From: Candidatus Sabulitectum sp.
GTDB taxonomy: Bacteria; Fermentibacterota; Fermentibacteria; Fermentibacterales; JCC-6
DNA: 64,000 nt
Direction: 5' to 3'
NCBI GenBank assembly: GCA_023145375.1
Contig: JAGLDY010000017.1
Location: forward strand, 1-64,000
The translations under genes were made by a program, and so were the position numbers. The notes under the pieces are model-generated. The model was given only the letters and a program-made list of their open reading frames with translations, was not told the origin of the DNA and made no database searches. Positions 1 to 64,000 of the stretch are shown one piece after another (the stretch's first letter is position 1; each line of letters begins with the position of its first letter).

Positions 1-1595
1 GCATTTGCTCCGGACTCGATCTCATTGCTGTCGATGTTGGCCACTCTGCGACCTGTTACATCGAAAACAGAGATATCAGCTGTACCTGAAACGGCTGTGT
101 AAACGCTGAAAGAAGCGAAACCGTTCGCAGGGTTGGGGCTGATGGCACTGATGCTAAGGGCTGTTGGAATAACAGCTCCCTGAGCTTCTTCTGTGCCTGT
201 CATGGAAAGTGCAGCCTGAACAGCAGCCAGGGCATCCACACGGCCTGCGCCGTATGAGTTGTCCTTACCGGCTGTACCCAGTTCCAGGCTGGTAACCTCA
301 ATGATACTGTCCATCTGTGCTACAGTGAGTGCCGGGTTAGCACTGAGGATAAGAGCTGCTACACCTGCGAGGTGAGGAGTAGCCATTGAAGTACCGCTCA
401 TTGTGGTGTATCCACCATTCCACTGGCAACTTACAACATTAACACCAGGTCCGCTGATGTCAGGATCGATCAGAGGATTGGAAGTATTGTAGTCGCTCCA
501 GCATGTAACTGGACCGCGGCTGGAAAAACTTGCAATATTATCGTTGCTGTCTGTAGCGCCACATGTTACTACAGCACTGTTACCGCCGTGATAAGTCTGA
601 TCAGGATGGAACCAGGGTGGAGGGCCGTCGCCTGGAGAAAGAACTGTTCCTGCTCCGGGACCATTGTTGGCAGCGGCAATACTGTGGTAAACACCAGCAG
701 TGAGAGCATTCTCATTGGCTGTTCTCAGAGAGGCATTGCCTGTTCCAGAACCAAGAGACATGGACATAACTCTTGCGCCATGATCGATGGCGAATTCCAT
801 TCCCTGGATCCAGGTTGGCTCTCCGCCGTAGTAGTAGTTGATCCTGATGGCCATAAGTGCGGCTGAAGGAGCAACTCCTGTTTCAGTTCCTGCGGTACCC
901 ATACCGGCAACTGAGCCGGAACAGTGTGTACCGTGACCGTATGTATCCATGGGATCATTGTCGTTGTCGTAGAAATCCCAGCCGTAGTGAAATCCACCAG
1001 GTGTATCGTGCCACATGACTGAAGCAAGATCTGTATGGTTGTAGTCAGTACCGGTATCAATAACTGCAACTGTTATGCCCTGTCCTTCATAGCCAAGAGC
1101 CCAGGCATCGTCAGCGTTGATCTTTGCAACACCCCAGGCAAGACCTTTGCCACGCTCTTCAGCGTTGAGAGGACGAACCTCTGTAGGCTCAATAAGCCCG
1201 GCATCAGGATCGGATGCACCCTCAATAAGAACAACATCAGATCTGAAAGACATGTTTCTTATTGTTGTTCTGGTTGCCTCGCAGTAAACTGCGTTGGCAA
1301 GCCAGAGCGGGAGGATGTTTGTTGCATTGGAGTTGTTCAATTCTGCAATGATGTCGCTCTGAGCAACCTCAGCGATATCCTTCATCGCGCTTACAGCAAA
1401 CTGCTGTCTTTCAATACTGTTCATTCCGTATGTAGCGGAATTCACCCAGCTCTCTTCAACCTGACCCCGGGCCAGAATGAAGACCGGGATAAGGTCTGTG
1501 TCAGTGGATCCTGCCATTATCAGGGCAAGATCGGGATCAATGGAGCCAGCCATGGCAACTGCAGCCACTGCAAGCAAAACAATGATCTGTTTCAT
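1..1595 (-). CDS. Secreted subtilisin-like serine protease (S8), C-terminus cut by window edge
   Basis: The frame opens with an ATG at 1595 and runs off the left edge without a stop, so 531 codons are visible and the last residues are missing. Residues 1-17 (MKQIIVLLAVAAVAMAG) form a signal peptide. A propeptide-like stretch of about 120 residues follows. The peptidase S8 triad is complete: Asp180 in VIDTG, His221 in GHGTHCSG and Ser403 in GTSMATPHLAG, with an oxyanion Asn in AAANNGPG. The visible C-terminus (SPNPANGFASFSV, then VFDVTGRRV) matches the FlgD/Por-type sorting tail, so the protein is probably exported and then displayed or released. It lies 164 bases downstream of mazG. That gap may carry its own promoter, but I see no convincing one. 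Confidence 0.93.
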   Translation of the reverse strand, partial: MKQIIVLLAVAAVAMAGSIDPDLALIMAGSTDTDLIPVFILARGQVEESWVNSATYGMNSIERQQFAVSAMKDIAEVAQSDIIAELNNSNATNILPLWLANAVYCEATRTTIRNMSFRSDVVLIEGASDPDAGLIEPTEVRPLNAEERGKGLAWGVAKINADDAWALGYEGQGITVAVIDTGTDYNHTDLASVMWHDTPGGFHYGWDFYDNDNDPMDTYGHGTHCSGSVAGMGTAGTETGVAPSAALMAIRINYYYGGEPTWIQGMEFAIDHGARVMSMSLGSGTGNASLRTANENALTAGVYHSIAAANNGPGAGTVLSPGDGPPPWFHPDQTYHGGNSAVVTCGATDSNDNIASFSSRGPVTCWSDYNTSNPLIDPDISGPGVNVVSCQWNGGYTTMSGTSMATPHLAGVAALILSANPALTVAQMDSIIEVTSLELGTAGKDNSYGAGRVDALAAVQAALSMTGTEEAQGAVIPTALSISAISPNPANGFASFSVYTAVSGTADISVFDVTGRRVANIDSNEIESGAN

Positions 1596-1759
1596 ACGCA
1601 CTTCCTTTCGGCTCTGTTTGATGCGGAATACTTGTACCAATACTGGTAGTTAACTCAGAAGCCTGCACCACAATACCTTCTGAATACTGGAGTAGAGCGT
1701 TGTTTCAACTCTTTCTCCAGCAACTACCTGCAAAATTCGTACCAACTCCGATAATACAA

Positions 1760-2512
1760 TCACCAGTCGTTGAAAGCAATAGCAATGCAATCCTTCAAGT
1801 GATCTCCGTCTGAGTCATTCAATGAAAACCCTCTTGACTCTAAAAGTTCCTCAAGGTGGTTGAATCTGCTGATGAAGTTTCTGTTTCTCTCCCTGAGCGC
1901 CCGTTCAGGTTCTATGTTCTTCTGTCTTGCTATATCTGCCAGGGAAAAAAGAATACTACCCAGATCCTCTTCAGATATCTCCTTCTTTAAAAGAAGTGAT
2001 ACGTCATTCCTGCTTTCATCAACTGCTTTTCCCCTGTAACCCACATCGGAAGCTCTCTGCTGAATACGCCAGGATTTCTGGAGAGCAGGCATGGCTTCAG
2101 GGATGGAATCGAAGAATCTTCGTTTTTGCTGCTTCTTTTCTACTGCTTTGATAGCTTCCCACTGCTTCTCCACTTCCTCAGGAGTAAGCTCGGAGGTTAT
2201 GTCAAATACATGGGGGTGTCTTCTCTTCAGCTTTTCCGTGATCTGCTCTGCTACATCGGCAAGATCGAAGATATTCTCCTCGCTACAGATGTCAGCAGCC
2301 ATGATTATGTGCAGAAGAAGGTCGCCCAATTCCCTCTTCAGCTCCTGCATGTCGTTGTTGTCCACAGCATCGGCAACTTCGTATGCCTCTTCGAGCATAT
2401 AGGGTCTCAGGGACTTCAGGGTCTGGCTTCTGTCCCAGTTGCAGCCTCCCGGACTGCGAAGGGTCTTGACTGTCTTCAGCAACTCCTCCAAAGCCTCTGC
2501 TGTTCTATCCAT
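1760..2512 (-). CDS. mazG: MazG nucleoside triphosphate pyrophosphohydrolase
   Basis: MazG hydrolyses NTPs and dNTPs to the monophosphate and pyrophosphate, a housekeeping or stress function. The start chosen is the ATG at 2512 (MDRTAEALEELLKTV), which overlaps the end of lpdA by 8 bases. An in-frame ATG at 2596 lies inside lpdA and would add 28 non-homologous residues. The metal-binding region is clear: CNWDRSQT, then EEAYEVADAV and ELGDLLLHIIMAADI, matching the ExxE...ExxD pattern of the family. The second half repeats the MazG-like fold (ELTPEEVEKQWEAIK, later RNFISRFNHLEELL), so this is the two-domain form of about 250 residues. Overlap with lpdA suggests translational coupling. Confidence 0.93.
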   Translation of the reverse strand: MDRTAEALEELLKTVKTLRSPGGCNWDRSQTLKSLRPYMLEEAYEVADAVDNNDMQELKRELGDLLLHIIMAADICSEENIFDLADVAEQITEKLKRRHPHVFDITSELTPEEVEKQWEAIKAVEKKQQKRRFFDSIPEAMPALQKSWRIQQRASDVGYRGKAVDESRNDVSLLLKKEISEEDLGSILFSLADIARQKNIEPERALRERNRNFISRFNHLEELLESRGFSLNDSDGDHLKDCIAIAFNDW

Positions 2513-3869
2513 GTATCGTGCCGTATCCCATTCCCTCGCTGGCCTCCATGAACAGTTCCGACAACGTGGGATGAGGATGAATGTAACTGGCAGCATCAGA
2601 TGCCTTTATGCCTGCGTTAACTGCCATGACGGCCCAGCCTATAATGCTTGAAGCATCTGCCCCTACGGCCTGCACTCCTATAATGGTGTCATCCTGTTCT
2701 TTGCAGATCAGTTTTACAAAGCCCTCTGTTTCATTCATTCCAACTGCTTTTCCATTGGCTATGTATCTGGAAGTAGAGGTTTTTACGCTTACTCCCCTCT
2801 CCTTCCATTCATCCTCTCCAGGGCCAACCATCGCAACCTCAGGGAATGTAAAGATACAGCCGCTCATTGAGTCGGCTTTTATCTTTCTTGGAACTGCGTG
2901 GAACATCGCATGTACAGCAGCTATCCCCTGGGCACTGCCGGCATGGGCAAGCTGCCATTTACCTGTTGCATCACCTGCTGCATACACACCGGGCAGATTT
3001 GTCAGGTTGTTGTCATCGGTTATGATGTTGCCCCTGTCATCCATAGTCACCCCTGCTGCCTCAAAACCCGAGTCTGTGGTTCTGGATTTTCTTCCTATGG
3101 CGACAAGAAGCTTTTGTGCTGTAAGTACAGTACCGTCTCCCAGAATTACGGAAGCTTCGCCTGGTGTAATCCTTATGCTCTCCGCCGGCTGGCCGGTATG
3201 GATCTTCACCTTTGCTTTATTTAAAGCCTTGTGCACCACTGCGGCTACATCCCTGTCAACACCTGGCAGGATACCGGGAAGCATTTCCACAATGGTCACT
3301 TTCACACCGAAAGTCGCCATGATAGAAGCAAACTCGCAACCAATAACACCTCCACCAATAATGATAAGACTGTGAGGAAGAGTGTCCATTGCGAGTATCT
3401 CTCTGCTGGTGAGTACACCCCCCTGATCCATGAAGCCGGGAACCATAGGGAGTGAACCCGGTGCAAGAAGAATATTCTTTGCATGAAGCTCTCTGCCTTC
3501 CACATTTATCAGGTCAGCGCTTTTGAGGGTTCCATGCCCCCTGACAACCTCTATCCCCAAATGCTTGAAATGTGCTTCTACACCCTTCCGAAGCCTTGTT
3601 ACAACCATGTCCTTGCGTTTTGCAATTAAGGAATAGTCAAGATCAAGAGAACCCTGAAGGCCGAATCTTTTTGCCATTGATGCATGTTTGTAGAGAGAGG
3701 CGGATGCCACAAGGGTTTTTGTGGGAATGCAGCCCCGGTTCAGGCAGGTTCCACCCACCTCTTCCTTCTCGACAACTGCAACTTTCCTGCCAAGTTGAGC
3801 TGCTCTTATGGCCGGGATATAGCCTGCTGGACCTCCACCTAGAATTACCAGATCGTATTTACTGTTCAT
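2505..3869 (-). CDS. lpdA: Dihydrolipoyl dehydrogenase (E3)
   Basis: A class I flavin disulfide reductase that reoxidises dihydrolipoyl groups of 2-oxoacid dehydrogenases or the glycine cleavage system. FAD-binding GGGPAGY is at residues 11-17, and the redox pair Cys42/Cys47 sits in GGTCLNRGCIPTK. A second Rossmann motif (IIGGGVIGCEFA) binds NAD near residue 170, and the FAD motif VYAAGDATGKWQLAH follows near 300. The C-terminal HPHPTLSE carries the catalytic His. At 454 residues it has full family length. No E1, E2, lipoylation or glycine-cleavage genes are in the window, so its partner complex is unknown here. Confidence 0.95.
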   Translation of the reverse strand: MNSKYDLVILGGGPAGYIPAIRAAQLGRKVAVVEKEEVGGTCLNRGCIPTKTLVASASLYKHASMAKRFGLQGSLDLDYSLIAKRKDMVVTRLRKGVEAHFKHLGIEVVRGHGTLKSADLINVEGRELHAKNILLAPGSLPMVPGFMDQGGVLTSREILAMDTLPHSLIIIGGGVIGCEFASIMATFGVKVTIVEMLPGILPGVDRDVAAVVHKALNKAKVKIHTGQPAESIRITPGEASVILGDGTVLTAQKLLVAIGRKSRTTDSGFEAAGVTMDDRGNIITDDNNLTNLPGVYAAGDATGKWQLAHAGSAQGIAAVHAMFHAVPRKIKADSMSGCIFTFPEVAMVGPGEDEWKERGVSVKTSTSRYIANGKAVGMNETEGFVKLICKEQDDTIIGVQAVGADASSIIGWAVMAVNAGIKASDAASYIHPHPTLSELFMEASEGMGYGTIHG

Positions 3870-3991
3870 CCTGTTCCTCTATTCGATTATCTTTACTTGT
3901 ATTCACCGTGATCATAGAGGAGTAAATATAAGAGGAAAGACTGTTGTGGTTCTTTCTCTCTTGCCACCGGGATTCTTCACTTGTAGGATTC

Positions 3992-4756
3992 ATGAAGAAG
4001 AAGGGAAATAATATGATGACCAGTTGTTTTCTCATGGCAGCAGTACTCTTTCTGGATTTTGATGTAGATGCTCTTTCAGCTGACCTTCATGTGGAAACAG
4101 GAATGGCATACATTGAGCAGGGACTTCCGGACAAAGCCATGGGAGAGTTCATAACCGCACTTGAGATCAGTGATCAGGCATATGAGGCTCATCTTGGTCT
4201 TGCAAGAATTGCCGTGATCAACTGCTCCTGGACAACTGCTGAAGAAGAGTATCTAATCTACATGGAGCTCAGACCGGAGAACTATCGGGCACCCCTGGAA
4301 ATGGCAGAAATGCTTCTAACCGTTTATGGAAGATACCCGGACGCTCTGGTATTTGCGGAAACAGCCCTCTCGCTGGCTCCACTCAACGGAGAATGCTGGC
4401 TGGTTCTGGCGGATACAGAGGGCAGACTGGGCAATATCGAGGTGGCTACTACATGGTACAGGCGAATATTCACTGAGAATGTCGAGCTGGCTGATGAAGC
4501 CAGGGTACGCATGGGTTCTCTGCTCTTTCAACATGGAGACCTTCCGGAAGCCAGGGAAGTACTTCTCCCGGCTGCCAGCTCCGGCAAAGCTGAAGCTCAT
4601 CATATTCTGGCTGTTATGTACCTGGAGCAGAATGATGAACTAAGGGCAACTGACAGTATCAACAGATACCTTTACCTCGAGCCTAATGGACACTGGGCCG
4701 ACTCGGCACGGATGTGCCTTGATGAGCTCTTATCCGGAACCGTTGAACTGAGGTGA
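3992..4756 (+). CDS. Exported TPR-repeat protein
   Basis: The ATG at 3992 follows TAGGA and gives a basic N-terminus (MKKKGNN) and a hydrophobic segment (CFLMAAVLFLDFDVDALSA) that looks like a signal peptide. A second ATG at 4013, after AAGAAGG, is equally possible. From about residue 30 the protein is a series of helical pairs with TPR spacing: ETGMAYIEQGLPDKAMGEF, EAHLGLARIAVINCSWTTAEEEY, GECWLVLADTEGRLGNIEVATTWY, and AHHILAVMYLEQNDELRATDSI. Such proteins usually scaffold protein-protein contacts in the periplasm. It lies 6 bases before tldD and is probably co-transcribed. The specific role is unknown. Confidence 0.8.
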   Translation: MKKKGNNMMTSCFLMAAVLFLDFDVDALSADLHVETGMAYIEQGLPDKAMGEFITALEISDQAYEAHLGLARIAVINCSWTTAEEEYLIYMELRPENYRAPLEMAEMLLTVYGRYPDALVFAETALSLAPLNGECWLVLADTEGRLGNIEVATTWYRRIFTENVELADEARVRMGSLLFQHGDLPEAREVLLPAASSGKAEAHHILAVMYLEQNDELRATDSINRYLYLEPNGHWADSARMCLDELLSGTVELR

Positions 4757-4762
4757 AGTGAC

Positions 4763-6124
4763 TTGCAGAAACGGAGAGATCTGGCGGAGAAAGCAGTTGC
4801 CGGTTCGGAAGCGGATTTTGCAGAGATCAGACTGGTTCAGACCTCACGGACCAAGGTGATACATGCAGGACTCACCCATATAAACTCCGGCCCTGTGGAA
4901 AAGTTCACCGGTACCGCCAGAGCTTTCATTTCCAACAGATGGGGAATCTGTGAATTCAGTTCTCCGGAGCAGATGCACAATGCAATGGATAAGGCAGCGG
5001 CACTGGCAATCCAAAACGAATCTCCAAAAGTGGTTTTCCCTGCGCTCCCACCTGCCTGCAGGGACACTTACAGCGATGGTGTAAGCGGAGTTCCACTTAC
5101 TGATGTACCCCTTCGGGAGAAATCTTTTCTTTGCAGGCATTATTGCGAACTGCTGGGAGCATCTCTTTCATCAGGATCAGTAAGAGTAATTTATGATGAG
5201 ATCATTCGAGACAGAGTAATTGTTAACTCCAGCGGTACCAGTGTGCGGGAACTGGAGAATCTGGGTTCAATGAAGACGCAGGCTGTGCTGCCCGGCGGTC
5301 TGATTGCAAATGAGGAGCTAGCTCTGAGAGGCTCATTTGAACCATTTAAGGGCAGAGAGAAGCATATTGAAGAGATAGGCAGGACTCTCCTTGTCCGGGA
5401 AACAACCGCCACCGTACCTCCTGGAAGAACCAGAGTTATACTTGACCCGGAACTCACCGGGATCCTGGTTCATGAAGCCTTCGGACACCTGATCGAGGCA
5501 GACTTTCTGGAGAACAATCCTGCGGTGGCACACCTTTTGCGAAAAGGTGCCAGAATAGGCTCAGAATGCGTCAATGTGGTAGATAACTCACTTCTAATGG
5601 ATCAGGCTGGGAGCATGAAGTGGGATGACGAAGGCACCCCTGGCGCAAAAACACAGTTGATCTCTTCAGGCAGAATAGTCAACTGGCTTCACACCATGGG
5701 AACTGCGTCACGAAATGATGACATGCCCACTGGGAATGCCAGAATATCCGAAGCAGGAAGAACACCTGAGGCCAGAATGACATGCACTTATATGGAGCCA
5801 GGCACAACTTCTCTTAATAAATTGAAGATACAACTTGACCAGGGCCTTTATCTGAAAGGCTTCATGGGCGGAGCCACTGATATGGACAGGTTCAGCATCG
5901 CTGTTCAAGAAGTCTGGACTGTTCGTAACGGAGTAATACAAAAGCCGGTTACACCAGTAATTATCTCCGGTAAGGTAAGCGATATACTTGGATCTGTCCT
6001 GAACACCAGTGATGACCTGAGGCTGTCAGGGAGTCTCACCGGTTGTTCCCGGAGAAGAAGCAATGCCATTGCTGTTACATACGGTGGACCGCACATACTT
6101 ATCTCTGAAATGCAGGTGAATTAA
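4763..6124 (+). CDS. tldD: TldD-family metalloprotease
   Basis: TldD pairs with TldE/PmbA to form a cytoplasmic metalloprotease that degrades unfolded or small peptides and matures some RiPPs. The start is a TTG at 4763. The metal site HEAFGHLIEAD is present with His237, Glu238 and His242. A late Cys near residue 428 (LTGCSRR) fits the third zinc ligand of TldD. The partner gene follows after 19 bases, so the heterodimer can be complete. At 453 residues it is slightly shorter than the E. coli protein (481). No peptide-precursor gene was recognised nearby. Confidence 0.92.
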   Translation: MQKRRDLAEKAVAGSEADFAEIRLVQTSRTKVIHAGLTHINSGPVEKFTGTARAFISNRWGICEFSSPEQMHNAMDKAAALAIQNESPKVVFPALPPACRDTYSDGVSGVPLTDVPLREKSFLCRHYCELLGASLSSGSVRVIYDEIIRDRVIVNSSGTSVRELENLGSMKTQAVLPGGLIANEELALRGSFEPFKGREKHIEEIGRTLLVRETTATVPPGRTRVILDPELTGILVHEAFGHLIEADFLENNPAVAHLLRKGARIGSECVNVVDNSLLMDQAGSMKWDDEGTPGAKTQLISSGRIVNWLHTMGTASRNDDMPTGNARISEAGRTPEARMTCTYMEPGTTSLNKLKIQLDQGLYLKGFMGGATDMDRFSIAVQEVWTVRNGVIQKPVTPVIISGKVSDILGSVLNTSDDLRLSGSLTGCSRRRSNAIAVTYGGPHILISEMQVN

Positions 6125-6146
6125 TATTAGAACTGAAACTGAATTG

Positions 6147-7451
6147 ATGGAAAGATCCCTCATGACCGGTTCGGATATACTCGTTGCCTGCGAAAAAGTA
6201 TCAACCCAGGCAGAGGTCACCGGTATGAATCGCTGGTACAATAGCATTGAGTTCAATCCGGGAAACAGTATTCACGGCTCTGGTGAAAGGACAGGCTGGG
6301 GTCTTAGAATGGTAAGAAGCGGTAAACTCGGTGTTTCCGGAGAATGGGGTGTGATCAATCCATTCTCCCTGGTTGACAAGGTCATAGGCAGTTGCCGGTA
6401 CGGTCCTGAGGCCCTGTTCTCTTTTCCCGGAGAATCTCAGGGATGGGAGAAGGCTATAACAAGTGAACTCACGGCCATTACACACAGTACAGTACAAAAC
6501 TATTTGAATGAACTGCAGACAAGGATCAAGGACATCCATCCCTCAGCCTCACTCTCTGCAAGGGTACAGTGGGGAACAGATTCCTTCGTTATCATGAATT
6601 CCAACGGTCTCCGCGGATCATATTCCAAAACAACAGCCACTACTGGTGTCTCAGTAACTCTTCCTTCCGACTCAGGCCTCATGCAGTCAGGCTATTCCCT
6701 GACCACAACCAGTTCTCTACCTGTTATGAACGATCTCATTGAGATGCTTCTTCTTCCCATCCAGACAGGCAAAGTGGATTCTCGCTGTGCCGGAGGAAAA
6801 AAGAAGGTGGTTTTCTCACCTGCCGCTTTCTCTCTGCTTCTTCAGGCTGTAAGAACAGGGGTCAGCGGAAAACTCCTTGCCGAAGGGGCTTCACCTCTTG
6901 AGGCCATGGAAGGTAAAAAGGTGATGGCGGATCTGCTTACCATCAGAGATCTGCCCAGAATGAACAGTGGCGGGGCTTCAGCGCCATTTGACAGCGAGGG
7001 CATCTCTACCAGGGATAAAACCCTCTTCGAGGACGGGATCTTCACTGGATTTCTCCACGACCTGGGGTCTGCTGCTGAATGTGGTGTGGAATCCACGGGC
7101 AGCAGCGGTAGAAACCTTGGTGAGCACTCCAGGCCTGTATGCACTAATTTGACCGTTGATCCATCTATGGATGGTTCCAAAGACACCCTGACTGAGACCG
7201 AAAGTGGAATACTCGTCACCAGCATCCTTTCTGCAGGGGGAGGAAATGCAGCATCAGGTAACTTTTCTCTGGACTGCGGCAGGGTCTATCTGTTCAAAAG
7301 AGGAGAGATAAAAGGTTACTGCGATGGTTGTGTTCTCTACGGCAACGCGTACGATGCCCTGTCAAGAGTTATTGCTGTGGGTGGGAGGCAGTACAGAATT
7401 GGAACAGATCTCTTACCCTTCATCTCCCTGGATAACATCTCCGTCAGGTAG
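6147..7451 (+). CDS. pmbA: TldE/PmbA-family protease partner
   Basis: This is the non-metal-binding partner of TldD: it has the same fold but no HExxxH motif, as expected for TldE/PmbA. Recognisable stretches are GTDSFVIMNSNGLRGSYSKT in the N-terminal half and FDSEGISTRDKTLFEDGIFTG (about residue 290) with a C-terminal NASGNFSLD-like segment. The ATG at 6147 has no clear ribosome binding site. A TTG directly before it (6144) and an ATT at 6126, 7 bases after AGGTG, are in frame, so the true start is uncertain. The 3' end overlaps the convergent flippase-like gene by 39 bases. Confidence 0.88.
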   Translation: MERSLMTGSDILVACEKVSTQAEVTGMNRWYNSIEFNPGNSIHGSGERTGWGLRMVRSGKLGVSGEWGVINPFSLVDKVIGSCRYGPEALFSFPGESQGWEKAITSELTAITHSTVQNYLNELQTRIKDIHPSASLSARVQWGTDSFVIMNSNGLRGSYSKTTATTGVSVTLPSDSGLMQSGYSLTTTSSLPVMNDLIEMLLLPIQTGKVDSRCAGGKKKVVFSPAAFSLLLQAVRTGVSGKLLAEGASPLEAMEGKKVMADLLTIRDLPRMNSGGASAPFDSEGISTRDKTLFEDGIFTGFLHDLGSAAECGVESTGSSGRNLGEHSRPVCTNLTVDPSMDGSKDTLTETESGILVTSILSAGGGNAASGNFSLDCGRVYLFKRGEIKGYCDGCVLYGNAYDALSRVIAVGGRQYRIGTDLLPFISLDNISVR

Positions 7452-8417
7452 TTCTTTTGCAGTAAGCAGCTTCTTCAGAGAAGACGGTGTTACCCCGTAG
7501 AGCGGGAATGAAACACCGAATGCAATGGCCTCTCCCATTGTGATCCACAGCCTTGCCACAATAGCAGTCAACTCGGCAAGTCCCGGCTCGCAGTTGGGGA
7601 CCACAAGATGCACAAGCCAGACAGTGGTAAGTTCCCTGGCCCCAAGACCTCCAGGAGCAAAAATTGCAAGATATCCTATCCCCATTGCAGCAGGATAGAT
7701 GAATGCACCGGGAAAGAAGGGCATATCCAGCCCGAACGAAAGACACATCAGCCAGTAAGCAACACCAAGGAATATGAACACGGCAATGTAAACAGGCAGA
7801 AGACGAAGCATTTCTGAGAAACTGTATACCCTGAGAGTACTGCCGGTCTTCATCACTTTTGCGATGAGCCTAACGAGCCTTTGGAAAACAACAGGATGAA
7901 CTGTTACTAAAAGAAGTATTGCCAGACCCCCGGCAAGTGCCAGACCCGGCCCGACGCCCAGTCCTGCATCCCTTGCAGTCAAGGGGATAAGGGGAAGGGT
8001 GGTAATAATGCACCCAAGAAGAATAAACACAGTCTCCAGAACAAGGCCCTGCCCGGTTTGAGCAGTTGTAAGGTGGCTGTTCCGGCTGAGTGTGTATTTA
8101 CCCATAGCCGCCCAGACCTTACCGGGAACATACTTGCCTACTTGAGAGAGGAAGTGAATCGAAAAGCCCTTTCTGAACCCCAGATCACCTCCTGCAGTTC
8201 CCGTAACCATGGTCCAGGTATAGCCGGCAAGAGTCAGGTGAATAGCCATAACCGCAGAAGCCGCCAGGAAAAGCGGAACATTGAAATCAAGAAGATTCCC
8301 CAGACCGCCTGCTTCCTGAATACCACTCAGGAGGGATCTTCCCAGAAACCACATTGATACAAGAATGAACAAGACGCCTACCAGAACGGTAATGCGCCCC
8401 TTGAAACTTTTAAGCAT
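7413..8417 (-). CDS. Flippase-like integral membrane protein (UPF0104/AglD-like)
   Basis: A 334-residue polytopic membrane protein with roughly seven or eight hydrophobic helices. The SQVGKYVPGKVW motif near residue 93 and the FAPGGLGARELT motif near residue 255 are typical of the lysylphosphatidylglycerol-synthase membrane domain (UPF0104, YbhN/AglD). Family members are thought to flip or transfer lipid-linked substrates, but the substrate here cannot be inferred. The start codon shares one base with the stop of the upstream gene (TAATG). It is the last gene of the minus-strand run that begins at 14645. Confidence 0.85.
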   Translation of the reverse strand: MLKSFKGRITVLVGVLFILVSMWFLGRSLLSGIQEAGGLGNLLDFNVPLFLAASAVMAIHLTLAGYTWTMVTGTAGGDLGFRKGFSIHFLSQVGKYVPGKVWAAMGKYTLSRNSHLTTAQTGQGLVLETVFILLGCIITTLPLIPLTARDAGLGVGPGLALAGGLAILLLVTVHPVVFQRLVRLIAKVMKTGSTLRVYSFSEMLRLLPVYIAVFIFLGVAYWLMCLSFGLDMPFFPGAFIYPAAMGIGYLAIFAPGGLGARELTTVWLVHLVVPNCEPGLAELTAIVARLWITMGEAIAFGVSFPLYGVTPSSLKKLLTAKELPDGDVIQGDEG

Positions 8418-8848
8418 TAATCCAGAACACTTACTCTGCTGGGCTTAGCCTTAGAAACTTCTCTTTTTACACTGGAGGTGAGAGGAAGAAAACCGGAATA
8501 GAATGGGAGGCATGACAGTTGAAGCATGCGCAGAATTCTTTCCCGACGGTCATCCTTGATACCCATCATGTCTTCAAGGGTTTTAAAAAAGAAACCTTCC
8601 CGCTCATCACGGTTCCTGGAAAAAAGCTCGCGCCATGCAACCGGATCCTCTAAACGGCAAAGGATCTTGATGGCCTGCTTGTCTGTTTCGATCTGTTCAC
8701 GGTATATGGTCCGGGCATCTTTAGAACTAAGCAGAGACTTGATCTGTTTGCGAAGAAGATTGCCGGTGACTATTCCACGACCGTAAAGGTCATCAAGAGT
8801 ATCCATCCTCCCGGACAACCTTTCCATTGCCTTTTCTGCTGTAGGCAT
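8417..8848 (-). CDS. Hypothetical cytoplasmic protein
   Basis: I do not recognise the family. The ATG at 8848 is preceded by AAGGGA with 8-base spacing and lies 2 bases after the hflX stop; a longer form starting at 8911 would sit inside hflX. The 143-residue product is mainly helical and charged (AMERLSGRMDTLDDLYGRG, IYREQIETDKQAIKIL, FKTLEDMMGIKDDRRERIL). It has no signal peptide or membrane segment. The DDRRERILRMLQLSCLPFYSGF segment could be an HEAT-like helical repeat. Its position between hflX and the flippase-like gene suggests only co-expression. Confidence 0.7.
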   Translation of the reverse strand: MPTAEKAMERLSGRMDTLDDLYGRGIVTGNLLRKQIKSLLSSKDARTIYREQIETDKQAIKILCRLEDPVAWRELFSRNRDEREGFFFKTLEDMMGIKDDRRERILRMLQLSCLPFYSGFLPLTSSVKREVSKAKPSRVSVLD

Positions 8849-8850
8849 GA

Positions 8851-10164
8851 TCACATTCCCTTCGAGATCCCAGTATCTGCAACCCCGGGTAAAACACTCC
8901 ACTTTGAACAAGAACGGTCAAGCTTCTTTCTCAAGTGGTTCAATCCCAGATACAGTCCGCAAACTATCTCCACAGCACCGGAGTTATTATCTCTGATAAA
9001 ACTATCGACTATGCTGTTACTTCTTATCCAGTACTCCAACTCTCCATTGCAAATATCCATCTTTACCGTGCACCAGTCCAGTGCTTCTCTTCTTTTCATC
9101 TGCAACAGATCAATAAGCTTGTCAATACCCTCTCCGGTAAGTGCGGAAATTGACATCTCCCCTGCTCCGGATGATTCAATAAGATCGCATTTGTTCCACA
9201 CTGTGATCCGGTTAATCGACCCGGCGTCTATCTTCTCAAGAGTTTCAACAACTGTGGATATCTTTGTCAACCTGTCATGGTCGGCGGCGTCCGCAACCAG
9301 AAGGATAAGATCAGCTTCACCCACCACATCAAGTGTAGACCTGAAGCTTGAGAGAAGAGATTTGGGCAGTTTATCAATAAATCCTACAGTATCACTGATG
9401 ATCACTGACCCGCCATCAGGAAGCTCCAGCCTTCTTGAAGTAGTGTCCAGAGTTGCGAACAGTCTGTCCTCAGAATGTACACCGGCATCACAGAGCTTGT
9501 TCAAAAGAGTGCTTTTGCCTGAGTTTGTATATCCAGCAAGAGTAACTGAGAACATTCCCGCCCGACGACGGTGTCTTACCTTTGCACCTGCGTCAAGAGC
9601 TTCAAGCTTTTTCTCAATGGAAGACATCCTTGCCCTGGCCCGTCGTCTGTCCACTTCAAGCTGTGTTTCTCCAGGTCCTCTGGTACCAATACCCGCTCCT
9701 AAACGATCAAGATGGTGCCACATGCCTGAAAGTCTGGGAAGCATGTATCCCAGTTGAGCAAGTTCTATCCTGAGCTTAGCCTGGGGGGTTCTTGCCTGCA
9801 CAGCAAAAATTGCAAGGATGAGCTCGGTTCTGTCGATAACCTTGCACTTGGTAAGTTCTTCCAGTCTGTTAACCTGGCCGGGGCTGAGATTGCAGTTAAT
9901 AACAATGGTGGTAAGGTCAAGACCCTCTGCCTCAAGTGCAATTTCTTCCGCCTTTCCCTTCCCCACAAAGAAGCCGCCGTCAGGTCTGTTCCTTTTCTGG
10001 GTGACCTGACTAACAACTTCACCGCTGGCGCTTTCCACCAGGCGGATCATCTCTGCAATTCCTGCAGGATCAATATCACTTCCACCCAGGGCTACCGAGA
10101 CAAGCAGTACCCGCTCCAGCAACTCATCTGTAACTGTTCTGAAAAGAGTCTGATGGTTGGACAT
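8851..10164 (-). CDS. hflX: Ribosome-associated GTPase HflX
   Basis: HflX is a translational GTPase that splits stalled or stress-damaged ribosomes. The N-terminal HflX domain carries the glycine-rich segment GAGIGTRGPGETQLEVDRR just before the G domain. The GTPase motifs are G1 GYTNSGKST (near residue 215), G3 DTVGFI (near 260) and G4 NKCD (near 325). At 437 residues it has standard length. The start codon shares a base with the carD stop (TGATG), which suggests coupled translation with carD. Confidence 0.94.
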   Translation of the reverse strand: MSNHQTLFRTVTDELLERVLLVSVALGGSDIDPAGIAEMIRLVESASGEVVSQVTQKRNRPDGGFFVGKGKAEEIALEAEGLDLTTIVINCNLSPGQVNRLEELTKCKVIDRTELILAIFAVQARTPQAKLRIELAQLGYMLPRLSGMWHHLDRLGAGIGTRGPGETQLEVDRRRARARMSSIEKKLEALDAGAKVRHRRRAGMFSVTLAGYTNSGKSTLLNKLCDAGVHSEDRLFATLDTTSRRLELPDGGSVIISDTVGFIDKLPKSLLSSFRSTLDVVGEADLILLVADAADHDRLTKISTVVETLEKIDAGSINRITVWNKCDLIESSGAGEMSISALTGEGIDKLIDLLQMKRREALDWCTVKMDICNGELEYWIRSNSIVDSFIRDNNSGAVEIVCGLYLGLNHLRKKLDRSCSKWSVLPGVADTGISKGM

Positions 10165-10661
10165 CAGGAGGTTGGTTTCTTTCCCAATACTTTTTTATGG
10201 ATAAGTTTCTTGGCAGAATCCAGGGTGATAACCCTTACAAGAGAAAGCTCACCTGCAAAAACAACGATAGCTTCATTGAGAACCCGCTTTTCTGAAGGGT
10301 TCATCTTTGTAATGGATGACCTGGCAAGAACATCTCTTATGGCAGTAGCTATGATCAACGGATCTCCGGAATTAACTCTTTCCTTTAGAACATCGATACG
10401 CCTGCGCCAGTCCTTGGGCAACTCTTCACCTTCTGTAGAAAGCATCTTCATAGCAAGATCAATGTCTTTTTTGGAAGATACCCTGCGAAGACCGGATTCG
10501 TTAACAGAGCACGCCGGAAGCAGGATTCCTGCCCTTCCGCCGGAAAGACTGATGACAACGCACTCCACCATCTCGCCGGAGATATCCTTCATGGTAATGT
10601 CTGTGATTATGCCTGCTCCGTGGTAAGGGTGGACAACCCTGTCATTGATCGAATACTGCAC
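10164..10661 (-). CDS. carD: CarD/CdnL-type RNA polymerase-binding regulator
   Basis: The N-terminal 60 residues (YSINDRVVHPYHGAGIITDI) match the CarD/TRCF RNA-polymerase interaction domain, which binds the beta subunit and stabilises open promoter complexes. The rest is helical (KDWRRRIDVLKERVNSGDP), as in the DNA-binding half of CarD, CdnL and LtpA proteins. The start is GTG at 10661, after GGGAGG. A near-perfect promoter lies directly upstream, so carD can be expressed independently of guaB. At 165 residues it has normal family length. Confidence 0.9.
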   Translation of the reverse strand: MQYSINDRVVHPYHGAGIITDITMKDISGEMVECVVISLSGGRAGILLPACSVNESGLRRVSSKKDIDLAMKMLSTEGEELPKDWRRRIDVLKERVNSGDPLIIATAIRDVLARSSITKMNPSEKRVLNEAIVVFAGELSLVRVITLDSAKKLIHKKVLGKKPTS

Positions 10662-10689
10662 TATGCCTCCCTGATGGAAATTGAGGCGA

Positions 10690-10714
10690 AATATAGCAAT
10701 TTATCGGCGTTTTG

Positions 10715-10718
<4 letters not shown>
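10690..10718 (-). promoter_or_regulatory. Sigma-70-type promoter for carD-hflX
   Basis: On the minus strand the -35 box TTGACA (10718-10713) is separated by exactly 17 bases from the -10 box TATATT (10695-10690). The carD GTG begins 29 bases further on. The -35 box overlaps the stop codon of the upstream kinase-like gene, so this is an internal promoter inside the long minus-strand run. It is the closest match to the consensus that I found in the window. Confidence 0.7.
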
Positions 10719-13853
<3,135 letters not shown>

Positions 13854-14207
13854 CTAGTCGGCCCAGTAAATTATCCTCCCGCAAGTAGGGCAGGTGTGAA
13901 TTTTAGAATTTCTCTCGGGGTCAGAACAGACTGCAGTAGGTAATCTGGTAAGACACCCTGCGCATCTTCCCATAAGAGCAGGAACCACGGCATTCCCGTA
14001 GTGCCTTGTAAGCTGATTGTACAAACCCCGCCACTTTCTTTTGATGCCCTTGCAGTACGTCTCTCGTAACTCCTTCAGTTCTTCCAGGGCCCCCTCGGTA
14101 TGGAGACCCATCTCAACTTCTCGTTTTCTGATATCTTTTCTGTTCAGATCAGCTATCATTACATCAAGGTCATGAAGGCTGATCAACTTCTCAAGCTGTT
14201 TGTCCAT
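13854..14207 (-). CDS. Short C4 zinc-ribbon protein (DUF164/RING_7-like)
   Basis: A 117-residue protein with an N-terminal helical stretch (KLISLHDLDVMIADLNRKDIRKREVE) and a C-terminal zinc ribbon with CAGC near residue 82 and CPTCG near residue 108. The ribbon matches the C-terminal domain of the family often annotated as C4-type zinc-ribbon domain protein, but those proteins have a long coiled coil and about 240 residues, so this is a short version. The start abuts the PTS gene stop. Its function is unknown; such proteins are thought to bind nucleic acid or act in translation. Confidence 0.78.
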   Translation of the reverse strand: MDKQLEKLISLHDLDVMIADLNRKDIRKREVEMGLHTEGALEELKELRETYCKGIKRKWRGLYNQLTRHYGNAVVPALMGRCAGCLTRLPTAVCSDPERNSKIHTCPTCGRIIYWAD

Positions 14208-14645
14208 CTACTCCCCCTGCTTCTCAAGCTGAAAACCAAGCAATTTGAGAAGCTCGTCCTGGTTGCTGGATGCAATGATCTTATCTCCGGAATTCTTAAT
14301 TTTACCTGCAATGTGAGCAAGAAACTTGGAATGTTCCTGCGGTGCAGTTAGATTCACCGGGGAGATAAATAGTACTACAGTATTTACCTTTTCCTCCGGC
14401 CACGGAATGCCGGCAGAGGATTTACCTACAGCAATGGTCAGTTTGTCAACAAGAATACTTCTGCAATGAGGCAGAGCAATACTGCTGTGAACAACTGTTG
14501 CCCCGACTTTCTCCCTTATATCCAGAGCTACTGCCAGCAACCCCCTGGACTTTTCTCCCACGGAAAACAGATCCAGAAGCTCTTTGATCACTTCGTCTCT
14601 GGAAGACGCTGATAACTCAAATTTACTTAAGGCTGAGTATTTCAA
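14208..14645 (-). CDS. PTS EIIA domain protein (fructose/nitrogen type)
   Basis: A single-domain PTS EIIA of the PtsN/fructose family, 145 residues. The phosphoacceptor His is in SSIALPHCRS near residue 61, and the segment AVGKSSAGIPWPEEKVNTVVLFISP matches the core strand-turn of the fold. No permease, HPr or Enzyme I gene is nearby, so a regulatory PtsN-like role is more likely than sugar uptake. It is the first gene of the minus-strand run towards guaB and carD. Confidence 0.85.
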   Translation of the reverse strand: MKYSALSKFELSASSRDEVIKELLDLFSVGEKSRGLLAVALDIREKVGATVVHSSIALPHCRSILVDKLTIAVGKSSAGIPWPEEKVNTVVLFISPVNLTAPQEHSKFLAHIAGKIKNSGDKIIASSNQDELLKLLGFQLEKQGE

Positions 14646-14675
14646 TATGTGCTCTCCCTTGCCATTTACTCATCT

Positions 14676-14703
14676 AATATAGAATACTGTATGTGTCCTG
14701 CAA
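14676..14703 (-). promoter_or_regulatory. Candidate promoter for the PTS EIIA-guaB run
   Basis: On the minus strand TTGCAG (14703-14698) is followed after 16 bases by TATATT (14681-14676), with the ATG 30 bases further on. The small inverted repeat ATAC-T-GTAT lies between the boxes. The region also divides this run from the plus-strand kinase-like gene, so it should hold promoters for both directions. Confidence 0.45.
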
Positions 14704-14742
14704 GTTTAAAAAGTTAAAGAGATACCAACACGATTGGGTAAT

Positions 14743-17235
14743 ATGCAGAGTAATGAAAATTTTGACACATACCTGACAAGGAATGGATCCTGGATACTTC
14801 TCCACTTAGACACAGGTAAACACCTCTGTTCCAATATGATACGTGAAATAGCCAGCAGCCTGAACATGCAGGAGGAAACCCTGGTTTCTCTAGTAAAGAA
14901 CACCGATGAAGGGGAATGGCCTGTCCTTCTCGGAGGCAGAACTTTCAAGCTGTCCTCCATGAAAATTTCCTCTGAGTCCCTAATTCTGTCTCTTACGCCG
15001 GTTAATCCCGGTGAAATTGCAGATTTTTTGTATACCACTACAGCAGACGAACTCTTTGTTCTGATCTCCTCACTTGGAAAGATCATTACGATCTCCCCGG
15101 GTGCTGTATCTCTCTTCGGAGAAAGCAGCGACCTTGCGTCACTGTTTGATTCATCCTCCTCCGGAGCAATACAGGCCGCCCTTAAGAATTGTATTCTCTC
15201 CGGCAGCACCCAGGATATTCTTGTAAGCCACAGAACCGGAGGGGGAGACAGAGCCAATTACAGTCTATCAATGAGAAAGCTTCCATCGCCGGGCAAGCTG
15301 ATCTACTGCCGGCTTACAGTCCCGTCGGTGGCAGTTGTTACCCGTACCATGGGAAAAAGAAGCCTGATAAGCGTGCTTCTGGAAGAGAGCTTCTGCCCTG
15401 CGTTTATCATTGACGATCAGGGCATAATTACCTCCATGAATGAGATAGCCAGAAATATATGCATGAAGATGTGGGGGCTGATCCCCACAGGATCAAACCT
15501 TTTCGATTTCATCCATCCCAGCCACAGAAAGGTCCTTGAGACGAGACATGAGCAGAGGAACAGAGGCTTTGTTACAACCTCAAGGTTTTCTGTGAAGCTG
15601 CGACCTTCTGTATCCGGCTCTGAGATCAGTATTGACATCTCTGTGGTCCCTATTCCCGACACAGATCAGTATGTCATCTTTTCACAAACAAAAACCACTG
15701 ATGCCGGCACAAGTGATAATGGCGGATCAAGTTCAACACCTGCCGAACTGACAAAACTGCTTGGGGAAGAAGATCTGTCTCAAACGGAAATAGTAAAAAC
15801 AACTGCTACTTTCCTGGGGGCTTCCTCTGCAGCATTTGTACACGATGGAGGGCTGGTCACAGTTGGAGACTCCAGGGGGCTTATGCAGATGCTTGATCCA
15901 ATTCAGCTCGCTGCCAGATCCTGCGGTTTCCAGGAGGATGGCATCTTCATACACAGAATACACTCAGGTTTCGGCATCTCGCACCTGGTTCTGCTGGGAA
16001 TACACAACCGGACTTTAAGCCCTTTAAGTCTAACCGTTCTCGGTGCCGCATCCAGGGTTCTTGGTGAGCAGGAAGCCAGGTCCGCTCTAAGAGCTGGTCA
16101 TCGTATTCTTTCCACAGTAAAAACCCTTGCAGAGGGATACCTTAAAAAAACTGAGCCTCTTGATGGATTACTCTCTGATCTGGTAAAAGAGTGCCGCGCA
16201 GAAACAGCAGTTATTTATAAGATAAATGCCAATGGAACAGCTTTGAAAGGAATCGGCTCCTCCGGGGTGATAGGCTTACTTCCCGAACTGCCAGTTGAAG
16301 CACTGAACACAGCATCATGGGCGTGCCTTCGAGGAGAAACTGCTTTCTTTGCTGAAACTCCGGAAGATGATCTGAGGTTCTCTCCCGTGTTTCCTAATTC
16401 CCGCTCAGAACTTGCAGTACCATTCTTCAACGGTAGCACTGCTGACGGCGTCATTCTGCTGGCTTCAACTGAAACAGAAGCGTTCCACTACTCCGAAACT
16501 GAGTTGATACAATTAATGGCAATCCTATTCACTGCACCGGAAAGCTCCACCAGCAATGGAACTGCGCAGGATATTACACACGGGTCAAATGCTCTGAAGC
16601 AACAAACTCTTGAGCACATACTTCACAACATATCAGCTCTTAACTCCTCCTCAGAGGTTTACCTTGATTCTCTGGAAAGGGAATTGAAAGACAGTGATCT
16701 AAACTCGCATGAGCTGGGCAAGCTCACAGATTCAGTGAAAAGGCTCACCTTTTTCAGCAAATGGACGCTGTGGTGGTTAAAGATCTCAATTTACAATGGT
16801 TCACCTGAACACAGATGGATCAACCCGGTGCCTCTACTGGCAAAAGTTCTTGATGAGTTCGGAAGAGTTTTCGACCCCAGGGGTATCGAACTCAATATCT
16901 CTCCCCCGATGAATGACATAGAAGTTTGTACGGATGGCTCATTTATCAGCATGATAGCCTATTCCCTGCTTGCTTGCATTCTGGATTATTGTGAAAATTG
17001 CCAGAAGGTTAATCTTACTTTTGTTCAACGGGAGGATTACTGGTCCTTCAGATTCGATACAGCAGGGGGAAGTATTCCAGGAGAATGTCTCTCTGTGGAC
17101 AGGTTGCCAGAGAAAGAGAACATGGCGTTCACACTGGCCTGGAAGCTTACAGAAGAGCTTGGAGGAACGGTAAGTACATTCTCCAACAAGGGAAAGACAA
17201 CAAGAATGATAATCAGGTTGAAAGTCAGTGGCTGA
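14743..17235 (+). CDS. PAS-GAF histidine-kinase-like sensor, H-box not identifiable
   Basis: A cytoplasmic multidomain sensor of 830 residues with no membrane segment. A PAS domain lies near residues 205-320 (LEESFCPAFIIDDQGIITSM), a GAF domain near 460-600 (LLSDLVKECRAETAVIYKI to VPFFNGSTADGVILLAS), and a HATPase_c domain at the end (RFDTAGGSIPGE, then WKLTEELGGTVSTFSNKGKT). The ATP-lid motifs are loose: the N-box (SLLACILDYCEN) lacks its usual Asn. The helix before it has no conventional H-box. It may be a pseudo-kinase or an atypical kinase. I chose the ATG at 14743; a TTG at 14734 is in frame. No response regulator is adjacent. Confidence 0.78.
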   Translation: MQSNENFDTYLTRNGSWILLHLDTGKHLCSNMIREIASSLNMQEETLVSLVKNTDEGEWPVLLGGRTFKLSSMKISSESLILSLTPVNPGEIADFLYTTTADELFVLISSLGKIITISPGAVSLFGESSDLASLFDSSSSGAIQAALKNCILSGSTQDILVSHRTGGGDRANYSLSMRKLPSPGKLIYCRLTVPSVAVVTRTMGKRSLISVLLEESFCPAFIIDDQGIITSMNEIARNICMKMWGLIPTGSNLFDFIHPSHRKVLETRHEQRNRGFVTTSRFSVKLRPSVSGSEISIDISVVPIPDTDQYVIFSQTKTTDAGTSDNGGSSSTPAELTKLLGEEDLSQTEIVKTTATFLGASSAAFVHDGGLVTVGDSRGLMQMLDPIQLAARSCGFQEDGIFIHRIHSGFGISHLVLLGIHNRTLSPLSLTVLGAASRVLGEQEARSALRAGHRILSTVKTLAEGYLKKTEPLDGLLSDLVKECRAETAVIYKINANGTALKGIGSSGVIGLLPELPVEALNTASWACLRGETAFFAETPEDDLRFSPVFPNSRSELAVPFFNGSTADGVILLASTETEAFHYSETELIQLMAILFTAPESSTSNGTAQDITHGSNALKQQTLEHILHNISALNSSSEVYLDSLERELKDSDLNSHELGKLTDSVKRLTFFSKWTLWWLKISIYNGSPEHRWINPVPLLAKVLDEFGRVFDPRGIELNISPPMNDIEVCTDGSFISMIAYSLLACILDYCENCQKVNLTFVQREDYWSFRFDTAGGSIPGECLSVDRLPEKENMAFTLAWKLTEELGGTVSTFSNKGKTTRMIIRLKVSG

Positions 17236-17251
17236 TTATCGGGAGGATCAA

Positions 17252-18277
17252 ATGCTGACCAAATCGGATCTCATGTATGATCTGCCTGAAGAGCTTATTG
17301 CCCAGCACCCTCCAGAGGTAAGAGGAACCTGCAGGCTGATGGTTCTGAATCGAAAAGAGAGAGCGATCTCTGAGATAGAATTCCCTAGGATATCGGAGTT
17401 CTTCTCCGCTGATGATACCCTGGTCCTCAATGATACGAAGGTGATCCCCGCAAGATTGAAAGGAATCAGGGAACCCTCCGGTGGAGCAGTTGAGCTCCTG
17501 CTTCTTGAAAAGATATCTCCCTGCAAATGGAAAACAATGATCAGACCGGGCAGAACATGCCGAAAGGGCAATGTATTCATATTCGATCACGGACTGAGAG
17601 CCATGGTGAAAGAAGAGCTGGGAATGGGAAGGGCAGTAGTTGAGTTTCCCTCAGATGAGTCTACCGGGAAACTGCTCAAGAAAGCTGGAACCATACCAAT
17701 CCCCCCGTACATAAAAAGAGCACCGGACCAGTTGGACATTGTACGATACCAGACAGTGTTCGCTGAGAAAGACGGCGCAGTGGCAGCCCCAACGGCAGGG
17801 CTTCACTTCACACCGGAAATACTAGGAACGATCAGTGGCAAGGGCACCTGTCTGGAATACCTCACATTGCATGTGGGTCCCGGCACTTTTCAGCCTTTGA
17901 GAAATGAGATCCTTAAGGATAATACCATGGAAGAAGAAAGGTTCTCAGTTTCATCAAAAACCCTGGGATCACTGCGAAAGTGCAGGGAACAGAACGGGAA
18001 AATAGTAGCAGTAGGGACCACTGTGACCAGAACTCTTGAATCCATAGACATAAACAGCAGCGTTGAACTGTCAGGCAGTACATCAATTTTTATTCACCCG
18101 CCGTACAAGTTCAGGAATGTGGATGTTCTCCTGACAAATTTCCATCTTCCCGGCAGTTCTCTTATTTCACTGGTGGGCAGCTTTGCAGGGCTGGATCTCA
18201 TTATGGAAGCGTACAAAGAAGCCATTAGGAAAAAATTCATGTTCTACAGTTATGGTGACGCCATGCTGATCACCTGA
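17252..18277 (+). CDS. queA: S-adenosylmethionine:tRNA ribosyltransferase-isomerase
   Basis: QueA transfers the ribosyl part of SAM to preQ1 in tRNA, making epoxyqueuosine. The start is ATG 17252, preceded by GGGAGGA; a GTG at 17228 is in frame but lies inside the previous gene. Signature segments are YDLPEELIAQHPPE at the N-terminus, VLNDTKVIPARLKG, KDGAVAAPTAGLHF and LTLHVGPGTFQPL, with a C-terminal FHLPGSSLISLVGSFAG. At 341 residues it is complete. tgt, the preceding step of queuosine synthesis, is two genes downstream. Confidence 0.96.
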   Translation: MLTKSDLMYDLPEELIAQHPPEVRGTCRLMVLNRKERAISEIEFPRISEFFSADDTLVLNDTKVIPARLKGIREPSGGAVELLLLEKISPCKWKTMIRPGRTCRKGNVFIFDHGLRAMVKEELGMGRAVVEFPSDESTGKLLKKAGTIPIPPYIKRAPDQLDIVRYQTVFAEKDGAVAAPTAGLHFTPEILGTISGKGTCLEYLTLHVGPGTFQPLRNEILKDNTMEEERFSVSSKTLGSLRKCREQNGKIVAVGTTVTRTLESIDINSSVELSGSTSIFIHPPYKFRNVDVLLTNFHLPGSSLISLVGSFAGLDLIMEAYKEAIRKKFMFYSYGDAMLIT

Positions 18278-18286
18278 GGAGTAATT

Positions 18287-19441
18287 GTGTCTTACCATAC
18301 ACAACGACCAGCCAAAAAAAGGACAGTGCTTGCCCTTGCTTTACAGGAAACAATCTTTGTTGTCGCATGGGGGGCGCTGGGGGGCGCACTTCTGCTTCCA
18401 TTCACTGAGATCTGGATATATGCCACTATCCCCGCTGCTCTCATTGCTATCCATTTTCTTGTTTCCATGGAGATATCCGGCGATGGCAGCCCGCTGGTTT
18501 CCCTTGAGATAAAGCAGCAAACTTTCCAGGGGAAAAAGATCACATCCAGATGGGTGGTGTATTCCCGTATCGTCCTCACCACAGTGCTTTTTCCTGCTGC
18601 CTTGATCGGGTACATTTCCCTTCTTTTTGGAAAACCGTCAATTCCTGAGATATTCACAGGCATTCGCCTCACCGCCACAGACAGAAGATTTGATCCCAGG
18701 GCCACATCTGCAATCAATGGAATGATCAGAAAAGCCATGATCCGCATGAGAATGCTGTCCTATGTTCCTCTCGCTGCAGCTGCAGCGGTTTTTATCCTTT
18801 TTCATTCAGCACCTGCAATGATCGCACTACAAACACCCAGGGTACAGGAAGGCCTGCCACAACATGAACAGGAGCTTCTTACAAACTACCTGGAAATGAC
18901 TACACTCCACCCGGAAGATCTGGAATACCATGTCAGACTTGCAAGTCTCTATCACAGAAACAATATGCAACAGGATCTCTTCAATGAACTTTCTTTAATT
19001 GAAGGCATTGACCCCACCCATGCAATTCTAATCCTGGCGGACACCACCGCATTCACATTTGAGATGCTGGAGCCACTCCCTGGAGATTCTTCCATGAATA
19101 TCAATGAAGTAATACTCTTTGAAACAGAAACAACGGCAGATTCTGCTGCTGCAGACACTACTGCATCCGATTCTCTGGAAATGCCTGCAGATTCAACAGA
19201 ATTGATAACTACTGTGGACAGCTTGATAATACTGCCGACCGATACGATCATAACTGTAGCAGATACCTTGCTGGAATTACTGCCTGATACGCTGGATGAG
19301 GTAATACCTGAGACAGAGCCTGATACACTGCTTCCTCCCATAGAAGATGAATTTGAGATCACTCCGGAGGAATCACTTCCTCCGGTCTTAGAAGAAGCAG
19401 AGGAGGAAACCGTTGAACCGGATACCCTCGTTCAACCTTAG
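18287..19441 (+). CDS. Membrane protein with acidic Asp-Thr-Leu-rich tail
   Basis: I do not recognise the family. GTG at 18287 follows GAGGAG. The N-terminal 210 residues carry about four hydrophobic helices (ETIFVVAWGALGGALLLPF, IYATIPAALIAIHFLV, RIVLTTVLFPAALIGYISLL, YVPLAAAAAVFILFHSAP). A TPR-like helical segment follows (PEDLEYHVRLASLYHRNN). The last 120 residues are low-complexity and strongly acidic, with repeated DTxxxD/DTLLE units, for example LPTDTIITVADTLLELLPDT. The end overlaps tgt by 29 bases. It lies between queA and tgt, which may only reflect co-transcription. Confidence 0.72.
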   Translation: MSYHTQRPAKKRTVLALALQETIFVVAWGALGGALLLPFTEIWIYATIPAALIAIHFLVSMEISGDGSPLVSLEIKQQTFQGKKITSRWVVYSRIVLTTVLFPAALIGYISLLFGKPSIPEIFTGIRLTATDRRFDPRATSAINGMIRKAMIRMRMLSYVPLAAAAAVFILFHSAPAMIALQTPRVQEGLPQHEQELLTNYLEMTTLHPEDLEYHVRLASLYHRNNMQQDLFNELSLIEGIDPTHAILILADTTAFTFEMLEPLPGDSSMNINEVILFETETTADSAAADTTASDSLEMPADSTELITTVDSLIILPTDTIITVADTLLELLPDTLDEVIPETEPDTLLPPIEDEFEITPEESLPPVLEEAEEETVEPDTLVQP

Positions 19442-20534
19442 CAATATCAGCGGGAAAGCCCGCCGCGGAACCCTGCAACTGGCGCACGGCCCGGTTGAAA
19501 CCCCGGCTTTCATGCCTGTGGGTACCCAGGCCACTGTGAAAACTGTTCGCAATTCTGACCTGGAAGCAGACGGTTACAGCATTATTCTGGGGAATACATA
19601 CCATCTTTATCTCCGTCCGGGGCTTGAAGTAATAGAGAAAGCTGGTGGACTTCATTCCTTTATGAACTGGAAAGGTAACATCCTCACAGACAGCGGAGGT
19701 TTCCAGTTATTCAGCCTCTCCTCCCTGCGGAAGGTAACGGAAGAAGGGTACAATTTTCAGTCTCACATAGACGGCAGCAGTCACATTCTCACACCGGAGA
19801 AGGTGATCAGCGCCCAGACTATTTTCCAAAGTGATGTTATGATGATACTGGATGAGTGCCTTGCACAGCCAAGCGAAGAAGCAGAAACTGAAGCATCTGT
19901 AGAGCTCACTCTCCGTTGGGCGGAAAGGGCTCGCGGGGTTCATCCCATGAACGGACAGGCCATGTTCGGAATCGTTCAGGGCGGTGGCTTCCCGAAGCTC
20001 AGAGAATACTGTGCAGACAGGCTTGTTGGTATGGACTTTGATGGCTATGCCATAGGCGGAGTAGCCGTGGGTGAGGAAAGACCAATGATGGAACTGGCAG
20101 TGAACAGCTGTATAGATCGTCTTCCTGAAAACAAACCCAGGTACTTGATGGGCGTGGGAAAACCAAAAGACCTTATAGATTTCGTAGGGATGGGTATTGA
20201 CATGTTCGACTGTGTTGTACCCACCAGGAACGCCCGTGGAGCCTGTTTCTTCATCCCGGACGGCAAACTCAACATACGAAATGCAAAGCACAGAAATGAT
20301 TTCAGTCCCGTCCAGGAAGACTGCGACTGCTACGTGTGCAGAAATCACACCAGAGCTTACATGCACCATCTCTTCAAAGCAAAGGAATGGCTTGCCCCCA
20401 TCTATGCAACACTGCACAATCTAAGATACTTTGCCAGACTCATGGAACAACTGAGAGAGGCCATTGCCGAAGACCGGTATGAATCCACTTCCAGGGAACT
20501 GCTGAAGAGAATGGGTTTCTTTGAAAATTCCTGA
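19413..20534 (+). CDS. tgt: Queuine/preQ1 tRNA-guanine transglycosylase
   Basis: Tgt exchanges guanine-34 for preQ1 in GUN-anticodon tRNAs. The start is the TTG at 19413: a perfect AGGAGG lies 6 bases upstream and the N-terminus IPSFNLSNISGKARRG then matches the family. Catalytic and binding motifs are DSGGFQLFSL, GGVAVGE and VPTRNARGACFF. The zinc site is CDCYVC followed by HTRAYMHHL. At 373 residues it is standard length. It overlaps both neighbours, so queA, the membrane gene, tgt and the methyltransferase gene are likely one transcript. Confidence 0.96.
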   Translation: MNRIPSFNLSNISGKARRGTLQLAHGPVETPAFMPVGTQATVKTVRNSDLEADGYSIILGNTYHLYLRPGLEVIEKAGGLHSFMNWKGNILTDSGGFQLFSLSSLRKVTEEGYNFQSHIDGSSHILTPEKVISAQTIFQSDVMMILDECLAQPSEEAETEASVELTLRWAERARGVHPMNGQAMFGIVQGGGFPKLREYCADRLVGMDFDGYAIGGVAVGEERPMMELAVNSCIDRLPENKPRYLMGVGKPKDLIDFVGMGIDMFDCVVPTRNARGACFFIPDGKLNIRNAKHRNDFSPVQEDCDCYVCRNHTRAYMHHLFKAKEWLAPIYATLHNLRYFARLMEQLREAIAEDRYESTSRELLKRMGFFENS

Positions 20535-21750
20535 AAATGTACTTATTGAAAGCCTGGGTAACCGGGTTGGGGGAATTGCACGGCCTGACGGCTCACCGGC
20601 CATTTTCATCAAAGGAGCTCTTCCCGGTGAAAGGGTTACGATCGGCAATTTCAGAGAAAAGAAGAACTTCATTGAAGCAGATCTTGTTTCAATAGAAAGC
20701 CCTTCCCCCCACAGAGTTAAACCATTCTGCAAGTATTACGGTATCTGCGGAGGCTGTTCTCTGCAACACCTCACCTATGATGAGCAGTTGCGGTGGAAAA
20801 AGATCTGGGTGGAAAAAGCGCTGAGAAACCTGTCGATCCCGGAGGTCGACCTGGTGGTTCCTTCTCCGGAAACAGAGGGCTACAGGAACAAAGTGACATT
20901 TCACATAAAAAGTAACAATCTCACACTCCATGCCTTCAAGGGTGATCCGATCCCTGTAAGCGCCTGCCCTCTTATGAACACCTCTTCAAGACAGGCTCTA
21001 AAAGCATTCCTCACTGCAGGTGTTCCATACGGGATTACCAGCATATCGGTAAGAGGAGCCGTAAACACGAACAGCACCATCATCGAGCTTACTGGAGATT
21101 ACCAAGACAAGGCACCTGTAAGCTGGCCTTCTGTTGTTATCAGAAAGAAGAATTCCTGGTTCTCTGTTAAACAGGGGGACATGTTTGAAAAACTGGGTGA
21201 GTTCATGTTTCAAATCCCCCACGGCGGTTTCTTCCAGGTGAACACAAGGTCAGCTGAAAAACTGATTGACATTGTGCTGAAGCACATTCCCGAAGAGAGC
21301 GGTTCTGTTCTTGACCTGTACGGCGGCGTTGGAACCTTTGGAATTCCTCTCTCTGCCAGAGGTTTAACGGTAATATCGGTTGAAATGGATGAAGAAGCTT
21401 CCAGAGGTTGTGAGATCGCCGCAGAGTTGAACGGCATCAAACCCGGGACGCTTGTTGTTGTGAACAGAAAAGATACATCCTTCCTTACAAGAGCACTGAA
21501 AAAGAAAAGAACTTTCGATACAGTGATAACGGATCCACCGAGGGCAGGCATGGGGATAAGTATTTCCAGACAGCTTCTCCAACTGAACCCTGCAAGGATA
21601 GTTTATGTGAGCTGTAATCCATTTTCCGCTGCCAGAGACATTGCAATTTTCACCAAAGAGCACTATACAATCCAGCAAATTACACCTGTGGACATGTTCC
21701 CCCATACCGACCATGTAGAAACTGTGTTTCTTCTGGAAAGAGGTAAATAA
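20521..21750 (+). CDS. 23S rRNA (uracil-5-)-methyltransferase, RlmD/RumA type
   Basis: A SAM-dependent RNA m5U methyltransferase of the RumA/TrmA superfamily. A TRAM-like N-terminal domain precedes an iron-sulfur site with Cys70, Cys76, Cys79 (CKYYGICGGCSLQH) and Cys149. The SAM-binding motif is VLDLYGGVGTFG, the substrate motif DPPRAGM, and the nucleophilic Cys is in VYVSCNPFSAARD. It starts with TTG at 20521, overlapping tgt by 14 bases. At 409 residues it could be RlmD, RlmCD or a paralogue; the target uridine cannot be told from sequence. Confidence 0.92.
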   Translation: MKIPENVLIESLGNRVGGIARPDGSPAIFIKGALPGERVTIGNFREKKNFIEADLVSIESPSPHRVKPFCKYYGICGGCSLQHLTYDEQLRWKKIWVEKALRNLSIPEVDLVVPSPETEGYRNKVTFHIKSNNLTLHAFKGDPIPVSACPLMNTSSRQALKAFLTAGVPYGITSISVRGAVNTNSTIIELTGDYQDKAPVSWPSVVIRKKNSWFSVKQGDMFEKLGEFMFQIPHGGFFQVNTRSAEKLIDIVLKHIPEESGSVLDLYGGVGTFGIPLSARGLTVISVEMDEEASRGCEIAAELNGIKPGTLVVVNRKDTSFLTRALKKKRTFDTVITDPPRAGMGISISRQLLQLNPARIVYVSCNPFSAARDIAIFTKEHYTIQQITPVDMFPHTDHVETVFLLERGK

Positions 21751-21751
21751 G

Positions 21752-23146
21752 ATGAAAGCGGTCATTACAGTTCTCGTGTTCGTATCACTTGCAACCGCAT
21801 CTCTTTCCCTTGAGAACCCGCTGAATCTCTGGCTGTATCATTCCGAGACAACAGGTGCCCTGCTTTCCGGAGAGTTCCCGGACCAGCACACTGTATCACT
21901 GGAGCCGGGCTCCCGCTCAATGTGGCTCTGGCATCTGATCCAGGATCGCTCAGCAGCGCCTTCCACAGACACCGGTGTTCTTGGCTGGCATGCCACCGCT
22001 GCTGGTCAGGCCGGCAGCAACAGCTCTGAATTCGTCTCAAGCGGCGGGACCGCATTTGAAATCTTTGCTCAGCCTCTGAGCTGGCTCACCATTTCCCAGA
22101 GAACCTCCCTCTGGACAGGCAGTGACGGCAATCCTCCTTCAGGTTTTTCTCCTTTCCACTACGGCCTTGAGCACGGCAGGCACCTCTATGTTGACTGGGG
22201 TTTTGTTAAAGCAGAGACAGGACCTCTTCAAGCAGCCATGGGAAGAATTCCTGTCCGCTGGGGACCTGGCAGATTCACGCAGCTGATGATATCAGGCAGA
22301 GCTCCTGCAATGGACATGTTAAAGATCGATCTGGATCTGGGTGAAAAAGTACACTTCACCGGTTTCACAAGCACCATAAACTCCGATTCAAGCACCTGGC
22401 TATCGGCTCACCGGCTGGACATCAAGCCGTATGACAAACTCCGAATAGGTCTCTCGGAATCGATCCTCTACACTTCGGATGGCGTTGATCTGGCTTACGC
22501 AAATGTATTCATCCCCTGGTACCCTGTGCAGTGGAATGAGAGGGTGGACGACAACGCATTCATGTGCATTGATGCCACATGGCAGCCTCTTCATGGTGTT
22601 GCTCTTTACGGAGAATTTCTAATAGATGACATACAGTATGAGAACGTTAACGATGTACCCAACAAACTGGGCTACACATTCGGCACGGATCTGTTCTCAC
22701 CGGAGTACGGGCTGGGTGCAGTGATCGAATACACAGCAGTACAACGATATGTGTACAGTCAGCGGGAAGTGTTCAACTACTACATGCACGATGCCCGTAT
22801 CATCGGCTCTCAGCTTGGTCCAGACGCAGACAGAGCAACAGCATCTCTCTCGTACATAGGCTTCCGCGGTATCACAGCCCAGCTGAAGGGCAGCTACACA
22901 AGACACGGTGAAGGCAATGTGTACGAAGGCTGGCCCGATTCTGTTCAGGCAGGTGGAGCTTTCCCCTCTGGCATAGTGGAGAACACCACAGAACTGTCTC
23001 TCGATCTTGGCTGGTATCCCGAGAACTGGCTGGAAGTCCGGGGACAGGGTGGAATGTCTTTCACAGGCAATACCGGCAATAAGGCTGATGCTGATTCAGA
23101 CAACAGCTGGGTTTCTCTTGAACTGCTTCTGTACAAGGATAGATAA
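21752..23146 (+). CDS. Outer-membrane beta-barrel, Wzi-like capsule-assembly family
   Basis: Residues 1-19 (MKAVITVLVFVSLATASLS) are a signal peptide. The mature 445 residues are rich in aromatic, alternating amphipathic strands (VDWGFVKAETGPLQAAMGRIPVRWGPG, LYGEFLIDDIQY), and the sequence ends in a strand-like LELLLYKDR. The RIPVRWGPGRF segment and overall layout resemble the Wzi/capsule-assembly barrel family. No capsule or lipopolysaccharide genes lie nearby, so capsule binding is only a family-level guess. It starts one base after the methyltransferase stop. Confidence 0.75.
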   Translation: MKAVITVLVFVSLATASLSLENPLNLWLYHSETTGALLSGEFPDQHTVSLEPGSRSMWLWHLIQDRSAAPSTDTGVLGWHATAAGQAGSNSSEFVSSGGTAFEIFAQPLSWLTISQRTSLWTGSDGNPPSGFSPFHYGLEHGRHLYVDWGFVKAETGPLQAAMGRIPVRWGPGRFTQLMISGRAPAMDMLKIDLDLGEKVHFTGFTSTINSDSSTWLSAHRLDIKPYDKLRIGLSESILYTSDGVDLAYANVFIPWYPVQWNERVDDNAFMCIDATWQPLHGVALYGEFLIDDIQYENVNDVPNKLGYTFGTDLFSPEYGLGAVIEYTAVQRYVYSQREVFNYYMHDARIIGSQLGPDADRATASLSYIGFRGITAQLKGSYTRHGEGNVYEGWPDSVQAGGAFPSGIVENTTELSLDLGWYPENWLEVRGQGGMSFTGNTGNKADADSDNSWVSLELLLYKDR

Positions 23147-23204
23147 GAACACCGGTTTGTTTTCATATTGCCAGGCTGCTCAAAACGGAATACGGATTCA
23201 ATAC

Positions 23205-23693
23205 TTACTGTAGCAGATCGAATGCAAAGCCTACACCAGGATATGCTTTCTCCCCAAGTCTGATTTCTTTGGATTCCCTAAGAATGCCGTCGTGCTTTTT
23301 ATAAAATGAATTGTTCTTTGCTCCGAGCAAAGTCCATATTATCATGGTTTTACAATTCTCACTTTCAAAGTGTTTCTTCATTTCTTCCAGCAGAGAGCTT
23401 CCAATACCACTACCCTGCTCTTCGGGATGCACATAAAGACCAACGACCTGAGAATCGTATTTACCAGCTTCTTTTTTTCCAGAGACAACGCCAAATACAG
23501 TATTGTTCTTCTCAAAAACAAAAACCGTCTGCTTGTTCTCCCTTATGATACTTGTGAATACTCCTGAATACTTCTCCCTGTTCAAAGATGCTGAATACTC
23601 CGCATCAACAATCCCGGCATAGGCCGTCTGCCAGGCGTCAACGATTATACCGGCAATCGAATCAGCATCGCCTGTCAGTGCTCTGCGAACCAT
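23205..23693 (-). CDS. GNAT-family N-acetyltransferase
   Basis: A 162-residue GNAT protein. The acetyl-CoA binding motif A is VVGLYVHPEEQGSGIGSSLLEEM (near residues 83-105), and the C-terminal motif B contains SFYKKHDGILRESKEIRLGE. The substrate is not predictable. It lies 26 bases upstream of nothing in the mog operon but is the last gene on that strand, so it may be co-transcribed with the molybdopterin genes. It converges on the Wzi-like gene with 58 bases between them and no clear terminator. Confidence 0.9.
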   Translation of the reverse strand: MVRRALTGDADSIAGIIVDAWQTAYAGIVDAEYSASLNREKYSGVFTSIIRENKQTVFVFEKNNTVFGVVSGKKEAGKYDSQVVGLYVHPEEQGSGIGSSLLEEMKKHFESENCKTMIIWTLLGAKNNSFYKKHDGILRESKEIRLGEKAYPGVGFAFDLLQ

Positions 23694-23718
23694 GAATGAA
23701 CCTTACAATAAAAGCAGG

Positions 23719-24213
23719 TCACCCTCCGCACCGCCCGACAGATCCTCGAAGAACTTCAAGGGCATGGGGAAGAATGGGTAGCAGGAATTCAACGCACTCG
23801 GTAACAGCCTTCACGCTCCCGGGAAGATTGACCACGAGGGTGTTTCCTTTTATTCCCGCTGTGCCCCTGCTGAGCCAGGCAGCCTTTACCTTTTCGCTGG
23901 AGCGATATCTGAGCATCTCAGGTATTCCCGGGACCTTCCGGTGGCAGACTCTTTCAGTAGCTTCAGGGGTGAAGTCCCTGGGGCTGAATCCTGTCCCGCC
24001 AGTTGTAAGCAGGAGATCAACGCCTTCACGACACATTTCTTCAATGCAGATTGACACCGGCTCAACACCGTCTTCAGTTACTCTGTAATCCACCTTTGTG
24101 TAACCGGCCTCTTCCATTATTTCAATGATGGTCGGTCCACTGGTATCCGTCCGCGTGCCCTCTTTGCAACTGTCACTAACTGTCAGTACGCTGAAAGTAG
24201 CCATGTTCCTCAT
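23719..24213 (-). CDS. mog: Molybdopterin adenylyltransferase (MogA/MoaB family)
   Basis: MogA/MoaB adenylylates molybdopterin before metal insertion by MoeA. Family motifs are VLTVSDS near the N-terminus, LLLTTGGTGFSPRDFTPEAT (the molybdopterin-binding GGTG loop, about residues 67-86) and NLPGSVKAVTE. The start overlaps moaC by 4 bases (ATGA). A second ATG three codons later is possible. With 164 residues it has standard length. It completes a contiguous Moco operon with moeA, moaA and moaC. Confidence 0.93.
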   Translation of the reverse strand: MRNMATFSVLTVSDSCKEGTRTDTSGPTIIEIMEEAGYTKVDYRVTEDGVEPVSICIEEMCREGVDLLLTTGGTGFSPRDFTPEATERVCHRKVPGIPEMLRYRSSEKVKAAWLSRGTAGIKGNTLVVNLPGSVKAVTECVEFLLPILPHALEVLRGSVGRCGG

Positions 24214-24692
24214 TCCTCAACAGTTCCGGAGATCCTGAAAACCCCTGATTTACCACCAGTCTTCTCCAGCAACCGAATACCTGTGATAACCATGGACTTG
24301 TCCACTGCCTTCAGCATGTCGTACACCGTGAGCAGTGCAGTGGTGACACCCACAAGGGCTTCCATCTCGAAGCCGGTCTTTGCCTCTGCTGACACTGAAC
24401 AGAGACACTTCAAGTTGCAGCCGTTGAATTCGAATTTTATGTCTACTCCGTGCAGGGGAAGCGGATGACACATGGGTATGAGTTCTGATGTTTTTTTAAC
24501 CGCCTGAATCCCCGCAACTACAGCAGTGTTAAGTACGTTACCCTTTGGCGAGTTTCCGCCGGTCAAAATACCCAGTACAGTGTCACCCAGTTCTATAGTG
24601 CCTTCAGCCAGGGCAGTTCTCTCTGTGGGCTGCTTGCTGGATACATCAACCATCCGGGCATATCCTTCTTCATTCAAATGTGTCAACTTCAT
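24210..24692 (-). CDS. moaC: Cyclic pyranopterin monophosphate synthase MoaC
   Basis: MoaC converts the MoaA product into cyclic pyranopterin monophosphate. I chose the ATG at 24692 (MKLTHLNEEGYARMVDVS), which follows GGAGG and overlaps the moaA stop by 4 bases. Key segments are MVDVSSKQPTERTA, the active-site MCHPLPLHGVD, and GFEMEALVGVTTALLTVYDMLK with the conserved catalytic Lys. At 160 residues it matches the family. Confidence 0.96.
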   Translation of the reverse strand: MKLTHLNEEGYARMVDVSSKQPTERTALAEGTIELGDTVLGILTGGNSPKGNVLNTAVVAGIQAVKKTSELIPMCHPLPLHGVDIKFEFNGCNLKCLCSVSAEAKTGFEMEALVGVTTALLTVYDMLKAVDKSMVITGIRLLEKTGGKSGVFRISGTVEE

Positions 24693-25624
24693 CCGCCTAT
24701 CCTCCACATACTCACACCACCGCACGCGCCGTGGTGTGGCTTCTTTGCAACAAGGGCATGAACTGCTGTAATAATTTCACTGTCTTTGCTTCCTGATCTA
24801 AGCCTCTCCCGAAGGTCAAGAGACTCTCCCCCAGCCAGACACGGCAGAAGCTCGCCTTCTGCGGTTAGCCTGAGTCTGGTACAGTTTGCGCACATTCCTC
24901 CGCCAACGGGAGCTATTATGCCGAACCTTGTTCCTGACAAGGTGCTATACATATTAGCAGTACCTTCAGTGGCAATGCGTTTAACGGGTCCTAATTCTTT
25001 TGTTATCCCATAAAGAACATCTTTTTCCGGCACATAACTGCATTCCGATCCGGTCATGGGCATATGCTCTATGAACCTGATGGTAGTACCCATGCTCTCT
25101 GCCCATTTTATCATGTCAGCCGGTTCTTCCGAGTTTACACCCTTCAGCACAACGCAGTTTACCTTTACCGGACCAAGGTTGCTTTCTTTCGCAGCTTCAA
25201 TAGCTTTCTCGACCATACGCAAGGTGACATCACGCCTGGTTACTTTTTTGATCACTTCATCCTTCAGGCTGTCAATGCTGATATTCACCCTTGATAGACC
25301 GGCTGCACTGAGATCAGATGCGAATTCCGGAAAAAGGATACCGTTGGTGGTCATTACCGTTTCTGCCAGAGGTGATATCCCTCTCACAAGCGAAACTATC
25401 CCACGGCGAACAAGAGGTTCCCCACCTGTTATCCTTATCTTCCTCAGGTTTAGAGCACGATGTATCAGTTGGACAAGCTGCTGGATCTCTTCCAGTCTCA
25501 GGATCGCGGAATGAGCAATATGAGATATACCTGTTTCCGGCATACAGTATATGCATCTTAGATTACATCTATCTGTGACAGATACTCTCAGATAATCGAT
25601 CTTTCTGCCGAAGCTGTCCTTCAT
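24689..25624 (-). CDS. moaA: GTP 3',8-cyclase MoaA (radical SAM)
   Basis: MoaA carries out the first step of molybdopterin synthesis with two iron-sulfur clusters. The start chosen is the ATG at 25624 (MKDSFGRKIDYLRVSVTDRC), which overlaps the moeA stop by 4 bases; a longer frame from 25918 is an antisense-like extension inside moeA. The radical-SAM cluster motif is CNLRCIYC. The second cluster is CANCTRLRLTAEGELLPCL, and the C-terminal GG tail needed for activity is present (MWRIGG). The product is 311 residues. Confidence 0.96.
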   Translation of the reverse strand: MKDSFGRKIDYLRVSVTDRCNLRCIYCMPETGISHIAHSAILRLEEIQQLVQLIHRALNLRKIRITGGEPLVRRGIVSLVRGISPLAETVMTTNGILFPEFASDLSAAGLSRVNISIDSLKDEVIKKVTRRDVTLRMVEKAIEAAKESNLGPVKVNCVVLKGVNSEEPADMIKWAESMGTTIRFIEHMPMTGSECSYVPEKDVLYGITKELGPVKRIATEGTANMYSTLSGTRFGIIAPVGGGMCANCTRLRLTAEGELLPCLAGGESLDLRERLRSGSKDSEIITAVHALVAKKPHHGACGGVSMWRIGG

Positions 25625-26835
25625 TCCCAGCAGCTCTCTCCACCAGCCCACGACATAAGAGTGAACGGAATAGAGGTTCCTGCCTCGGCTCCTGAGCTTT
25701 CCGGGGGAAGCCATGCAATGCTGTTCGTTCCCCGGGTACTCATCAAGTCTCCGGAACCGGAAGATGATGGGATACTGACCACCCATTCCCCATGGGCGTA
25801 CTCGGCAATGGTTCGGAGGAAATTCAACCGGCCCTGCTTCTTGCGAATTGAACCCGAAAGCGTTCCGGTAAGCTCTTTTCGGTGATATCTCGCATGCCCG
25901 GAAAAAAGCCTTATACAAGCAAGTACATACATTTCCAGACCAACAAGAGTGCTCACAGGGTTACCGGGAAGCCCAAACATCAACTTCCCTGTTTCATGAT
26001 CCGTTGCAAATGAGAACGGTTTTCCCGGCTTCTGTGCAACCGTTCTGAAATGGAATTTGAAACCCAGGTCCTCAAGAACTGACGGAACAAGATCGTGCGT
26101 TCCCATGGAAACCCCACCGGCTGTAACAAGAATATCGGAAACCGCAAGAGCCTGAACAGCTGCATTCCTGAGAGATGCCCGATCATCACCTGAATGAAAG
26201 ACCTTTACCGGGGGAAAACCCGCTTGAGCAAGGAACGAGGAGATAAGAACACCATTGGCATTTCTTACCTGGCCCAACCGGGGAATGTGAACAGGGGGGA
26301 TAACCTCTGTGCCGGTTGTAAGAACACTGATAAGGGGTTTTTTGTAAACTGAAATGGTTTCCCGCCCGGCCATTGCGGCAATGCCTGTATCAGATGGAGT
26401 GATCAAAGTTCCCCTTTGAAGAACAGTTTGACCCTTCGTAATATCCTCGGCCTCCCGGCAGATATTTGCTCCCTTTTGCGGCATTTTTCCTATGGTGAGC
26501 CTGCGGTCTGATACACTGGTAACCTCTACCATTACCACTCTGTCAGCACCCTCCGGAACAGGAGCTCCGGTCATTATTGGAGCAGCCACTCCATCCCGCT
26601 GTATGGGTTGTGGCTGTACACCCGCAGGGATCTCATCCATCAGTTCATACTCATCACAGATCCCCCGGATGGCAAAACCGTCCATGGCACTGCGATCAAA
26701 AGGTGGCATTGAAATATCACTTACCACATCTTCCGCCAGGATCCTGCCCGAGGTCCCGTAAAGAGCCACAGTCTCCTTTGAAGCAGAAGGAGTATTCTCA
26801 AATACTGTATTCAGAGCGTCTTGAACGCTTATCAT
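25621..26835 (-). CDS. moeA: Molybdopterin molybdotransferase MoeA
   Basis: MoeA inserts molybdate (or tungstate) into adenylylated molybdopterin. The N-terminal PPFDRSAMDGFAI segment, the GGVSMGTHDLVPSVLEDLG motif in domain III, and the FGLPGNPVSTLVG motif are all conserved. The C-terminal domain IV (ELTGTLSGSIRKKQGRLNFLR) is present. At 404 residues it is full length. It starts one base after the upstream MobB-ModE fusion gene. Confidence 0.96.
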   Translation of the reverse strand: MISVQDALNTVFENTPSASKETVALYGTSGRILAEDVVSDISMPPFDRSAMDGFAIRGICDEYELMDEIPAGVQPQPIQRDGVAAPIMTGAPVPEGADRVVMVEVTSVSDRRLTIGKMPQKGANICREAEDITKGQTVLQRGTLITPSDTGIAAMAGRETISVYKKPLISVLTTGTEVIPPVHIPRLGQVRNANGVLISSFLAQAGFPPVKVFHSGDDRASLRNAAVQALAVSDILVTAGGVSMGTHDLVPSVLEDLGFKFHFRTVAQKPGKPFSFATDHETGKLMFGLPGNPVSTLVGLEMYVLACIRLFSGHARYHRKELTGTLSGSIRKKQGRLNFLRTIAEYAHGEWVVSIPSSSGSGDLMSTRGTNSIAWLPPESSGAEAGTSIPFTLMSWAGGESCWE

Positions 26836-26836
26836 C

Positions 26837-27754
26837 TTAACTATCCTCCTCCAGTTTTTTTGCTGCAGCGGTCATTGCATCCTCAAGAAAATGGTACCTT
26901 TTCAGCAGCATGATAGCTACAGGGGTCAAAGAACTGCCTCCTCCTCCTGCACCACCACGGTTCCTGCGAATAAGTTTCACACCTAGATTCTTCTCTGTAT
27001 TGGAGACAAGGGTCCATACGCGCCTGTACTGTATTCCGGTATTCTTTGCTGCCGCAAGGATTGAACCTGTGTCACGAATGGCCTCAAGAAGCGAAGCGAC
27101 TCCTCTGCCGAACACAGGTTGACCCCCACTCTCAAGCCAGAGTTTCCATCCGGAACGAATCGGGTTAAAGGCTGGAAGACCTGCTACTGAAAGGGTCAAG
27201 CCAATGGTTGCCGGAGCAATCGTATCAAGGGGGCCATCCAGAAGAACGCTGGCACTAGCTGTCAGTTCAGGGTTCTTGGGGTCAGCTGCGTCTCCATCAA
27301 TGTAAACAATTACAGCTTCTTCTATAAGAGTTGCAGCAGAATTTGTCTCCCAGATAATTACATCGAACACCGGGGATACCTCCGTAAAGAATTCTTCTAG
27401 ATCAGTTCCTGTTTGAAACTTTACCAGGACGACTTCACGGGCACCTGCGCTGTGTGCTCTCCATGTGTCAGAGCCTTTTCTACCCGGTCCGGGAACAAGC
27501 TCAACTCCATCTTTATTCTGTTTTCTGAGCTTGTAATAAGCGACAGAATGCCCACTGTTATGAAGCGTCTTTATCAGTTCAGTACAGAAAAGAGTCTTTC
27601 CCAGTTTTCTACCGGCAGCTGCAACGACTATATTCAGAGCTATGAAATAACCTCCATTACCAAGTTTTCGGATACGGTATGACCCTGAAACATAAGGGAA
27701 TCTTGCCGAACCGAACCAGACCACGGAAAGCACAATAAATGAATCAGGAATCAT
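26837..27754 (-). CDS. MobB-like P-loop protein fused to a ModE-type winged helix
   Basis: Two domains are readable. Residues 40-190 start with IVVAAAGRKLGKTLFCTELIKTL, a P-loop variant (AGRKLGKT) like MobB and related Moco NTPases. Residues 220-300 match the ModE DNA-binding domain: LLEAIRDTGSILAAAKNTGI, VWTLVSNTEKNLGVKLIRRN and the glycine-rich GGAGGGGSSLTPVA wing. The molybdate-sensing TOBE domains of ModE are absent. At the head of the Moco operon it may couple nucleotide or cofactor state to operon control. The ATG at 27754 overlaps the divergent protease gene start by 16 bases, so a later start is likely: a GGAGG lies before codon 38, but no ATG, GTG or TTG follows it at good spacing. 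Confidence 0.82.
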   Translation of the reverse strand: MIPDSFIVLSVVWFGSARFPYVSGSYRIRKLGNGGYFIALNIVVAAAGRKLGKTLFCTELIKTLHNSGHSVAYYKLRKQNKDGVELVPGPGRKGSDTWRAHSAGAREVVLVKFQTGTDLEEFFTEVSPVFDVIIWETNSAATLIEEAVIVYIDGDAADPKNPELTASASVLLDGPLDTIAPATIGLTLSVAGLPAFNPIRSGWKLWLESGGQPVFGRGVASLLEAIRDTGSILAAAKNTGIQYRRVWTLVSNTEKNLGVKLIRRNRGGAGGGGSSLTPVAIMLLKRYHFLEDAMTAAAKKLEEDS

Positions 27755-30621
27755 CTTTCAAAGTTTTGCAGTCAAAATTCATACCCTCGGTTAGAAGTAC
27801 GGTAACAAGGGCGGTTCACACAAAAAGCGGCGCAGAGTTCTTTCATGTTCACTGTGACGAAGAGCGTGAGAATTTCTTTTCAGTTTGTTTCAGGACTCCT
27901 CCCTTTGATGACACCGGTGTTCCACACATAATTGAACACACTGTTCTCAACGGCTCTGAAAAATATCCGGTGAAGGATCCATTCATGGAAATGGTGAAAA
28001 GCAGTATGGCGACCTTCATCAATGCCATGACTTTTGGCGACAGAACCCTGTATCCCTGTGGAAGCCTCAACGAGAAGGACTTTCGCAATCTTATCTCCAT
28101 CTACATGGACGCTGTGTTCCACCCTCTCCTGAAAGAGGATTCCTTTCTGCAGGAAGGCTACCGCCTGGATCTTGAAGAACCGGGAAACATTGAAAGCCCT
28201 TTGATCCACAACGGTGTTGTATACAATGAGATGAAGGGTGCCTACTCTGATCCGGACAGCTACATAGAGCGGGAGTTGACTCGATTCATCTACCCGGACG
28301 GCTCATGCGGAAAAGACTCAGGTGGAGATCCACTGACCATCCCGTCGCTCACTTACAGGCAATTCAAGAACTTCCATAATGATCATTATCACCCTTCAAA
28401 CTGCTGCCTATTCACCCTGACTAAGATACCATTCCAGGAAATGGCAGAGTTCCTTGAAGAAAGACTGTCGGGCTTCTCGGCTTCCCGGAAAAAAATTGAG
28501 ACAAACAGGCAGGCTCGCATCGTTCAGCCCAGAAAAATGAGCATACCAGTTCCTGGAAGCGCCGAGAACAAGTGTACAGTTACCAGCGCCTGGATGGTAA
28601 ACAATGCAGGAGATCCCGTGGAAACCCTTGCTTTCTCCCTGCTGGAAGATGTTCTTCTGGATGATGACTCCTCACCTGTGAAAGCAGCCCTGCTGGACTC
28701 TGAATACGGTACAGGTCTATCAGGATGCGGGTATGATTCAGACCCCGAGCAAAGAAATTTTGTCATAGGTTTGAAGGGCGTATCGAAAGCTGATGCTGAT
28801 ATGGTTCTAAAGCTTATTCACACTTCTCTGCAGTCCCTGGTTGATAACGGGATCAACCAAAAGCTGATAGAAAACATGCTGCATCGAAAGGAACTGCATC
28901 TCAGAGAGATCGGGCCAAGCTGGCCATTTGCACTTATGTCGTCGGTCTGTGCAGCCTGGACGCATGGTGAAGACGTACTGCAGTTACTTGATCTGAATTC
29001 TCTTCTGAAAAGCCTGAAAGAGAGATTGAAGGAAAACTCCGGATTCCTTGAGGACATGATAAGCCGGTATCTATTGAACAATGGTCACCGGGTTGATTGT
29101 GTCTTCTATCCGGATGAGAAGCACTTCCTGGAGGAAGATACAGCAATTACCTCAGCACTGAAGAACAGAAAAGAATCAATGTCTCATACTGAACTCAGTG
29201 AGCTGTCCGCACGGTCAAAGAAACTCGCTGATTCAATGGATACCCCCAGTACGGAGGAGGCGCTGGCCACACTGCCCAAACTGAGTATTTCCGATGTTTC
29301 CACTGATCCGCCTTCAGTCTTTCACCAGGAAATGTCAGTAAACGGAAAACTGTTTCTTCCCACGGAGATACAGACAGCAGGAGTCTGTTATGTTGACCTC
29401 TGTTTTGACATGTCCGATCTTCCACTGGAGCTGATCCATCACCTGCCTTTTTTTGCCAGCTTCATTACAAGAACAGGCGCCGCAGGTAAAGACTACCTTG
29501 AAATGGCTGAAGTTGAGCTTGCATGTTCCGGCGGTCTTGGTGCTTCGGTAACAGCCATCTCTTCCACAGTAACTTCCAGTAATGAGTACAGGATCATTCT
29601 TAAAGCAGGTGGACACTGTCTTGAAAAAGATCTGCCTGATATGCTTGAACTACTGGAAAATAGACTCTTCCGCCCGGAACTTGATAATGCTGAAAGGATA
29701 GTTCTTGTTGCAGGAGAGCTCTCAGAACACGCCAGAAGTTCCCTCATTCCCAGAGGGCACCTCTTTGCCTCCATGACTGCACAAGCCGGTCTTTCTGCAG
29801 CCACCTATGCCAATGATCTGCTCCACGGTATACCAGTGTTAAAACAGGTTGCCTCTATCGGTGAGAACACAGTGGAAGAAGAAATTTCCGCCATGAAAGA
29901 TATCCACGATCATCTGGTGAAAAAAGCTTCTCAAGTTCTTGCATGGTCTGGACCCGCTGCCGGGAAAGACACTGTGTCAAAGTGGTTTGAGAAACTTCCG
30001 GGATCAAATAGCGGATTAGCAACTCACAAGCCTCCTGTTTTCCCGACTCTACCGAACAACACTGGGATTCTGATAAAAGGAGGCACCTCATTTGCCGCCA
30101 TGGCACTGCCTGGAATACCTTCCCTTGATCCGCTTTTTGCTTCAGGTTTTGTCATGATGCGGATGCTCTCCGAAGGCTATCTCTGGGAAGAGATCAGGGT
30201 CAAAAAAGGCGCTTACGGAGCAAGTTCAAGCCTGAGCGCGGCATCAATCACATTTTACTCATACAGAGACCCATCCCCTGAAACGAGCCTGCAGACTTTC
30301 CAGAGTGCCGTACTTGAAGGCATTCACAAAGTTGACTTGAGTCCAAGGACAATAGAAGATTCAATAATAGCCAGCGTTAAGGGGATGGACCCTGCGATTC
30401 GTCCCTCCATGGCTAACGGTCTTGCATTGCTCCGGCAACTGAGGGGAATTACTGGAGATCTGATCGCGAAACGCAGAGTGCTTCTTCTTGATGTAAATGC
30501 CGGATCGATAAGTGAATTTGCTGACCTGCTGAAGGAAAGGATCTCAGATATCAGGGTCTGTGTGGCTGGAAATAAAGATATCCTTGATTCACTGAACATA
30601 AAAGACAGGGTTGAACTCTAA
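27739..30621 (+). CDS. M16C (presequence-protease-like) zinc metalloprotease
   Basis: A 960-residue member of the pitrilysin family M16C (PreP/CYM1/HypA type), which degrades small peptides in a closed chamber made of four homologous domains. The inverted zinc motif is HIIEH (His63, Glu66, His67), and the distal Glu is in VVYNEMKGAYS near residue 160. The arginine/tyrosine substrate pair is plausible in YLWEEIRVKKGAYGASS near residue 815. There is no signal peptide, so it is probably cytoplasmic. It diverges from the Moco operon with overlapping 5' ends. Confidence 0.92.
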   Translation: MNQESSFKVLQSKFIPSVRSTVTRAVHTKSGAEFFHVHCDEERENFFSVCFRTPPFDDTGVPHIIEHTVLNGSEKYPVKDPFMEMVKSSMATFINAMTFGDRTLYPCGSLNEKDFRNLISIYMDAVFHPLLKEDSFLQEGYRLDLEEPGNIESPLIHNGVVYNEMKGAYSDPDSYIERELTRFIYPDGSCGKDSGGDPLTIPSLTYRQFKNFHNDHYHPSNCCLFTLTKIPFQEMAEFLEERLSGFSASRKKIETNRQARIVQPRKMSIPVPGSAENKCTVTSAWMVNNAGDPVETLAFSLLEDVLLDDDSSPVKAALLDSEYGTGLSGCGYDSDPEQRNFVIGLKGVSKADADMVLKLIHTSLQSLVDNGINQKLIENMLHRKELHLREIGPSWPFALMSSVCAAWTHGEDVLQLLDLNSLLKSLKERLKENSGFLEDMISRYLLNNGHRVDCVFYPDEKHFLEEDTAITSALKNRKESMSHTELSELSARSKKLADSMDTPSTEEALATLPKLSISDVSTDPPSVFHQEMSVNGKLFLPTEIQTAGVCYVDLCFDMSDLPLELIHHLPFFASFITRTGAAGKDYLEMAEVELACSGGLGASVTAISSTVTSSNEYRIILKAGGHCLEKDLPDMLELLENRLFRPELDNAERIVLVAGELSEHARSSLIPRGHLFASMTAQAGLSAATYANDLLHGIPVLKQVASIGENTVEEEISAMKDIHDHLVKKASQVLAWSGPAAGKDTVSKWFEKLPGSNSGLATHKPPVFPTLPNNTGILIKGGTSFAAMALPGIPSLDPLFASGFVMMRMLSEGYLWEEIRVKKGAYGASSSLSAASITFYSYRDPSPETSLQTFQSAVLEGIHKVDLSPRTIEDSIIASVKGMDPAIRPSMANGLALLRQLRGITGDLIAKRRVLLLDVNAGSISEFADLLKERISDIRVCVAGNKDILDSLNIKDRVEL

Positions 30622-30631
30622 GGGGGAGAAC

Positions 30632-30901
30632 ATGGATACAGCATCTCTTGTGATCGGTATCGTTGCAGCGATCATCGGTTTCATCCCGTGTCTAAATCTT
30701 TTTGTAATTGTACCTGCAATAGTTGGATTGATCCTTGGGATCGTATCATTCCGGAAGAGGAGTGCAGAAGAACTGCCAACGGGAATCGCTCTCACAGGTA
30801 TCATTCTCAACGCTCTTCCTTTAGTGGTTATGACAGCCTTCCTGATTCTTGCTATGGTCACAGGTGACTCATACACTGTGAATGAGATGATAATAAAGTA
30901 G
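30632..30901 (+). CDS. Small two-helix membrane protein, DUF4190-like
   Basis: An 89-residue protein. The ATG at 30632 follows AAGGGGGAG and is preferred over an in-frame ATG at 30611 inside the protease gene. Two hydrophobic helices (SLVIGIVAAIIGFIPCLNLF and a following VPAIVGLILGIVSF, then GIALTGIILNALPLVVMTAF) have the Gly-rich pattern of DUF4190. Such proteins are of unknown function. It lies 10 bases after the M16C gene and 18 before the DUF2752-like gene. Confidence 0.72.
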   Translation: MDTASLVIGIVAAIIGFIPCLNLFVIVPAIVGLILGIVSFRKRSAEELPTGIALTGIILNALPLVVMTAFLILAMVTGDSYTVNEMIIK

Positions 30902-30919
30902 GACGGAACAATCGCTTCA

Positions 30920-31297
30920 ATGCGGACATACAGAGTATTCAACCTGGTTATTCTGGGATTACTTCTGTACGTCCTTGTTTATTCATTGATCTCACCTGTT
31001 CTTGCCAGACAGTTTCCAGATCTTCCCGGATGTTACTACAAAGAGTTAACAGGTGATCCCTGTCCGTTCTGTGGTTTGACCACTGACATGAATTGTCTTC
31101 TCACAGGAGAGAAGGATCAGGCCAGAGCAAACTCCAGCTTCCAACTATTCCTCATTGTCTATGTACTTGAATGGATCATCAGGGTCGCTATACTGTTAAC
31201 GTCCAGGCGGTTTACTGGAAAAGCCCTTCCTGTGATCGACATTGCGATTCACTGTATCCTTGCGGCGAAGGTTCTTCATACCTTGAGTACCGTATAG
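30920..31297 (+). CDS. DUF2752-like membrane protein
   Basis: A 125-residue protein with an N-terminal membrane helix (VFNLVILGLLLYVLVYSLI), a loop with the family signature CPFCGLTTDMNCL near residue 49, and two more hydrophobic segments. DUF2752 proteins carry a CPxCGxTR motif and have no known function. Its 3' end overlaps the convergent ygiQ-like gene by 102 bases, which is unusually long but both frames are otherwise intact. Confidence 0.75.
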   Translation: MRTYRVFNLVILGLLLYVLVYSLISPVLARQFPDLPGCYYKELTGDPCPFCGLTTDMNCLLTGEKDQARANSSFQLFLIVYVLEWIIRVAILLTSRRFTGKALPVIDIAIHCILAAKVLHTLSTV

Positions 31298-32965
31298 GAT
31301 CATATCTTTCTGCTGCTGCTTGTCTGAAGGCTTCCTGGGAATCCGCAGAGGCTCTCCGTCCGGGTAGGACCTGCCGGTAAAGTACATGGCGGTTGCCACT
31401 GTCATGGGAGTGGGAAGAAAGATCTGAACCTGCCTGGGAATCGCTCCCTGGGTCTCGAGAAAGGATCTTGCCGCCTGCATGTCTCCAATGGTACATCCGG
31501 GAAAGGCTGCAATAATGTAAGGGACGATGTACTGTTTTCTTCCGGACCTCCCGGCATTCAATTTGAATTCTGCGGCAAACTTCTCCCATACCTCACGGGT
31601 GGGCTTCCGCATGAGTGCAAGTATCCTGTCGTGAGTGTGTTCAGGTGCGATCCTCAAATGACCTGAGATATTCTTGGATGTGAGCCGGGCCATAAAGAGA
31701 GGATCACAGAGAGCAACATCGTGCCTTATGCCACTTGAAATAAAGACATTCTTAACTCCGGAAACTGTTCCAGTTTTCTTAAGGAGGTCGATATAACTGC
31801 TGTGATCTGTTCGAAAGTGCCTGCAGATCGAGGGGTATAGACATGATGGTCTTCTGCACCGTTTCATCTGCTCAGGATCATTACAGCCCAGACCGTACAT
31901 ATTGGCTGTAGGTCCGCCAAGATCAGAGATAGTACCTCTGAAAGCTGATGACGATGATATCTTCTTCGCCTCACGAAGAACAGAACCCCAGGATCTGCTT
32001 GTGATGAATTTCCCCTGATGCAGCCCTATGGCACAGAATGTACATCCTCCGCTGCACCCTCTCACCACTGTAATAGAATCTTTGATCATGGTCAGTGCCG
32101 GGATCTCTCCTCTGTATGATCCATGGGGCAGTCTGGTGTAGGGAAGATCATAGACAGCATCCATTTCTTCAGAGGAAAGAGGCTCGGCAGGTGGCTCAAC
32201 AACAACAACTCTGGAATCAGTATGCTGGATCAATCTTGAACTGCACCATGGGTTCTGATTTGCTTCTAAAATCTTTGAAAGCTCAAGTAATTCAAGGGGG
32301 TTAGAGTTCAGTGATTCGTGGGAAGGAAGTACAATATCACCGTCTTTCGACTTGTACTTCCCCTGATGAAGCGCAATGGCAGTTCCTGGAATACCCGTAA
32401 GAACGCTTCCTGTATCAATACGCCTGGCGATCTCCACTATCTGCTTCTCACCCATTCCGTAGACAAGAACAGATGCTTTGCTGTCAAGAAGAATGGACTT
32501 CTTCAATCTGTCACTCCAGAAATCATAGTGGGTTATTCTTCTCAGGCTGGCTTCTATGCCACCGAGAACAACAGGTACACCCTTCATGCTTCTCTGCAGG
32601 CAGTTAGTGTATTTGAGAACGGCTCTATCCGGCCGTTTACCAGGCAATCCATCCGGAGTGTAGGCATCATCCGAACGGAGCCTGTTATTGGATGTGTAGT
32701 GATTAACCATTGAATCCATATTGCCGGAAGTTACCCCCACAAAGAGCCTGGGTTTTCCCATTACGGTGAAGGAATCCAGATCCTTCCAGTCCGGCTGGGC
32801 GATAATACCAACCCTGTACCCTCTGCTCTCAAGAACTCTTCCAATGATAGCAGCTCCGAAGGAGGGATGGTCCACGTAGGCGTCACCGGTGACTATCAGT
32901 ACATCCAGCTGATCCCATCCTCGGTGACGCATTTCAACAGCAGTCATTGGAAGTGCTTTATTCAT
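31196..32965 (-). CDS. YgiQ-family radical SAM protein
   Basis: A 589-residue protein of the YgiQ/UPF0313 family. The N-terminal cobalamin-binding-like domain (DVLIVTGDAYVDHPSFGAAIIGRVLESRGY) is followed by the radical-SAM cluster motif CSGGCTFCAIGLHQG near residue 305. The middle motif KGVPVVLGGIEASLRRI is also typical. Function is not established for the family. The C-terminal KGFSSKPPGR is basic and lies in the region overlapping the DUF2752-like gene. Confidence 0.93.
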   Translation of the reverse strand: MNKALPMTAVEMRHRGWDQLDVLIVTGDAYVDHPSFGAAIIGRVLESRGYRVGIIAQPDWKDLDSFTVMGKPRLFVGVTSGNMDSMVNHYTSNNRLRSDDAYTPDGLPGKRPDRAVLKYTNCLQRSMKGVPVVLGGIEASLRRITHYDFWSDRLKKSILLDSKASVLVYGMGEKQIVEIARRIDTGSVLTGIPGTAIALHQGKYKSKDGDIVLPSHESLNSNPLELLELSKILEANQNPWCSSRLIQHTDSRVVVVEPPAEPLSSEEMDAVYDLPYTRLPHGSYRGEIPALTMIKDSITVVRGCSGGCTFCAIGLHQGKFITSRSWGSVLREAKKISSSSAFRGTISDLGGPTANMYGLGCNDPEQMKRCRRPSCLYPSICRHFRTDHSSYIDLLKKTGTVSGVKNVFISSGIRHDVALCDPLFMARLTSKNISGHLRIAPEHTHDRILALMRKPTREVWEKFAAEFKLNAGRSGRKQYIVPYIIAAFPGCTIGDMQAARSFLETQGAIPRQVQIFLPTPMTVATAMYFTGRSYPDGEPLRIPRKPSDKQQQKDMILYGTQGMKNLRRKDTVNRNVDHRKGFSSKPPGR

Positions 32966-33182
32966 GCACCTAGTGTGTCTGCTGGAAAGCTGTTTGTCAA
33001 GCTTTCACAGTGCACTTGGAAAAAAGCGGTTCATGGAGGTTACTAGTGAAGTAAACATATGTTCCCCTAGCCGTGAAAGGATTGAAAGACGATGTGGAAA
33101 GACGCTGGTCGGGAAAAAGATGATTCTGACACCTTTAAGTGGCAGATTGCCGCACAAACGAAACAGAGAGAAGGAGAGAATG

Positions 33183-33629
33183 ATGTCTGAAGAAAGAACA
33201 ACACTGTACACAGCAAGAGTATCTGCAGGAAAGAACACCTTCTTCATTGACGGTAAGCAGGCAAAGAATAATCACTACTACATTACCATCACTGATTCAC
33301 GCAGACAGGATGATGGCACCTTCGAACAGAAGAAAGTGATAGTATTCCAGGAGTCCTTCAAGAACTTCAGAGAAAAGATCACCGAAGTCTGTGAAATGCT
33401 GGAAAAACTCTACGATGTAAAAAGAGATGAAGAAATTGCCGAGGCAAGAAAGACTAACCCAAGGGCTTTTATGAAGTGGGAGACTGAAGAAGAAGAAAAG
33501 CTGGAGAAACAGTTCAAGAAAGGTCTCGACATGGAGTCGATCTCCAAGGCCTTCGGAAGAAGCTCCGGTGCTCTCCTGGCAAGGCTGGAAAGACTGGGTC
33601 TGATCCAGCCGGAAGCTTCAGGAGAGTAG
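33183..33629 (+). CDS. DUF3276 / Pur-alpha-like nucleic-acid-binding protein with C-terminal HTH
   Basis: I place the start at the second of two tandem ATGs (33180 and 33183), 6 bases after AAGGAG. The long upstream in-frame stretch from 32964 is non-conserved. Residues 1-75 (TLYTARVSAGKNTFFIDGKQ, NNHYYITITDSRR, KKVIVFQESFKNF) match DUF3276, the bacterial Pur-alpha relative typical of Bacteroidetes and spirochaetes. The last 40 residues (KQFKKGLDMESISKAFGRSS) form a predicted helix-turn-helix. It probably binds single-stranded DNA or RNA. The 218 bases upstream contain no convincing gene. Confidence 0.82.
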   Translation: MSEERTTLYTARVSAGKNTFFIDGKQAKNNHYYITITDSRRQDDGTFEQKKVIVFQESFKNFREKITEVCEMLEKLYDVKRDEEIAEARKTNPRAFMKWETEEEEKLEKQFKKGLDMESISKAFGRSSGALLARLERLGLIQPEASGE

Positions 33630-33666
33630 AGTTCCGGCCAAAGGCTCCCGCTTGTATACTTACCGG

Positions 33667-34398
33667 ATGTCATACTACTTATTGCTTCTGGGCGCGGGGA
33701 TCCTGGCCGGTTTCATAAATGTGACCGCAGGGGGAGGGTCCTTATTAACCCTCCCTGTTCTGATACTCGCAGGAATGCCCCCTGTAGTGGCAAATGGCAC
33801 CAACCGTATCGCAGTGCTTATCCAGAACATTTTTGCTTCCGGTAATTTCCATAGACACGGCAGAAGGGATATCAAACAGGGTATTCTTCTGGGGCTTGCA
33901 GCGGTACCGGGTGCAGTTGCGGGAGCTCTTGTCGCAGTTGATATTTCAGATGCAGCTTTCAAATGGATTCTTTCAGGAGCAATTCTGCTGGGGCTTTCAG
34001 TGATACTATTTCACAGACGATCGAAATCAGAAGGCTCCATACTGAAAAGGAAACCACTGCAAATGGTTCTCTTTCTCATTATTGGTTTCTACGGCGGTTT
34101 GATCCAGGCGGGCACAGGTTACCTGATAATCTTCAGCCTGACCATAGTGGGAGGGCTTGGCCTGGCAAAGACCAACAGCATGAAGGCAGTTATCATTGCA
34201 GTCTACCTGATTCCTTCCATAATGATCTTCGCAAAGAACGGGAACATTCAGATAATTCCCGGGCTGGTCCTTGCATCCGGCAACAGTATTGGAGGCATAC
34301 TGGGAAGTAATTTCAGCCAGAAGATGAACCCAAAGTGGATCAAGGCAATTCTTGCAGTAGCCCTCACAGCAATGGCTGTAAAAATGCTTTGCTGCTAA
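33667..34398 (+). CDS. TSUP-family permease (TauE/SafE type)
   Basis: A 243-residue polytopic protein with about eight helices. The N-terminal GAGILAGFINVTAGGGSLLTLPVL and the second repeat GFYGGLIQAGTGYLI are the two TSUP half-repeats. The family exports or imports small anions such as sulfite, sulfoacetate or other organosulfur compounds; the substrate is not predictable. I chose ATG 33667; a TTG at 33652 is in frame. It overlaps the convergent GNAT gene by 4 bases. Confidence 0.88.
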   Translation: MSYYLLLLGAGILAGFINVTAGGGSLLTLPVLILAGMPPVVANGTNRIAVLIQNIFASGNFHRHGRRDIKQGILLGLAAVPGAVAGALVAVDISDAAFKWILSGAILLGLSVILFHRRSKSEGSILKRKPLQMVLFLIIGFYGGLIQAGTGYLIIFSLTIVGGLGLAKTNSMKAVIIAVYLIPSIMIFAKNGNIQIIPGLVLASGNSIGGILGSNFSQKMNPKWIKAILAVALTAMAVKMLCC

Positions 34399-34838
34399 GA
34401 TTTCCCGGTTCCCATGTACCTGTCTCCCCTGAGAACCTTACTCATGACCTTAATATCGTCCCGGGGGTGCCATCCGGCTTTTTTGTAAAACTCAATGGCT
34501 GGGTTGTTCGAAATTATGAGCAGATGAATCTTTTCTATTCCTGCATTGCGAAGCGCAGTCTCTGTTCTGTTCATCAGGGCTTTGCCTGTACCGGAGCGGT
34601 GCATCTCCTTCTTAACAGCCAGGTGGTAGATGTAACCCCGCCTGCTGTCCTCCCCTGCCATGACAGAGCCAACGATCTCATCAGATTCAAAAGCAGTGAA
34701 GCAGTAAGCTCCATTTCTTTCAAGAAAAAGAGTAAAACCCTCCAGGGAGTCAGCCCCGGTGAGTGTGTTCCCTGGAAAACTGCTCCACAGTTCCATAAGA
34801 TGCTCATAGTGCTCCGGTTTCATAGACTGGATGTTCAC
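34395..34838 (-). CDS. GNAT-family N-acetyltransferase
   Basis: A 147-residue GNAT: motif A is IYHLAVKKEMHRSGTGKALM (near residue 70) and motif B ISNNPAIEFYKKAGW. Its length and the H-RSGTGK variant fit the RimI-like subgroup, but the substrate is unknown. The start overlaps the stop of the next upstream GNAT gene by 4 bases. Confidence 0.9.
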   Translation of the reverse strand: MNIQSMKPEHYEHLMELWSSFPGNTLTGADSLEGFTLFLERNGAYCFTAFESDEIVGSVMAGEDSRRGYIYHLAVKKEMHRSGTGKALMNRTETALRNAGIEKIHLLIISNNPAIEFYKKAGWHPRDDIKVMSKVLRGDRYMGTGKS

Positions 34839-35293
34839 TTGATCATATCCGGATAAATTCCAGGAGTGCTCTGGGTAATAACAGATGCTCTGCAGACGGA
34901 CTTGAAGAAATCAACAGGTCCTGCTCCTCCAATTATCCCGTATCCGTAGCCCTGTTCACGCATACTGTGAAGCACCTGAATTGTTACAGCCCTGCCCACA
35001 CCGGTTCCTCTGTATTCCTCTGCAACCCCCACCGGCCCTAGAAAACCCAGTGCTGTACAGTCCCAGACGCAGAAACCAGCAAGTTTCCCTGTGGACCTCT
35101 CAACAGCCAAGACCATGGTTGAAGGAGTCCTGCTAACCGAAGGGAGTACTTCAGAAGCCCAGCCCGGAGAGAAGTGTTCCTCGATCCAGTTCCGGATAGT
35201 TCCGCCCTCATGCACCAGTGATCTTCTTACTACAAATCCAGCAGGAGTGGACTTATGCGGCAGGTCATAGAGGGGAACGAGGAGATCAGCCAT
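34835..35293 (-). CDS. GNAT-family N-acetyltransferase
   Basis: A 152-residue GNAT with motif A GPVGVAEEYRGTGVGRAVTIQVLHSM near residue 92. The C-terminal segment YGYGIIGGAGPVDFFKSVC replaces the usual FYEKLGF. The frame starts one base into the stop of the DUF6754 gene (TAATG), so all three genes on this strand (35293-36444, this one and the next GNAT) are likely one transcript. The N-terminal 40 residues show no recognised motif. Confidence 0.86.
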   Translation of the reverse strand: MADLLVPLYDLPHKSTPAGFVVRRSLVHEGGTIRNWIEEHFSPGWASEVLPSVSRTPSTMVLAVERSTGKLAGFCVWDCTALGFLGPVGVAEEYRGTGVGRAVTIQVLHSMREQGYGYGIIGGAGPVDFFKSVCRASVITQSTPGIYPDMIK

Positions 35294-36444
35294 TACAGAC
35301 CAAGCAGATTGCCCAGGAACATCACTGACTCGTTTCCTGTTATAGCATAGACAATACTCAGCACTACACCCAGAGCAATAAAGCCCATGATAACACCCTT
35401 GCAGGCATCCTGACCCCTGATGGATCCAAGCTGCTTAGGCTCCCTGCCCAGATAAGCACTTGCAGCATAGAGTTCTTCACCTATCAGTGTGTAGTCGCAT
35501 GTTGTAATGAAGAATGGAAGCTGTGTAACTGCATCTGTACCGGCTATCTGAATGGCTCCTGAAAGAGAACCGGTTTCTGCGAGAATAAGAGATTCAGCCC
35601 AGAACATTCCCAGATAGAAGTTCGTCGCAGGTTTCTCGCGCATCATTATTCCATTCACCCCGGCTACGTAAGCAAACTGGCTCTGCGTAAGAAAGAAAAC
35701 GCTGTCGCTGTCGTAGGCATCCGGCCTGCCCGCCTCAATGTAACCCTGACGAACAGTTTCCTCACAAACAGTAAAAACGATGGGATCACAGTTGGGAACC
35801 AGGAGAGGAGTCTGATATTCAGCCACCTTCTTGGCCACCCTTCCCAGGATTGTAATACTTGCAATAGTGGCAACATCACCAATTGTGGAAAGTCCCGGTA
35901 CATACAGAATGGGTTTGCCCATTTCAGTGGCTCTTCCTATTGCTTCATCAATAGCTTCGATTCCTGCAATGGGACGAAGGTAGAGATCCGCTCCCCTCTT
36001 AGCCTTGTGAAAGTAAAAGAAGATCAGTCCCAGGAACAGGAAGCTGCCAATGAGAGTGGGAACCTCGCTCTGATTGAACCACTCTCCCCGGGCAACCTCA
36101 GCGCCTACAAATACATCGCTGTAAATAGAATCACCGCTTAAAGTAACAGTCACTGTTCTGTACTCGTAAGAGGTCATGGGAAGAATAGGGTAATCAGGGT
36201 CGTAACCGTCCATTACCTCCGAGGCTTCCAGAGGAAGTACTTCCTCAAAAACCGTCTCCCAGAGAGCACCCTCAGAATCTATCTCTCTTCTCATAACAAG
36301 CAGACCAATATGGTCTTCAGCTGTTTCCACAGCACCATCAAGCTGAATAAGGAGAAGAGAGCCGTCATCATCAGGGGCATTGGTAACAGATACTATCTCA
36401 GGTGCTGCACACAGTGCAGAAAAGAGGATAAAAACAGTGATCAA
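35293..36444 (-). CDS. DUF6754 membrane protein, second copy
   Basis: The TTG start at 36444 follows GGAGG with 7-base spacing. A short signal-like segment (MITVFILFSALCAAPE) leads into a fibronectin-like beta region (about residues 20-120), one membrane helix (VPTLIGSFLFLGLIFFYFH), the DUF6754 core (RPIAGIEAIDEAIGRATEMG onward) and a C-terminal helix (VIMGFIALGVVLSIVYAI). The core is almost identical in protein sequence to that of the gene at 50830-52152, while the N-terminal regions are quite different. Function is unknown. It stands outside the four-gene cluster, next to two GNAT genes. Confidence 0.8.
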   Translation of the reverse strand: MITVFILFSALCAAPEIVSVTNAPDDDGSLLLIQLDGAVETAEDHIGLLVMRREIDSEGALWETVFEEVLPLEASEVMDGYDPDYPILPMTSYEYRTVTVTLSGDSIYSDVFVGAEVARGEWFNQSEVPTLIGSFLFLGLIFFYFHKAKRGADLYLRPIAGIEAIDEAIGRATEMGKPILYVPGLSTIGDVATIASITILGRVAKKVAEYQTPLLVPNCDPIVFTVCEETVRQGYIEAGRPDAYDSDSVFFLTQSQFAYVAGVNGIMMREKPATNFYLGMFWAESLILAETGSLSGAIQIAGTDAVTQLPFFITTCDYTLIGEELYAASAYLGREPKQLGSIRGQDACKGVIMGFIALGVVLSIVYAITGNESVMFLGNLLGL

Positions 36445-36474
36445 GGTGTACCTCCACAGAGTAAGTGATTACCG

Positions 36475-36503
36475 ATTATAGAGCGGAAACGTTCCGAGGT
36501 ACA
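36475..36503 (-). promoter_or_regulatory. Promoter of the DUF6754 copy, with inverted repeat
   Basis: On the minus strand TGTACC (36503-36498) and a perfect TATAAT (36480-36475) are 17 bases apart, giving a leader of about 24 bases before the TTG start. The spacer holds an inverted repeat GGAA-ACG-TTCC (36485-36495), which is a candidate operator. Confidence 0.55.
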
Positions 36504-36506
36504 GTA

Positions 36507-36534
36507 TTGACATATTTCAATACTCCTGCATACT
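36507..36534 (+). promoter_or_regulatory. Promoter of the small lipoprotein gene
   Basis: TTGACA (36507-36512) and CATACT (36529-36534) are 16 bases apart on the plus strand. The ribosome binding site AAGGAG (36541-36546) and GTG start (36552) follow closely, so the leader is very short. It is back to back with the promoter of the divergent DUF6754 gene. Confidence 0.55.
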
Positions 36535-36551
36535 CACTGAAAGGAGTTCAA

Positions 36552-36902
36552 GTGAGAAAAAACTCTCTTCCGGCATTAGCTCTTCTTGCCCTTGCCGGGT
36601 GCATGGGGCGGGGAAATCTGGTACAGGTGAAGAATGGATCTGATGAGATATGCGGTTCAATCACAGTATCTGTCTGTGACAGCAGCTGGACAATAGAGAA
36701 CCTTGCTCCCGGGGAAACAGAAGAATTCACCGTTGTTTACACAAGCGATGACCACTTTCAAGTCATCGTTGAGAATGAGAATGGACTAACAATGGAGGGG
36801 AATTTCGGTTATGTCACCCATGGGATCAATGATGAAACCATAGAGATCATATTCTTCGGAGATTCTCTGCAGTTCACTCAGCTGCGGAACAACACCTACT
36901 GA
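36552..36902 (+). CDS. Small lipoprotein of unknown function
   Basis: The GTG at 36552 is preceded by AAGGAG with 5-base spacing and gives a basic N-terminus and signal sequence RKNSLPALALLALAGC, with a lipobox LALAGC. The mature region of about 95 residues is acidic and beta-rich (VSVCDSSWTIENLAPGETEEF), like an Ig-fold carbohydrate or polymer-binding module, but I assign no family. An in-frame ATG at 36465 would hide the signal peptide and is rejected as the start. A terminator-like hairpin follows directly. Confidence 0.75.
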   Translation: MRKNSLPALALLALAGCMGRGNLVQVKNGSDEICGSITVSVCDSSWTIENLAPGETEEFTVVYTSDDHFQVIVENENGLTMEGNFGYVTHGINDETIEIIFFGDSLQFTQLRNNTY

Positions 36903-36930
36903 CAGGGAAAATCACCTGTCGGGTTTCTTG
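36899..36930 (+). terminator. Candidate terminator of the lipoprotein gene
   Basis: GACAGG (36901-36906) pairs with CCTGTC (36915-36920), extended by a G-T and a C-G pair, with an 8-base loop and the partly T-rich GGGTTTCTTG after it. The stem starts at the lipoprotein stop codon. Confidence 0.5.
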
Positions 36931-36997
36931 AAACAAAGCTAAGATGTATATTTCTCCTTCACAGGTTTTTTTTACATGTTGAAGGGAAGAATATCCT

Positions 36998-37174
36998 TTG
37001 AAAACCAGTTGCCCCTGCCCGAACACTTCCTGCAGATGGTACGGAAACTGTGCAGAATGCAGAGAGTTTCACAAACGGACAAGATCACGTACATACTGTG
37101 ACAGGATAAGCGGATCAGTGCGAAGAGGTTCATCAGGAATAAATCTGATGGACTATGCCGCATGTGCCGGTTGA
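36998..37174 (+). CDS. Cys-rich small reading frame upstream of and in frame with selD
   Basis: From a TTG at 36998 the frame reads KTSCPCPNTSCRWYGNCAEC, REFHKRTRSRTYCDR and on to the UGA at 37172. The pattern CxCxxxxC-x5-CxxC...YC resembles small Cys-rich proteins of the kind CPxxxCxxHGNCxECxxxH...YC found in other anaerobes, which probably bind metal. No stop separates it from the SelD frame. If the UGA is read as stop it is a 58-residue protein; if read as selenocysteine it could be an N-terminal extension of SelD. GAAGGGA lies 11 bases upstream of the TTG. No ATG is available, so translation is not certain. Confidence 0.55.
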   Translation: MKTSCPCPNTSCRWYGNCAECREFHKRTRSRTYCDRISGSVRRGSSGINLMDYAACAG

Positions 37175-38185
37175 GTAGGTAAAATGGCTCCCGGCAGGTT
37201 GTCGGGAATACTTGAGAAGCTCCCCAGTGTGCCCAGCCCGGATCTTATAGTTGGAATGGATACAATGGACGATGCAGGGGTTTACAGAATTAACGACACC
37301 ACAGCCCTGGTTCAGACGGTGGACTTCTTCTCTCCGGTAGTGGGCGATCCCAGAACCTTTGGAAGAATTGCAGCTGCTAATTCCATGTCAGACATATGGG
37401 CCATGGGTGGCAGCGCTCTCACAGCCATGAATCTCCTCTGCTTCCCCGGCGGTAAGCTTGAAATAGAGGTAGTGGAAGAGATAATGACAGGTTCCAGCGA
37501 AAAACTTGTTGAAGCAGGCGTGGTACTTGTGGGAGGTCATACTGCCGAGCAGGATGAGGTTCTTTTTGGCCTCAGTGTCACCGGCACTATCCATCCCGAT
37601 AAAGCAAGGACAAATTCAAATGCAAGGGTTGGAGACATACTTATTCTCACAAAGCGTATCGGTTCCGGCATTCTGGCTACAGCCAACAAAGCAAATCCTC
37701 TCAGGTCAGAAATAATGGGACCTATGATAGCTGCCATGGAAAGATTGAATATGTACGCCTCAGATGTACTTAACGACTACGATGTAAGTGCCATGACGGA
37801 CATAACCGGATTTGGTCTGCTGGGACACTCGCTTGCATTTGCAAGATCGGCGGATGTAACACTTGAATTCAATGTGGAAAAAATACCTCTGTTCACTGGT
37901 GTCATGGAATATGTTGATGAATTCTTCCCAGGGGGTTCTGCGCAGAACCGCAAGTATGTTGGTGAGAATGCATACTTTGACCCTGAGATCAGCGGAAAGA
38001 TGGCAGATATTCTCTTTGACGCCCAGACATCCGGGGGACTCTTTTTTTCAGTGAGAGCCGATCAGGCGGAAGAAGTGGTTACTGCTCTCAAAGAATGCGG
38101 CGATGAAAGCACGGCGATAATAGGTCGGGTAACAGAGTACAAAGCTATCGGTCAAGATCAACCCCGGCTTGTGCTTATTCCCTGA
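37118..38185 (+). CDS. selD: Selenide, water dikinase SelD, itself a selenoprotein (in-frame UGA at 37172)
   Basis: SelD makes selenophosphate from selenide and ATP for Sec-tRNA and selenouridine synthesis. The ATG at 37184 gives a protein that starts at KMAPGRL and so lacks the catalytic Cys/Sec and most of the N-terminal strand. Reading further upstream in the same frame gives GINLMDYAACAG-U-VGKMAPGRL, which lines up residue for residue with the E. coli IRLTQYSHGAG-C-GCK motif, with UGA at the catalytic position and the essential Lys three codons later. A start at GTG 37118 places Sec at residue 19. The rest (MDDAGVY, GRIAAANSMSDIWAMGG, GHTAEQDEV, MTDITGFGLLGH, DAQTSGGL) is complete. The start codon is not certain, since the frame stays open to 36983. 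Confidence 0.88.
37189..37207 (+). promoter_or_regulatory. Candidate bacterial SECIS hairpin in selD
   Basis: TCCCG (37189-37193) pairs with CGGGA (37203-37207) around a 9-base loop GCAGGTTGT. The stem begins 14 bases after the UGA (37172-37174), and the loop lies 19 to 28 bases after it, within the range known for SelB-binding hairpins. The loop contains AGGU, as in the E. coli formate dehydrogenase element. It lies in the coding sequence, as bacterial SECIS elements do. Confidence 0.6.
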
Positions 38186-38188
38186 GGA

Positions 38189-39250
38189 TCAGAATCCTCT
38201 GTAGATCGAAGCCAGCATTTCAGCAGATTCATCCCAGTTGTACATCCTGGCTTTGCGTACTCCCTCATTCGGATCAAAGCTTCCATGGTCTTCAAGAACA
38301 CGCAGGATAGTCTCTGCCAGATCCTCATGATCTCCTGGTTCAAACCAGAGAACCGACTCACCCGCCACCTCTCTGTGAGGTGGAATACCTGATGCTATCA
38401 CAGGCAGTTCCGCCAGCATACCCTCAAGAAGAGTCATCCCGAAACCCTCATACACTGAAGGACAGACAAGGCAGGTACTCTGCGCGTACAGAACTGAAAG
38501 TTCTGCAAGGTTCACCCCACCGGTAAATCTCACCCTGGAGCCCACTCCCAGTTCATCAGCAAGAGACTGGAGCTGTTCCATGAGATGTCCTCTGCCGGCA
38601 ACAACAAGATCACCATCCCACTTGCCGGCAACTGCGGCAAATGCACGGAGCAGTGTTCTGTGATCCTTCCGGGGCTCAAGATGCCCAACGGTGAGAATGT
38701 ATTTCCGTCCGGTGTAGTCAGGCAGGCTTACTTTGGGCATGGATGCGGCGGCGTTGGGTATTACATGCAGTTTTTCCGGGGAAACACCATAGGTCTCGAT
38801 GATCTGCTCCGCGATCCAGCGGGAAACAGTGATCACCACATCCGCCCGGATGAGACTTGCTTTCATGTTCAGTTTAAGGAAGAGATACCGCTGCAGGCTC
38901 AGGTACTTCCAGTTAACAAGAAAACGCAGATCGTGAACAGTAAGAACAGTCCTGATGTTGCTTTTGAACCTCGGGACAGGAAGTGTATCGCTTACCCACA
39001 CATCAGGGCTTCCGTGCCTTTCCCAGAATCCTGGAGACCTTTCAGAAAGCCGTGTGGCCAAGCTTCTGCCTGCGGCAAAGATATTCTTCTCCACTCCAGG
39101 GGCAATGTCCCCGGGAAAATCACGGGTAACAGCTGCGGTAAGGTTGAACTCACCTGAGAGCCTTTCGTGAAGCTCAACAGCTCTTATTGCAGCTCCAGTG
39201 GCTGTGTTCTCAAATGGAAGCCAGTTAAGAAGAAAAGACCTTTTCATCAT
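38189..39250 (-). CDS. Glycosyltransferase family 4 (GT-B)
   Basis: A 353-residue GT4 enzyme: N-terminal GAAIRAVELHERL, a hinge LTVHDLRFL, the C-terminal nucleotide-sugar domain starting at KYILTVGHLEPRKDHRTLLRAF, and the EX7E-type motif in VYEGFGMTLLEGMLAELPVIAS. Such enzymes extend cell-surface glycans. It stands alone, convergent on selD with 3 bases between stops. Donor and acceptor are unknown. Confidence 0.92.
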   Translation of the reverse strand: MMKRSFLLNWLPFENTATGAAIRAVELHERLSGEFNLTAAVTRDFPGDIAPGVEKNIFAAGRSLATRLSERSPGFWERHGSPDVWVSDTLPVPRFKSNIRTVLTVHDLRFLVNWKYLSLQRYLFLKLNMKASLIRADVVITVSRWIAEQIIETYGVSPEKLHVIPNAAASMPKVSLPDYTGRKYILTVGHLEPRKDHRTLLRAFAAVAGKWDGDLVVAGRGHLMEQLQSLADELGVGSRVRFTGGVNLAELSVLYAQSTCLVCPSVYEGFGMTLLEGMLAELPVIASGIPPHREVAGESVLWFEPGDHEDLAETILRVLEDHGSFDPNEGVRKARMYNWDESAEMLASIYRGF

Positions 39251-39322
39251 ATCCTCAGTTTAAAAGGTTATAGTCAACGGTACCTGTTGAATATATGATT
39301 TGAACGAGAAGGGAAGGGAAAT

Positions 39323-39735
39323 TTGGCAGAGCCAGACATAATGCAGGATGAGATCAATCAGTACAAGGACGAGAAAGAGTCAGTAAGGAACATTCTCGGG
39401 CAGATAGGTGGAACAGGAACGGCAAAGAAGGAAAAAACCGTTAACATTGTTTTTGCCACGCTTGTTTTCTTATTCTTCTCATTTGATGTGATGCGTCACG
39501 CCCTTCATATACAGATCGACTTCATGCCCGAACTGTTCAGCGTTGAGATCGCCCTTCTTCTTGTTTCCATGAAGATCATCTGGATGATCCACAGGCAGCA
39601 GAAAGTGGAGCACTTCCAGTTCTGGATACTGAACACCATAGAGTTTCAGATGAACAGCACAGCGGTAAGAATAAGGAAAATAGAGAAGATGCTGGAGGAG
39701 CTTAAGGAAGAAAGCTCCACGAAACAAAAAAAGAA

Positions 39736-39757
<22 letters not shown>
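39323..39757 (+). CDS. Two-helix membrane protein with charged ends
   Basis: The TTG at 39323 follows GGGAAGGGA; an ATG at 39341 is an alternative. The 144-residue product has a charged N-terminus (DEINQYKDEKESV), two hydrophobic helices (IVFATLVFLFFSFDVM and ELFSVEIALLLVSMKII) and a charged helical C-terminus (RIRKIEKMLEELKEE). I do not recognise the family. Its last 22 bases overlap the tRNA-Phe gene on the other strand. Confidence 0.65.
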
Positions 39758-39811
<54 letters not shown>

Positions 39812-39823
39812 ACCGGAGGCAGT

Positions 39824-39852
39824 AATTTAAGCCGTTTTCAGCAAATGGTCAA
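39824..39852 (-). promoter_or_regulatory. Promoter of tRNA-Phe
   Basis: On the minus strand TTGACC (39852-39847) and TAAATT (39829-39824) are separated by exactly 17 bases, and the mature tRNA begins 12 bases further on. Confidence 0.6.
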
Positions 39853-39958
39853 CCCCTGAAACACAATCAATTACCCAGCAAAAATTTGGCCTCTTCTTGC
39901 TGAAATAAATTCAAAAGACTCAAGCCTTGCACAGTGGATCAGAGACGCTTCGCAGCAG

Positions 39959-42709
39959 CTATACTGTCTCTGTCTGAACTAGAACAAAGGGCCTCTCCAC
40001 TCCAGCTCGAAGTCTGGTAGTTGTAAACATGACGCAGTTCATACCGGCATTGACGGCGAGAGATTCAAAGAGCTCCCTATCCATGGGAACATTGCCCATA
40101 CCACCGGTGATGATCAGTGAAAGAGGAATATCCTCCGTTCCTGTAAGGATCACTCCCGGTTCCTCTCCAAGGAAATCAACCAGATCCCTCCCTTCAATGG
40201 AAGGAGCAATGACCCCGGTAACTCCTGCTTCAACTGCCTTTGCAAGACAGGAAGAGCTCAGGGGCTTGTCAATTAGGACAACGGCATCTTTTTCCAGTGA
40301 ACGAACTGAGAGCTTTCCCCATCGCAACTCGCCAAACCCTGCAATTCCAGGAACTATAAGACCTCTGGATCTTACCCGGGCAGACATAACAGGATCAACA
40401 GAGGTAACCAGTCCCTGCATTGGTGATAGCATGTCCACCGGTTCAAGGATGTACTGAATGGTTACTATGCCTGTCTTTCTGTCTATCTCCAGTACTGTGC
40501 CTGTTGCCGGTGATTCAACCCTCTTGAGCTTCTCCCCGATTGCAAGGGTCTGAGAGTGTTCAACAAAATCTCCCAGGCGCACCTTCATGTTTGCAGTAAT
40601 TCTTTTGGGCTTCAAATCCAGTATCCTGGCTACATTCACATGGTGAGCTTTTCCATCATAATCCTGTATCTCTCTCAGTATTATCATTCCAGGAGTAACA
40701 ACGGAATGTACAATGCCTCTCACAGGGCTTCGCATGGAACTTCGGAATCCGGTGAGGCTGTTGCCAATGGACAGAGAGAATATCTCACTGTTGATAGTTA
40801 CCCTGTCCCCTTCCTTCACCTTGATCCCGCTCATTACCATTTCATCAGTTATATCATTCTTACTGTAACCCACATGCCCTCTGGCATCTACAAAATACAC
40901 CCTGGGCGGTACCAGTCTATTGGTTCCCAGAATATCTCCGGGTGCCACAGAGTCACCAGCTTTAACCAGTATCTCACCGGCATAGGAAAGGCTGAACTCT
41001 CTGTCGATCTCCTCCACGGATATCTCAGGAGCTGCCGCTGCCGGCAGGACAGATACTGTCAAAAAAACAGACGGTTCTTCCAGAAAATCCATTGGCAGCA
41101 GTTCATCCCCGAAACGGCAGTCAACAAGCAGAGGTACATCATCATCGGGTAAAGATACTCCCGGAATGCTCACCCCTCGGCAGGTGTCAAGATAAAGACA
41201 ATTCCCGGAATCAACTTTTACAACCGAGTCAGCTGTTTTGATCTTAAGACTTCTTACTTTTTTCAGCGGAGAGTATACCCGGCACACAGTGTACAGACAC
41301 TCTTCTCTGTAGTACTTGAGAGCTTCATCAGGATACTTCTCTGCTAGAATTCCCATGTGGGGACTCTGGAAATGTCTGTCTACCATAAGTGCGGTTAGAC
41401 CCTTTGGGCGAAAGCCTGAAACAAGTATCCATGCGGCTCTTCGCTTCGTTGCATGAGCCATTACTCCACCGGCACCTATAACAACAGAGATGTCCGAAAC
41501 CCTGAACGAGTCTCCCTGAACTGTTTTGAATGCCTCATCAAATTTGCATTTTCCAAGTCGTCTGACCCGTTCAGTGAAACCAACTCTGGTTCTTTCATAT
41601 CCGATCTCAAGGTGGTGCTTCCATGCCAGGCGCATTCCCTCTGCGGCAGCGGCGCATTCCACAGCCTCTGAGGTTTCGTCAGCGGGGACTACAGTAGGAA
41701 AAAGAGTCTTGCTCAGTATCCAGTTCCTGGCCAATTTCTCGTCCACAGTGGGGATATGGGCAAATACTCTCTCTGGACCTGCTTCTCTGATGATGTTGGA
41801 TAGGCTGTAGCTCATGCCTGTGTTTGCAGCCACGGTTCTCTGGAACCCGCCACGGATGTTGCTGAAGATATCGGTTGTTGCACCACCCATGTCTGCAAGA
41901 ACAACATTGCCTTTCAGCTGAGAAGTGTACCTCTCAAGTATTCTGTCCACACCGGCAGGTGTGGGAATGATTGGAGACGAGGTCATAGAAGAGAGTTTTG
42001 AGTACCCCGGAGCCATCTGCATCACATGGTCCATGAACAATGTGTGAACCTGGGAGATCGCCGGCTTCAGATTGAAAGTGAGCCCGTCAGGCCTGATGTT
42101 CTCTGCAAATGAGAGAGAGAAAAGATCTCCAAGCATTCCGGTTATGTATGGTCTGACCTGGGGATTCCCGCAAAAAACCAGCGGAAGTTTACCACCACCG
42201 AATTTTGGTCTTGGGTGCGAGAAGGCAACAAGCTGAGCCATATTAACAACTCCAGCTATTGCCCCTCCGTCGTATCCACCGGCCATTACCACCAGATCAG
42301 GTGAGAGATGCTTCATCCGCCGTATCTTTTCCACCCTGGGCATATCGTCATCGATGGCAAAGGAATCAAGAACAACACCACCTGAGCTGAATGCAACTGC
42401 TTTTGCCATACTGCCTGAGTCCGATGAGGCAAGGGCAACCACCAGGATCTGAAGCCCGCCACCGGCGGAGCTGGTGGTGTAGTATGGAACAGAAAGAATC
42501 CCGTCTCCATCAAGAAGCTCAATTCCCGTCTGTTCAGAAAGCTTCTTAACACCCTGGAGGAATCCGATGCACACGTCCTCTGAAGGCTTCTCTACTGTGG
42601 TACCAACCGCCACAGAACCAAGAGCTTTGAACTTGCCTCCGCCAACCTCAAGAAGAAGAAGCTTTGTGGTTGTACTTCCCACATCACTCACAAGCAGACG
42701 ATCAGCCAT
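39959..42709 (-). CDS. GlmL/MutL-like ASKHA ATPase with C-terminal barrel extensions
   Basis: A 916-residue protein whose first 460 residues match the glutamate mutase L (GlmL) family: ATPase motifs DVGSTTTKLLLLEV at residue 9 and LADMGGATTDI near 267, plus TSSAGGGLQILV and VMAGGYDGG. GlmL is thought to be a chaperone-like reactivator of adenosylcobalamin mutases. The C-terminal half has at least three lipoyl/barrel-like Gly-rich units (VKAGDSVAPGDILG, SPVRGIVHSVVTPGMI, SPATGTVLEIDRKTGIV), which the plain GlmL proteins lack. No mutase subunits (GlmE, GlmS) are in the window. The start follows GGAGGG. The partner and reaction are unknown. Confidence 0.8.
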   Translation of the reverse strand: MADRLLVSDVGSTTTKLLLLEVGGGKFKALGSVAVGTTVEKPSEDVCIGFLQGVKKLSEQTGIELLDGDGILSVPYYTTSSAGGGLQILVVALASSDSGSMAKAVAFSSGGVVLDSFAIDDDMPRVEKIRRMKHLSPDLVVMAGGYDGGAIAGVVNMAQLVAFSHPRPKFGGGKLPLVFCGNPQVRPYITGMLGDLFSLSFAENIRPDGLTFNLKPAISQVHTLFMDHVMQMAPGYSKLSSMTSSPIIPTPAGVDRILERYTSQLKGNVVLADMGGATTDIFSNIRGGFQRTVAANTGMSYSLSNIIREAGPERVFAHIPTVDEKLARNWILSKTLFPTVVPADETSEAVECAAAAEGMRLAWKHHLEIGYERTRVGFTERVRRLGKCKFDEAFKTVQGDSFRVSDISVVIGAGGVMAHATKRRAAWILVSGFRPKGLTALMVDRHFQSPHMGILAEKYPDEALKYYREECLYTVCRVYSPLKKVRSLKIKTADSVVKVDSGNCLYLDTCRGVSIPGVSLPDDDVPLLVDCRFGDELLPMDFLEEPSVFLTVSVLPAAAAPEISVEEIDREFSLSYAGEILVKAGDSVAPGDILGTNRLVPPRVYFVDARGHVGYSKNDITDEMVMSGIKVKEGDRVTINSEIFSLSIGNSLTGFRSSMRSPVRGIVHSVVTPGMIILREIQDYDGKAHHVNVARILDLKPKRITANMKVRLGDFVEHSQTLAIGEKLKRVESPATGTVLEIDRKTGIVTIQYILEPVDMLSPMQGLVTSVDPVMSARVRSRGLIVPGIAGFGELRWGKLSVRSLEKDAVVLIDKPLSSSCLAKAVEAGVTGVIAPSIEGRDLVDFLGEEPGVILTGTEDIPLSLIITGGMGNVPMDRELFESLAVNAGMNCVMFTTTRLRAGVERPFVLVQTETV

Positions 42710-42825
42710 TATTCCCTCCGGTGCTTAAGAAACAGAGAGGTTAACTCATTTTCATCTTAATATATACTCCGGTACAAACTCTGTTCTGTAAAAGCTGTTA
42801 ATGATCCGAATATGAAAGTGGGGGG

Positions 42826-43176
42826 TCACTCATTTCCGTAAGAAGTTAAATCTTCCCCGAGCAAATCTACACAGTGGGAGTTCAAGCTTTCTCCAGAACG
42901 AAGAGCATTGAGAGCCAGTACCCTGTGCAGGTTCTTACCAACCCTGACTACGAACTTACCGGAGTATTCTTTCCCTGTGGTTGGTTCCGGAAGGGGATCT
43001 CCATCTGCAGCATGAATCTTGATCCACTCATCAACAACCACACAAAGCTCCTTGTACACCTCTGCTTCATTCTCTCCATGTACACCGCCAAGCATAAGCC
43101 CGGGGCATGTCCCTACATAACACTGATCTTCGTGTGACCACTCCACCAGTTTGATATACCTGTCACTTGCTTTCAT
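42826..43176 (-). CDS. hicB: HicB-family antitoxin
   Basis: A 116-residue antitoxin with the HicB partial RNase H fold at the N-terminus (YIKLVEWSHEDQCYVGTCPGL, EVYKELCVVVDEWI) and a C-terminal ribbon-helix-helix (GKFVVRVGKNLHRVLALNAL), which would bind its own operator. It overlaps hicA by 14 bases and follows it on the same strand. Confidence 0.9.
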   Translation of the reverse strand: MKASDRYIKLVEWSHEDQCYVGTCPGLMLGGVHGENEAEVYKELCVVVDEWIKIHAADGDPLPEPTTGKEYSGKFVVRVGKNLHRVLALNALRSGESLNSHCVDLLGEDLTSYGNE

Positions 43177-43372
43177 TTTTGCTATTCACCTCGCAAATCA
43201 CAATTTCAACAGACCGCCCCTGATACATCTTAGCATCAGATCCGGAATTACCGCTGATCGTTATGGTCACTCCTGATGAGTGTTTGAAGTTTCGGTGACT
43301 TCCTTTGCCGCCTCGATCAACAAACCCGGCCTTTCTAAGCTTCTGAATGAGTTCTCTTATCTTCTTCGGCAT
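43163..43372 (-). CDS. hicA: HicA-family mRNA interferase toxin
   Basis: A 69-residue HicA toxin with a double-stranded-RNA-binding-like fold. The catalytic His26 is in GGKGSHRNFKH, followed by the beta strand GVTITISG. HicA toxins cleave mRNA. It is the first gene of the hicAB pair, with its own promoter overlapping the start codon. Confidence 0.9.
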   Translation of the reverse strand: MPKKIRELIQKLRKAGFVDRGGKGSHRNFKHSSGVTITISGNSGSDAKMYQGRSVEIVICEVNSKNESK

Positions 43373-43407
43373 GATATCATAGTACCATCAGGGTGTAGTA
43401 TTGTCAA
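43371..43407 (-). promoter_or_regulatory. hicAB promoter and palindromic operator candidate
   Basis: On the minus strand TTGACA (43407-43402) and TACTAT (43384-43379) are 17 bases apart. Only 6 bases separate the -10 box from the hicA ATG (43372), so the transcript may be leaderless. A perfect palindrome ATGATATCAT (43371-43380) covers the end of the -10 box and the start codon, as expected of a site for HicB autorepression. Confidence 0.55.
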
Positions 43408-43483
43408 CAGTGACCAAACTGGAATTAGCTAAAGATGAATTACACTTTACTCAACCGCTGAAAATCAATTTGTCCAATCGATG

Positions 43484-44443
43484 CTAATATCCAGGTGGAG
43501 GGGTTTCAGTGACCTGGTCAAGGGGCCGGAGAGTGCAGAGAGTGGTGTAGCCGTACTGATCACCGTTGCTGTATGAGGTTGTTGTATTATCAGATTCCTG
43601 GCAGTACTCGCAGTTGAATACGGGAAGACCTGCATTCTTCCAGTGCTGAAGAGACTGAATGTACTCTGCAGTCCATGAAGCATCCACAGGAATGTCTCCA
43701 GGGATATCACCGGTATCAGGGTCGCCTCCCCCGTCAAACCAGATGGCCTCCTGTGCAATCCCGTCAAACGCCTGCAGGTAATCAAGTCTGTATCCCATTT
43801 CAGCGGCATTCTGAGCGATGATGATAAAGTCGGAGTTCCGGCTGTGCACATACTGTTCGATCCACTGTACATACTCCACCAGGAGGTCCTCAGGGTCTTC
43901 TCCCATGGCCTCAGCAGCTTCGATCACAGGGTCGAAATCATAGACCTCAAGCCAGTCCAGGTAAATCCCGTCGTAGCCGTCATTGATGATCCTTGTGAGG
44001 TACTCAGCCATGATGGCTTTCCATTCATCGTCCCAGAAAATTACAGGGTAATTGCCGTCCCATCCGTCAGGGTCTTCTCCTGCTATCCAGGAAGGGTTGC
44101 CCACTTCCCAGCCATCCTGCCAGTACCAGCGGTAGTCCTCTGCTTCTCCTACATCAATGTAGCAGATCACCATTTTTCCGGTTGACTGAAGGTAAGCCAC
44201 ATCCCCTGCGCTGTCCCAGCCCTCTTCACCTGTAATTGATCTGGTCTGATCTATCACCAGCATGTCATAATGAGTGTCTCCCAGGGCTTCAATTGCGCCG
44301 TCCATGTGCTGGTCCTGTATCTGATACATCCAGAACTCTACATCAGACAGCTCGCCATTGGATCCGTTGCCGGAAGGCCCTGTGGAATCTTCGCAACCTG
44401 GAACCATCAAGAAAATACTCAGAACGATTATGAAAGTCTTCAT
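43484..44443 (-). CDS. GH114-type lipoprotein (endo-alpha-1,4-polygalactosaminidase-like)
   Basis: A 319-residue lipoprotein (signal MKTFIIVLSIFLMVPGC). The mature part reads as a TIM barrel of the GH114 / TM1410 type: WMYQIQDQHMDGAIEAL, MVICYIDVGEAEDYRWYWQ, YDGIYLDWLEVYDFDPVIEA and DFIIIAQNAAEMG. Family enzymes hydrolyse galactosaminogalactan-like polymers; catalytic acidic residues in DVGEAED and YLDWLE are present. It is flanked by toxin-antitoxin and IS material, so may be part of the accessory segment. Confidence 0.82.
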   Translation of the reverse strand: MKTFIIVLSIFLMVPGCEDSTGPSGNGSNGELSDVEFWMYQIQDQHMDGAIEALGDTHYDMLVIDQTRSITGEEGWDSAGDVAYLQSTGKMVICYIDVGEAEDYRWYWQDGWEVGNPSWIAGEDPDGWDGNYPVIFWDDEWKAIMAEYLTRIINDGYDGIYLDWLEVYDFDPVIEAAEAMGEDPEDLLVEYVQWIEQYVHSRNSDFIIIAQNAAEMGYRLDYLQAFDGIAQEAIWFDGGGDPDTGDIPGDIPVDASWTAEYIQSLQHWKNAGLPVFNCEYCQESDNTTTSYSNGDQYGYTTLCTLRPLDQVTETPPPGY

Positions 44444-44682
44444 GCTAAATCCTTCCCATCAGAGAAACACTATTGAGTGAGATCGAGCGGCGCTCCACAA
44501 GGATCTCAATCGGAATCTATACATACCATTGCTACTGGCATACTATATAAGGTGGCCCGGGTTGTCAACACAGGAACCAGTGTTCTTCAAGGTGGATTCT
44601 TCCCCTGTCTTTCTTGTTTCTTCAGCCGCATTGGAGCAGAGGGCGTAGCCCGGAGCGGAATGACGGCTGGTCTTTCTCTGTA

Positions 44683-45392
44683 TCATGCTGGTACCTTCAG
44701 ATCTCTTCTGTTCTTACGGTAATACTCCGCTGGAGTCATCTTACCAAGACTTGAATGCTTTCTCTCGTTGTTGTAAAAATCAAAGTACTTCTCAAGATGA
44801 TTACGAGCTTCGTAGTCTTTAAGATACACGTCTTCATACTTCACGGTGCGCCACAGCCGTTCGATCATAATGTTATCAAATGCTCTACCTTTACCGTCCA
44901 TGCTGATCTTAACCTTTGAGTCTTTCAATATCTGTGTAAAGGAATTGCTGGTAAACTGGCTGCCCTGATCTGTGTTGAATATCTCTGGGGTGCCTTTATC
45001 AAGGGCTCTGTTAAGACTCCTGGTGCAAAAACCTTTGTCCATGGTCATAGAGAGCTCCCAGGAGATCACATAACGGCTGTACCAGTCCATTACGACTGTG
45101 AGATAAGCAAACCCTCTCTTGAGCCTGATGTAAGTGATGTCCATGCAGTAAACCTGATCTGGATGATTAATTTTAAGCCCACGCAGCAGATACGGATAAA
45201 TCTTGTGCTCGGGATGACGGGCACTGAGCGACTTACGAGGGTAAATTGCTTCAATACCCATGACCTTCATCAGGCGACTGACTTTGCTCCGGCAGGCAGA
45301 ATAATCCTGATCTGCGAGCTAATCACTCAAGCGTCTGGAACCCAAGAAGGGATGACGAGTGTACTCTTCATCTATCAAATGCATTATCAGTA
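44683..45392 (-). pseudogene. IS3-family transposase (OrfB) remnant
   Basis: From about 45392 to 44683 the minus strand encodes an IS3/IS150-type OrfB: LIMHLIDEEYTRHPFLGSRR, then a TAG stop (45321-45319), then LADQDYSACRSKVSRLM, KVMGIEAIYPRKS, and the rve/DDE domain with DITYIRL, VVMDWYSRYVISW, TDQGSQFTS and ERLWRTVKYEDVYLKDY...YFDFYNNERKHSSLG. The N-terminal part and OrfA are missing and the TAG interrupts the HTH_21 region, so it is inactive unless the shorter ORF from 45270 is used. No terminal inverted repeats or target duplications could be fixed. Confidence 0.88.
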
Positions 45393-45694
45393 CCTGGCAG
45401 ATCTATTTGAATGGTATTCCAGAGGATATCTACACTGATTCCGAAGTACTCATGTACCACAAAATTGCGCATAGCTCTCATTTCGCCCCATGGTACATTC
45501 GGACTTTCCTTGATTACCGTAGTTGGTACACGGCTGGATGCTTCACCTATTATCGTAAGGCGACGAACCACTGCATCTATGGTGCGCTGATCATTCTTAA
45601 AACTACTCAATGTCATACCCTCAACGTATTCTGTTATCACATCAATGGCATCCAGAATGTCCTGTACTCGGAATTCCCAATTTCTAGAGGGCAT
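45368..45694 (-). CDS. hepT: HepT-like HEPN toxin, end replaced by IS sequence
   Basis: A 108-residue HEPN/DUF86 protein with the R-x4-H-x-Y motif (Arg76, His81, Tyr83 in RNFVVHEYF), the RNase or AMPylation site of HepT. The conserved sequence stops after NTIQIDLP; the last eight residues (GTDNAFDR) are read from IS3-derived DNA in another frame, with the junction near 45391-45402. It overlaps the mntA gene by 11 bases. The protein may still fold, since only the last helix is lost. Confidence 0.85.
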   Translation of the reverse strand: MPSRNWEFRVQDILDAIDVITEYVEGMTLSSFKNDQRTIDAVVRRLTIIGEASSRVPTTVIKESPNVPWGEMRAMRNFVVHEYFGISVDILWNTIQIDLPGTDNAFDR

Positions 45695-45980
45695 AAATTG
45701 CTTCTTTAAGAATCTTATGCTTCAACGCTTTGTGCAGAGCATCAACTGTTACCAGATCCACCGGTCTGCCCACTAAATCGGAAAGAGAGCTTTGCAAACG
45801 GGCAAATGTAAAAAAACCAATTGCAACTCCCGGTTCAAATTCCACCAGCATATCAACATCGCTGTCCAGTCCAGCGTCTCCCCTGGCTACTGAACCAAAA
45901 ATTGACAGAGAACTAACATGAAATTGATGCAATAGCGCTTTGTTCATGCGAAGAATCTCAATAATTTCCTTGATACCCAT
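45684..45980 (-). CDS. mntA: MntA-like minimal nucleotidyltransferase (antitoxin)
   Basis: A 98-residue nucleotidyltransferase with GSVARG (Gly29-Ser30) and the metal site DSDVD (Asp41, Asp43). In MntA-HepT modules this enzyme AMPylates the Tyr of the HepT RX4HXY motif and so neutralises it. It overlaps hepT by 11 bases and is first in the operon. Confidence 0.9.
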   Translation of the reverse strand: MGIKEIIEILRMNKALLHQFHVSSLSIFGSVARGDAGLDSDVDMLVEFEPGVAIGFFTFARLQSSLSDLVGRPVDLVTVDALHKALKHKILKEAIYAL

Positions 45981-46204
45981 GGTGCCTTGACTCCCTTTGC
46001 CTGCAGATCACGAACAATATCAGAGATACTTCTGACCTTCAAATTACCAAAATGCCAGTTACATTCTCCAGGAAACAACAGTCCTGTTTACCAGTTGTGA
46101 TGATATGCACATACATGCAGAAGTTGTCAACGGAATAACAACAGAAAGCTGGAATGGTAGATACAATGTCTATGAACGCAGTGAACTATTCCCGTGGATA
46201 ATAG
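45981..46204. other. Spacer without a supportable gene
   Basis: This is 224 bases between mntA and the small membrane protein. A plus-strand frame from 46035 to 46233 (including SYILQETTVLFTSCDD and HAEVVNGITTESWNGRY) looks protein-like but has no start codon upstream of its middle and no recognised family. An antisense frame (LQAKGVKAPW) is similar in quality. They may be decayed gene ends. I see no RNA gene or clear promoter. Confidence 0.4.
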
Positions 46205-46579
46205 CTAATCATGTTTATGTTCCCTGCTCTTAACACCGCAATAAAGAAAGAAGAATCCTGGAGATGCAAAAACGAGGAAATAGGGACCTCTTGGGAAAGA
46301 GCCTGAAAACAGGTAATCGATCAAGTAAAAAACTCCCAGACCTGTTACCGTAAGAAGACCTCCCGTGAGTTCCCGTTTCCACCCAATGATCAAACCCAGC
46401 CATAGAATAAAGAATGTAATCATCATCAGAGAATCCTTCAGGGGAAGGTGAAAGAGGAACTGGTATCTGTCGTGAAAGCCCTCTCCTACGAAGAACATCA
46501 GAATCAGCAGTGCTGTGATGGCTGAGGTTATCCGAGCGGTCCAGCGAATGATCTTAATGAATACTTTCTCGTTAACCAT
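46205..46579 (-). CDS. Small four-helix membrane protein (DUF7670-like)
   Basis: A 124-residue protein from the ATG at 46579, which has GAGAGG 9 bases upstream; the in-frame ATG at 46588 overlaps that site. Four hydrophobic segments are evident: ITSAITALLILMFFVG, SLMMITFFILWLGLIIGW, GGLLTVTGLGVFYLIDYLF and YFLVFASPGFFFLYC. It ends with a charged tail (KSREHKHD). The family is uncharacterised and the assignment is tentative. Confidence 0.65.
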   Translation of the reverse strand: MVNEKVFIKIIRWTARITSAITALLILMFFVGEGFHDRYQFLFHLPLKDSLMMITFFILWLGLIIGWKRELTGGLLTVTGLGVFYLIDYLFSGSFPRGPYFLVFASPGFFFLYCGVKSREHKHD

Positions 46580-46860
46580 TGTTTCCATCCTCTCTGCCTG
46601 AGCTTCGTTCCTTCCACTGCGCGGGATACGCTCTTGTTTCTTTCAATTCTGTAGATATGAATACCACTCAGACCTTCCGATGATTCTTCCGTAAAACTGG
46701 GAATTCTTATTGCTGTTGGCAATCTGTAGATTCCGTCAATACAACTTCCGGGAAGATTATAGGCTTATACGACTACACTGGGCAAGTCGAACAGGTCCTC
46801 CCATGGAATCAGCGCATTTAGTAGTGGCCAGAATTGACATTGTTCCAATCCGGGAAAAGG
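46580..46860. other. Intergenic stretch without a recognised gene
   Basis: The stretch lies between the small membrane protein and the propeller gene terminator. A minus-strand frame (IHIYRIERNKSVSRAVEG) looks weakly like a C-terminal sorting-tail end, but no other part of such a gene is present. I see no tRNA, repeat or clear promoter. Confidence 0.4.
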
Positions 46861-46897
46861 AATCAGGCCAAAGTTGCGTGGCTTCGGCCTGATTTTT
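46861..46897. terminator. Bidirectional terminator-like hairpin
   Basis: AATCAGGCC (46861-46869) pairs perfectly with GGCCTGATT (46886-46894). On the plus strand TTTTT overlaps the end of the stem. On the minus strand ATTCCTTTT follows. It lies 19 bases after the stop of the propeller gene, which it would terminate. Confidence 0.7.
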
Positions 46898-46915
46898 GGG
46901 ATACGGGAATGCTTT

Positions 46916-47914
46916 TCAGTATTTGATGAGTTTCTCCGATTGACGAATTCCTTCACTGTTAGTAAAAATCGCCAGATAGAGGCCTCTTCCCGCAGTATAA
47001 CTTCCTGAGTCCCAGATCATGGAATCGGTGAACTCAACTGCATAGATTACTCTTCCACAGGTATCAAAGATTTCAACTTGCCATGCACCACACGCATTTG
47101 CGGAGAAACCAACGGTGCTCCTGAATGGATTACACAGAATCTCTATACCAGGCAGGGAGGGATCTACAGGGGTGCTTGTGTTTCCGATGTCCGATATTTC
47201 AGTAATCCTATATAGTTGATCTGTGGCAGTATTGCTGACCCAGATCTTATCAGACTCTACAGCAACGCCTCGCACCTCCCCTCCAATTCCGGATGCAGCG
47301 GGAATTCCCGTGAGAAACGAACCGGAACCCTGTTGGTAACACATCACTGGCGAGGTGGCGTTGTCAGTTGCCATCCAGACATTACCTCCCAATAGGGCAA
47401 TATCAAATCCGTCATCACTGCCTGAGTATTCATCTATATATTCAGTCTGATTTCCGAACTGTGTTCCATTGAAGTCATATTTTTCACAGCTCTCAAATCC
47501 AGCAAAAGTACTGCTGGAATAGAGATTATCTTCACTCCACCCGAGTCCCGTCGCCGACGGGACATACATCTCTCAACAGAGTTCGTCGAAGTTCTGATAG
47601 ACACCGGATGTGGAATACCAGTAAACCTCGCTGCTTTGAGCTATGCTGAAGAAACTTCCAAACAGATTACCGTTGTAGTAGGTCAGTCCGCCTGGGCTGA
47701 AGTCTTCAGTGCCTGCGAAAAGGAAACTGCTTTCTACCTGGCCTGATACTGGATCAACACCGTAGCACATTGATGATCCAGAGTCCAGGCACCAGAGTAA
47801 CCCTTCACCAAATGCCAGGCCTGTTATGTTTCCTGCCGGTGCATTCAGAGTGCGGTCAATCTGAAATCCCAGGGCAATAACAGCTATTAGCGGAATACAT
47901 ACAAGAGCTCTCAT
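46916..47914 (-). CDS. Secreted beta-propeller protein with in-frame UGA and sorting tail
   Basis: Two pieces in the same frame, 47914-47573 and 47572-46916, make one 333-codon gene interrupted by a single TGA (47575-47573). The first part has a signal peptide (MRALVCIPLIAVIALG) and propeller blades such as NITGLAFGEGLLWCLDS and GGLTYYNGNLFGSFF. The second continues with SATGLGWSEDNLYSSST and ends in a sorting tail (NPFRSTVGF, VEIFDTCGRVIYAVEF, GLYLAIFTNSEG...KLIKY). The codon before the UGA is Cys. Either this is a recent nonsense mutation or the UGA is decoded as selenocysteine. A perfect hairpin follows 9 bases after it. Confidence 0.75.
47545..47563 (-). promoter_or_regulatory. Perfect hairpin just after the in-frame UGA
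   Basis: On the minus strand GTCCCGTC-GGC-GACGGGAC forms an 8-bp perfect stem with a 3-base loop. It begins 9 bases after the UGA at 47575-47573. Position and size are compatible with a bacterial SECIS, though the loop is smaller than that of known elements unless the upper two pairs open. Confidence 0.4.
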
Positions 47915-48421
47915 TCATACCTCCGATCGTTAAGTTTGCCTGATCGAACAATGTGTTATTTTCGAAAGAAGCTCATGTCGGTACCGACAATAGCGAAGGA
48001 AGCTCCTTCACCATCAGAGAAGCTAACTGCTTTTAGCCCATGCGTATGAGAGCATGACTCCGATTCCGGTCAACCTTGTAAATGGCAGAATTGACCATTT
48101 TGGCTTCCCCAAACGCATGCTTCGAGAGAGGAATGTCCCAGGTTTGCTTCCCTTATACCGGAAGCTTCTTAATAAGTTCTCATGTTCGCATCAGGGCTCC
48201 CGCATAGTCTGACAATTCCGGACGAATGCTCTGCTAATTCCCCGGTCAAATCAAGCAAGGATTCTTAGAACCTGGACCTCACTGATTCTCAGAAACAACA
48301 GAATCAACTAAATTCAACAGAACAGCGAATCTTTCCATTAGTGCTAAGGTATCGCAATCTTCTGATTTAGAGCGATCTAATCCACGATGAAAGTTCCCGT
48401 AAACTGTAGAGCAACCTGCAA
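47915..48421. other. Long intergenic region with a 14-bp palindrome
   Basis: About 500 bases lie between the propeller gene start and the terminator of the DUF6754 cluster. I found no reading frame with recognisable content, no RNA gene and no repeats. A perfect palindrome TGTCGGTACCGACA (47976-47989) lies 62 bases upstream of the propeller gene and may be an operator. Confidence 0.5.
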
Positions 48422-48452
48422 AGAAGCCCCCGGTCGAACACCGGGGGCTTCT
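48422..48452 (-). terminator. Strong terminator closing the DUF6754 cluster
   Basis: AGAAGCCCCCGGT (48422-48434) pairs perfectly over 13 bases with ACCGGGGGCTTCT (48440-48452), with a 5-base loop. On the minus strand the tail is TTGC after a CTTCT end, a weak T-run, and it begins 20 bases after the last gene's stop. Confidence 0.85.
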
Positions 48453-48471
48453 ACATCCGCTGCGGTTCAGG

Positions 48472-49107
48472 CTACTTTATGATGTGCAGCCAGTCTCCCA
48501 GAAGGAACTGGATACGGCCGATCAGAAGGCTGATACGCCCCATGACGGTGAAGCCGAAGGTGGCTCCAAAACCAACCATGATAACCCAGATACCTATCTT
48601 TGAACCGGTTCCAAAGAACGGCCCTTTGTGGGGCTTACTGAAGAAGAAGTATATAAGCGCCGCCAGGGTTCCCAGAACCATTACAACATTACCAATCACT
48701 ACATCCCAGGCCATTCCTGTCTCATAAAGCGGTATAAGAGATGCTTCAAGCTGTCTCAGTACACTTGCCTTCATTGACAAAGGAAAGCCGATGCCCATAC
48801 CAGCACCCATGAGGAAAGCCATGGGATATCGACTGAGCCATGCAGCGTTTGGAAAGAATCTCGTTATGTAGAGAAGACCCAGAAGAGCAGGAACAACAAG
48901 TATCCAAGCCCCGGGCTCTCCATTTGCAATGGGTTCTACAAACCTCGGTTGTATCACATTTGTATAGGTAACAGTAATACCGTATCCGGTGGATACCCCT
49001 ACCACAAGGTGCTCTGCAAGACGGTAGAGCGGATTCTCCTTGTAAAGGAAAGAGTAGATACCGATTGTAAAAAGGGCTGCTACCCAGAGTCCAATGGTCT
49101 CAGTCAT
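48472..49107 (-). CDS. DUF6754-cluster integral membrane protein A
   Basis: A 211-residue polytopic protein with five or six hydrophobic helices (LWVAALFTIGIYSFLY, WILVVPALLGLLYITRFF, PMAFLMGAGMGIGFPL, VVIGNVVMVLGTLAALIYFFF, IGIWVIMVGFGATFGFTVMG). I do not recognise a named family. It starts 3 bases after the stop of the next upstream gene, and is the last gene before the terminator, so it should be made with the three genes before it. Confidence 0.75.
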   Translation of the reverse strand: MTETIGLWVAALFTIGIYSFLYKENPLYRLAEHLVVGVSTGYGITVTYTNVIQPRFVEPIANGEPGAWILVVPALLGLLYITRFFPNAAWLSRYPMAFLMGAGMGIGFPLSMKASVLRQLEASLIPLYETGMAWDVVIGNVVMVLGTLAALIYFFFSKPHKGPFFGTGSKIGIWVIMVGFGATFGFTVMGRISLLIGRIQFLLGDWLHIIK

Positions 49108-49110
49108 GAT

Positions 49111-50127
49111 CTACCTCCTTCCTTTCAGTTTTGTCTTCTTGTGGAAGCCCCCTGCAAAGAAGGCGATGTTACCAAGGATAACCAGAAAAATGATCAGGAG
49201 ATGTGCAATGTTCTGCACATCCATTCCAACGAAGGCTTTCCCCGGTGTAGAAGCGTAGGCTTCTCTATCTATGCCGTCTCCGCTCCAGCCCATGAGAAGG
49301 GTTTCATACTCGGCAGCACCCCGGAGGCCACCCATCTGGCCTATGATCTGCCCGGACTGTATGTAGATGAAATAATCGGTTGCCATAACTGCAGTTACGC
49401 CAAAGGCAATAGGAAGACCTATCTTTTCCCGACCGTAGGTTATCCAGGCCATACAGGCACTTGAGCCAGCAGTCGTTACCGCAAGATCTATCTCTCTAAG
49501 GCTCTTGTGTTCCTGATACATTGGCATATCCTCAAGGGGAGTACCTCCCACATCAGTAGGATACTGAGAGCTGATAGAACTACTCATGCCCAGAATAACC
49601 AGATGGAAATAAGGAAGAAAACCAAGCATGGCAACATCCCTGCCCTCAAATACCCATCCGCTTGCGTTCTCTGGAAGTGAGTTACCCTCTGCTATCCAGG
49701 CTTCCTCTATTTCAGCTCTGTCAATTATTCCCTGCTCACGGACAAAGGCCCACTCTTCCCAGTATACATACTTGAAGTAGTCCGGTGTACTCTCGTCAGT
49801 GACTTCAGCAAGACCCATTGCAGCCATGCCCTGCCCCAGGGGGGTATACGCTGTAATGAAAACAGGAATGTTTCTTGCGAATGCATGACGGAGAACAGCA
49901 ACGCCCATAGGCATGTTCTCTGCAGCAGTACCAGGATCGAAATCAAACCCCACGAAGATCGCATTATCCGGTCCAAGCCCCTCAATATGATCGTAGATGC
50001 CCAGTACCTCGGCTGAAGGTAGAATGGGCAGACCCAGGGGAGTAAAGAAAGGAACAACGCAGGCAATTCCTATGAGAAGGAAGATCCAGCGTCTGTCCAG
50101 ATTCAACATTTTTTCCCAGATGCTCAT
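49111..50127 (-). CDS. DUF6754-cluster protein with alpha/beta domain between membrane helices
   Basis: A 338-residue protein from the ATG at 50127, which follows AAGGGGGG; an in-frame ATG at 50163 is less likely. An N-terminal helix (RRWIFLLIGIACVVPFFTP) precedes a soluble alpha/beta region (NAIFVGFDFDPGTAAENMPMG, NIPVFITAYTPLGQGMAAMG). Further membrane segments are MLGFLPYFHLVILGM, IAFGVTAVMATDYFIYI and IAHLLIIFLVILGNIAFFAGG. It lies between the two smaller membrane proteins of the cluster. I do not recognise the family. Confidence 0.75.
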   Translation of the reverse strand: MSIWEKMLNLDRRWIFLLIGIACVVPFFTPLGLPILPSAEVLGIYDHIEGLGPDNAIFVGFDFDPGTAAENMPMGVAVLRHAFARNIPVFITAYTPLGQGMAAMGLAEVTDESTPDYFKYVYWEEWAFVREQGIIDRAEIEEAWIAEGNSLPENASGWVFEGRDVAMLGFLPYFHLVILGMSSSISSQYPTDVGGTPLEDMPMYQEHKSLREIDLAVTTAGSSACMAWITYGREKIGLPIAFGVTAVMATDYFIYIQSGQIIGQMGGLRGAAEYETLLMGWSGDGIDREAYASTPGKAFVGMDVQNIAHLLIIFLVILGNIAFFAGGFHKKTKLKGRR

Positions 50128-50138
50128 ATTCACCCCCC

Positions 50139-50807
50139 TTACTCGCCGGCTCCGCCGAGCCAATTACGCTCGACGCCGAAGATTATTTTAAGCTGTGTTG
50201 CAAGCATTCCAAAACCTACGCCAAGGGCGATAGCTCGCTTTGCACCAAGATTTGGATATCTGAGTATCCAGAGACCAATTTTCGGGAACCACTTGCCGAT
50301 AAGTTCACCAATTGGAACCTGCCCAAGCATCACTATTATTGCTGCTATCAGCAGAACAGAAGCGAGGGCTGATTTGGCCCTGAAGGCGCGAAACGCTGCA
50401 CTGGCAATATAGAAGGCAAGAAGGCTGAACATGGTTGCCTGTATCGGAACCTGAACATTCATGTAAGTAAAATCAAAAACCCCCTGTGTAACTCTGTCAC
50501 CCCCCATTGTCTGCATGATTCCTCCTCCGAGGCTCTCAGGCATTATCAAAGCAAAGAACGGCACTCCAAACAGGGGGATAAGAACTGCATAACTGTACTG
50601 CCAGTTCTTGGCCTTTCTCTTTATCTTGTGGGAGTGAAGGCGGGAAAGACTGCCCACTCCCAGAACCAGAGCAAAAGCACCCACAAGTGGTGCCCACTCG
50701 GTGTAGTAGTCAAACAGTGTCTGCGAGTACTGGTGGGGAATGAAATACTGTATCATGAACAGTATTCCGCCCACCATGACTATCGCAAGAGGAATCGATC
50801 TTTTCAT
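50139..50807 (-). CDS. DUF6754-cluster integral membrane protein B
   Basis: A 222-residue polytopic protein with about six hydrophobic helices (IPLAIVMVGGILFMIQYFI, LVGAFALVLGVGSLSR, YAVLIPLFGVPFFALIM, IQATMFSLLAFYIASAAF, LASVLLIAAIIVMLG, AIALGVGFGMLATQLKIIFG). It lies 22 bases downstream of the DUF6754 gene and 11 bases before the next gene. No named family is recognised. Confidence 0.75.
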   Translation of the reverse strand: MKRSIPLAIVMVGGILFMIQYFIPHQYSQTLFDYYTEWAPLVGAFALVLGVGSLSRLHSHKIKRKAKNWQYSYAVLIPLFGVPFFALIMPESLGGGIMQTMGGDRVTQGVFDFTYMNVQVPIQATMFSLLAFYIASAAFRAFRAKSALASVLLIAAIIVMLGQVPIGELIGKWFPKIGLWILRYPNLGAKRAIALGVGFGMLATQLKIIFGVERNWLGGAGE

Positions 50808-50829
50808 AAAATCCTCTCCTTTCGGTGGG

Positions 50830-52152
50830 TTAGTCCACTATAGGCATGGTTACAACACTCTTAAGCCAGTCCAGGGTTTCTGTTCCAGCGATAATATCTG
50901 TGAGAGCAAGAAGCAGTCCCAGGGTAATAACAGCCATAATTATTCCCTTGCAGGCATCCTGCCCCTTGATGGAACCAAGCTGTTTGGGCTCCCGGCCAAG
51001 GTATGCGCTTGCAGCGTAAAGTTCTTCACCGATCAGGGTGTAGTCACAGGTTGTGATGAAGAACGGAAGCTGAGTAACAGCATCTGTTCCCGCAATCTGT
51101 ATTGCACCTGAGAGTGAACCGGTTTCCGCAAGAATCAATGACTCTGCCCAGAACATTCCAAGATAAAAGTTCGTGGCAGGTTTCTCGCGCATCATTATAC
51201 CGTTAACACCTGCGACAAATGCGAACTGGCTCTGGGTTAGGAAGAAAACGCTGTCCTTGTCGAAGGCATCAGGTCTTCCAGCTTCCATGTAAGCCTGTTT
51301 CACTGTTTCTTCAGCGATAGTGTAAACAATGGGATCACGGTTGGGAACAAGAAGAGGTGTACCGTACTCGGCCACCTTTTTTGCAACGCGACCAAGAATT
51401 GTGATACTGGCAATAGTTGCCACATCGCTGATAGTTGAAAGCCCCGGTACATAGAGAATTGGCTTACCCATCTCTGTTGCACGGCCGATGGCCTCATCGA
51501 TCGCCTCAATACCTGCTATTGGGCGAAGATACATTTCAACACCGCGCTGTGCAGCATGGAAGTAGAAGAGTATCAGACCAAGAAAGAGGACGCAGCCTAC
51601 AAGTACTCTGGTTTTACCTGCATGATAGATCTGACCAGAAGCAACTTCCTGGGCCGTGACCGGGTCACTTGGAACCTCAGCACCGTTGAGATACATGGCT
51701 GCAACCTGGTATTCATACTGAACTCCCGGTTCAACTATGAAGTCAGGGTCGTAACCGTCGACGAACTCAGCTCCCTCATCCGCATCTATGGTTCCCACAA
51801 GGAGTAGTTCTTCTTCACCCAGGGTTCTGCGGTAAATTGCATATCCAGCGAAGTTCTCATTGTCGGCTTCGCTGCCTGGATCAAAATAAAGCAGTAGGCC
51901 ATCACCTGCATCGTTGGGATAATCAGCCACAACAATGTTACCCGGAGCAACCATACCGTCACCAAGGGTGGATGATACCGTTGAAGCTGTTATCTCTGCT
52001 TCAACCTCCCCCACAAGCGCAGCTTCCTCTGCGGTTTCTGCTGTTTCTCCGGTTTCCGCAGACTCGGCAGGAGGTGGATCCTCCCCTTGAGCCCAGGCAA
52101 GACCGGTGGCCAGCAGCAGTGCAAGAAGCAGTGCCGGTACCTTTCTCAGCAT
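50830..52152 (-). CDS. DUF6754 membrane protein of the four-gene cluster
   Basis: A 440-residue protein with a signal peptide (MLRKVPALLLALLLATGLAWA), an Ala/Glu/Thr-rich linker, a fibronectin-like region (DGLLLYFDPGSEADNENFAGY to GVQYEYQVAAMY), a membrane helix (RVLVGCVLFLGLILFYFHA), the DUF6754 core (RPIAGIEAIDEAIGRATEMG onward) and a C-terminal helix (GIIMAVITLGLLLALTDII). Its core is almost the same protein as in the copy at 35293-36444, with about 14 changes over 194 residues by eye. It lies 32 bases downstream of serA. Confidence 0.8.
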   Translation of the reverse strand: MLRKVPALLLALLLATGLAWAQGEDPPPAESAETGETAETAEEAALVGEVEAEITASTVSSTLGDGMVAPGNIVVADYPNDAGDGLLLYFDPGSEADNENFAGYAIYRRTLGEEELLLVGTIDADEGAEFVDGYDPDFIVEPGVQYEYQVAAMYLNGAEVPSDPVTAQEVASGQIYHAGKTRVLVGCVLFLGLILFYFHAAQRGVEMYLRPIAGIEAIDEAIGRATEMGKPILYVPGLSTISDVATIASITILGRVAKKVAEYGTPLLVPNRDPIVYTIAEETVKQAYMEAGRPDAFDKDSVFFLTQSQFAFVAGVNGIMMREKPATNFYLGMFWAESLILAETGSLSGAIQIAGTDAVTQLPFFITTCDYTLIGEELYAASAYLGREPKQLGSIKGQDACKGIIMAVITLGLLLALTDIIAGTETLDWLKSVVTMPIVD

Positions 52153-52184
52153 GTTTCTACCTTTCGGTTTGAGATAAGTTTCAT

Positions 52185-53102
52185 CTATTTAAAGAAATCT
52201 ATGATTATGCTTGCAACTTCTGTACCGACTCTGCCTGAAGCACCCTTGCTGCCTGCACCGATATGCGGTGTGGCAACACTCTTTGGATGAGCTATCAGCG
52301 GGCAGTTCTCGGATGTGGATGGCTCTTTCTCGTAAACATCAACACCGGCTGCGAACACCTTGCCGGAATCAAGAGCATCAACAAGAGCAGCCTCGTTGAT
52401 GGTTCCACCGCGAGCACAGTTAACGATGATCACATTGTCTTTCATCATGTCGAACTGAGGCTTGTCAAGAATGTAATGGGTTGCATCATTGTGAGGAATG
52501 TGCAGACTGATGACAGTTGACTCTTTGCAGAGAGTCTCAAGGTCGACCTTTCTCGCACCGTCAACAACTGCGTTCTCGATAAAAGGATCGTAGAAAATAA
52601 CATCCATATCGAATGCTTTTACACGCTTTGCAACTTCTTTTGCTATGCGGCCGAAACCGATAAGACCAAGTGTTCCGTGCCAGAGTTCAAGCCCCTTGCC
52701 GTACTGCTTTTTGTTCCACTCTCCCTGCTTCATAGTTCTGTCTGCAACGGGAATGTAACGGCAGCAAGCCAGCATGTGCCCAAGGGCAAGTTCAGCAACT
52801 GCCACAGAGCTGGCACTGGGAGTATTTCTTACGGAAATTCCAAGTGCTTCGGCCTCTTTTACATCAATATTATCAAGACCAACCCCACCGCGAACGATGA
52901 GCCTCAGTGTATCCTTGCAGCGCTCGAGAACAGGCACTCTTACTTTGGTTGCACTTCTTACCACCATTGCATCGTAAGCAGGTACTGTTTCAAGAAGACC
53001 GTCCTGATCCATACCTGTTTTTACCGTTACTTCAAGCCCTGCATTCCTGAGCATATCGATTGCCGAATCGGCAACTGCATCGCAAATAAGAACCTTTTTC
53101 AT
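52185..53102 (-). CDS. serA: D-3-phosphoglycerate dehydrogenase (short form)
   Basis: SerA oxidises 3-phosphoglycerate, the first step of serine synthesis. The ATG at 53102 follows GGAGG; a longer frame from 53144 is discounted. The substrate region VRSATKVR, the NAD motif GLIGFGRIAKEVAKR, the catalytic Arg in NCARGGTINE, and His in TPHIGAGSKGA are all present. At 305 residues it is the short form without an ACT regulatory domain, so serine feedback is unlikely. Confidence 0.93.
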   Translation of the reverse strand: MKKVLICDAVADSAIDMLRNAGLEVTVKTGMDQDGLLETVPAYDAMVVRSATKVRVPVLERCKDTLRLIVRGGVGLDNIDVKEAEALGISVRNTPSASSVAVAELALGHMLACCRYIPVADRTMKQGEWNKKQYGKGLELWHGTLGLIGFGRIAKEVAKRVKAFDMDVIFYDPFIENAVVDGARKVDLETLCKESTVISLHIPHNDATHYILDKPQFDMMKDNVIIVNCARGGTINEAALVDALDSGKVFAAGVDVYEKEPSTSENCPLIAHPKSVATPHIGAGSKGASGRVGTEVASIIIDFFK

Positions 53103-53162
53103 TTTAATCCTCCACCCTGGGGTTAAATTGCTAATCGGTAACAAGGTAGCCCTAGCTAGTGA

Positions 53163-53191
53163 AAGCTATTGCACAGACCACTGGAAGTCAA
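53163..53191 (-). promoter_or_regulatory. Candidate promoter of serA and the DUF6754 cluster
   Basis: On the minus strand TTGACT (53191-53186) and TAGCTT (53168-53163) are 17 bases apart, in the 95-base gap between the transketolase and serA genes. The -10 match is poor. Confidence 0.35.
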
Positions 53192-53197
53192 TGGATT

Positions 53198-54124
53198 TTA
53201 ATTATTCAGCGCTGTTCTCACCTTCCCTGCTATTGCTTCCGCAGTGAGGCCGCAGTGAGCCATAACCTCTTCAGGTGTACCACTGCAACCGAATCTGTCG
53301 TTAACACCTACCGGGATGATCCGTCTGGGACACTTCTCAGACATGTACTCGGATACAGCACCGAAAAGCCCACCGGTTATCTGATGGTCTTCTGCGGTAA
53401 CGATCAGTTCTGAAGTGTCTGTCAGCTGCTTTATCAGCCGGGTATCAAGAGGCTTGATGCTTACCATATCAGCAACGGAAACCTCTATACCCTTCTTTGA
53501 GAGCATTACAGCAGCTTCAAGTGCAATGGCAACCATGGCTCCCACTGCAATTATCGAAGCGTGCTTGCCTTCTCGAAGCAATCGACCCCTGCCTGGGACA
53601 ACAGATTCATCCCTTCTGTACAACTCCGGGACCGGATTTCTGCCATATCTGATGTACACAGGTCCGTCTATCTCAAGAGAGGAAAGAACAGCCTGCCGTG
53701 TCTGGTTGGAATCCGCAGGAACAAGCACTGTCATATTGGGCAATACTCTGGTTATCGCAATGTCCTCAAGCGCCTGATGGGTAGCTCCGTCAGGACCAAC
53801 GCTGGTTCCACCATGAGCTCCTCCGATCCGGACATTCAAATTCATGTTGCATATAGAGGTACGGATCTGATCCCAGGCCCTTCCAGCGGCAAAAACAGCA
53901 TAGGTACTGTAGAACGGAATAAAATCAGTAAGAGCAAGCCCTGCACAGTACTCGGCCATGTTCTGTTCGGCAATACCAAGGTTGAAGAACCGGTTGGGAA
54001 ATTTGTCCCTGAAAGCAATGGTGCCGGTTGATCGACTTACATCACCGTCCACTACGATAACCCGTTCATCCTTTTCACCGGCTTCAAGGAGACCCTCCAC
54101 ATAGCCTTCCCGGGTGGCTCTCAT
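53198..54124 (-). CDS. Transketolase, C-terminal subunit
   Basis: The split form of transketolase: this 308-residue subunit holds the pyrimidine-binding and C-terminal domains (VDGDVSRSTGT, NLGIAEQNMAEYCAGLA with the catalytic Glu, YSTYAVFAAGRAWDQIR). The TPP pyrophosphate is bound by the partner encoded by the gene at 54121-54903, with which it overlaps by 4 bases (ATGA). Together with the transaldolase-like gene just upstream it covers the non-oxidative pentose phosphate pathway. Confidence 0.94.
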   Translation of the reverse strand: MRATREGYVEGLLEAGEKDERVIVVDGDVSRSTGTIAFRDKFPNRFFNLGIAEQNMAEYCAGLALTDFIPFYSTYAVFAAGRAWDQIRTSICNMNLNVRIGGAHGGTSVGPDGATHQALEDIAITRVLPNMTVLVPADSNQTRQAVLSSLEIDGPVYIRYGRNPVPELYRRDESVVPGRGRLLREGKHASIIAVGAMVAIALEAAVMLSKKGIEVSVADMVSIKPLDTRLIKQLTDTSELIVTAEDHQITGGLFGAVSEYMSEKCPRRIIPVGVNDRFGCSGTPEEVMAHCGLTAEAIAGKVRTALNN

Positions 54125-54903
54125 GCAAGCTCCTCCAGAGCTTTCTGAAGTTGTTTATCATCCGGTGCCCGGCCATGCCATAAAGCCTGATCTTCCATGA
54201 AGGAAACGCCTTTCCCCTTCACAGTCTCTGCCAGTATGACAAGAGGCTTTTCTGAATTTGTGGAGAAAGCTTTTTCTATGTCATCCGGATCATGACCATC
54301 ACAGGTGGTCACAGCCCAGCCAAAAGCCCTCCATTTGTAAGCAAGAGGTTCAATCGGCATGACCTCTTTAACAGCATCATCAAGCTGAACCCGATTGCGG
54401 TCAACAATGACTGTGATATTCGTCTGTTCAAGGGCGGGAATTGACATGGCAGATTCCCAGATGCTACCCTCCTGAAGCTCACCATCGCCCAGTATGCAGA
54501 AGACTCTTCCAGGATTCTCCTTCAGGGAAAGACCCAGGGCCATACCCGCTGCAATACCCAGACCCTGACCCAGGCTTCCTGTGGAACAGTCAAGACCCGG
54601 GAGGCTCTCCATGTGAGGATGACCGGCAAGGTCGGAACCGAATTTCCTAAGGGTCTCAAGTTTCTCTGGTGAAAAATACCCCCGTCTTGCAAGTACTGAA
54701 TAAAGCGCCGGGGCACCGTGTCCCTTTGAAAGGACAAGTCTGTCTCTGTTCTCCCACTCCGGATCGTCTGGGTCAATCTTCATTTCTTTCCAGTAAAGAT
54801 GTATCAGGATCTCTACAAGAGAGAGACTTCCTCCCGGGTGACCACTGCCTGCGCTGTGTATCATCCGGAGAATATCCTCTCTGATAACCCTGGGGGATAT
54901 CAT
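54121..54903 (-). CDS. Transketolase, N-terminal subunit
   Basis: A 260-residue TPP-binding subunit: SAGSGHPGGSLSLVEIL at the start, VLSKGHGAPALYSVLA, the TPP motif GDGELQEGSIWE (GDG...), and DRNRVQLDDAV as the metal-binding end. It shares one base with the transaldolase gene stop (TAATG) and is followed by the C-terminal subunit gene. Both subunits have standard lengths. Confidence 0.95.
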   Translation of the reverse strand: MISPRVIREDILRMIHSAGSGHPGGSLSLVEILIHLYWKEMKIDPDDPEWENRDRLVLSKGHGAPALYSVLARRGYFSPEKLETLRKFGSDLAGHPHMESLPGLDCSTGSLGQGLGIAAGMALGLSLKENPGRVFCILGDGELQEGSIWESAMSIPALEQTNITVIVDRNRVQLDDAVKEVMPIEPLAYKWRAFGWAVTTCDGHDPDDIEKAFSTNSEKPLVILAETVKGKGVSFMEDQALWHGRAPDDKQLQKALEELA

Positions 54904-55550
54904 TACTTCTGGGCCGCTTCCCAGTCTTTTCTGAACGAATCAAGCCCTTTGTCGGTGAGAGGATGAAGGATTGACTTCTTTATCACTGAATAGGGAACAG
55001 TTGCAATATGAGCCCCGGCAAGAGCTGCTTCAGTGATGTGATTGGGTGTTCTTATTGAAGCAGCAATTATCCTTGTTCTGAACCCATGGATCTCGAACAT
55101 CTCTGCCAGGTCTTCAACAACCTGCATTCCATTGGATCCTGCGTCATCAAGTCTTCCAACGAATGGGCTGACAAAGGTGGCGTTTGCACTGGCTGCAAGT
55201 AATCCCTGCGCTGCGCTGAAGACAAGAGTTACATTACAGGGAATCCCCTCTTCCTCTAGAACTGCACATGCTCCAATTCCTGCAGGAGTACAGGGAAGCT
55301 TGATGATCACATTCTCGTGCCAGTTTTTCTTTGCACGACCCTCCTCTATCATCCCCTCCATATCCTCACTGATAACCTCGGCACTCACAGGACCGTCCAC
55401 AATGTCACAGATCTCTCGAATCACCTCAAGGAAATCCCTGCCCTCCCGGGCGATGAGAGTTGGATTGGTGGTAACCCCTGCAAGAACTCCCCACCCGGCT
55501 ATTTCCCGTATCTCGTCCACATTTGCGGTATCAATATAAAGTTCCATCAA
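54903..55550 (-). CDS. Small transaldolase / fructose-6-phosphate aldolase type
   Basis: A 215-residue TIM-barrel aldolase of the MipB/TalC class: MELYIDTANVDEIREI at the N-terminus, TTNPTLIAREGR, the Schiff-base Lys in NVIIKLPCTPAGIGA, and PFVGRLDDAGSNG. Family members are either transaldolases or fructose-6-phosphate aldolases; with the split transketolase next to it, transaldolase is more likely. It starts 8 bases after the helicase stop. Confidence 0.92.
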   Translation of the reverse strand: MMELYIDTANVDEIREIAGWGVLAGVTTNPTLIAREGRDFLEVIREICDIVDGPVSAEVISEDMEGMIEEGRAKKNWHENVIIKLPCTPAGIGACAVLEEEGIPCNVTLVFSAAQGLLAASANATFVSPFVGRLDDAGSNGMQVVEDLAEMFEIHGFRTRIIAASIRTPNHITEAALAGAHIATVPYSVIKKSILHPLTDKGLDSFRKDWEAAQK

Positions 55551-55558
55551 TTTCTCCC

Positions 55559-57739
55559 TTACAGATCCAGATCTGATCTCTGAGCTTTTTCTTTCAAAAC
55601 AGGTATCGGAACATAACCGGTAAGCAGGGTCTTGGGTTCATCAAAACCGAAGTTTATCTTCAACTCCCACTCACTCCCCCTTCTTTTAGCAGAGACCACA
55701 ACACCCTTACCATAACGGGGGTGTTTAACAAGATTACCCCTGCTGTACTTCGAGGCGGATTGTGGTGGCGGAGGTAAAACTATCTTTGATTCCGGCTTCC
55801 CCACAGGAGGTACAGGCATATGAGTATCGTGCATTTCATCATCTGCAACCTCAGCCAGGAATCTGCTGGCTCCCATGGGAAAAGCTCCCGGCCTGGGTCT
55901 GTTTGTACACCATGTAAGGAAAAGCCTCTCCCTGGCCCGGGTAATTCCCACGTACAAAAGCCTTCTTTCTTCCTCCAGATCCTTTGGTGAATACTCCTGG
56001 TGTCTTATGTAAGGAAGCAGTCCCTCTTCCAGACCTGAAACAAATACACAGTCAAACTCAAGCCCTTTGGCGCTGTGAAGGGTCATCAACACAAGCTTAT
56101 CGTCACCGGAGTATGTATCAGAGCTTGAAAGCAGGCTCTGTTCAGCCAGGAAACCGGGAAGACCACCCTCGGGATTCCTGGAGTCAAATTCTGCGGCATA
56201 GCTCCTTAACTCCCTTATGTTCTCCAGTCTGGTCTCGTCGGCTACCTCGCCAGACCCGTAGAGGTCCAGAATCCCTGTAAAATCAAGTACCCTGTCAACA
56301 ATATCGCTGGAGGTATCTCCACTCGCCACGCCATCCATGCAGGAGCGAAGATTCCTGCCCAGGTTCTCAAGAGCAGTTTGAGCTCTATTGACAATACCGG
56401 GGATCGAACCACTTTTCTCGAGGGTGGTTACCACGTCAGTGCCATTCTGCTCCTGCCACTGAAAAAAGTTCAGCTGTCCCTTTGCCCCTACACCTCTCAC
56501 TGGCTTGTTCAGAACTCTCCTGAAACTGCCAGTATCAGTCGGGTTAACAATAACTCTGAGATAGGAAACCACATCCTTTATCTCAGCTCTCTCAAAGAAC
56601 CGGACAGTGCCGACAACTTCGTAGGGTATTCTCATTCTGCGGCACATGTTCTCCAGAGGCAGGGACTGGGCGTTTGTCCTGAAAAGAACAGCGATCTCTT
56701 TCCACTCTGTACCGTCGCTGTTCAGGTCGCGGGCTGCAGAAAGTATGAAATGAGCCTCGTCCTCCGGTGCAACAGTCTGCCTGACCTGAACTTTTTCCCC
56801 GGGACCAAGGATGGGTTGGAGAGTTTTTCCGTGTCTGCTCCGGTTGTGCTTAACCAGTGAGGAGGCTGCCTGAAGAATATTACCTGTGGAACGATAATTG
56901 GTCTCCAGTCTAACGGTCTTTACGTCAGGGTACTCATCAGGGAACTGAAGAATGTTCTCTACTCTTGCACCGCGCCAGCCGTAGATAGACTGATCATCAT
57001 CACCAACAACAGTGACTACAGTGTTCACGCCTGCAAATTCCTTCAGTATCTCATTCTGAACTCTGTTGGTATCCTGGTACTCATCAACAAGAATCCTGGT
57101 AAACATATTTGCATAGTATTTCTTTATGTCACTATTTTGACGCATCGCCAGCAGGACCTGTGTCAGCAAATCGTCGAAGTCAAAAGCGCCGCACTTCTTC
57201 AGTTCCTCGTCGTATTTCTGATAGACTGCAGCAAGTGATTCCTGGTACGGTGTTGATGCGCTGGAAAGGGCTTCCTCTGCTGATATAATGTCATTCTTCG
57301 AGTTTGATATGTATCCCCTCACCGCTCCCACAGTGAGTTTTACAGGAAGCTCAACAGTTTTCAGTATTCTTCTTAAGAGTGTTTTCTGGTCATCTCCATC
57401 GTAAATGGAATAGTTCTCTGAAAATCCCAATGTACGAGCTTCTCTTCTAAGGAACCAGGCGCAGACACCATGGAAAGTTCCCATTCTCAGTCTTATACTG
57501 TGATCATTCAACTGGGTATAGATCCTCTGCCTCATTTCACCGGCGGCCTTGTTGGTAAAAGTCATGGCAAGTATCTCCCAGGGCTTTGCGATCCCAGTGT
57601 CAATAATCCGGGCAATTTTCGCAGTAAGTACCCTGGTTTTCCCGCTACCGGCACCTGCAAGAACAAGAAGATGACCGCTATTATACTGTACTGCTTCCTG
57701 TTGGTCTTTGTTAAGTGTAATGCTTGATTTTTGTGGCAC
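55559..57739 (-). CDS. UvrD/PcrA-family superfamily 1 DNA helicase
   Basis: A 726-residue 3'-5' helicase. The GTG at 57739 gives LNKDQQEAVQYNSGHLLVLAGAGSGKT (Walker A near residue 30). Other motifs are TFTNKAAGEMRQRI, DEYQDTNRVQ (Walker B), GDDDQSIYGWRGA, ETNYRSTGNI and TLHSAKGLEFDCVFVSG. The C-terminal segment RGNLVKHPRYGKGVV is the Tudor-like RNA polymerase-binding region of PcrA/UvrD. It functions in repair and replication-transcription conflicts. Confidence 0.95.
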   Translation of the reverse strand: MPQKSSITLNKDQQEAVQYNSGHLLVLAGAGSGKTRVLTAKIARIIDTGIAKPWEILAMTFTNKAAGEMRQRIYTQLNDHSIRLRMGTFHGVCAWFLRREARTLGFSENYSIYDGDDQKTLLRRILKTVELPVKLTVGAVRGYISNSKNDIISAEEALSSASTPYQESLAAVYQKYDEELKKCGAFDFDDLLTQVLLAMRQNSDIKKYYANMFTRILVDEYQDTNRVQNEILKEFAGVNTVVTVVGDDDQSIYGWRGARVENILQFPDEYPDVKTVRLETNYRSTGNILQAASSLVKHNRSRHGKTLQPILGPGEKVQVRQTVAPEDEAHFILSAARDLNSDGTEWKEIAVLFRTNAQSLPLENMCRRMRIPYEVVGTVRFFERAEIKDVVSYLRVIVNPTDTGSFRRVLNKPVRGVGAKGQLNFFQWQEQNGTDVVTTLEKSGSIPGIVNRAQTALENLGRNLRSCMDGVASGDTSSDIVDRVLDFTGILDLYGSGEVADETRLENIRELRSYAAEFDSRNPEGGLPGFLAEQSLLSSSDTYSGDDKLVLMTLHSAKGLEFDCVFVSGLEEGLLPYIRHQEYSPKDLEEERRLLYVGITRARERLFLTWCTNRPRPGAFPMGASRFLAEVADDEMHDTHMPVPPVGKPESKIVLPPPPQSASKYSRGNLVKHPRYGKGVVVSAKRRGSEWELKINFGFDEPKTLLTGYVPIPVLKEKAQRSDLDL

Positions 57740-57744
57740 AGTTA

Positions 57745-57772
57745 TTGCTTTCTATTCAGTGGTTGAGATAAT
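57745..57772 (+). promoter_or_regulatory. Candidate promoter of the 29-residue membrane peptide
   Basis: On the plus strand TTGCTT (57745-57750) and GATAAT (57767-57772) are 16 bases apart, 25 bases upstream of the ATG at 57798. Confidence 0.4.
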
Positions 57773-57797
57773 TCTTAAAAGAGATGAGGATACCATA

Positions 57798-57887
57798 ATG
57801 AACAAACCCGGATTCAGAAGCTGGTTGAAGTTGCTGGTGGCTATGGCAACACTGCTGGTTCTTATTCTGACAACATGGCCGGTCTGA
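57798..57887 (+). CDS. 29-residue single-helix membrane peptide
   Basis: The ATG at 57798 is preceded by GATGAGGA, and the frame reads MNKPGFRSWLKLLVAMATLL and VLILTTWPV before TGA at 57885. A basic N-terminus followed by one hydrophobic helix is typical of small membrane peptides. It has a possible promoter and a terminator hairpin of its own, which supports it as a real gene. The function is unknown. Confidence 0.5.
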   Translation: MNKPGFRSWLKLLVAMATLLVLILTTWPV

Positions 57888-57947
57888 AAACCCCTCCAGA
57901 TCAGTCAAAGTGGATAAAGGATTTATCCGTTTGACCCGGGTTTCCCT

Positions 57948-57980
57948 GCGGACAATTGGTCGACCCCTCCGATTGTCCGC
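57948..57980. terminator. Hairpin terminator between the small peptide and deoC
   Basis: GCGGACAAT (57948-57956) pairs perfectly with ATTGTCCGC (57972-57980). On the plus strand CTTCTTCTTAT follows. On the minus strand it lies 7 bases after the deoC stop, so it may serve both. A second small hairpin, GGATAAA-GGA-TTTATCC (57912-57928), lies between the peptide gene and this one. Confidence 0.65.
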
Positions 57981-57987
57981 CTTCTTC

Positions 57988-58641
57988 TTATAGACTGTTT
58001 TTTCTGCTGCCATTTACTATCGTAATACCACTGCTGGTTCCAATTCTTGAAGCTCCGGCTTCAACCATTGCAACCGCTTTTTCATAATCTCGAATTCCAC
58101 CTGAAGCTTTCACCCCTGTTTGAAGACCCACGGTATTCCGCATTAACACAATGTCCGGCACAGTTGCACCGCTTTCTGAAAAACCAGTACTGGTTTTTAC
58201 AAACGCGGCTCCTGCATCCATTGAGATAGAGCATGCGGTTATCTTCTCCTCCCTTGTGAGAAGACATGTTTCCAGAATGACTTTCACCGGTATCCCTGAA
58301 ACAGAATCAACGACATCCTTAATAACTCTGAGTACTTCGGAATTCTCCCCCTGCTTCAAGAGACCAACAGGAAGAACCATGTCAACCTCACCGGCACCTC
58401 GTAAAACCACCCATTCAGCCTCTTTTGCAACAAGCGGAGTTGCTCCCAGAGGAAACCCCACAACGGAACAGACGAGGGGGTATTCCCCTTCAAGAAGCTC
58501 TACCGCAAAAGGAACCCAGACCGGGTTCACACATACAGAACAAAACCTGTACTCAATTGCTTCAGCACAGAGTTTCTCAATCATGGCTCCTGTTGTGTCC
58601 GGTTTCAGAAGGGTATGGTCAATGAGAGAAGCTAAATTCAT
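57988..58641 (-). CDS. deoC: Deoxyribose-phosphate aldolase
   Basis: DeoC cleaves deoxyribose-5-phosphate to glyceraldehyde-3-phosphate and acetaldehyde. The N-terminus SLIDHTLLKPDTT, the Schiff-base Lys in AAFVKTSTGF and the second conserved Lys in GVKASGGIRDYE are present, with GTSSG at the phosphate site. At 217 residues it is full length. It lies 6 bases after the TPR lipoprotein gene. Confidence 0.96.
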   Translation of the reverse strand: MNLASLIDHTLLKPDTTGAMIEKLCAEAIEYRFCSVCVNPVWVPFAVELLEGEYPLVCSVVGFPLGATPLVAKEAEWVVLRGAGEVDMVLPVGLLKQGENSEVLRVIKDVVDSVSGIPVKVILETCLLTREEKITACSISMDAGAAFVKTSTGFSESGATVPDIVLMRNTVGLQTGVKASGGIRDYEKAVAMVEAGASRIGTSSGITIVNGSRKNSL

Positions 58642-58647
58642 CTGTTT

Positions 58648-59949
58648 CTATAATTCCTCTCTCATAAATAGAAGAGTTATCTCACCGGCCTGCACACCCA
58701 CAGGTTCATGGGTAAAGGTTCTGCCATTAACAGTAACGCTCACAGGCCAGGTTCCAGGAGACACCTGGAGACGGGCCATCTGAATCTGTGCAGGCAGAGT
58801 AAGCCATGCCCGGAGGTCAGCCTGTTCAGTTGCTGCACCGATGATACTTAGAACAAGGCCTACCCCTGAACTTACATTCTCGTTGTCTGTAAGCTGTTCA
58901 GTGATATTCTCTCCCAGATTAGCCAGACCTGCTTTCACTGCAATGCGAGCTGCTGACCGTACAACATTCCTGCCAGCCTCATCCTCAAGATTTTTCCTGG
59001 CGATGCCATTCAGGTCTTCCACCAGAAAAAGCTCTGTTGATCTTCCCCCTGCAGAAAGAGAGCCGGCTACCCGTCTTCTGGGAAAACCGGGGATTATCGG
59101 TAGAGACAAACTGTAGACCCTGTCGTCAACATACACGGAGAAGCTGGAGGCTATTCTGGATGAGATATTGCCCAGCTCAATAACTGCAACTATCTCTCCC
59201 ATGTCAGCGGTAGGTCCGGACCCCTGCCAGCTCAGTTCCGGCCACTGGTTCTCGAATGTGGACAGGAGGCTCTCAAAGCCGGTGAAGTTTGCCAGACGCA
59301 TTGCATCGGACTTAAGCTGATACGGTGCGGAAAGACCGTACTCCTCTGAATAAGTGGAGTCATAAGTGGTCAGTGCAAGGCGATAGCTGATGAGAGCATC
59401 GTCGTAATCACCATCCATCTCGTAGAGAACTCCCATGAAGTACCGGACAAATGCATCATCAGTGTATCTATTGGGATTAGACTGGTACCTTGCATTGATC
59501 TCTTTCAGCTTCTCATTCACCCGCCTGGCCTCGACAACAGCATCCTCAATATTCCCGGAAGCTGCATAACTAGAGGCCAGACAGTAGTTGATGAATACTT
59601 TCTCATAGTCCGCACCGCGGAATTCCAGAGCAAGGTCACTGGTGACCATTGACTGTGCCTGCTGCCCCAGGTCAGTTCCCCGGAGGTTATCACTTAATCT
59701 GTCCCCCTGAAGAAGAACGGCCTGGGCAAGTCTCTGCTGCCCGGCATATCTGGCAAGATTACCAAGCTCCATAAGGTAGAGAAGGCGATCCCTGCCGGTG
59801 CTGTCAGGGAAAACTTCCTTCAATCTTGAAATAGCTTCTGAATTAAGGCCTTGATCCATGTCCCTTATAACAGGTGCCATGGTGTTTGTGTATGCCACAG
59901 CACAGGACATCACAAGAACAGACACTGCAAGAACAAGGATTTTTTTCAT
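58648..59949 (-). CDS. Exported TPR protein of the LpoB-associated COG3014 type
   Basis: A 433-residue protein with a signal peptide (MKKILVLAVSVLVMSC) that may be a lipobox, although Met at -2 is unusual. The N-terminal half is TPR-like (DRLLYLMELGNLARYAGQQR, NYCLASSYAASGNIEDAVVE, YFMGVLYEMDGDYDDALISY). The C-terminal half has repeated beta strands and the ARIAVKAGLANLG helix. The order (this gene directly after lpoB) fits the COG3014 proteins found next to LpoB genes in other Gram-negative bacteria, where they are thought to act in cell-wall synthesis. Confidence 0.75.
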   Translation of the reverse strand: MKKILVLAVSVLVMSCAVAYTNTMAPVIRDMDQGLNSEAISRLKEVFPDSTGRDRLLYLMELGNLARYAGQQRLAQAVLLQGDRLSDNLRGTDLGQQAQSMVTSDLALEFRGADYEKVFINYCLASSYAASGNIEDAVVEARRVNEKLKEINARYQSNPNRYTDDAFVRYFMGVLYEMDGDYDDALISYRLALTTYDSTYSEEYGLSAPYQLKSDAMRLANFTGFESLLSTFENQWPELSWQGSGPTADMGEIVAVIELGNISSRIASSFSVYVDDRVYSLSLPIIPGFPRRRVAGSLSAGGRSTELFLVEDLNGIARKNLEDEAGRNVVRSAARIAVKAGLANLGENITEQLTDNENVSSGVGLVLSIIGAATEQADLRAWLTLPAQIQMARLQVSPGTWPVSVTVNGRTFTHEPVGVQAGEITLLFMREEL

Positions 59950-59950
59950 G

Positions 59951-60544
59951 CTACCACTCTATGACCTTTTTGATCTCAGTGGATCCCATCCAGACCTTCA
60001 GGGCAGTCTCAACATCGATCAGCTCGATATTCACCTGGTAGAAGATCGCCCTTGTATCATCTGCCTGGTCTTCAATGGAGTTGACTGTTCCAGTCATCAC
60101 ATAGTCCGCTCCAACCTCACGGCCGAACTCTGCAGCAGTAGAAGGAGATGCAAAGATTGTCTGATCTCTTCTCTCACCACGGACCTCATCGCGTTCAGCG
60201 CCTCCAGCAGCTATCAGGAACTCTCCTGAATTCAGCAGAGATCTTTCGATCTCTGACATAAAAACATCAACATTGATGTGCTCTGTACTCTGGTTACGAA
60301 CTCCACCCACAACAATAACAGGGACCTCTGCTACTCTTCCATCGCTCCTGTCGGTTCGTACGTCAAACCATCTTCCGTGAAGGCACTGATCAACAATTGA
60401 GTCCGCCACAATGCGGGCATCTGTATCATTCCAGTAACCGCTTAGGTCAGTAACGGTATCTGTTTCGGTTCTGGTAACTTCCCTGCTTCCACAGGCTGTA
60501 ACAGCAAGAAGAACAAAAACTGCTGTAATAAGAAACACTTTCAT
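59951..60544 (-). CDS. LpoB-like penicillin-binding-protein activator lipoprotein
   Basis: A 197-residue lipoprotein (MKVFLITAVFVLLAVTAC, lipobox). The mature region LSGYWNDTDARIVADSIVDQCL, the core VIVVGGVRNQSTEHINVDVF, and the C-terminal GADYVMTGTVNSIEDQADDT match the LpoB/CsgG-like fold. LpoB activates PBP1b at the outer membrane. It ends 1 base before the next gene. A PBP gene is not in the window. Confidence 0.9.
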   Translation of the reverse strand: MKVFLITAVFVLLAVTACGSREVTRTETDTVTDLSGYWNDTDARIVADSIVDQCLHGRWFDVRTDRSDGRVAEVPVIVVGGVRNQSTEHINVDVFMSEIERSLLNSGEFLIAAGGAERDEVRGERRDQTIFASPSTAAEFGREVGADYVMTGTVNSIEDQADDTRAIFYQVNIELIDVETALKVWMGSTEIKKVIEW

Positions 60545-60567
60545 TTCCTGACTCCTTTCAGAAATAG

Positions 60568-61359
60568 TTAAGGAACCTCAATGGCTCCCCTGAATATCAC
60601 ATTGAAATAACCCATGTCTCTGCTGGTGGACGAGATCAGCGGCTCACTGAGAGCCTTGAACAGGGTAATGTAAGTTACATCTACTGAAACCGCAGTGGAA
60701 GTGGGGTCACCACCGAAAACGGTTCCGGTCAGCTCCCACATTATCCTCTCATTAGCAGAACTGTAGCCGGCAAACATGGCCTGAGCATTCAGAGTGCCCA
60801 GCATCTCGCCCATGGTTGACTGCATCTGCCCTGCAAAAGCCTGCATGGCATCGTAAGAATCCCATGTATCTATCAAACCGCTTGAAGCTGCCGCTTCCAT
60901 CTCCGCCAGCGTGGGCAGCCTCTTTCCGGAATCCGACAGGAAAGACTGAGCTCCACTCCAGGTTATGGCTGCAACAGGATTCTCAAGACACTGCGAAGGA
61001 ACTGTTATGCCTCCGCCCTGATCACCTATGAAAGGTGTAAAGACTAGAAACTGCATTGTTTCGTCACCACCACCAGTGATGATTATTCCCAGTTCGGTCA
61101 CACCGAATCCCGATCCATTCAACCATGGAATAAAACCCCTGTATGTAACCGGTTGTTCGTCAATAAAAAAGGCGGATACATCCACAGTGATCCCGTTAAC
61201 TTCAACAACTGTTGCAGGTACATAAACCATTCCCTCGGGAGGCTGTGGAAGGTGACAATAAACACAGAAAGACCCCTCGTTCTCCCCACCGCAAGCTGGG
61301 CACTGCCAGGCGGAAGCTGACACGGCAAAGGATGCCAGTATAAGAAGTACCAATCTCAT
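60568..61359 (-). CDS. Exported formylglycine-enzyme-like protein with zinc ribbon
   Basis: A 263-residue protein with a signal peptide (MRLVLLILASFAVSASA) followed directly by a zinc ribbon (CPACGGENEGSFCVYC). The rest resembles the FGE/SUMF1 sulfatase-modifying fold: MVYVPATVVEV, FFIDEQPVTYRGF, VAAITWSGAQSFLSDSGKRLPTLAEMEAAA, and MGYFNVIFRGA at the end. The Cys pair of true formylglycine-generating enzymes is not visible, so it is probably a binding or structural relative. It precedes lpoB on the same strand. Confidence 0.72.
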   Translation of the reverse strand: MRLVLLILASFAVSASAWQCPACGGENEGSFCVYCHLPQPPEGMVYVPATVVEVNGITVDVSAFFIDEQPVTYRGFIPWLNGSGFGVTELGIIITGGGDETMQFLVFTPFIGDQGGGITVPSQCLENPVAAITWSGAQSFLSDSGKRLPTLAEMEAAASSGLIDTWDSYDAMQAFAGQMQSTMGEMLGTLNAQAMFAGYSSANERIMWELTGTVFGGDPTSTAVSVDVTYITLFKALSEPLISSTSRDMGYFNVIFRGAIEVP

Positions 61360-61384
61360 AAGCGCAAACGACCTCCTTGCAAAA

Positions 61385-64000
61385 CTAAAATTCTGTTGAC
61401 ATTGTGAAGTAATACTCGGGTTTCTGACTGACGCTGGACAGATCCGTTCTCCAGGCTATATCAGATCTTAATACGAAAAAACCAACGTTAAGACGGAATC
61501 CAACTCCAAAGGACATCTTGATATCCTTCAGTCTGTACCCTCCCTGGCCTGTGGCACCCTTAAAGGTACTCAGATCGTTGGAAACAAAACCCAGGTCAGT
61601 GAAGATAACACCTCTGCCACGGGTAATTGTCATGGGGATAGGTGCAGCAAGACTGAGATAGTTTATAATGGGGAACCGGAACTCAAGAGATCCAACTCCG
61701 TATCTGGTTCCGTTCATTGAAACGTAATCCCAGCCACGAAGAAGATCTGCATAACTGGAATAGAACTGGTAGACATCTCCCACACCTTCTACATCTCCGG
61801 TGCTTCTTCTGTGAGGGAGAGTTCCACCAAGGAAGAATCTCTGCTTGTCTTGACCAAAGCTGATGCCGCCAGCCAGTCTGGTGGCAAGTGTAACCTCCGA
61901 AGATATCCAGGTGTATTCCCGCAGATCCACCATGGCTGTGAAGTACTCTGCGTTGTCCCAGAAACCGGGTGCGTAATCAAAAACAACGCTCATTCTACTT
62001 CCTACACGCGGGCCAACGGCTCCCCACAGAGCATTATCGTAAACCAGGTTGGTTTGAACAGAAAAGATATTCTCTCTAAAAAGCAGATCATTTGACCAGA
62101 GGCCTTCTCTGGAAAGTCTTCTGTAGTTACCAACCAGGCCAGCTCTGAGTGCCTTTGTGAAGGGATAGTTAACTTCCAGCATCCCGCCGAGATTTAAATC
62201 CCGCACATAATCCCTGTATCCAGCAGAATCCTCAAAAACATACCTGGACACAAAACGGTAAACTGCTCCACCAGACTGGAAGCGATGCTTCATGTTGCTG
62301 TATAGAACCGCTAGATCCATGTCATTGATCTGTCCGCTGAAGTTGGCCAGAATACCCATCTGGTGCAGAGCAAGCATATCACTGAAAATAAAGTAGGTGT
62401 TGCCGGTAAGCCCAGAGTAAGAATCGAATCCCGCGTTTGCAGAGACATGATCAAGTGAGAACTCAGGTTGATAGGGAGAAACTCTCCAACTACCGGTCTC
62501 ATAGTGATTAAATTGCTCAGGCATTCCTCTGTCACCACACACATGAACAGAACATGGAGATTCACATCTCCTTGTGGTCAGGTCATGGACCACAAACAAT
62601 CCTGAACCGGACCAGTCAGAAGCCTGGAACAAAGCTATCCCCGATGAATCAGCCCAGGAGGGTGACTTAGGTGTGATATAAAGGTCAGTAAGTCTCAGGA
62701 TAGGAAGAGAATCCCCCTGCAGCAGGTAGAAGTTGGGGTTTCCGTACTCTGAAGAAATGAAGATGACACCTGAAGGGGTTTCCACAGGTGAAGAAAGATC
62801 CTCATGGCAGGAATGTGCCACTTCAAAAGTTCCGTCTGTCTGCCAGCACTGAATGGTTCTTTCCCCCAATTCAGGGATCTCGGAAACACACCAGATACCA
62901 CTCTCTCCCCACCAGAGATCAAATTCCCCCTGTTCATTATCGCTTACCCTGGAAAGGGTCTCAGACCCAATGTCATAAAGCCAGATATCCAGAGTAGCGT
63001 TTTGAAGGGCACTGAAAGCTATCCGGCCTCCAGTCGGATCCCAAACGGGATCTCTTATCATCTCGAATTCCAGAGGAAGAGTTACAGGGTCTCCGTCCAT
63101 GGATGAAATTCTGATACCATCGCCGACCACCTGGTGAAAAGCAACAGCTATTGAGTCTGAGCCTGGAGAAAAAGCCATTGTTCTGTACATTGGTGAAACC
63201 GATTCCTCGAATACACCGCCACCACTCACAGGTCTGAATATCTCCTCACCGTCCACCGCTGAACGAACCACTCCGGAAAAGCGGGCATGGTGGTATTCGC
63301 ATCCAGCAACCTTGGATCCATCAGGCGAAATAACGGGTCCTGCAAGAACAACCCGGGAAGCCCTGTGACCCTCTCCCTGAATAATAGGTGTCCCTAAATC
63401 GGAAGGGCTTTCCCCATCTATCACATCTGCCCAGTAGGTTTCTCTGGCCCATTCAATAAATCTTTCGCTGAACTGATCAACTGTCATACCGAATGCTTCC
63501 CGAATGGAACCCTCGATACCGTCCTGGCCTCTCATGTGCCTTACAAAATCGTGATATCTCTCTTCACCGTAACGCTCGTTCATGAAATGGTAGATCGCCT
63601 GGCCCTCACGGTAAACCAGGTAGTCTCCCCTGTGGTTGAGTTCTCCCACAGTAGCAATGGAGTTGTTGATGACCATATCTCTGAACTCGATCTCACTGGC
63701 AGTATCCCATCCAAGAGATGTGTACTCTGCCAGACCCTCCATCACCCAAAGTGGAGCTTTGCTTCTAACAATATCTAAAAGCCTTCTACGATAAAGCATA
63801 TCGAACACATAAGCATGATTAAGTTCATGGGCGAGGACATGTCTGTATTCGCTCCATATTCCTGTGTAAGGCACGGCAATTCTGCCTTTGTAGAACTCAG
63901 TGAACCCACCAACACCCTCACCCATGTCCCCCTGCATCAGTGTTGTCTGCCTGAACCGGGAAGGAGAACGGTAGATAATTATGGGGATCGGGTCAGAAGG
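61385..64000 (-). CDS. MA-clan peptidase / beta-propeller / outer-membrane barrel fusion, 5' end cut
   Basis: The frame enters from the right edge and ends at 61385, so at least 871 codons of this protein are visible. The first domain is a zinc peptidase-like unit with HELNHAYVF (HExxH) and, about 40 residues later, WVMEGLAEYTS. WD40/TolB-like beta-propeller blades follow (ISPDGSKVAGCEY, DPVWDPTGGRIAFSALQNATLDIWLYD). The last 300 residues are aromatic beta-strands (GMLEVNYPFTKALRAGLVG, ISFGQDKQRFFLGG, LEFRFPIINYLSLAAPI) ending in YYFTMSTEF, which fits a BamA/Omp85-like barrel with a terminal Phe. Function unknown; it could process or secrete surface proteins. Confidence 0.85.
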   Translation of the reverse strand, partial: PSDPIPIIIYRSPSRFRQTTLMQGDMGEGVGGFTEFYKGRIAVPYTGIWSEYRHVLAHELNHAYVFDMLYRRRLLDIVRSKAPLWVMEGLAEYTSLGWDTASEIEFRDMVINNSIATVGELNHRGDYLVYREGQAIYHFMNERYGEERYHDFVRHMRGQDGIEGSIREAFGMTVDQFSERFIEWARETYWADVIDGESPSDLGTPIIQGEGHRASRVVLAGPVISPDGSKVAGCEYHHARFSGVVRSAVDGEEIFRPVSGGGVFEESVSPMYRTMAFSPGSDSIAVAFHQVVGDGIRISSMDGDPVTLPLEFEMIRDPVWDPTGGRIAFSALQNATLDIWLYDIGSETLSRVSDNEQGEFDLWWGESGIWCVSEIPELGERTIQCWQTDGTFEVAHSCHEDLSSPVETPSGVIFISSEYGNPNFYLLQGDSLPILRLTDLYITPKSPSWADSSGIALFQASDWSGSGLFVVHDLTTRRCESPCSVHVCGDRGMPEQFNHYETGSWRVSPYQPEFSLDHVSANAGFDSYSGLTGNTYFIFSDMLALHQMGILANFSGQINDMDLAVLYSNMKHRFQSGGAVYRFVSRYVFEDSAGYRDYVRDLNLGGMLEVNYPFTKALRAGLVGNYRRLSREGLWSNDLLFRENIFSVQTNLVYDNALWGAVGPRVGSRMSVVFDYAPGFWDNAEYFTAMVDLREYTWISSEVTLATRLAGGISFGQDKQRFFLGGTLPHRRSTGDVEGVGDVYQFYSSYADLLRGWDYVSMNGTRYGVGSLEFRFPIINYLSLAAPIPMTITRGRGVIFTDLGFVSNDLSTFKGATGQGGYRLKDIKMSFGVGFRLNVGFFVLRSDIAWRTDLSSVSQKPEYYFTMSTEF

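Follow-up and report, generated by a model that had tools for sequence, protein, structure and literature searches.

We wanted to establish whether the selD gene in a 64,000-nucleotide stretch of DNA (the window) encodes a selenophosphate synthetase with selenocysteine (Sec) as its catalytic residue. Contig C55, which contains the window, belongs to a 2.6-Mb metagenome-assembled genome (92% complete), the closest named relatives of which are Candidatus Sabulitectum and other Fermentibacterota. The question arose from an initial annotation that placed an in-frame UGA at the catalytic position of SelD (selenide, water dikinase) and predicted that standard gene finders would mis-annotate the gene. 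Mechanical ORF calling does misplace the start and misread the Sec codon here, and it yields a truncated frame that begins at an ATG and lacks the catalytic residue, as the initial annotation had noted. Reading through the TGA gives the peptide ..INLMDYAACAG-U-VGKMAPGRL.., and the gapless match to E. coli that had been claimed for it was reproduced by alignment with E. coli SelD (3u0o), in which AG-U-VGK lies against ..YSHGAG-C17-GCK20.. with the UGA at the position of Cys-17. The lysine equivalent to Lys-20 and the other active-site residues are retained. Among 34 aligned proteins, the peptide is conserved on both sides of the TGA, and Gly-58, Sec-59 (shown as Cys), and Lys-62 (G-U-x-x-K) are invariant. 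When 42 genomes of the order (G000-G041) were searched, 46 of 48 SelD copies, spread over 36 Fermentibacterota genomes, were found to hold exactly one in-frame TGA; the two copies with no TGA (G039:C20 and G037:C160) are both second SelD copies. The initial annotation had regarded relatives that begin at KMAPG with neither Sec nor Cys upstream as a sign against a selenoprotein, and there is none among the close relatives. Further, the protein scores 349.6 bits against the SelD equivalog TIGR00476 (curated cut-off, 125), and the AlphaFold model of the SelD body matches the E. coli and Aquifex SelD structures with TM scores of 0.87-0.92 by target length. Overall, alignment and conservation support the proposal that selD is a selenoprotein gene, and its product would be an active enzyme.

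The start of the gene had been placed at a GTG (37118), which did not hold up: upstream of the GTG, the first in-frame stop lies at 36980, and the sole start codon that could serve before a conserved Cys-rich stretch is the TTG listed in Table 1, which is preceded by a Shine-Dalgarno-like sequence. The same TTG start is present in all eight Sabulitectum copies that were read, and in genus g5 an ATG occupies the corresponding site, directly after a stop. With this start, the protein comprises 395 residues, with Sec at position 59. We consider it very probable, from the features of the sequence, that the gene encodes a selenophosphate synthetase that starts at TTG 36998, carries Sec-59 at the UGA and a fused DUF6485-type domain, and is one of two paralogs.

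Table 1. Positions of the features discussed in the text. Single numbers and ranges with two dots refer to the window; L and C designate other loci and contigs.
Feature	Position	Strand	Basis
selD-A, full gene (395 aa + stop, TTG start, predicted Sec59)	36998..38185	+	open frame, kept start, TIGR00476, AlphaFold model
Shine-Dalgarno-like AAGGGAAG, 8 nt before TTG	36982..36989	+	read in sequence
N-terminal Cys-rich domain, DUF6485-like (CxC, C, GxCxxC, H, C)	37001..37117	+	conservation, profile match, purifying selection
Catalytic UGA, predicted to be read as Sec	37172..37174	+	alignment to E. coli C17, conservation in relatives
Truncated ORF from mechanical calling (333 aa, ATG, without Sec)	37184..38185	+	ORF calling
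Bacterial SECIS-type hairpin, 8 bp, loop GGU (arms 37189-37196 and 37200-37207; loop GGT 37197-37199, within AGGTT)	37189..37207	+	covariation, synonymous-codon test, per-sequence folds
SecP2 selenoprotein candidate (apparent signal peptide, predicted beta-propeller, T9SS-like tail, NFDELC-U-EMYVP)	46919..47914	-	TGA in relatives, paralog alignment
Proposed Sec UGA of SecP2	47573..47575	-	8-bp hairpin GTCCCGTC-GGC-GACGGGAC follows
SecP1, own genome	L174:1784-2413, L238:2578-3258, L239:19530-20000, L240:355-954, L199:5226-5429, L277:14693		
SecP1, other loci	L022:5101-5709; L023, L102, L104		
SecP1, Cys form	L099:5540-6229		
SecP3, two FG-GAP repeat proteins	L214:8593-9822 (C113), L230:968-2302 (C53)		own contigs

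The upstream extension amounts to 40 residues, and the six cysteines and one histidine within its first ~37 residues are invariant across 23 sequences. Between Sabulitectum species, its pS (0.34-0.96) and pN (0.07-0.19) are comparable with those of the SelD body, with the linker relaxed, and this pattern indicates that the domain is translated and constrained. The spacing C-x-C-x(3,4)-C-x3-G-x-C-x2-C-x3-H-x8-C is common to the domain and DUF6485 (PF20095), and hhalign matched the profile of the domain to DUF6485 with a probability of 96.5% (E 8.1e-10). Further, the SelD-domain profile (A3) and PF20095 pick out the same standalone genes (e.g. G013:C13, G021:C5, G026:C40, and G083:C10). The Pfam gathering score of DUF6485 was not reached by single sequences of the domain or in a scan of its own genome. 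Judged by profile and spacing, the domain is homologous to DUF6485, and we file it as a homologue rather than as a Pfam member. Integrin_B_tail, Somatomedin_B, and Sina_ZnF, which also appeared as weak Pfam matches of single sequences, were rejected as meaningless. A search of PDB sequences with the profile of the domain gave no match (best E 0.63), its AlphaFold model is of low confidence (pLDDT about 47-73), and the open-access literature searched contains no described function for DUF6485. From the Cys/His set, we infer that the domain would bind a metal, probably zinc, or a sulfur/selenium group, which suggests metal binding or a sulfur/selenium relay as its role.

The UGA lies just past this complete small domain, which has free-standing relatives, and the gene might accordingly give two products, a free 58-residue DUF6485-like peptide at low selenium and full SelD when selenium is present. 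PMC4513850 describes UGA recoding as partial (30-40% in vivo) and dependent on the selenium supply, which would suit such a switch. The switch would be compatible with a Sec-containing SelD and would come in addition to it; however, the active site of SelD dictates where the UGA lies in any case. We regard the switch as unlikely; it would require the 58-residue product to be a stable peptide that is put to use.

If translation simply terminated at the UGA, the locus would encode a small Cys-rich protein ending at 37172 and a truncated SelD beginning at ATG 37184. This is exactly the split that mechanical ORF calling yields, and the upstream domain does resemble a standalone family, but the SelD so produced would have no catalytic residue, and the TGA and the open frame across it are retained in 46 copies, with conserved peptide on either side. 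The sequence downstream of the UGA also speaks against an ordinary stop. The hairpin with AGGU in its loop that the initial annotation had put 14 bases downstream is located there, and it covaries across relatives: among 32 sequences, four of the eight pairs are changed on both sides, double-sided changes occupy 46 cells compared with 16.6 ± 3.2 after shuffling, and 93% of the cells are paired, which falls to 19-48% when the partner is slid by 1-3 columns. Of the synonymous recodings that preserve the peptide, 0.8% fold as well as the native hairpin, which beats the other 99.2%, and 11 of 13 sequences subjected to this test fall below 2.5%. The bacterial SECIS model places the apical loop about 16-37 nt past the UGA, with a G within the first two bases of the loop. 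The selD hairpin agrees with this, and in the sequences of the lineage that were read the hairpin begins ~14 nt past the TGA; its loop is GGU or GGC in most of them, at nt 23-25.

The initial annotation had also reasoned that a UGA-containing selD implies Sec-decoding machinery outside the window and had suggested a search for it. When the own genome was searched, all three components were found: contig C99 carries selB (308 bits, 629 aa) and selA (440 bits, 460 aa), which share a few bases, and the tRNA-Sec, whose anticodon is TCA (UCA), lies at a contig end (C106:53-149; 70 bits compared with a gathering score of 47). Because these genomes are metagenome-assembled and the three genes are on other contigs, the link between them and selD rests on binning. 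With the machinery in the genome and a covarying hairpin behind the codon, we consider it highly improbable that the UGA is an ordinary stop. An altered genetic code, in which UGA specifies another amino acid, would likewise keep the frame open, but its probability is close to nil, as TGA terminates selD itself (38183) and the selD of several relatives, tRNA-Sec and SelB exist, and E. coli SelD has its catalytic Cys at this position. For a selD that encodes Sec-59, SelB would use the adjacent downstream hairpin to insert Sec at UGA 37172, and translation from TTG 36998 would yield an enzyme with a fused 40-residue DUF6485-type Cys-rich domain.

A second SelD, ~50% identical to selD-A, is encoded in G000 (C56:6857-7861; L086:3825-5033) and has its own TGA, hairpin, and fused Cys-rich N-terminal domain. 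Both types of SelD are present in seven genomes of the genus, including the own genome, and they form separate supported clades inside the lineage in a SelD tree. Because the N-terminal domain is found on both types, the fusion most likely predates the duplication. The DUF6485-like domain is fused to Sec-SelD throughout this lineage. A third Sec-SelD, which is unfused, occurs in G013, G020, and G027. We also note three variants elsewhere. Tandem Sec-SelDs are found at L090:386 (G036:C329), the first of which is devoid of the Cys cluster and keeps a long N-terminal extension; a Cys-SelD at L100 (G042:C74) is preceded by 414 in-frame open codons and is possibly another type of fusion; and a DUF6485-like-SelD fusion with Sec, 54% identical, is filed under Planctomycetota (L024; Phycisphaerae MAG24, JAEIOG010000038.1), reflecting either transfer or misbinning.

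As to the use of selenium in this genome, a search for other selenium uses gave no match for ybbB and only a weak match, below the cut-off, for YqeB. Formate dehydrogenase is among the common selenoproteins; in this clade its gene lacks a TGA. The search for GrdB returned zero matches anywhere, controls included, and is given no weight. Given the results for ybbB, YqeB, and formate dehydrogenase, we scanned about 1.49 Mb of the 2.6-Mb genome for selenium consumers, defined by a TGA that is flanked on either side by coding signal and accompanied by a hairpin. An all-against-all comparison of the TGAs gave mostly wrong-frame noise. Filtering for hairpin, coding score, and a nearby Cys left seven hits: a SelD plus six that could plausibly be secreted selenoproteins. 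The scan yielded three families, SecP1, SecP2, and SecP3, all with apparent signal peptides as judged by eye. For single SecP genes, the hairpin statistics are weaker than those of selD, with 0.3-26% of recodings folding as well.

One SecP2 gene lies in the window on the strand opposite to selD, where the mechanical ORF (46916-47569) covers its C-terminal part only. We searched 45 genomes (33 Fermentibacterota and 12 others) for SecP2, taking matches with E below 1e-31 as strong: all 94 strong matches hold an in-frame TGA, strong matches occur in all 33 Fermentibacterota genomes, and none was found in the 12 others. Weaker or partial matches often have no TGA. In an alignment of the three copies from the own genome, the Cys and Sec columns are invariant and the TGA falls at the Cys-Sec motif. 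The hairpin of the window copy beats 97.7% of synonymous recodings, and its T9SS tail is just under the cut-off (E 1.1e-4). The fold model is weak (pLDDT 66), with mostly propellers as the best PDB matches, and no Pfam or NCBIfam model corresponds to the SecP2 core. We consider this protein a likely consumer of the SelD product. The initial annotation had overlooked this second candidate selenoprotein gene in the window, as well as the N-terminal domain and the second Sec-SelD.

SecP1 proteins are of about 200 residues and mostly carry CxxU (PFCGS-U-YxSLRYQ), with CxU and CU as variants, and at least six copies are present in the scanned part of the genome. SecP1, for which Pfam and NCBIfam give no match, adjoins selD in L022, and further copies in L023, L102, and L104 are separated from a selD by no more than about 2 kb. 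A Cys form in G039 has no corresponding hairpin, and the existence of this homolog supports the Sec reading of SecP1. Both SecP3 proteins have T9SS-like tails and in-frame TGAs that would give Sec-Cys at matching places, with a hairpin after each. Such tails are found on several SecP2 and SecP3 copies. In the open-access literature, we found nothing relevant on secreted or propeller selenoproteins in bacteria, nor on Sabulitectum or on Fermentibacter with selenium.

Taken together, the two Sec-SelD paralogs would supply selenophosphate for Sec-tRNA, the consumers of which appear to include secreted selenoproteins, and the N-terminal domain might help to pass selenium to the active site or to dock a partner. 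A wider proposal, which we put forward tentatively and rate at somewhat less than even, is that Fermentibacterota have an extracellular selenoproteome of multicopy secreted Cys-Sec, CxxU, and Sec-Cys proteins, with the two domain-fused Sec-SelDs as its dedicated supply and the domain as a selenium- or metal-handling module. The secreted selenoproteins are a more surprising lead than SelD itself: if true, members of an uncultured phylum would export Sec to their cell surface in families absent from Pfam and NCBIfam, which would be a large addition.

Finally, we compared the gene with known systems. The initial annotation was right to treat Sec-type SelD as a known kind, and Sec-type genes account for 19% of selD in one prokaryotic reference set (PMC4561486). 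The window gene shares with Sec-type SelD/SPS (TIGR00476) the catalytic Sec at the E. coli Cys-17 site, the downstream hairpin, the fold, and the motifs, but differs in its fused DUF6485-like N-terminal domain and in the presence of two diverged Sec copies in one genome. The SelD fusions in print, with NADH dehydrogenase-like or NifS-like proteins, likewise have the added domain N-terminal to SelD, but there the added domains are enzymes and all but one of the fusions (Geobacter sp. FRC-32) involve Cys-SelD (PMC4561486), whereas here a 40-residue Cys cluster is joined to Sec-SelD. DUF6485 in turn is a standalone protein of ~65 residues with an additional conserved C-terminal half, whereas the window domain is fused and below the Pfam threshold; the fusion to SelD gives DUF6485 a functional context. 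The cellular route of selenium to SelD is an open question (PMC13188914), and a Cys cluster that stays fused to Sec-SelD across an entire lineage offers a concrete candidate for a module that serves in delivery or docking. Sec-SelD is already known; what is new is the DUF6485-like fusion together with the paired Sec paralogs.
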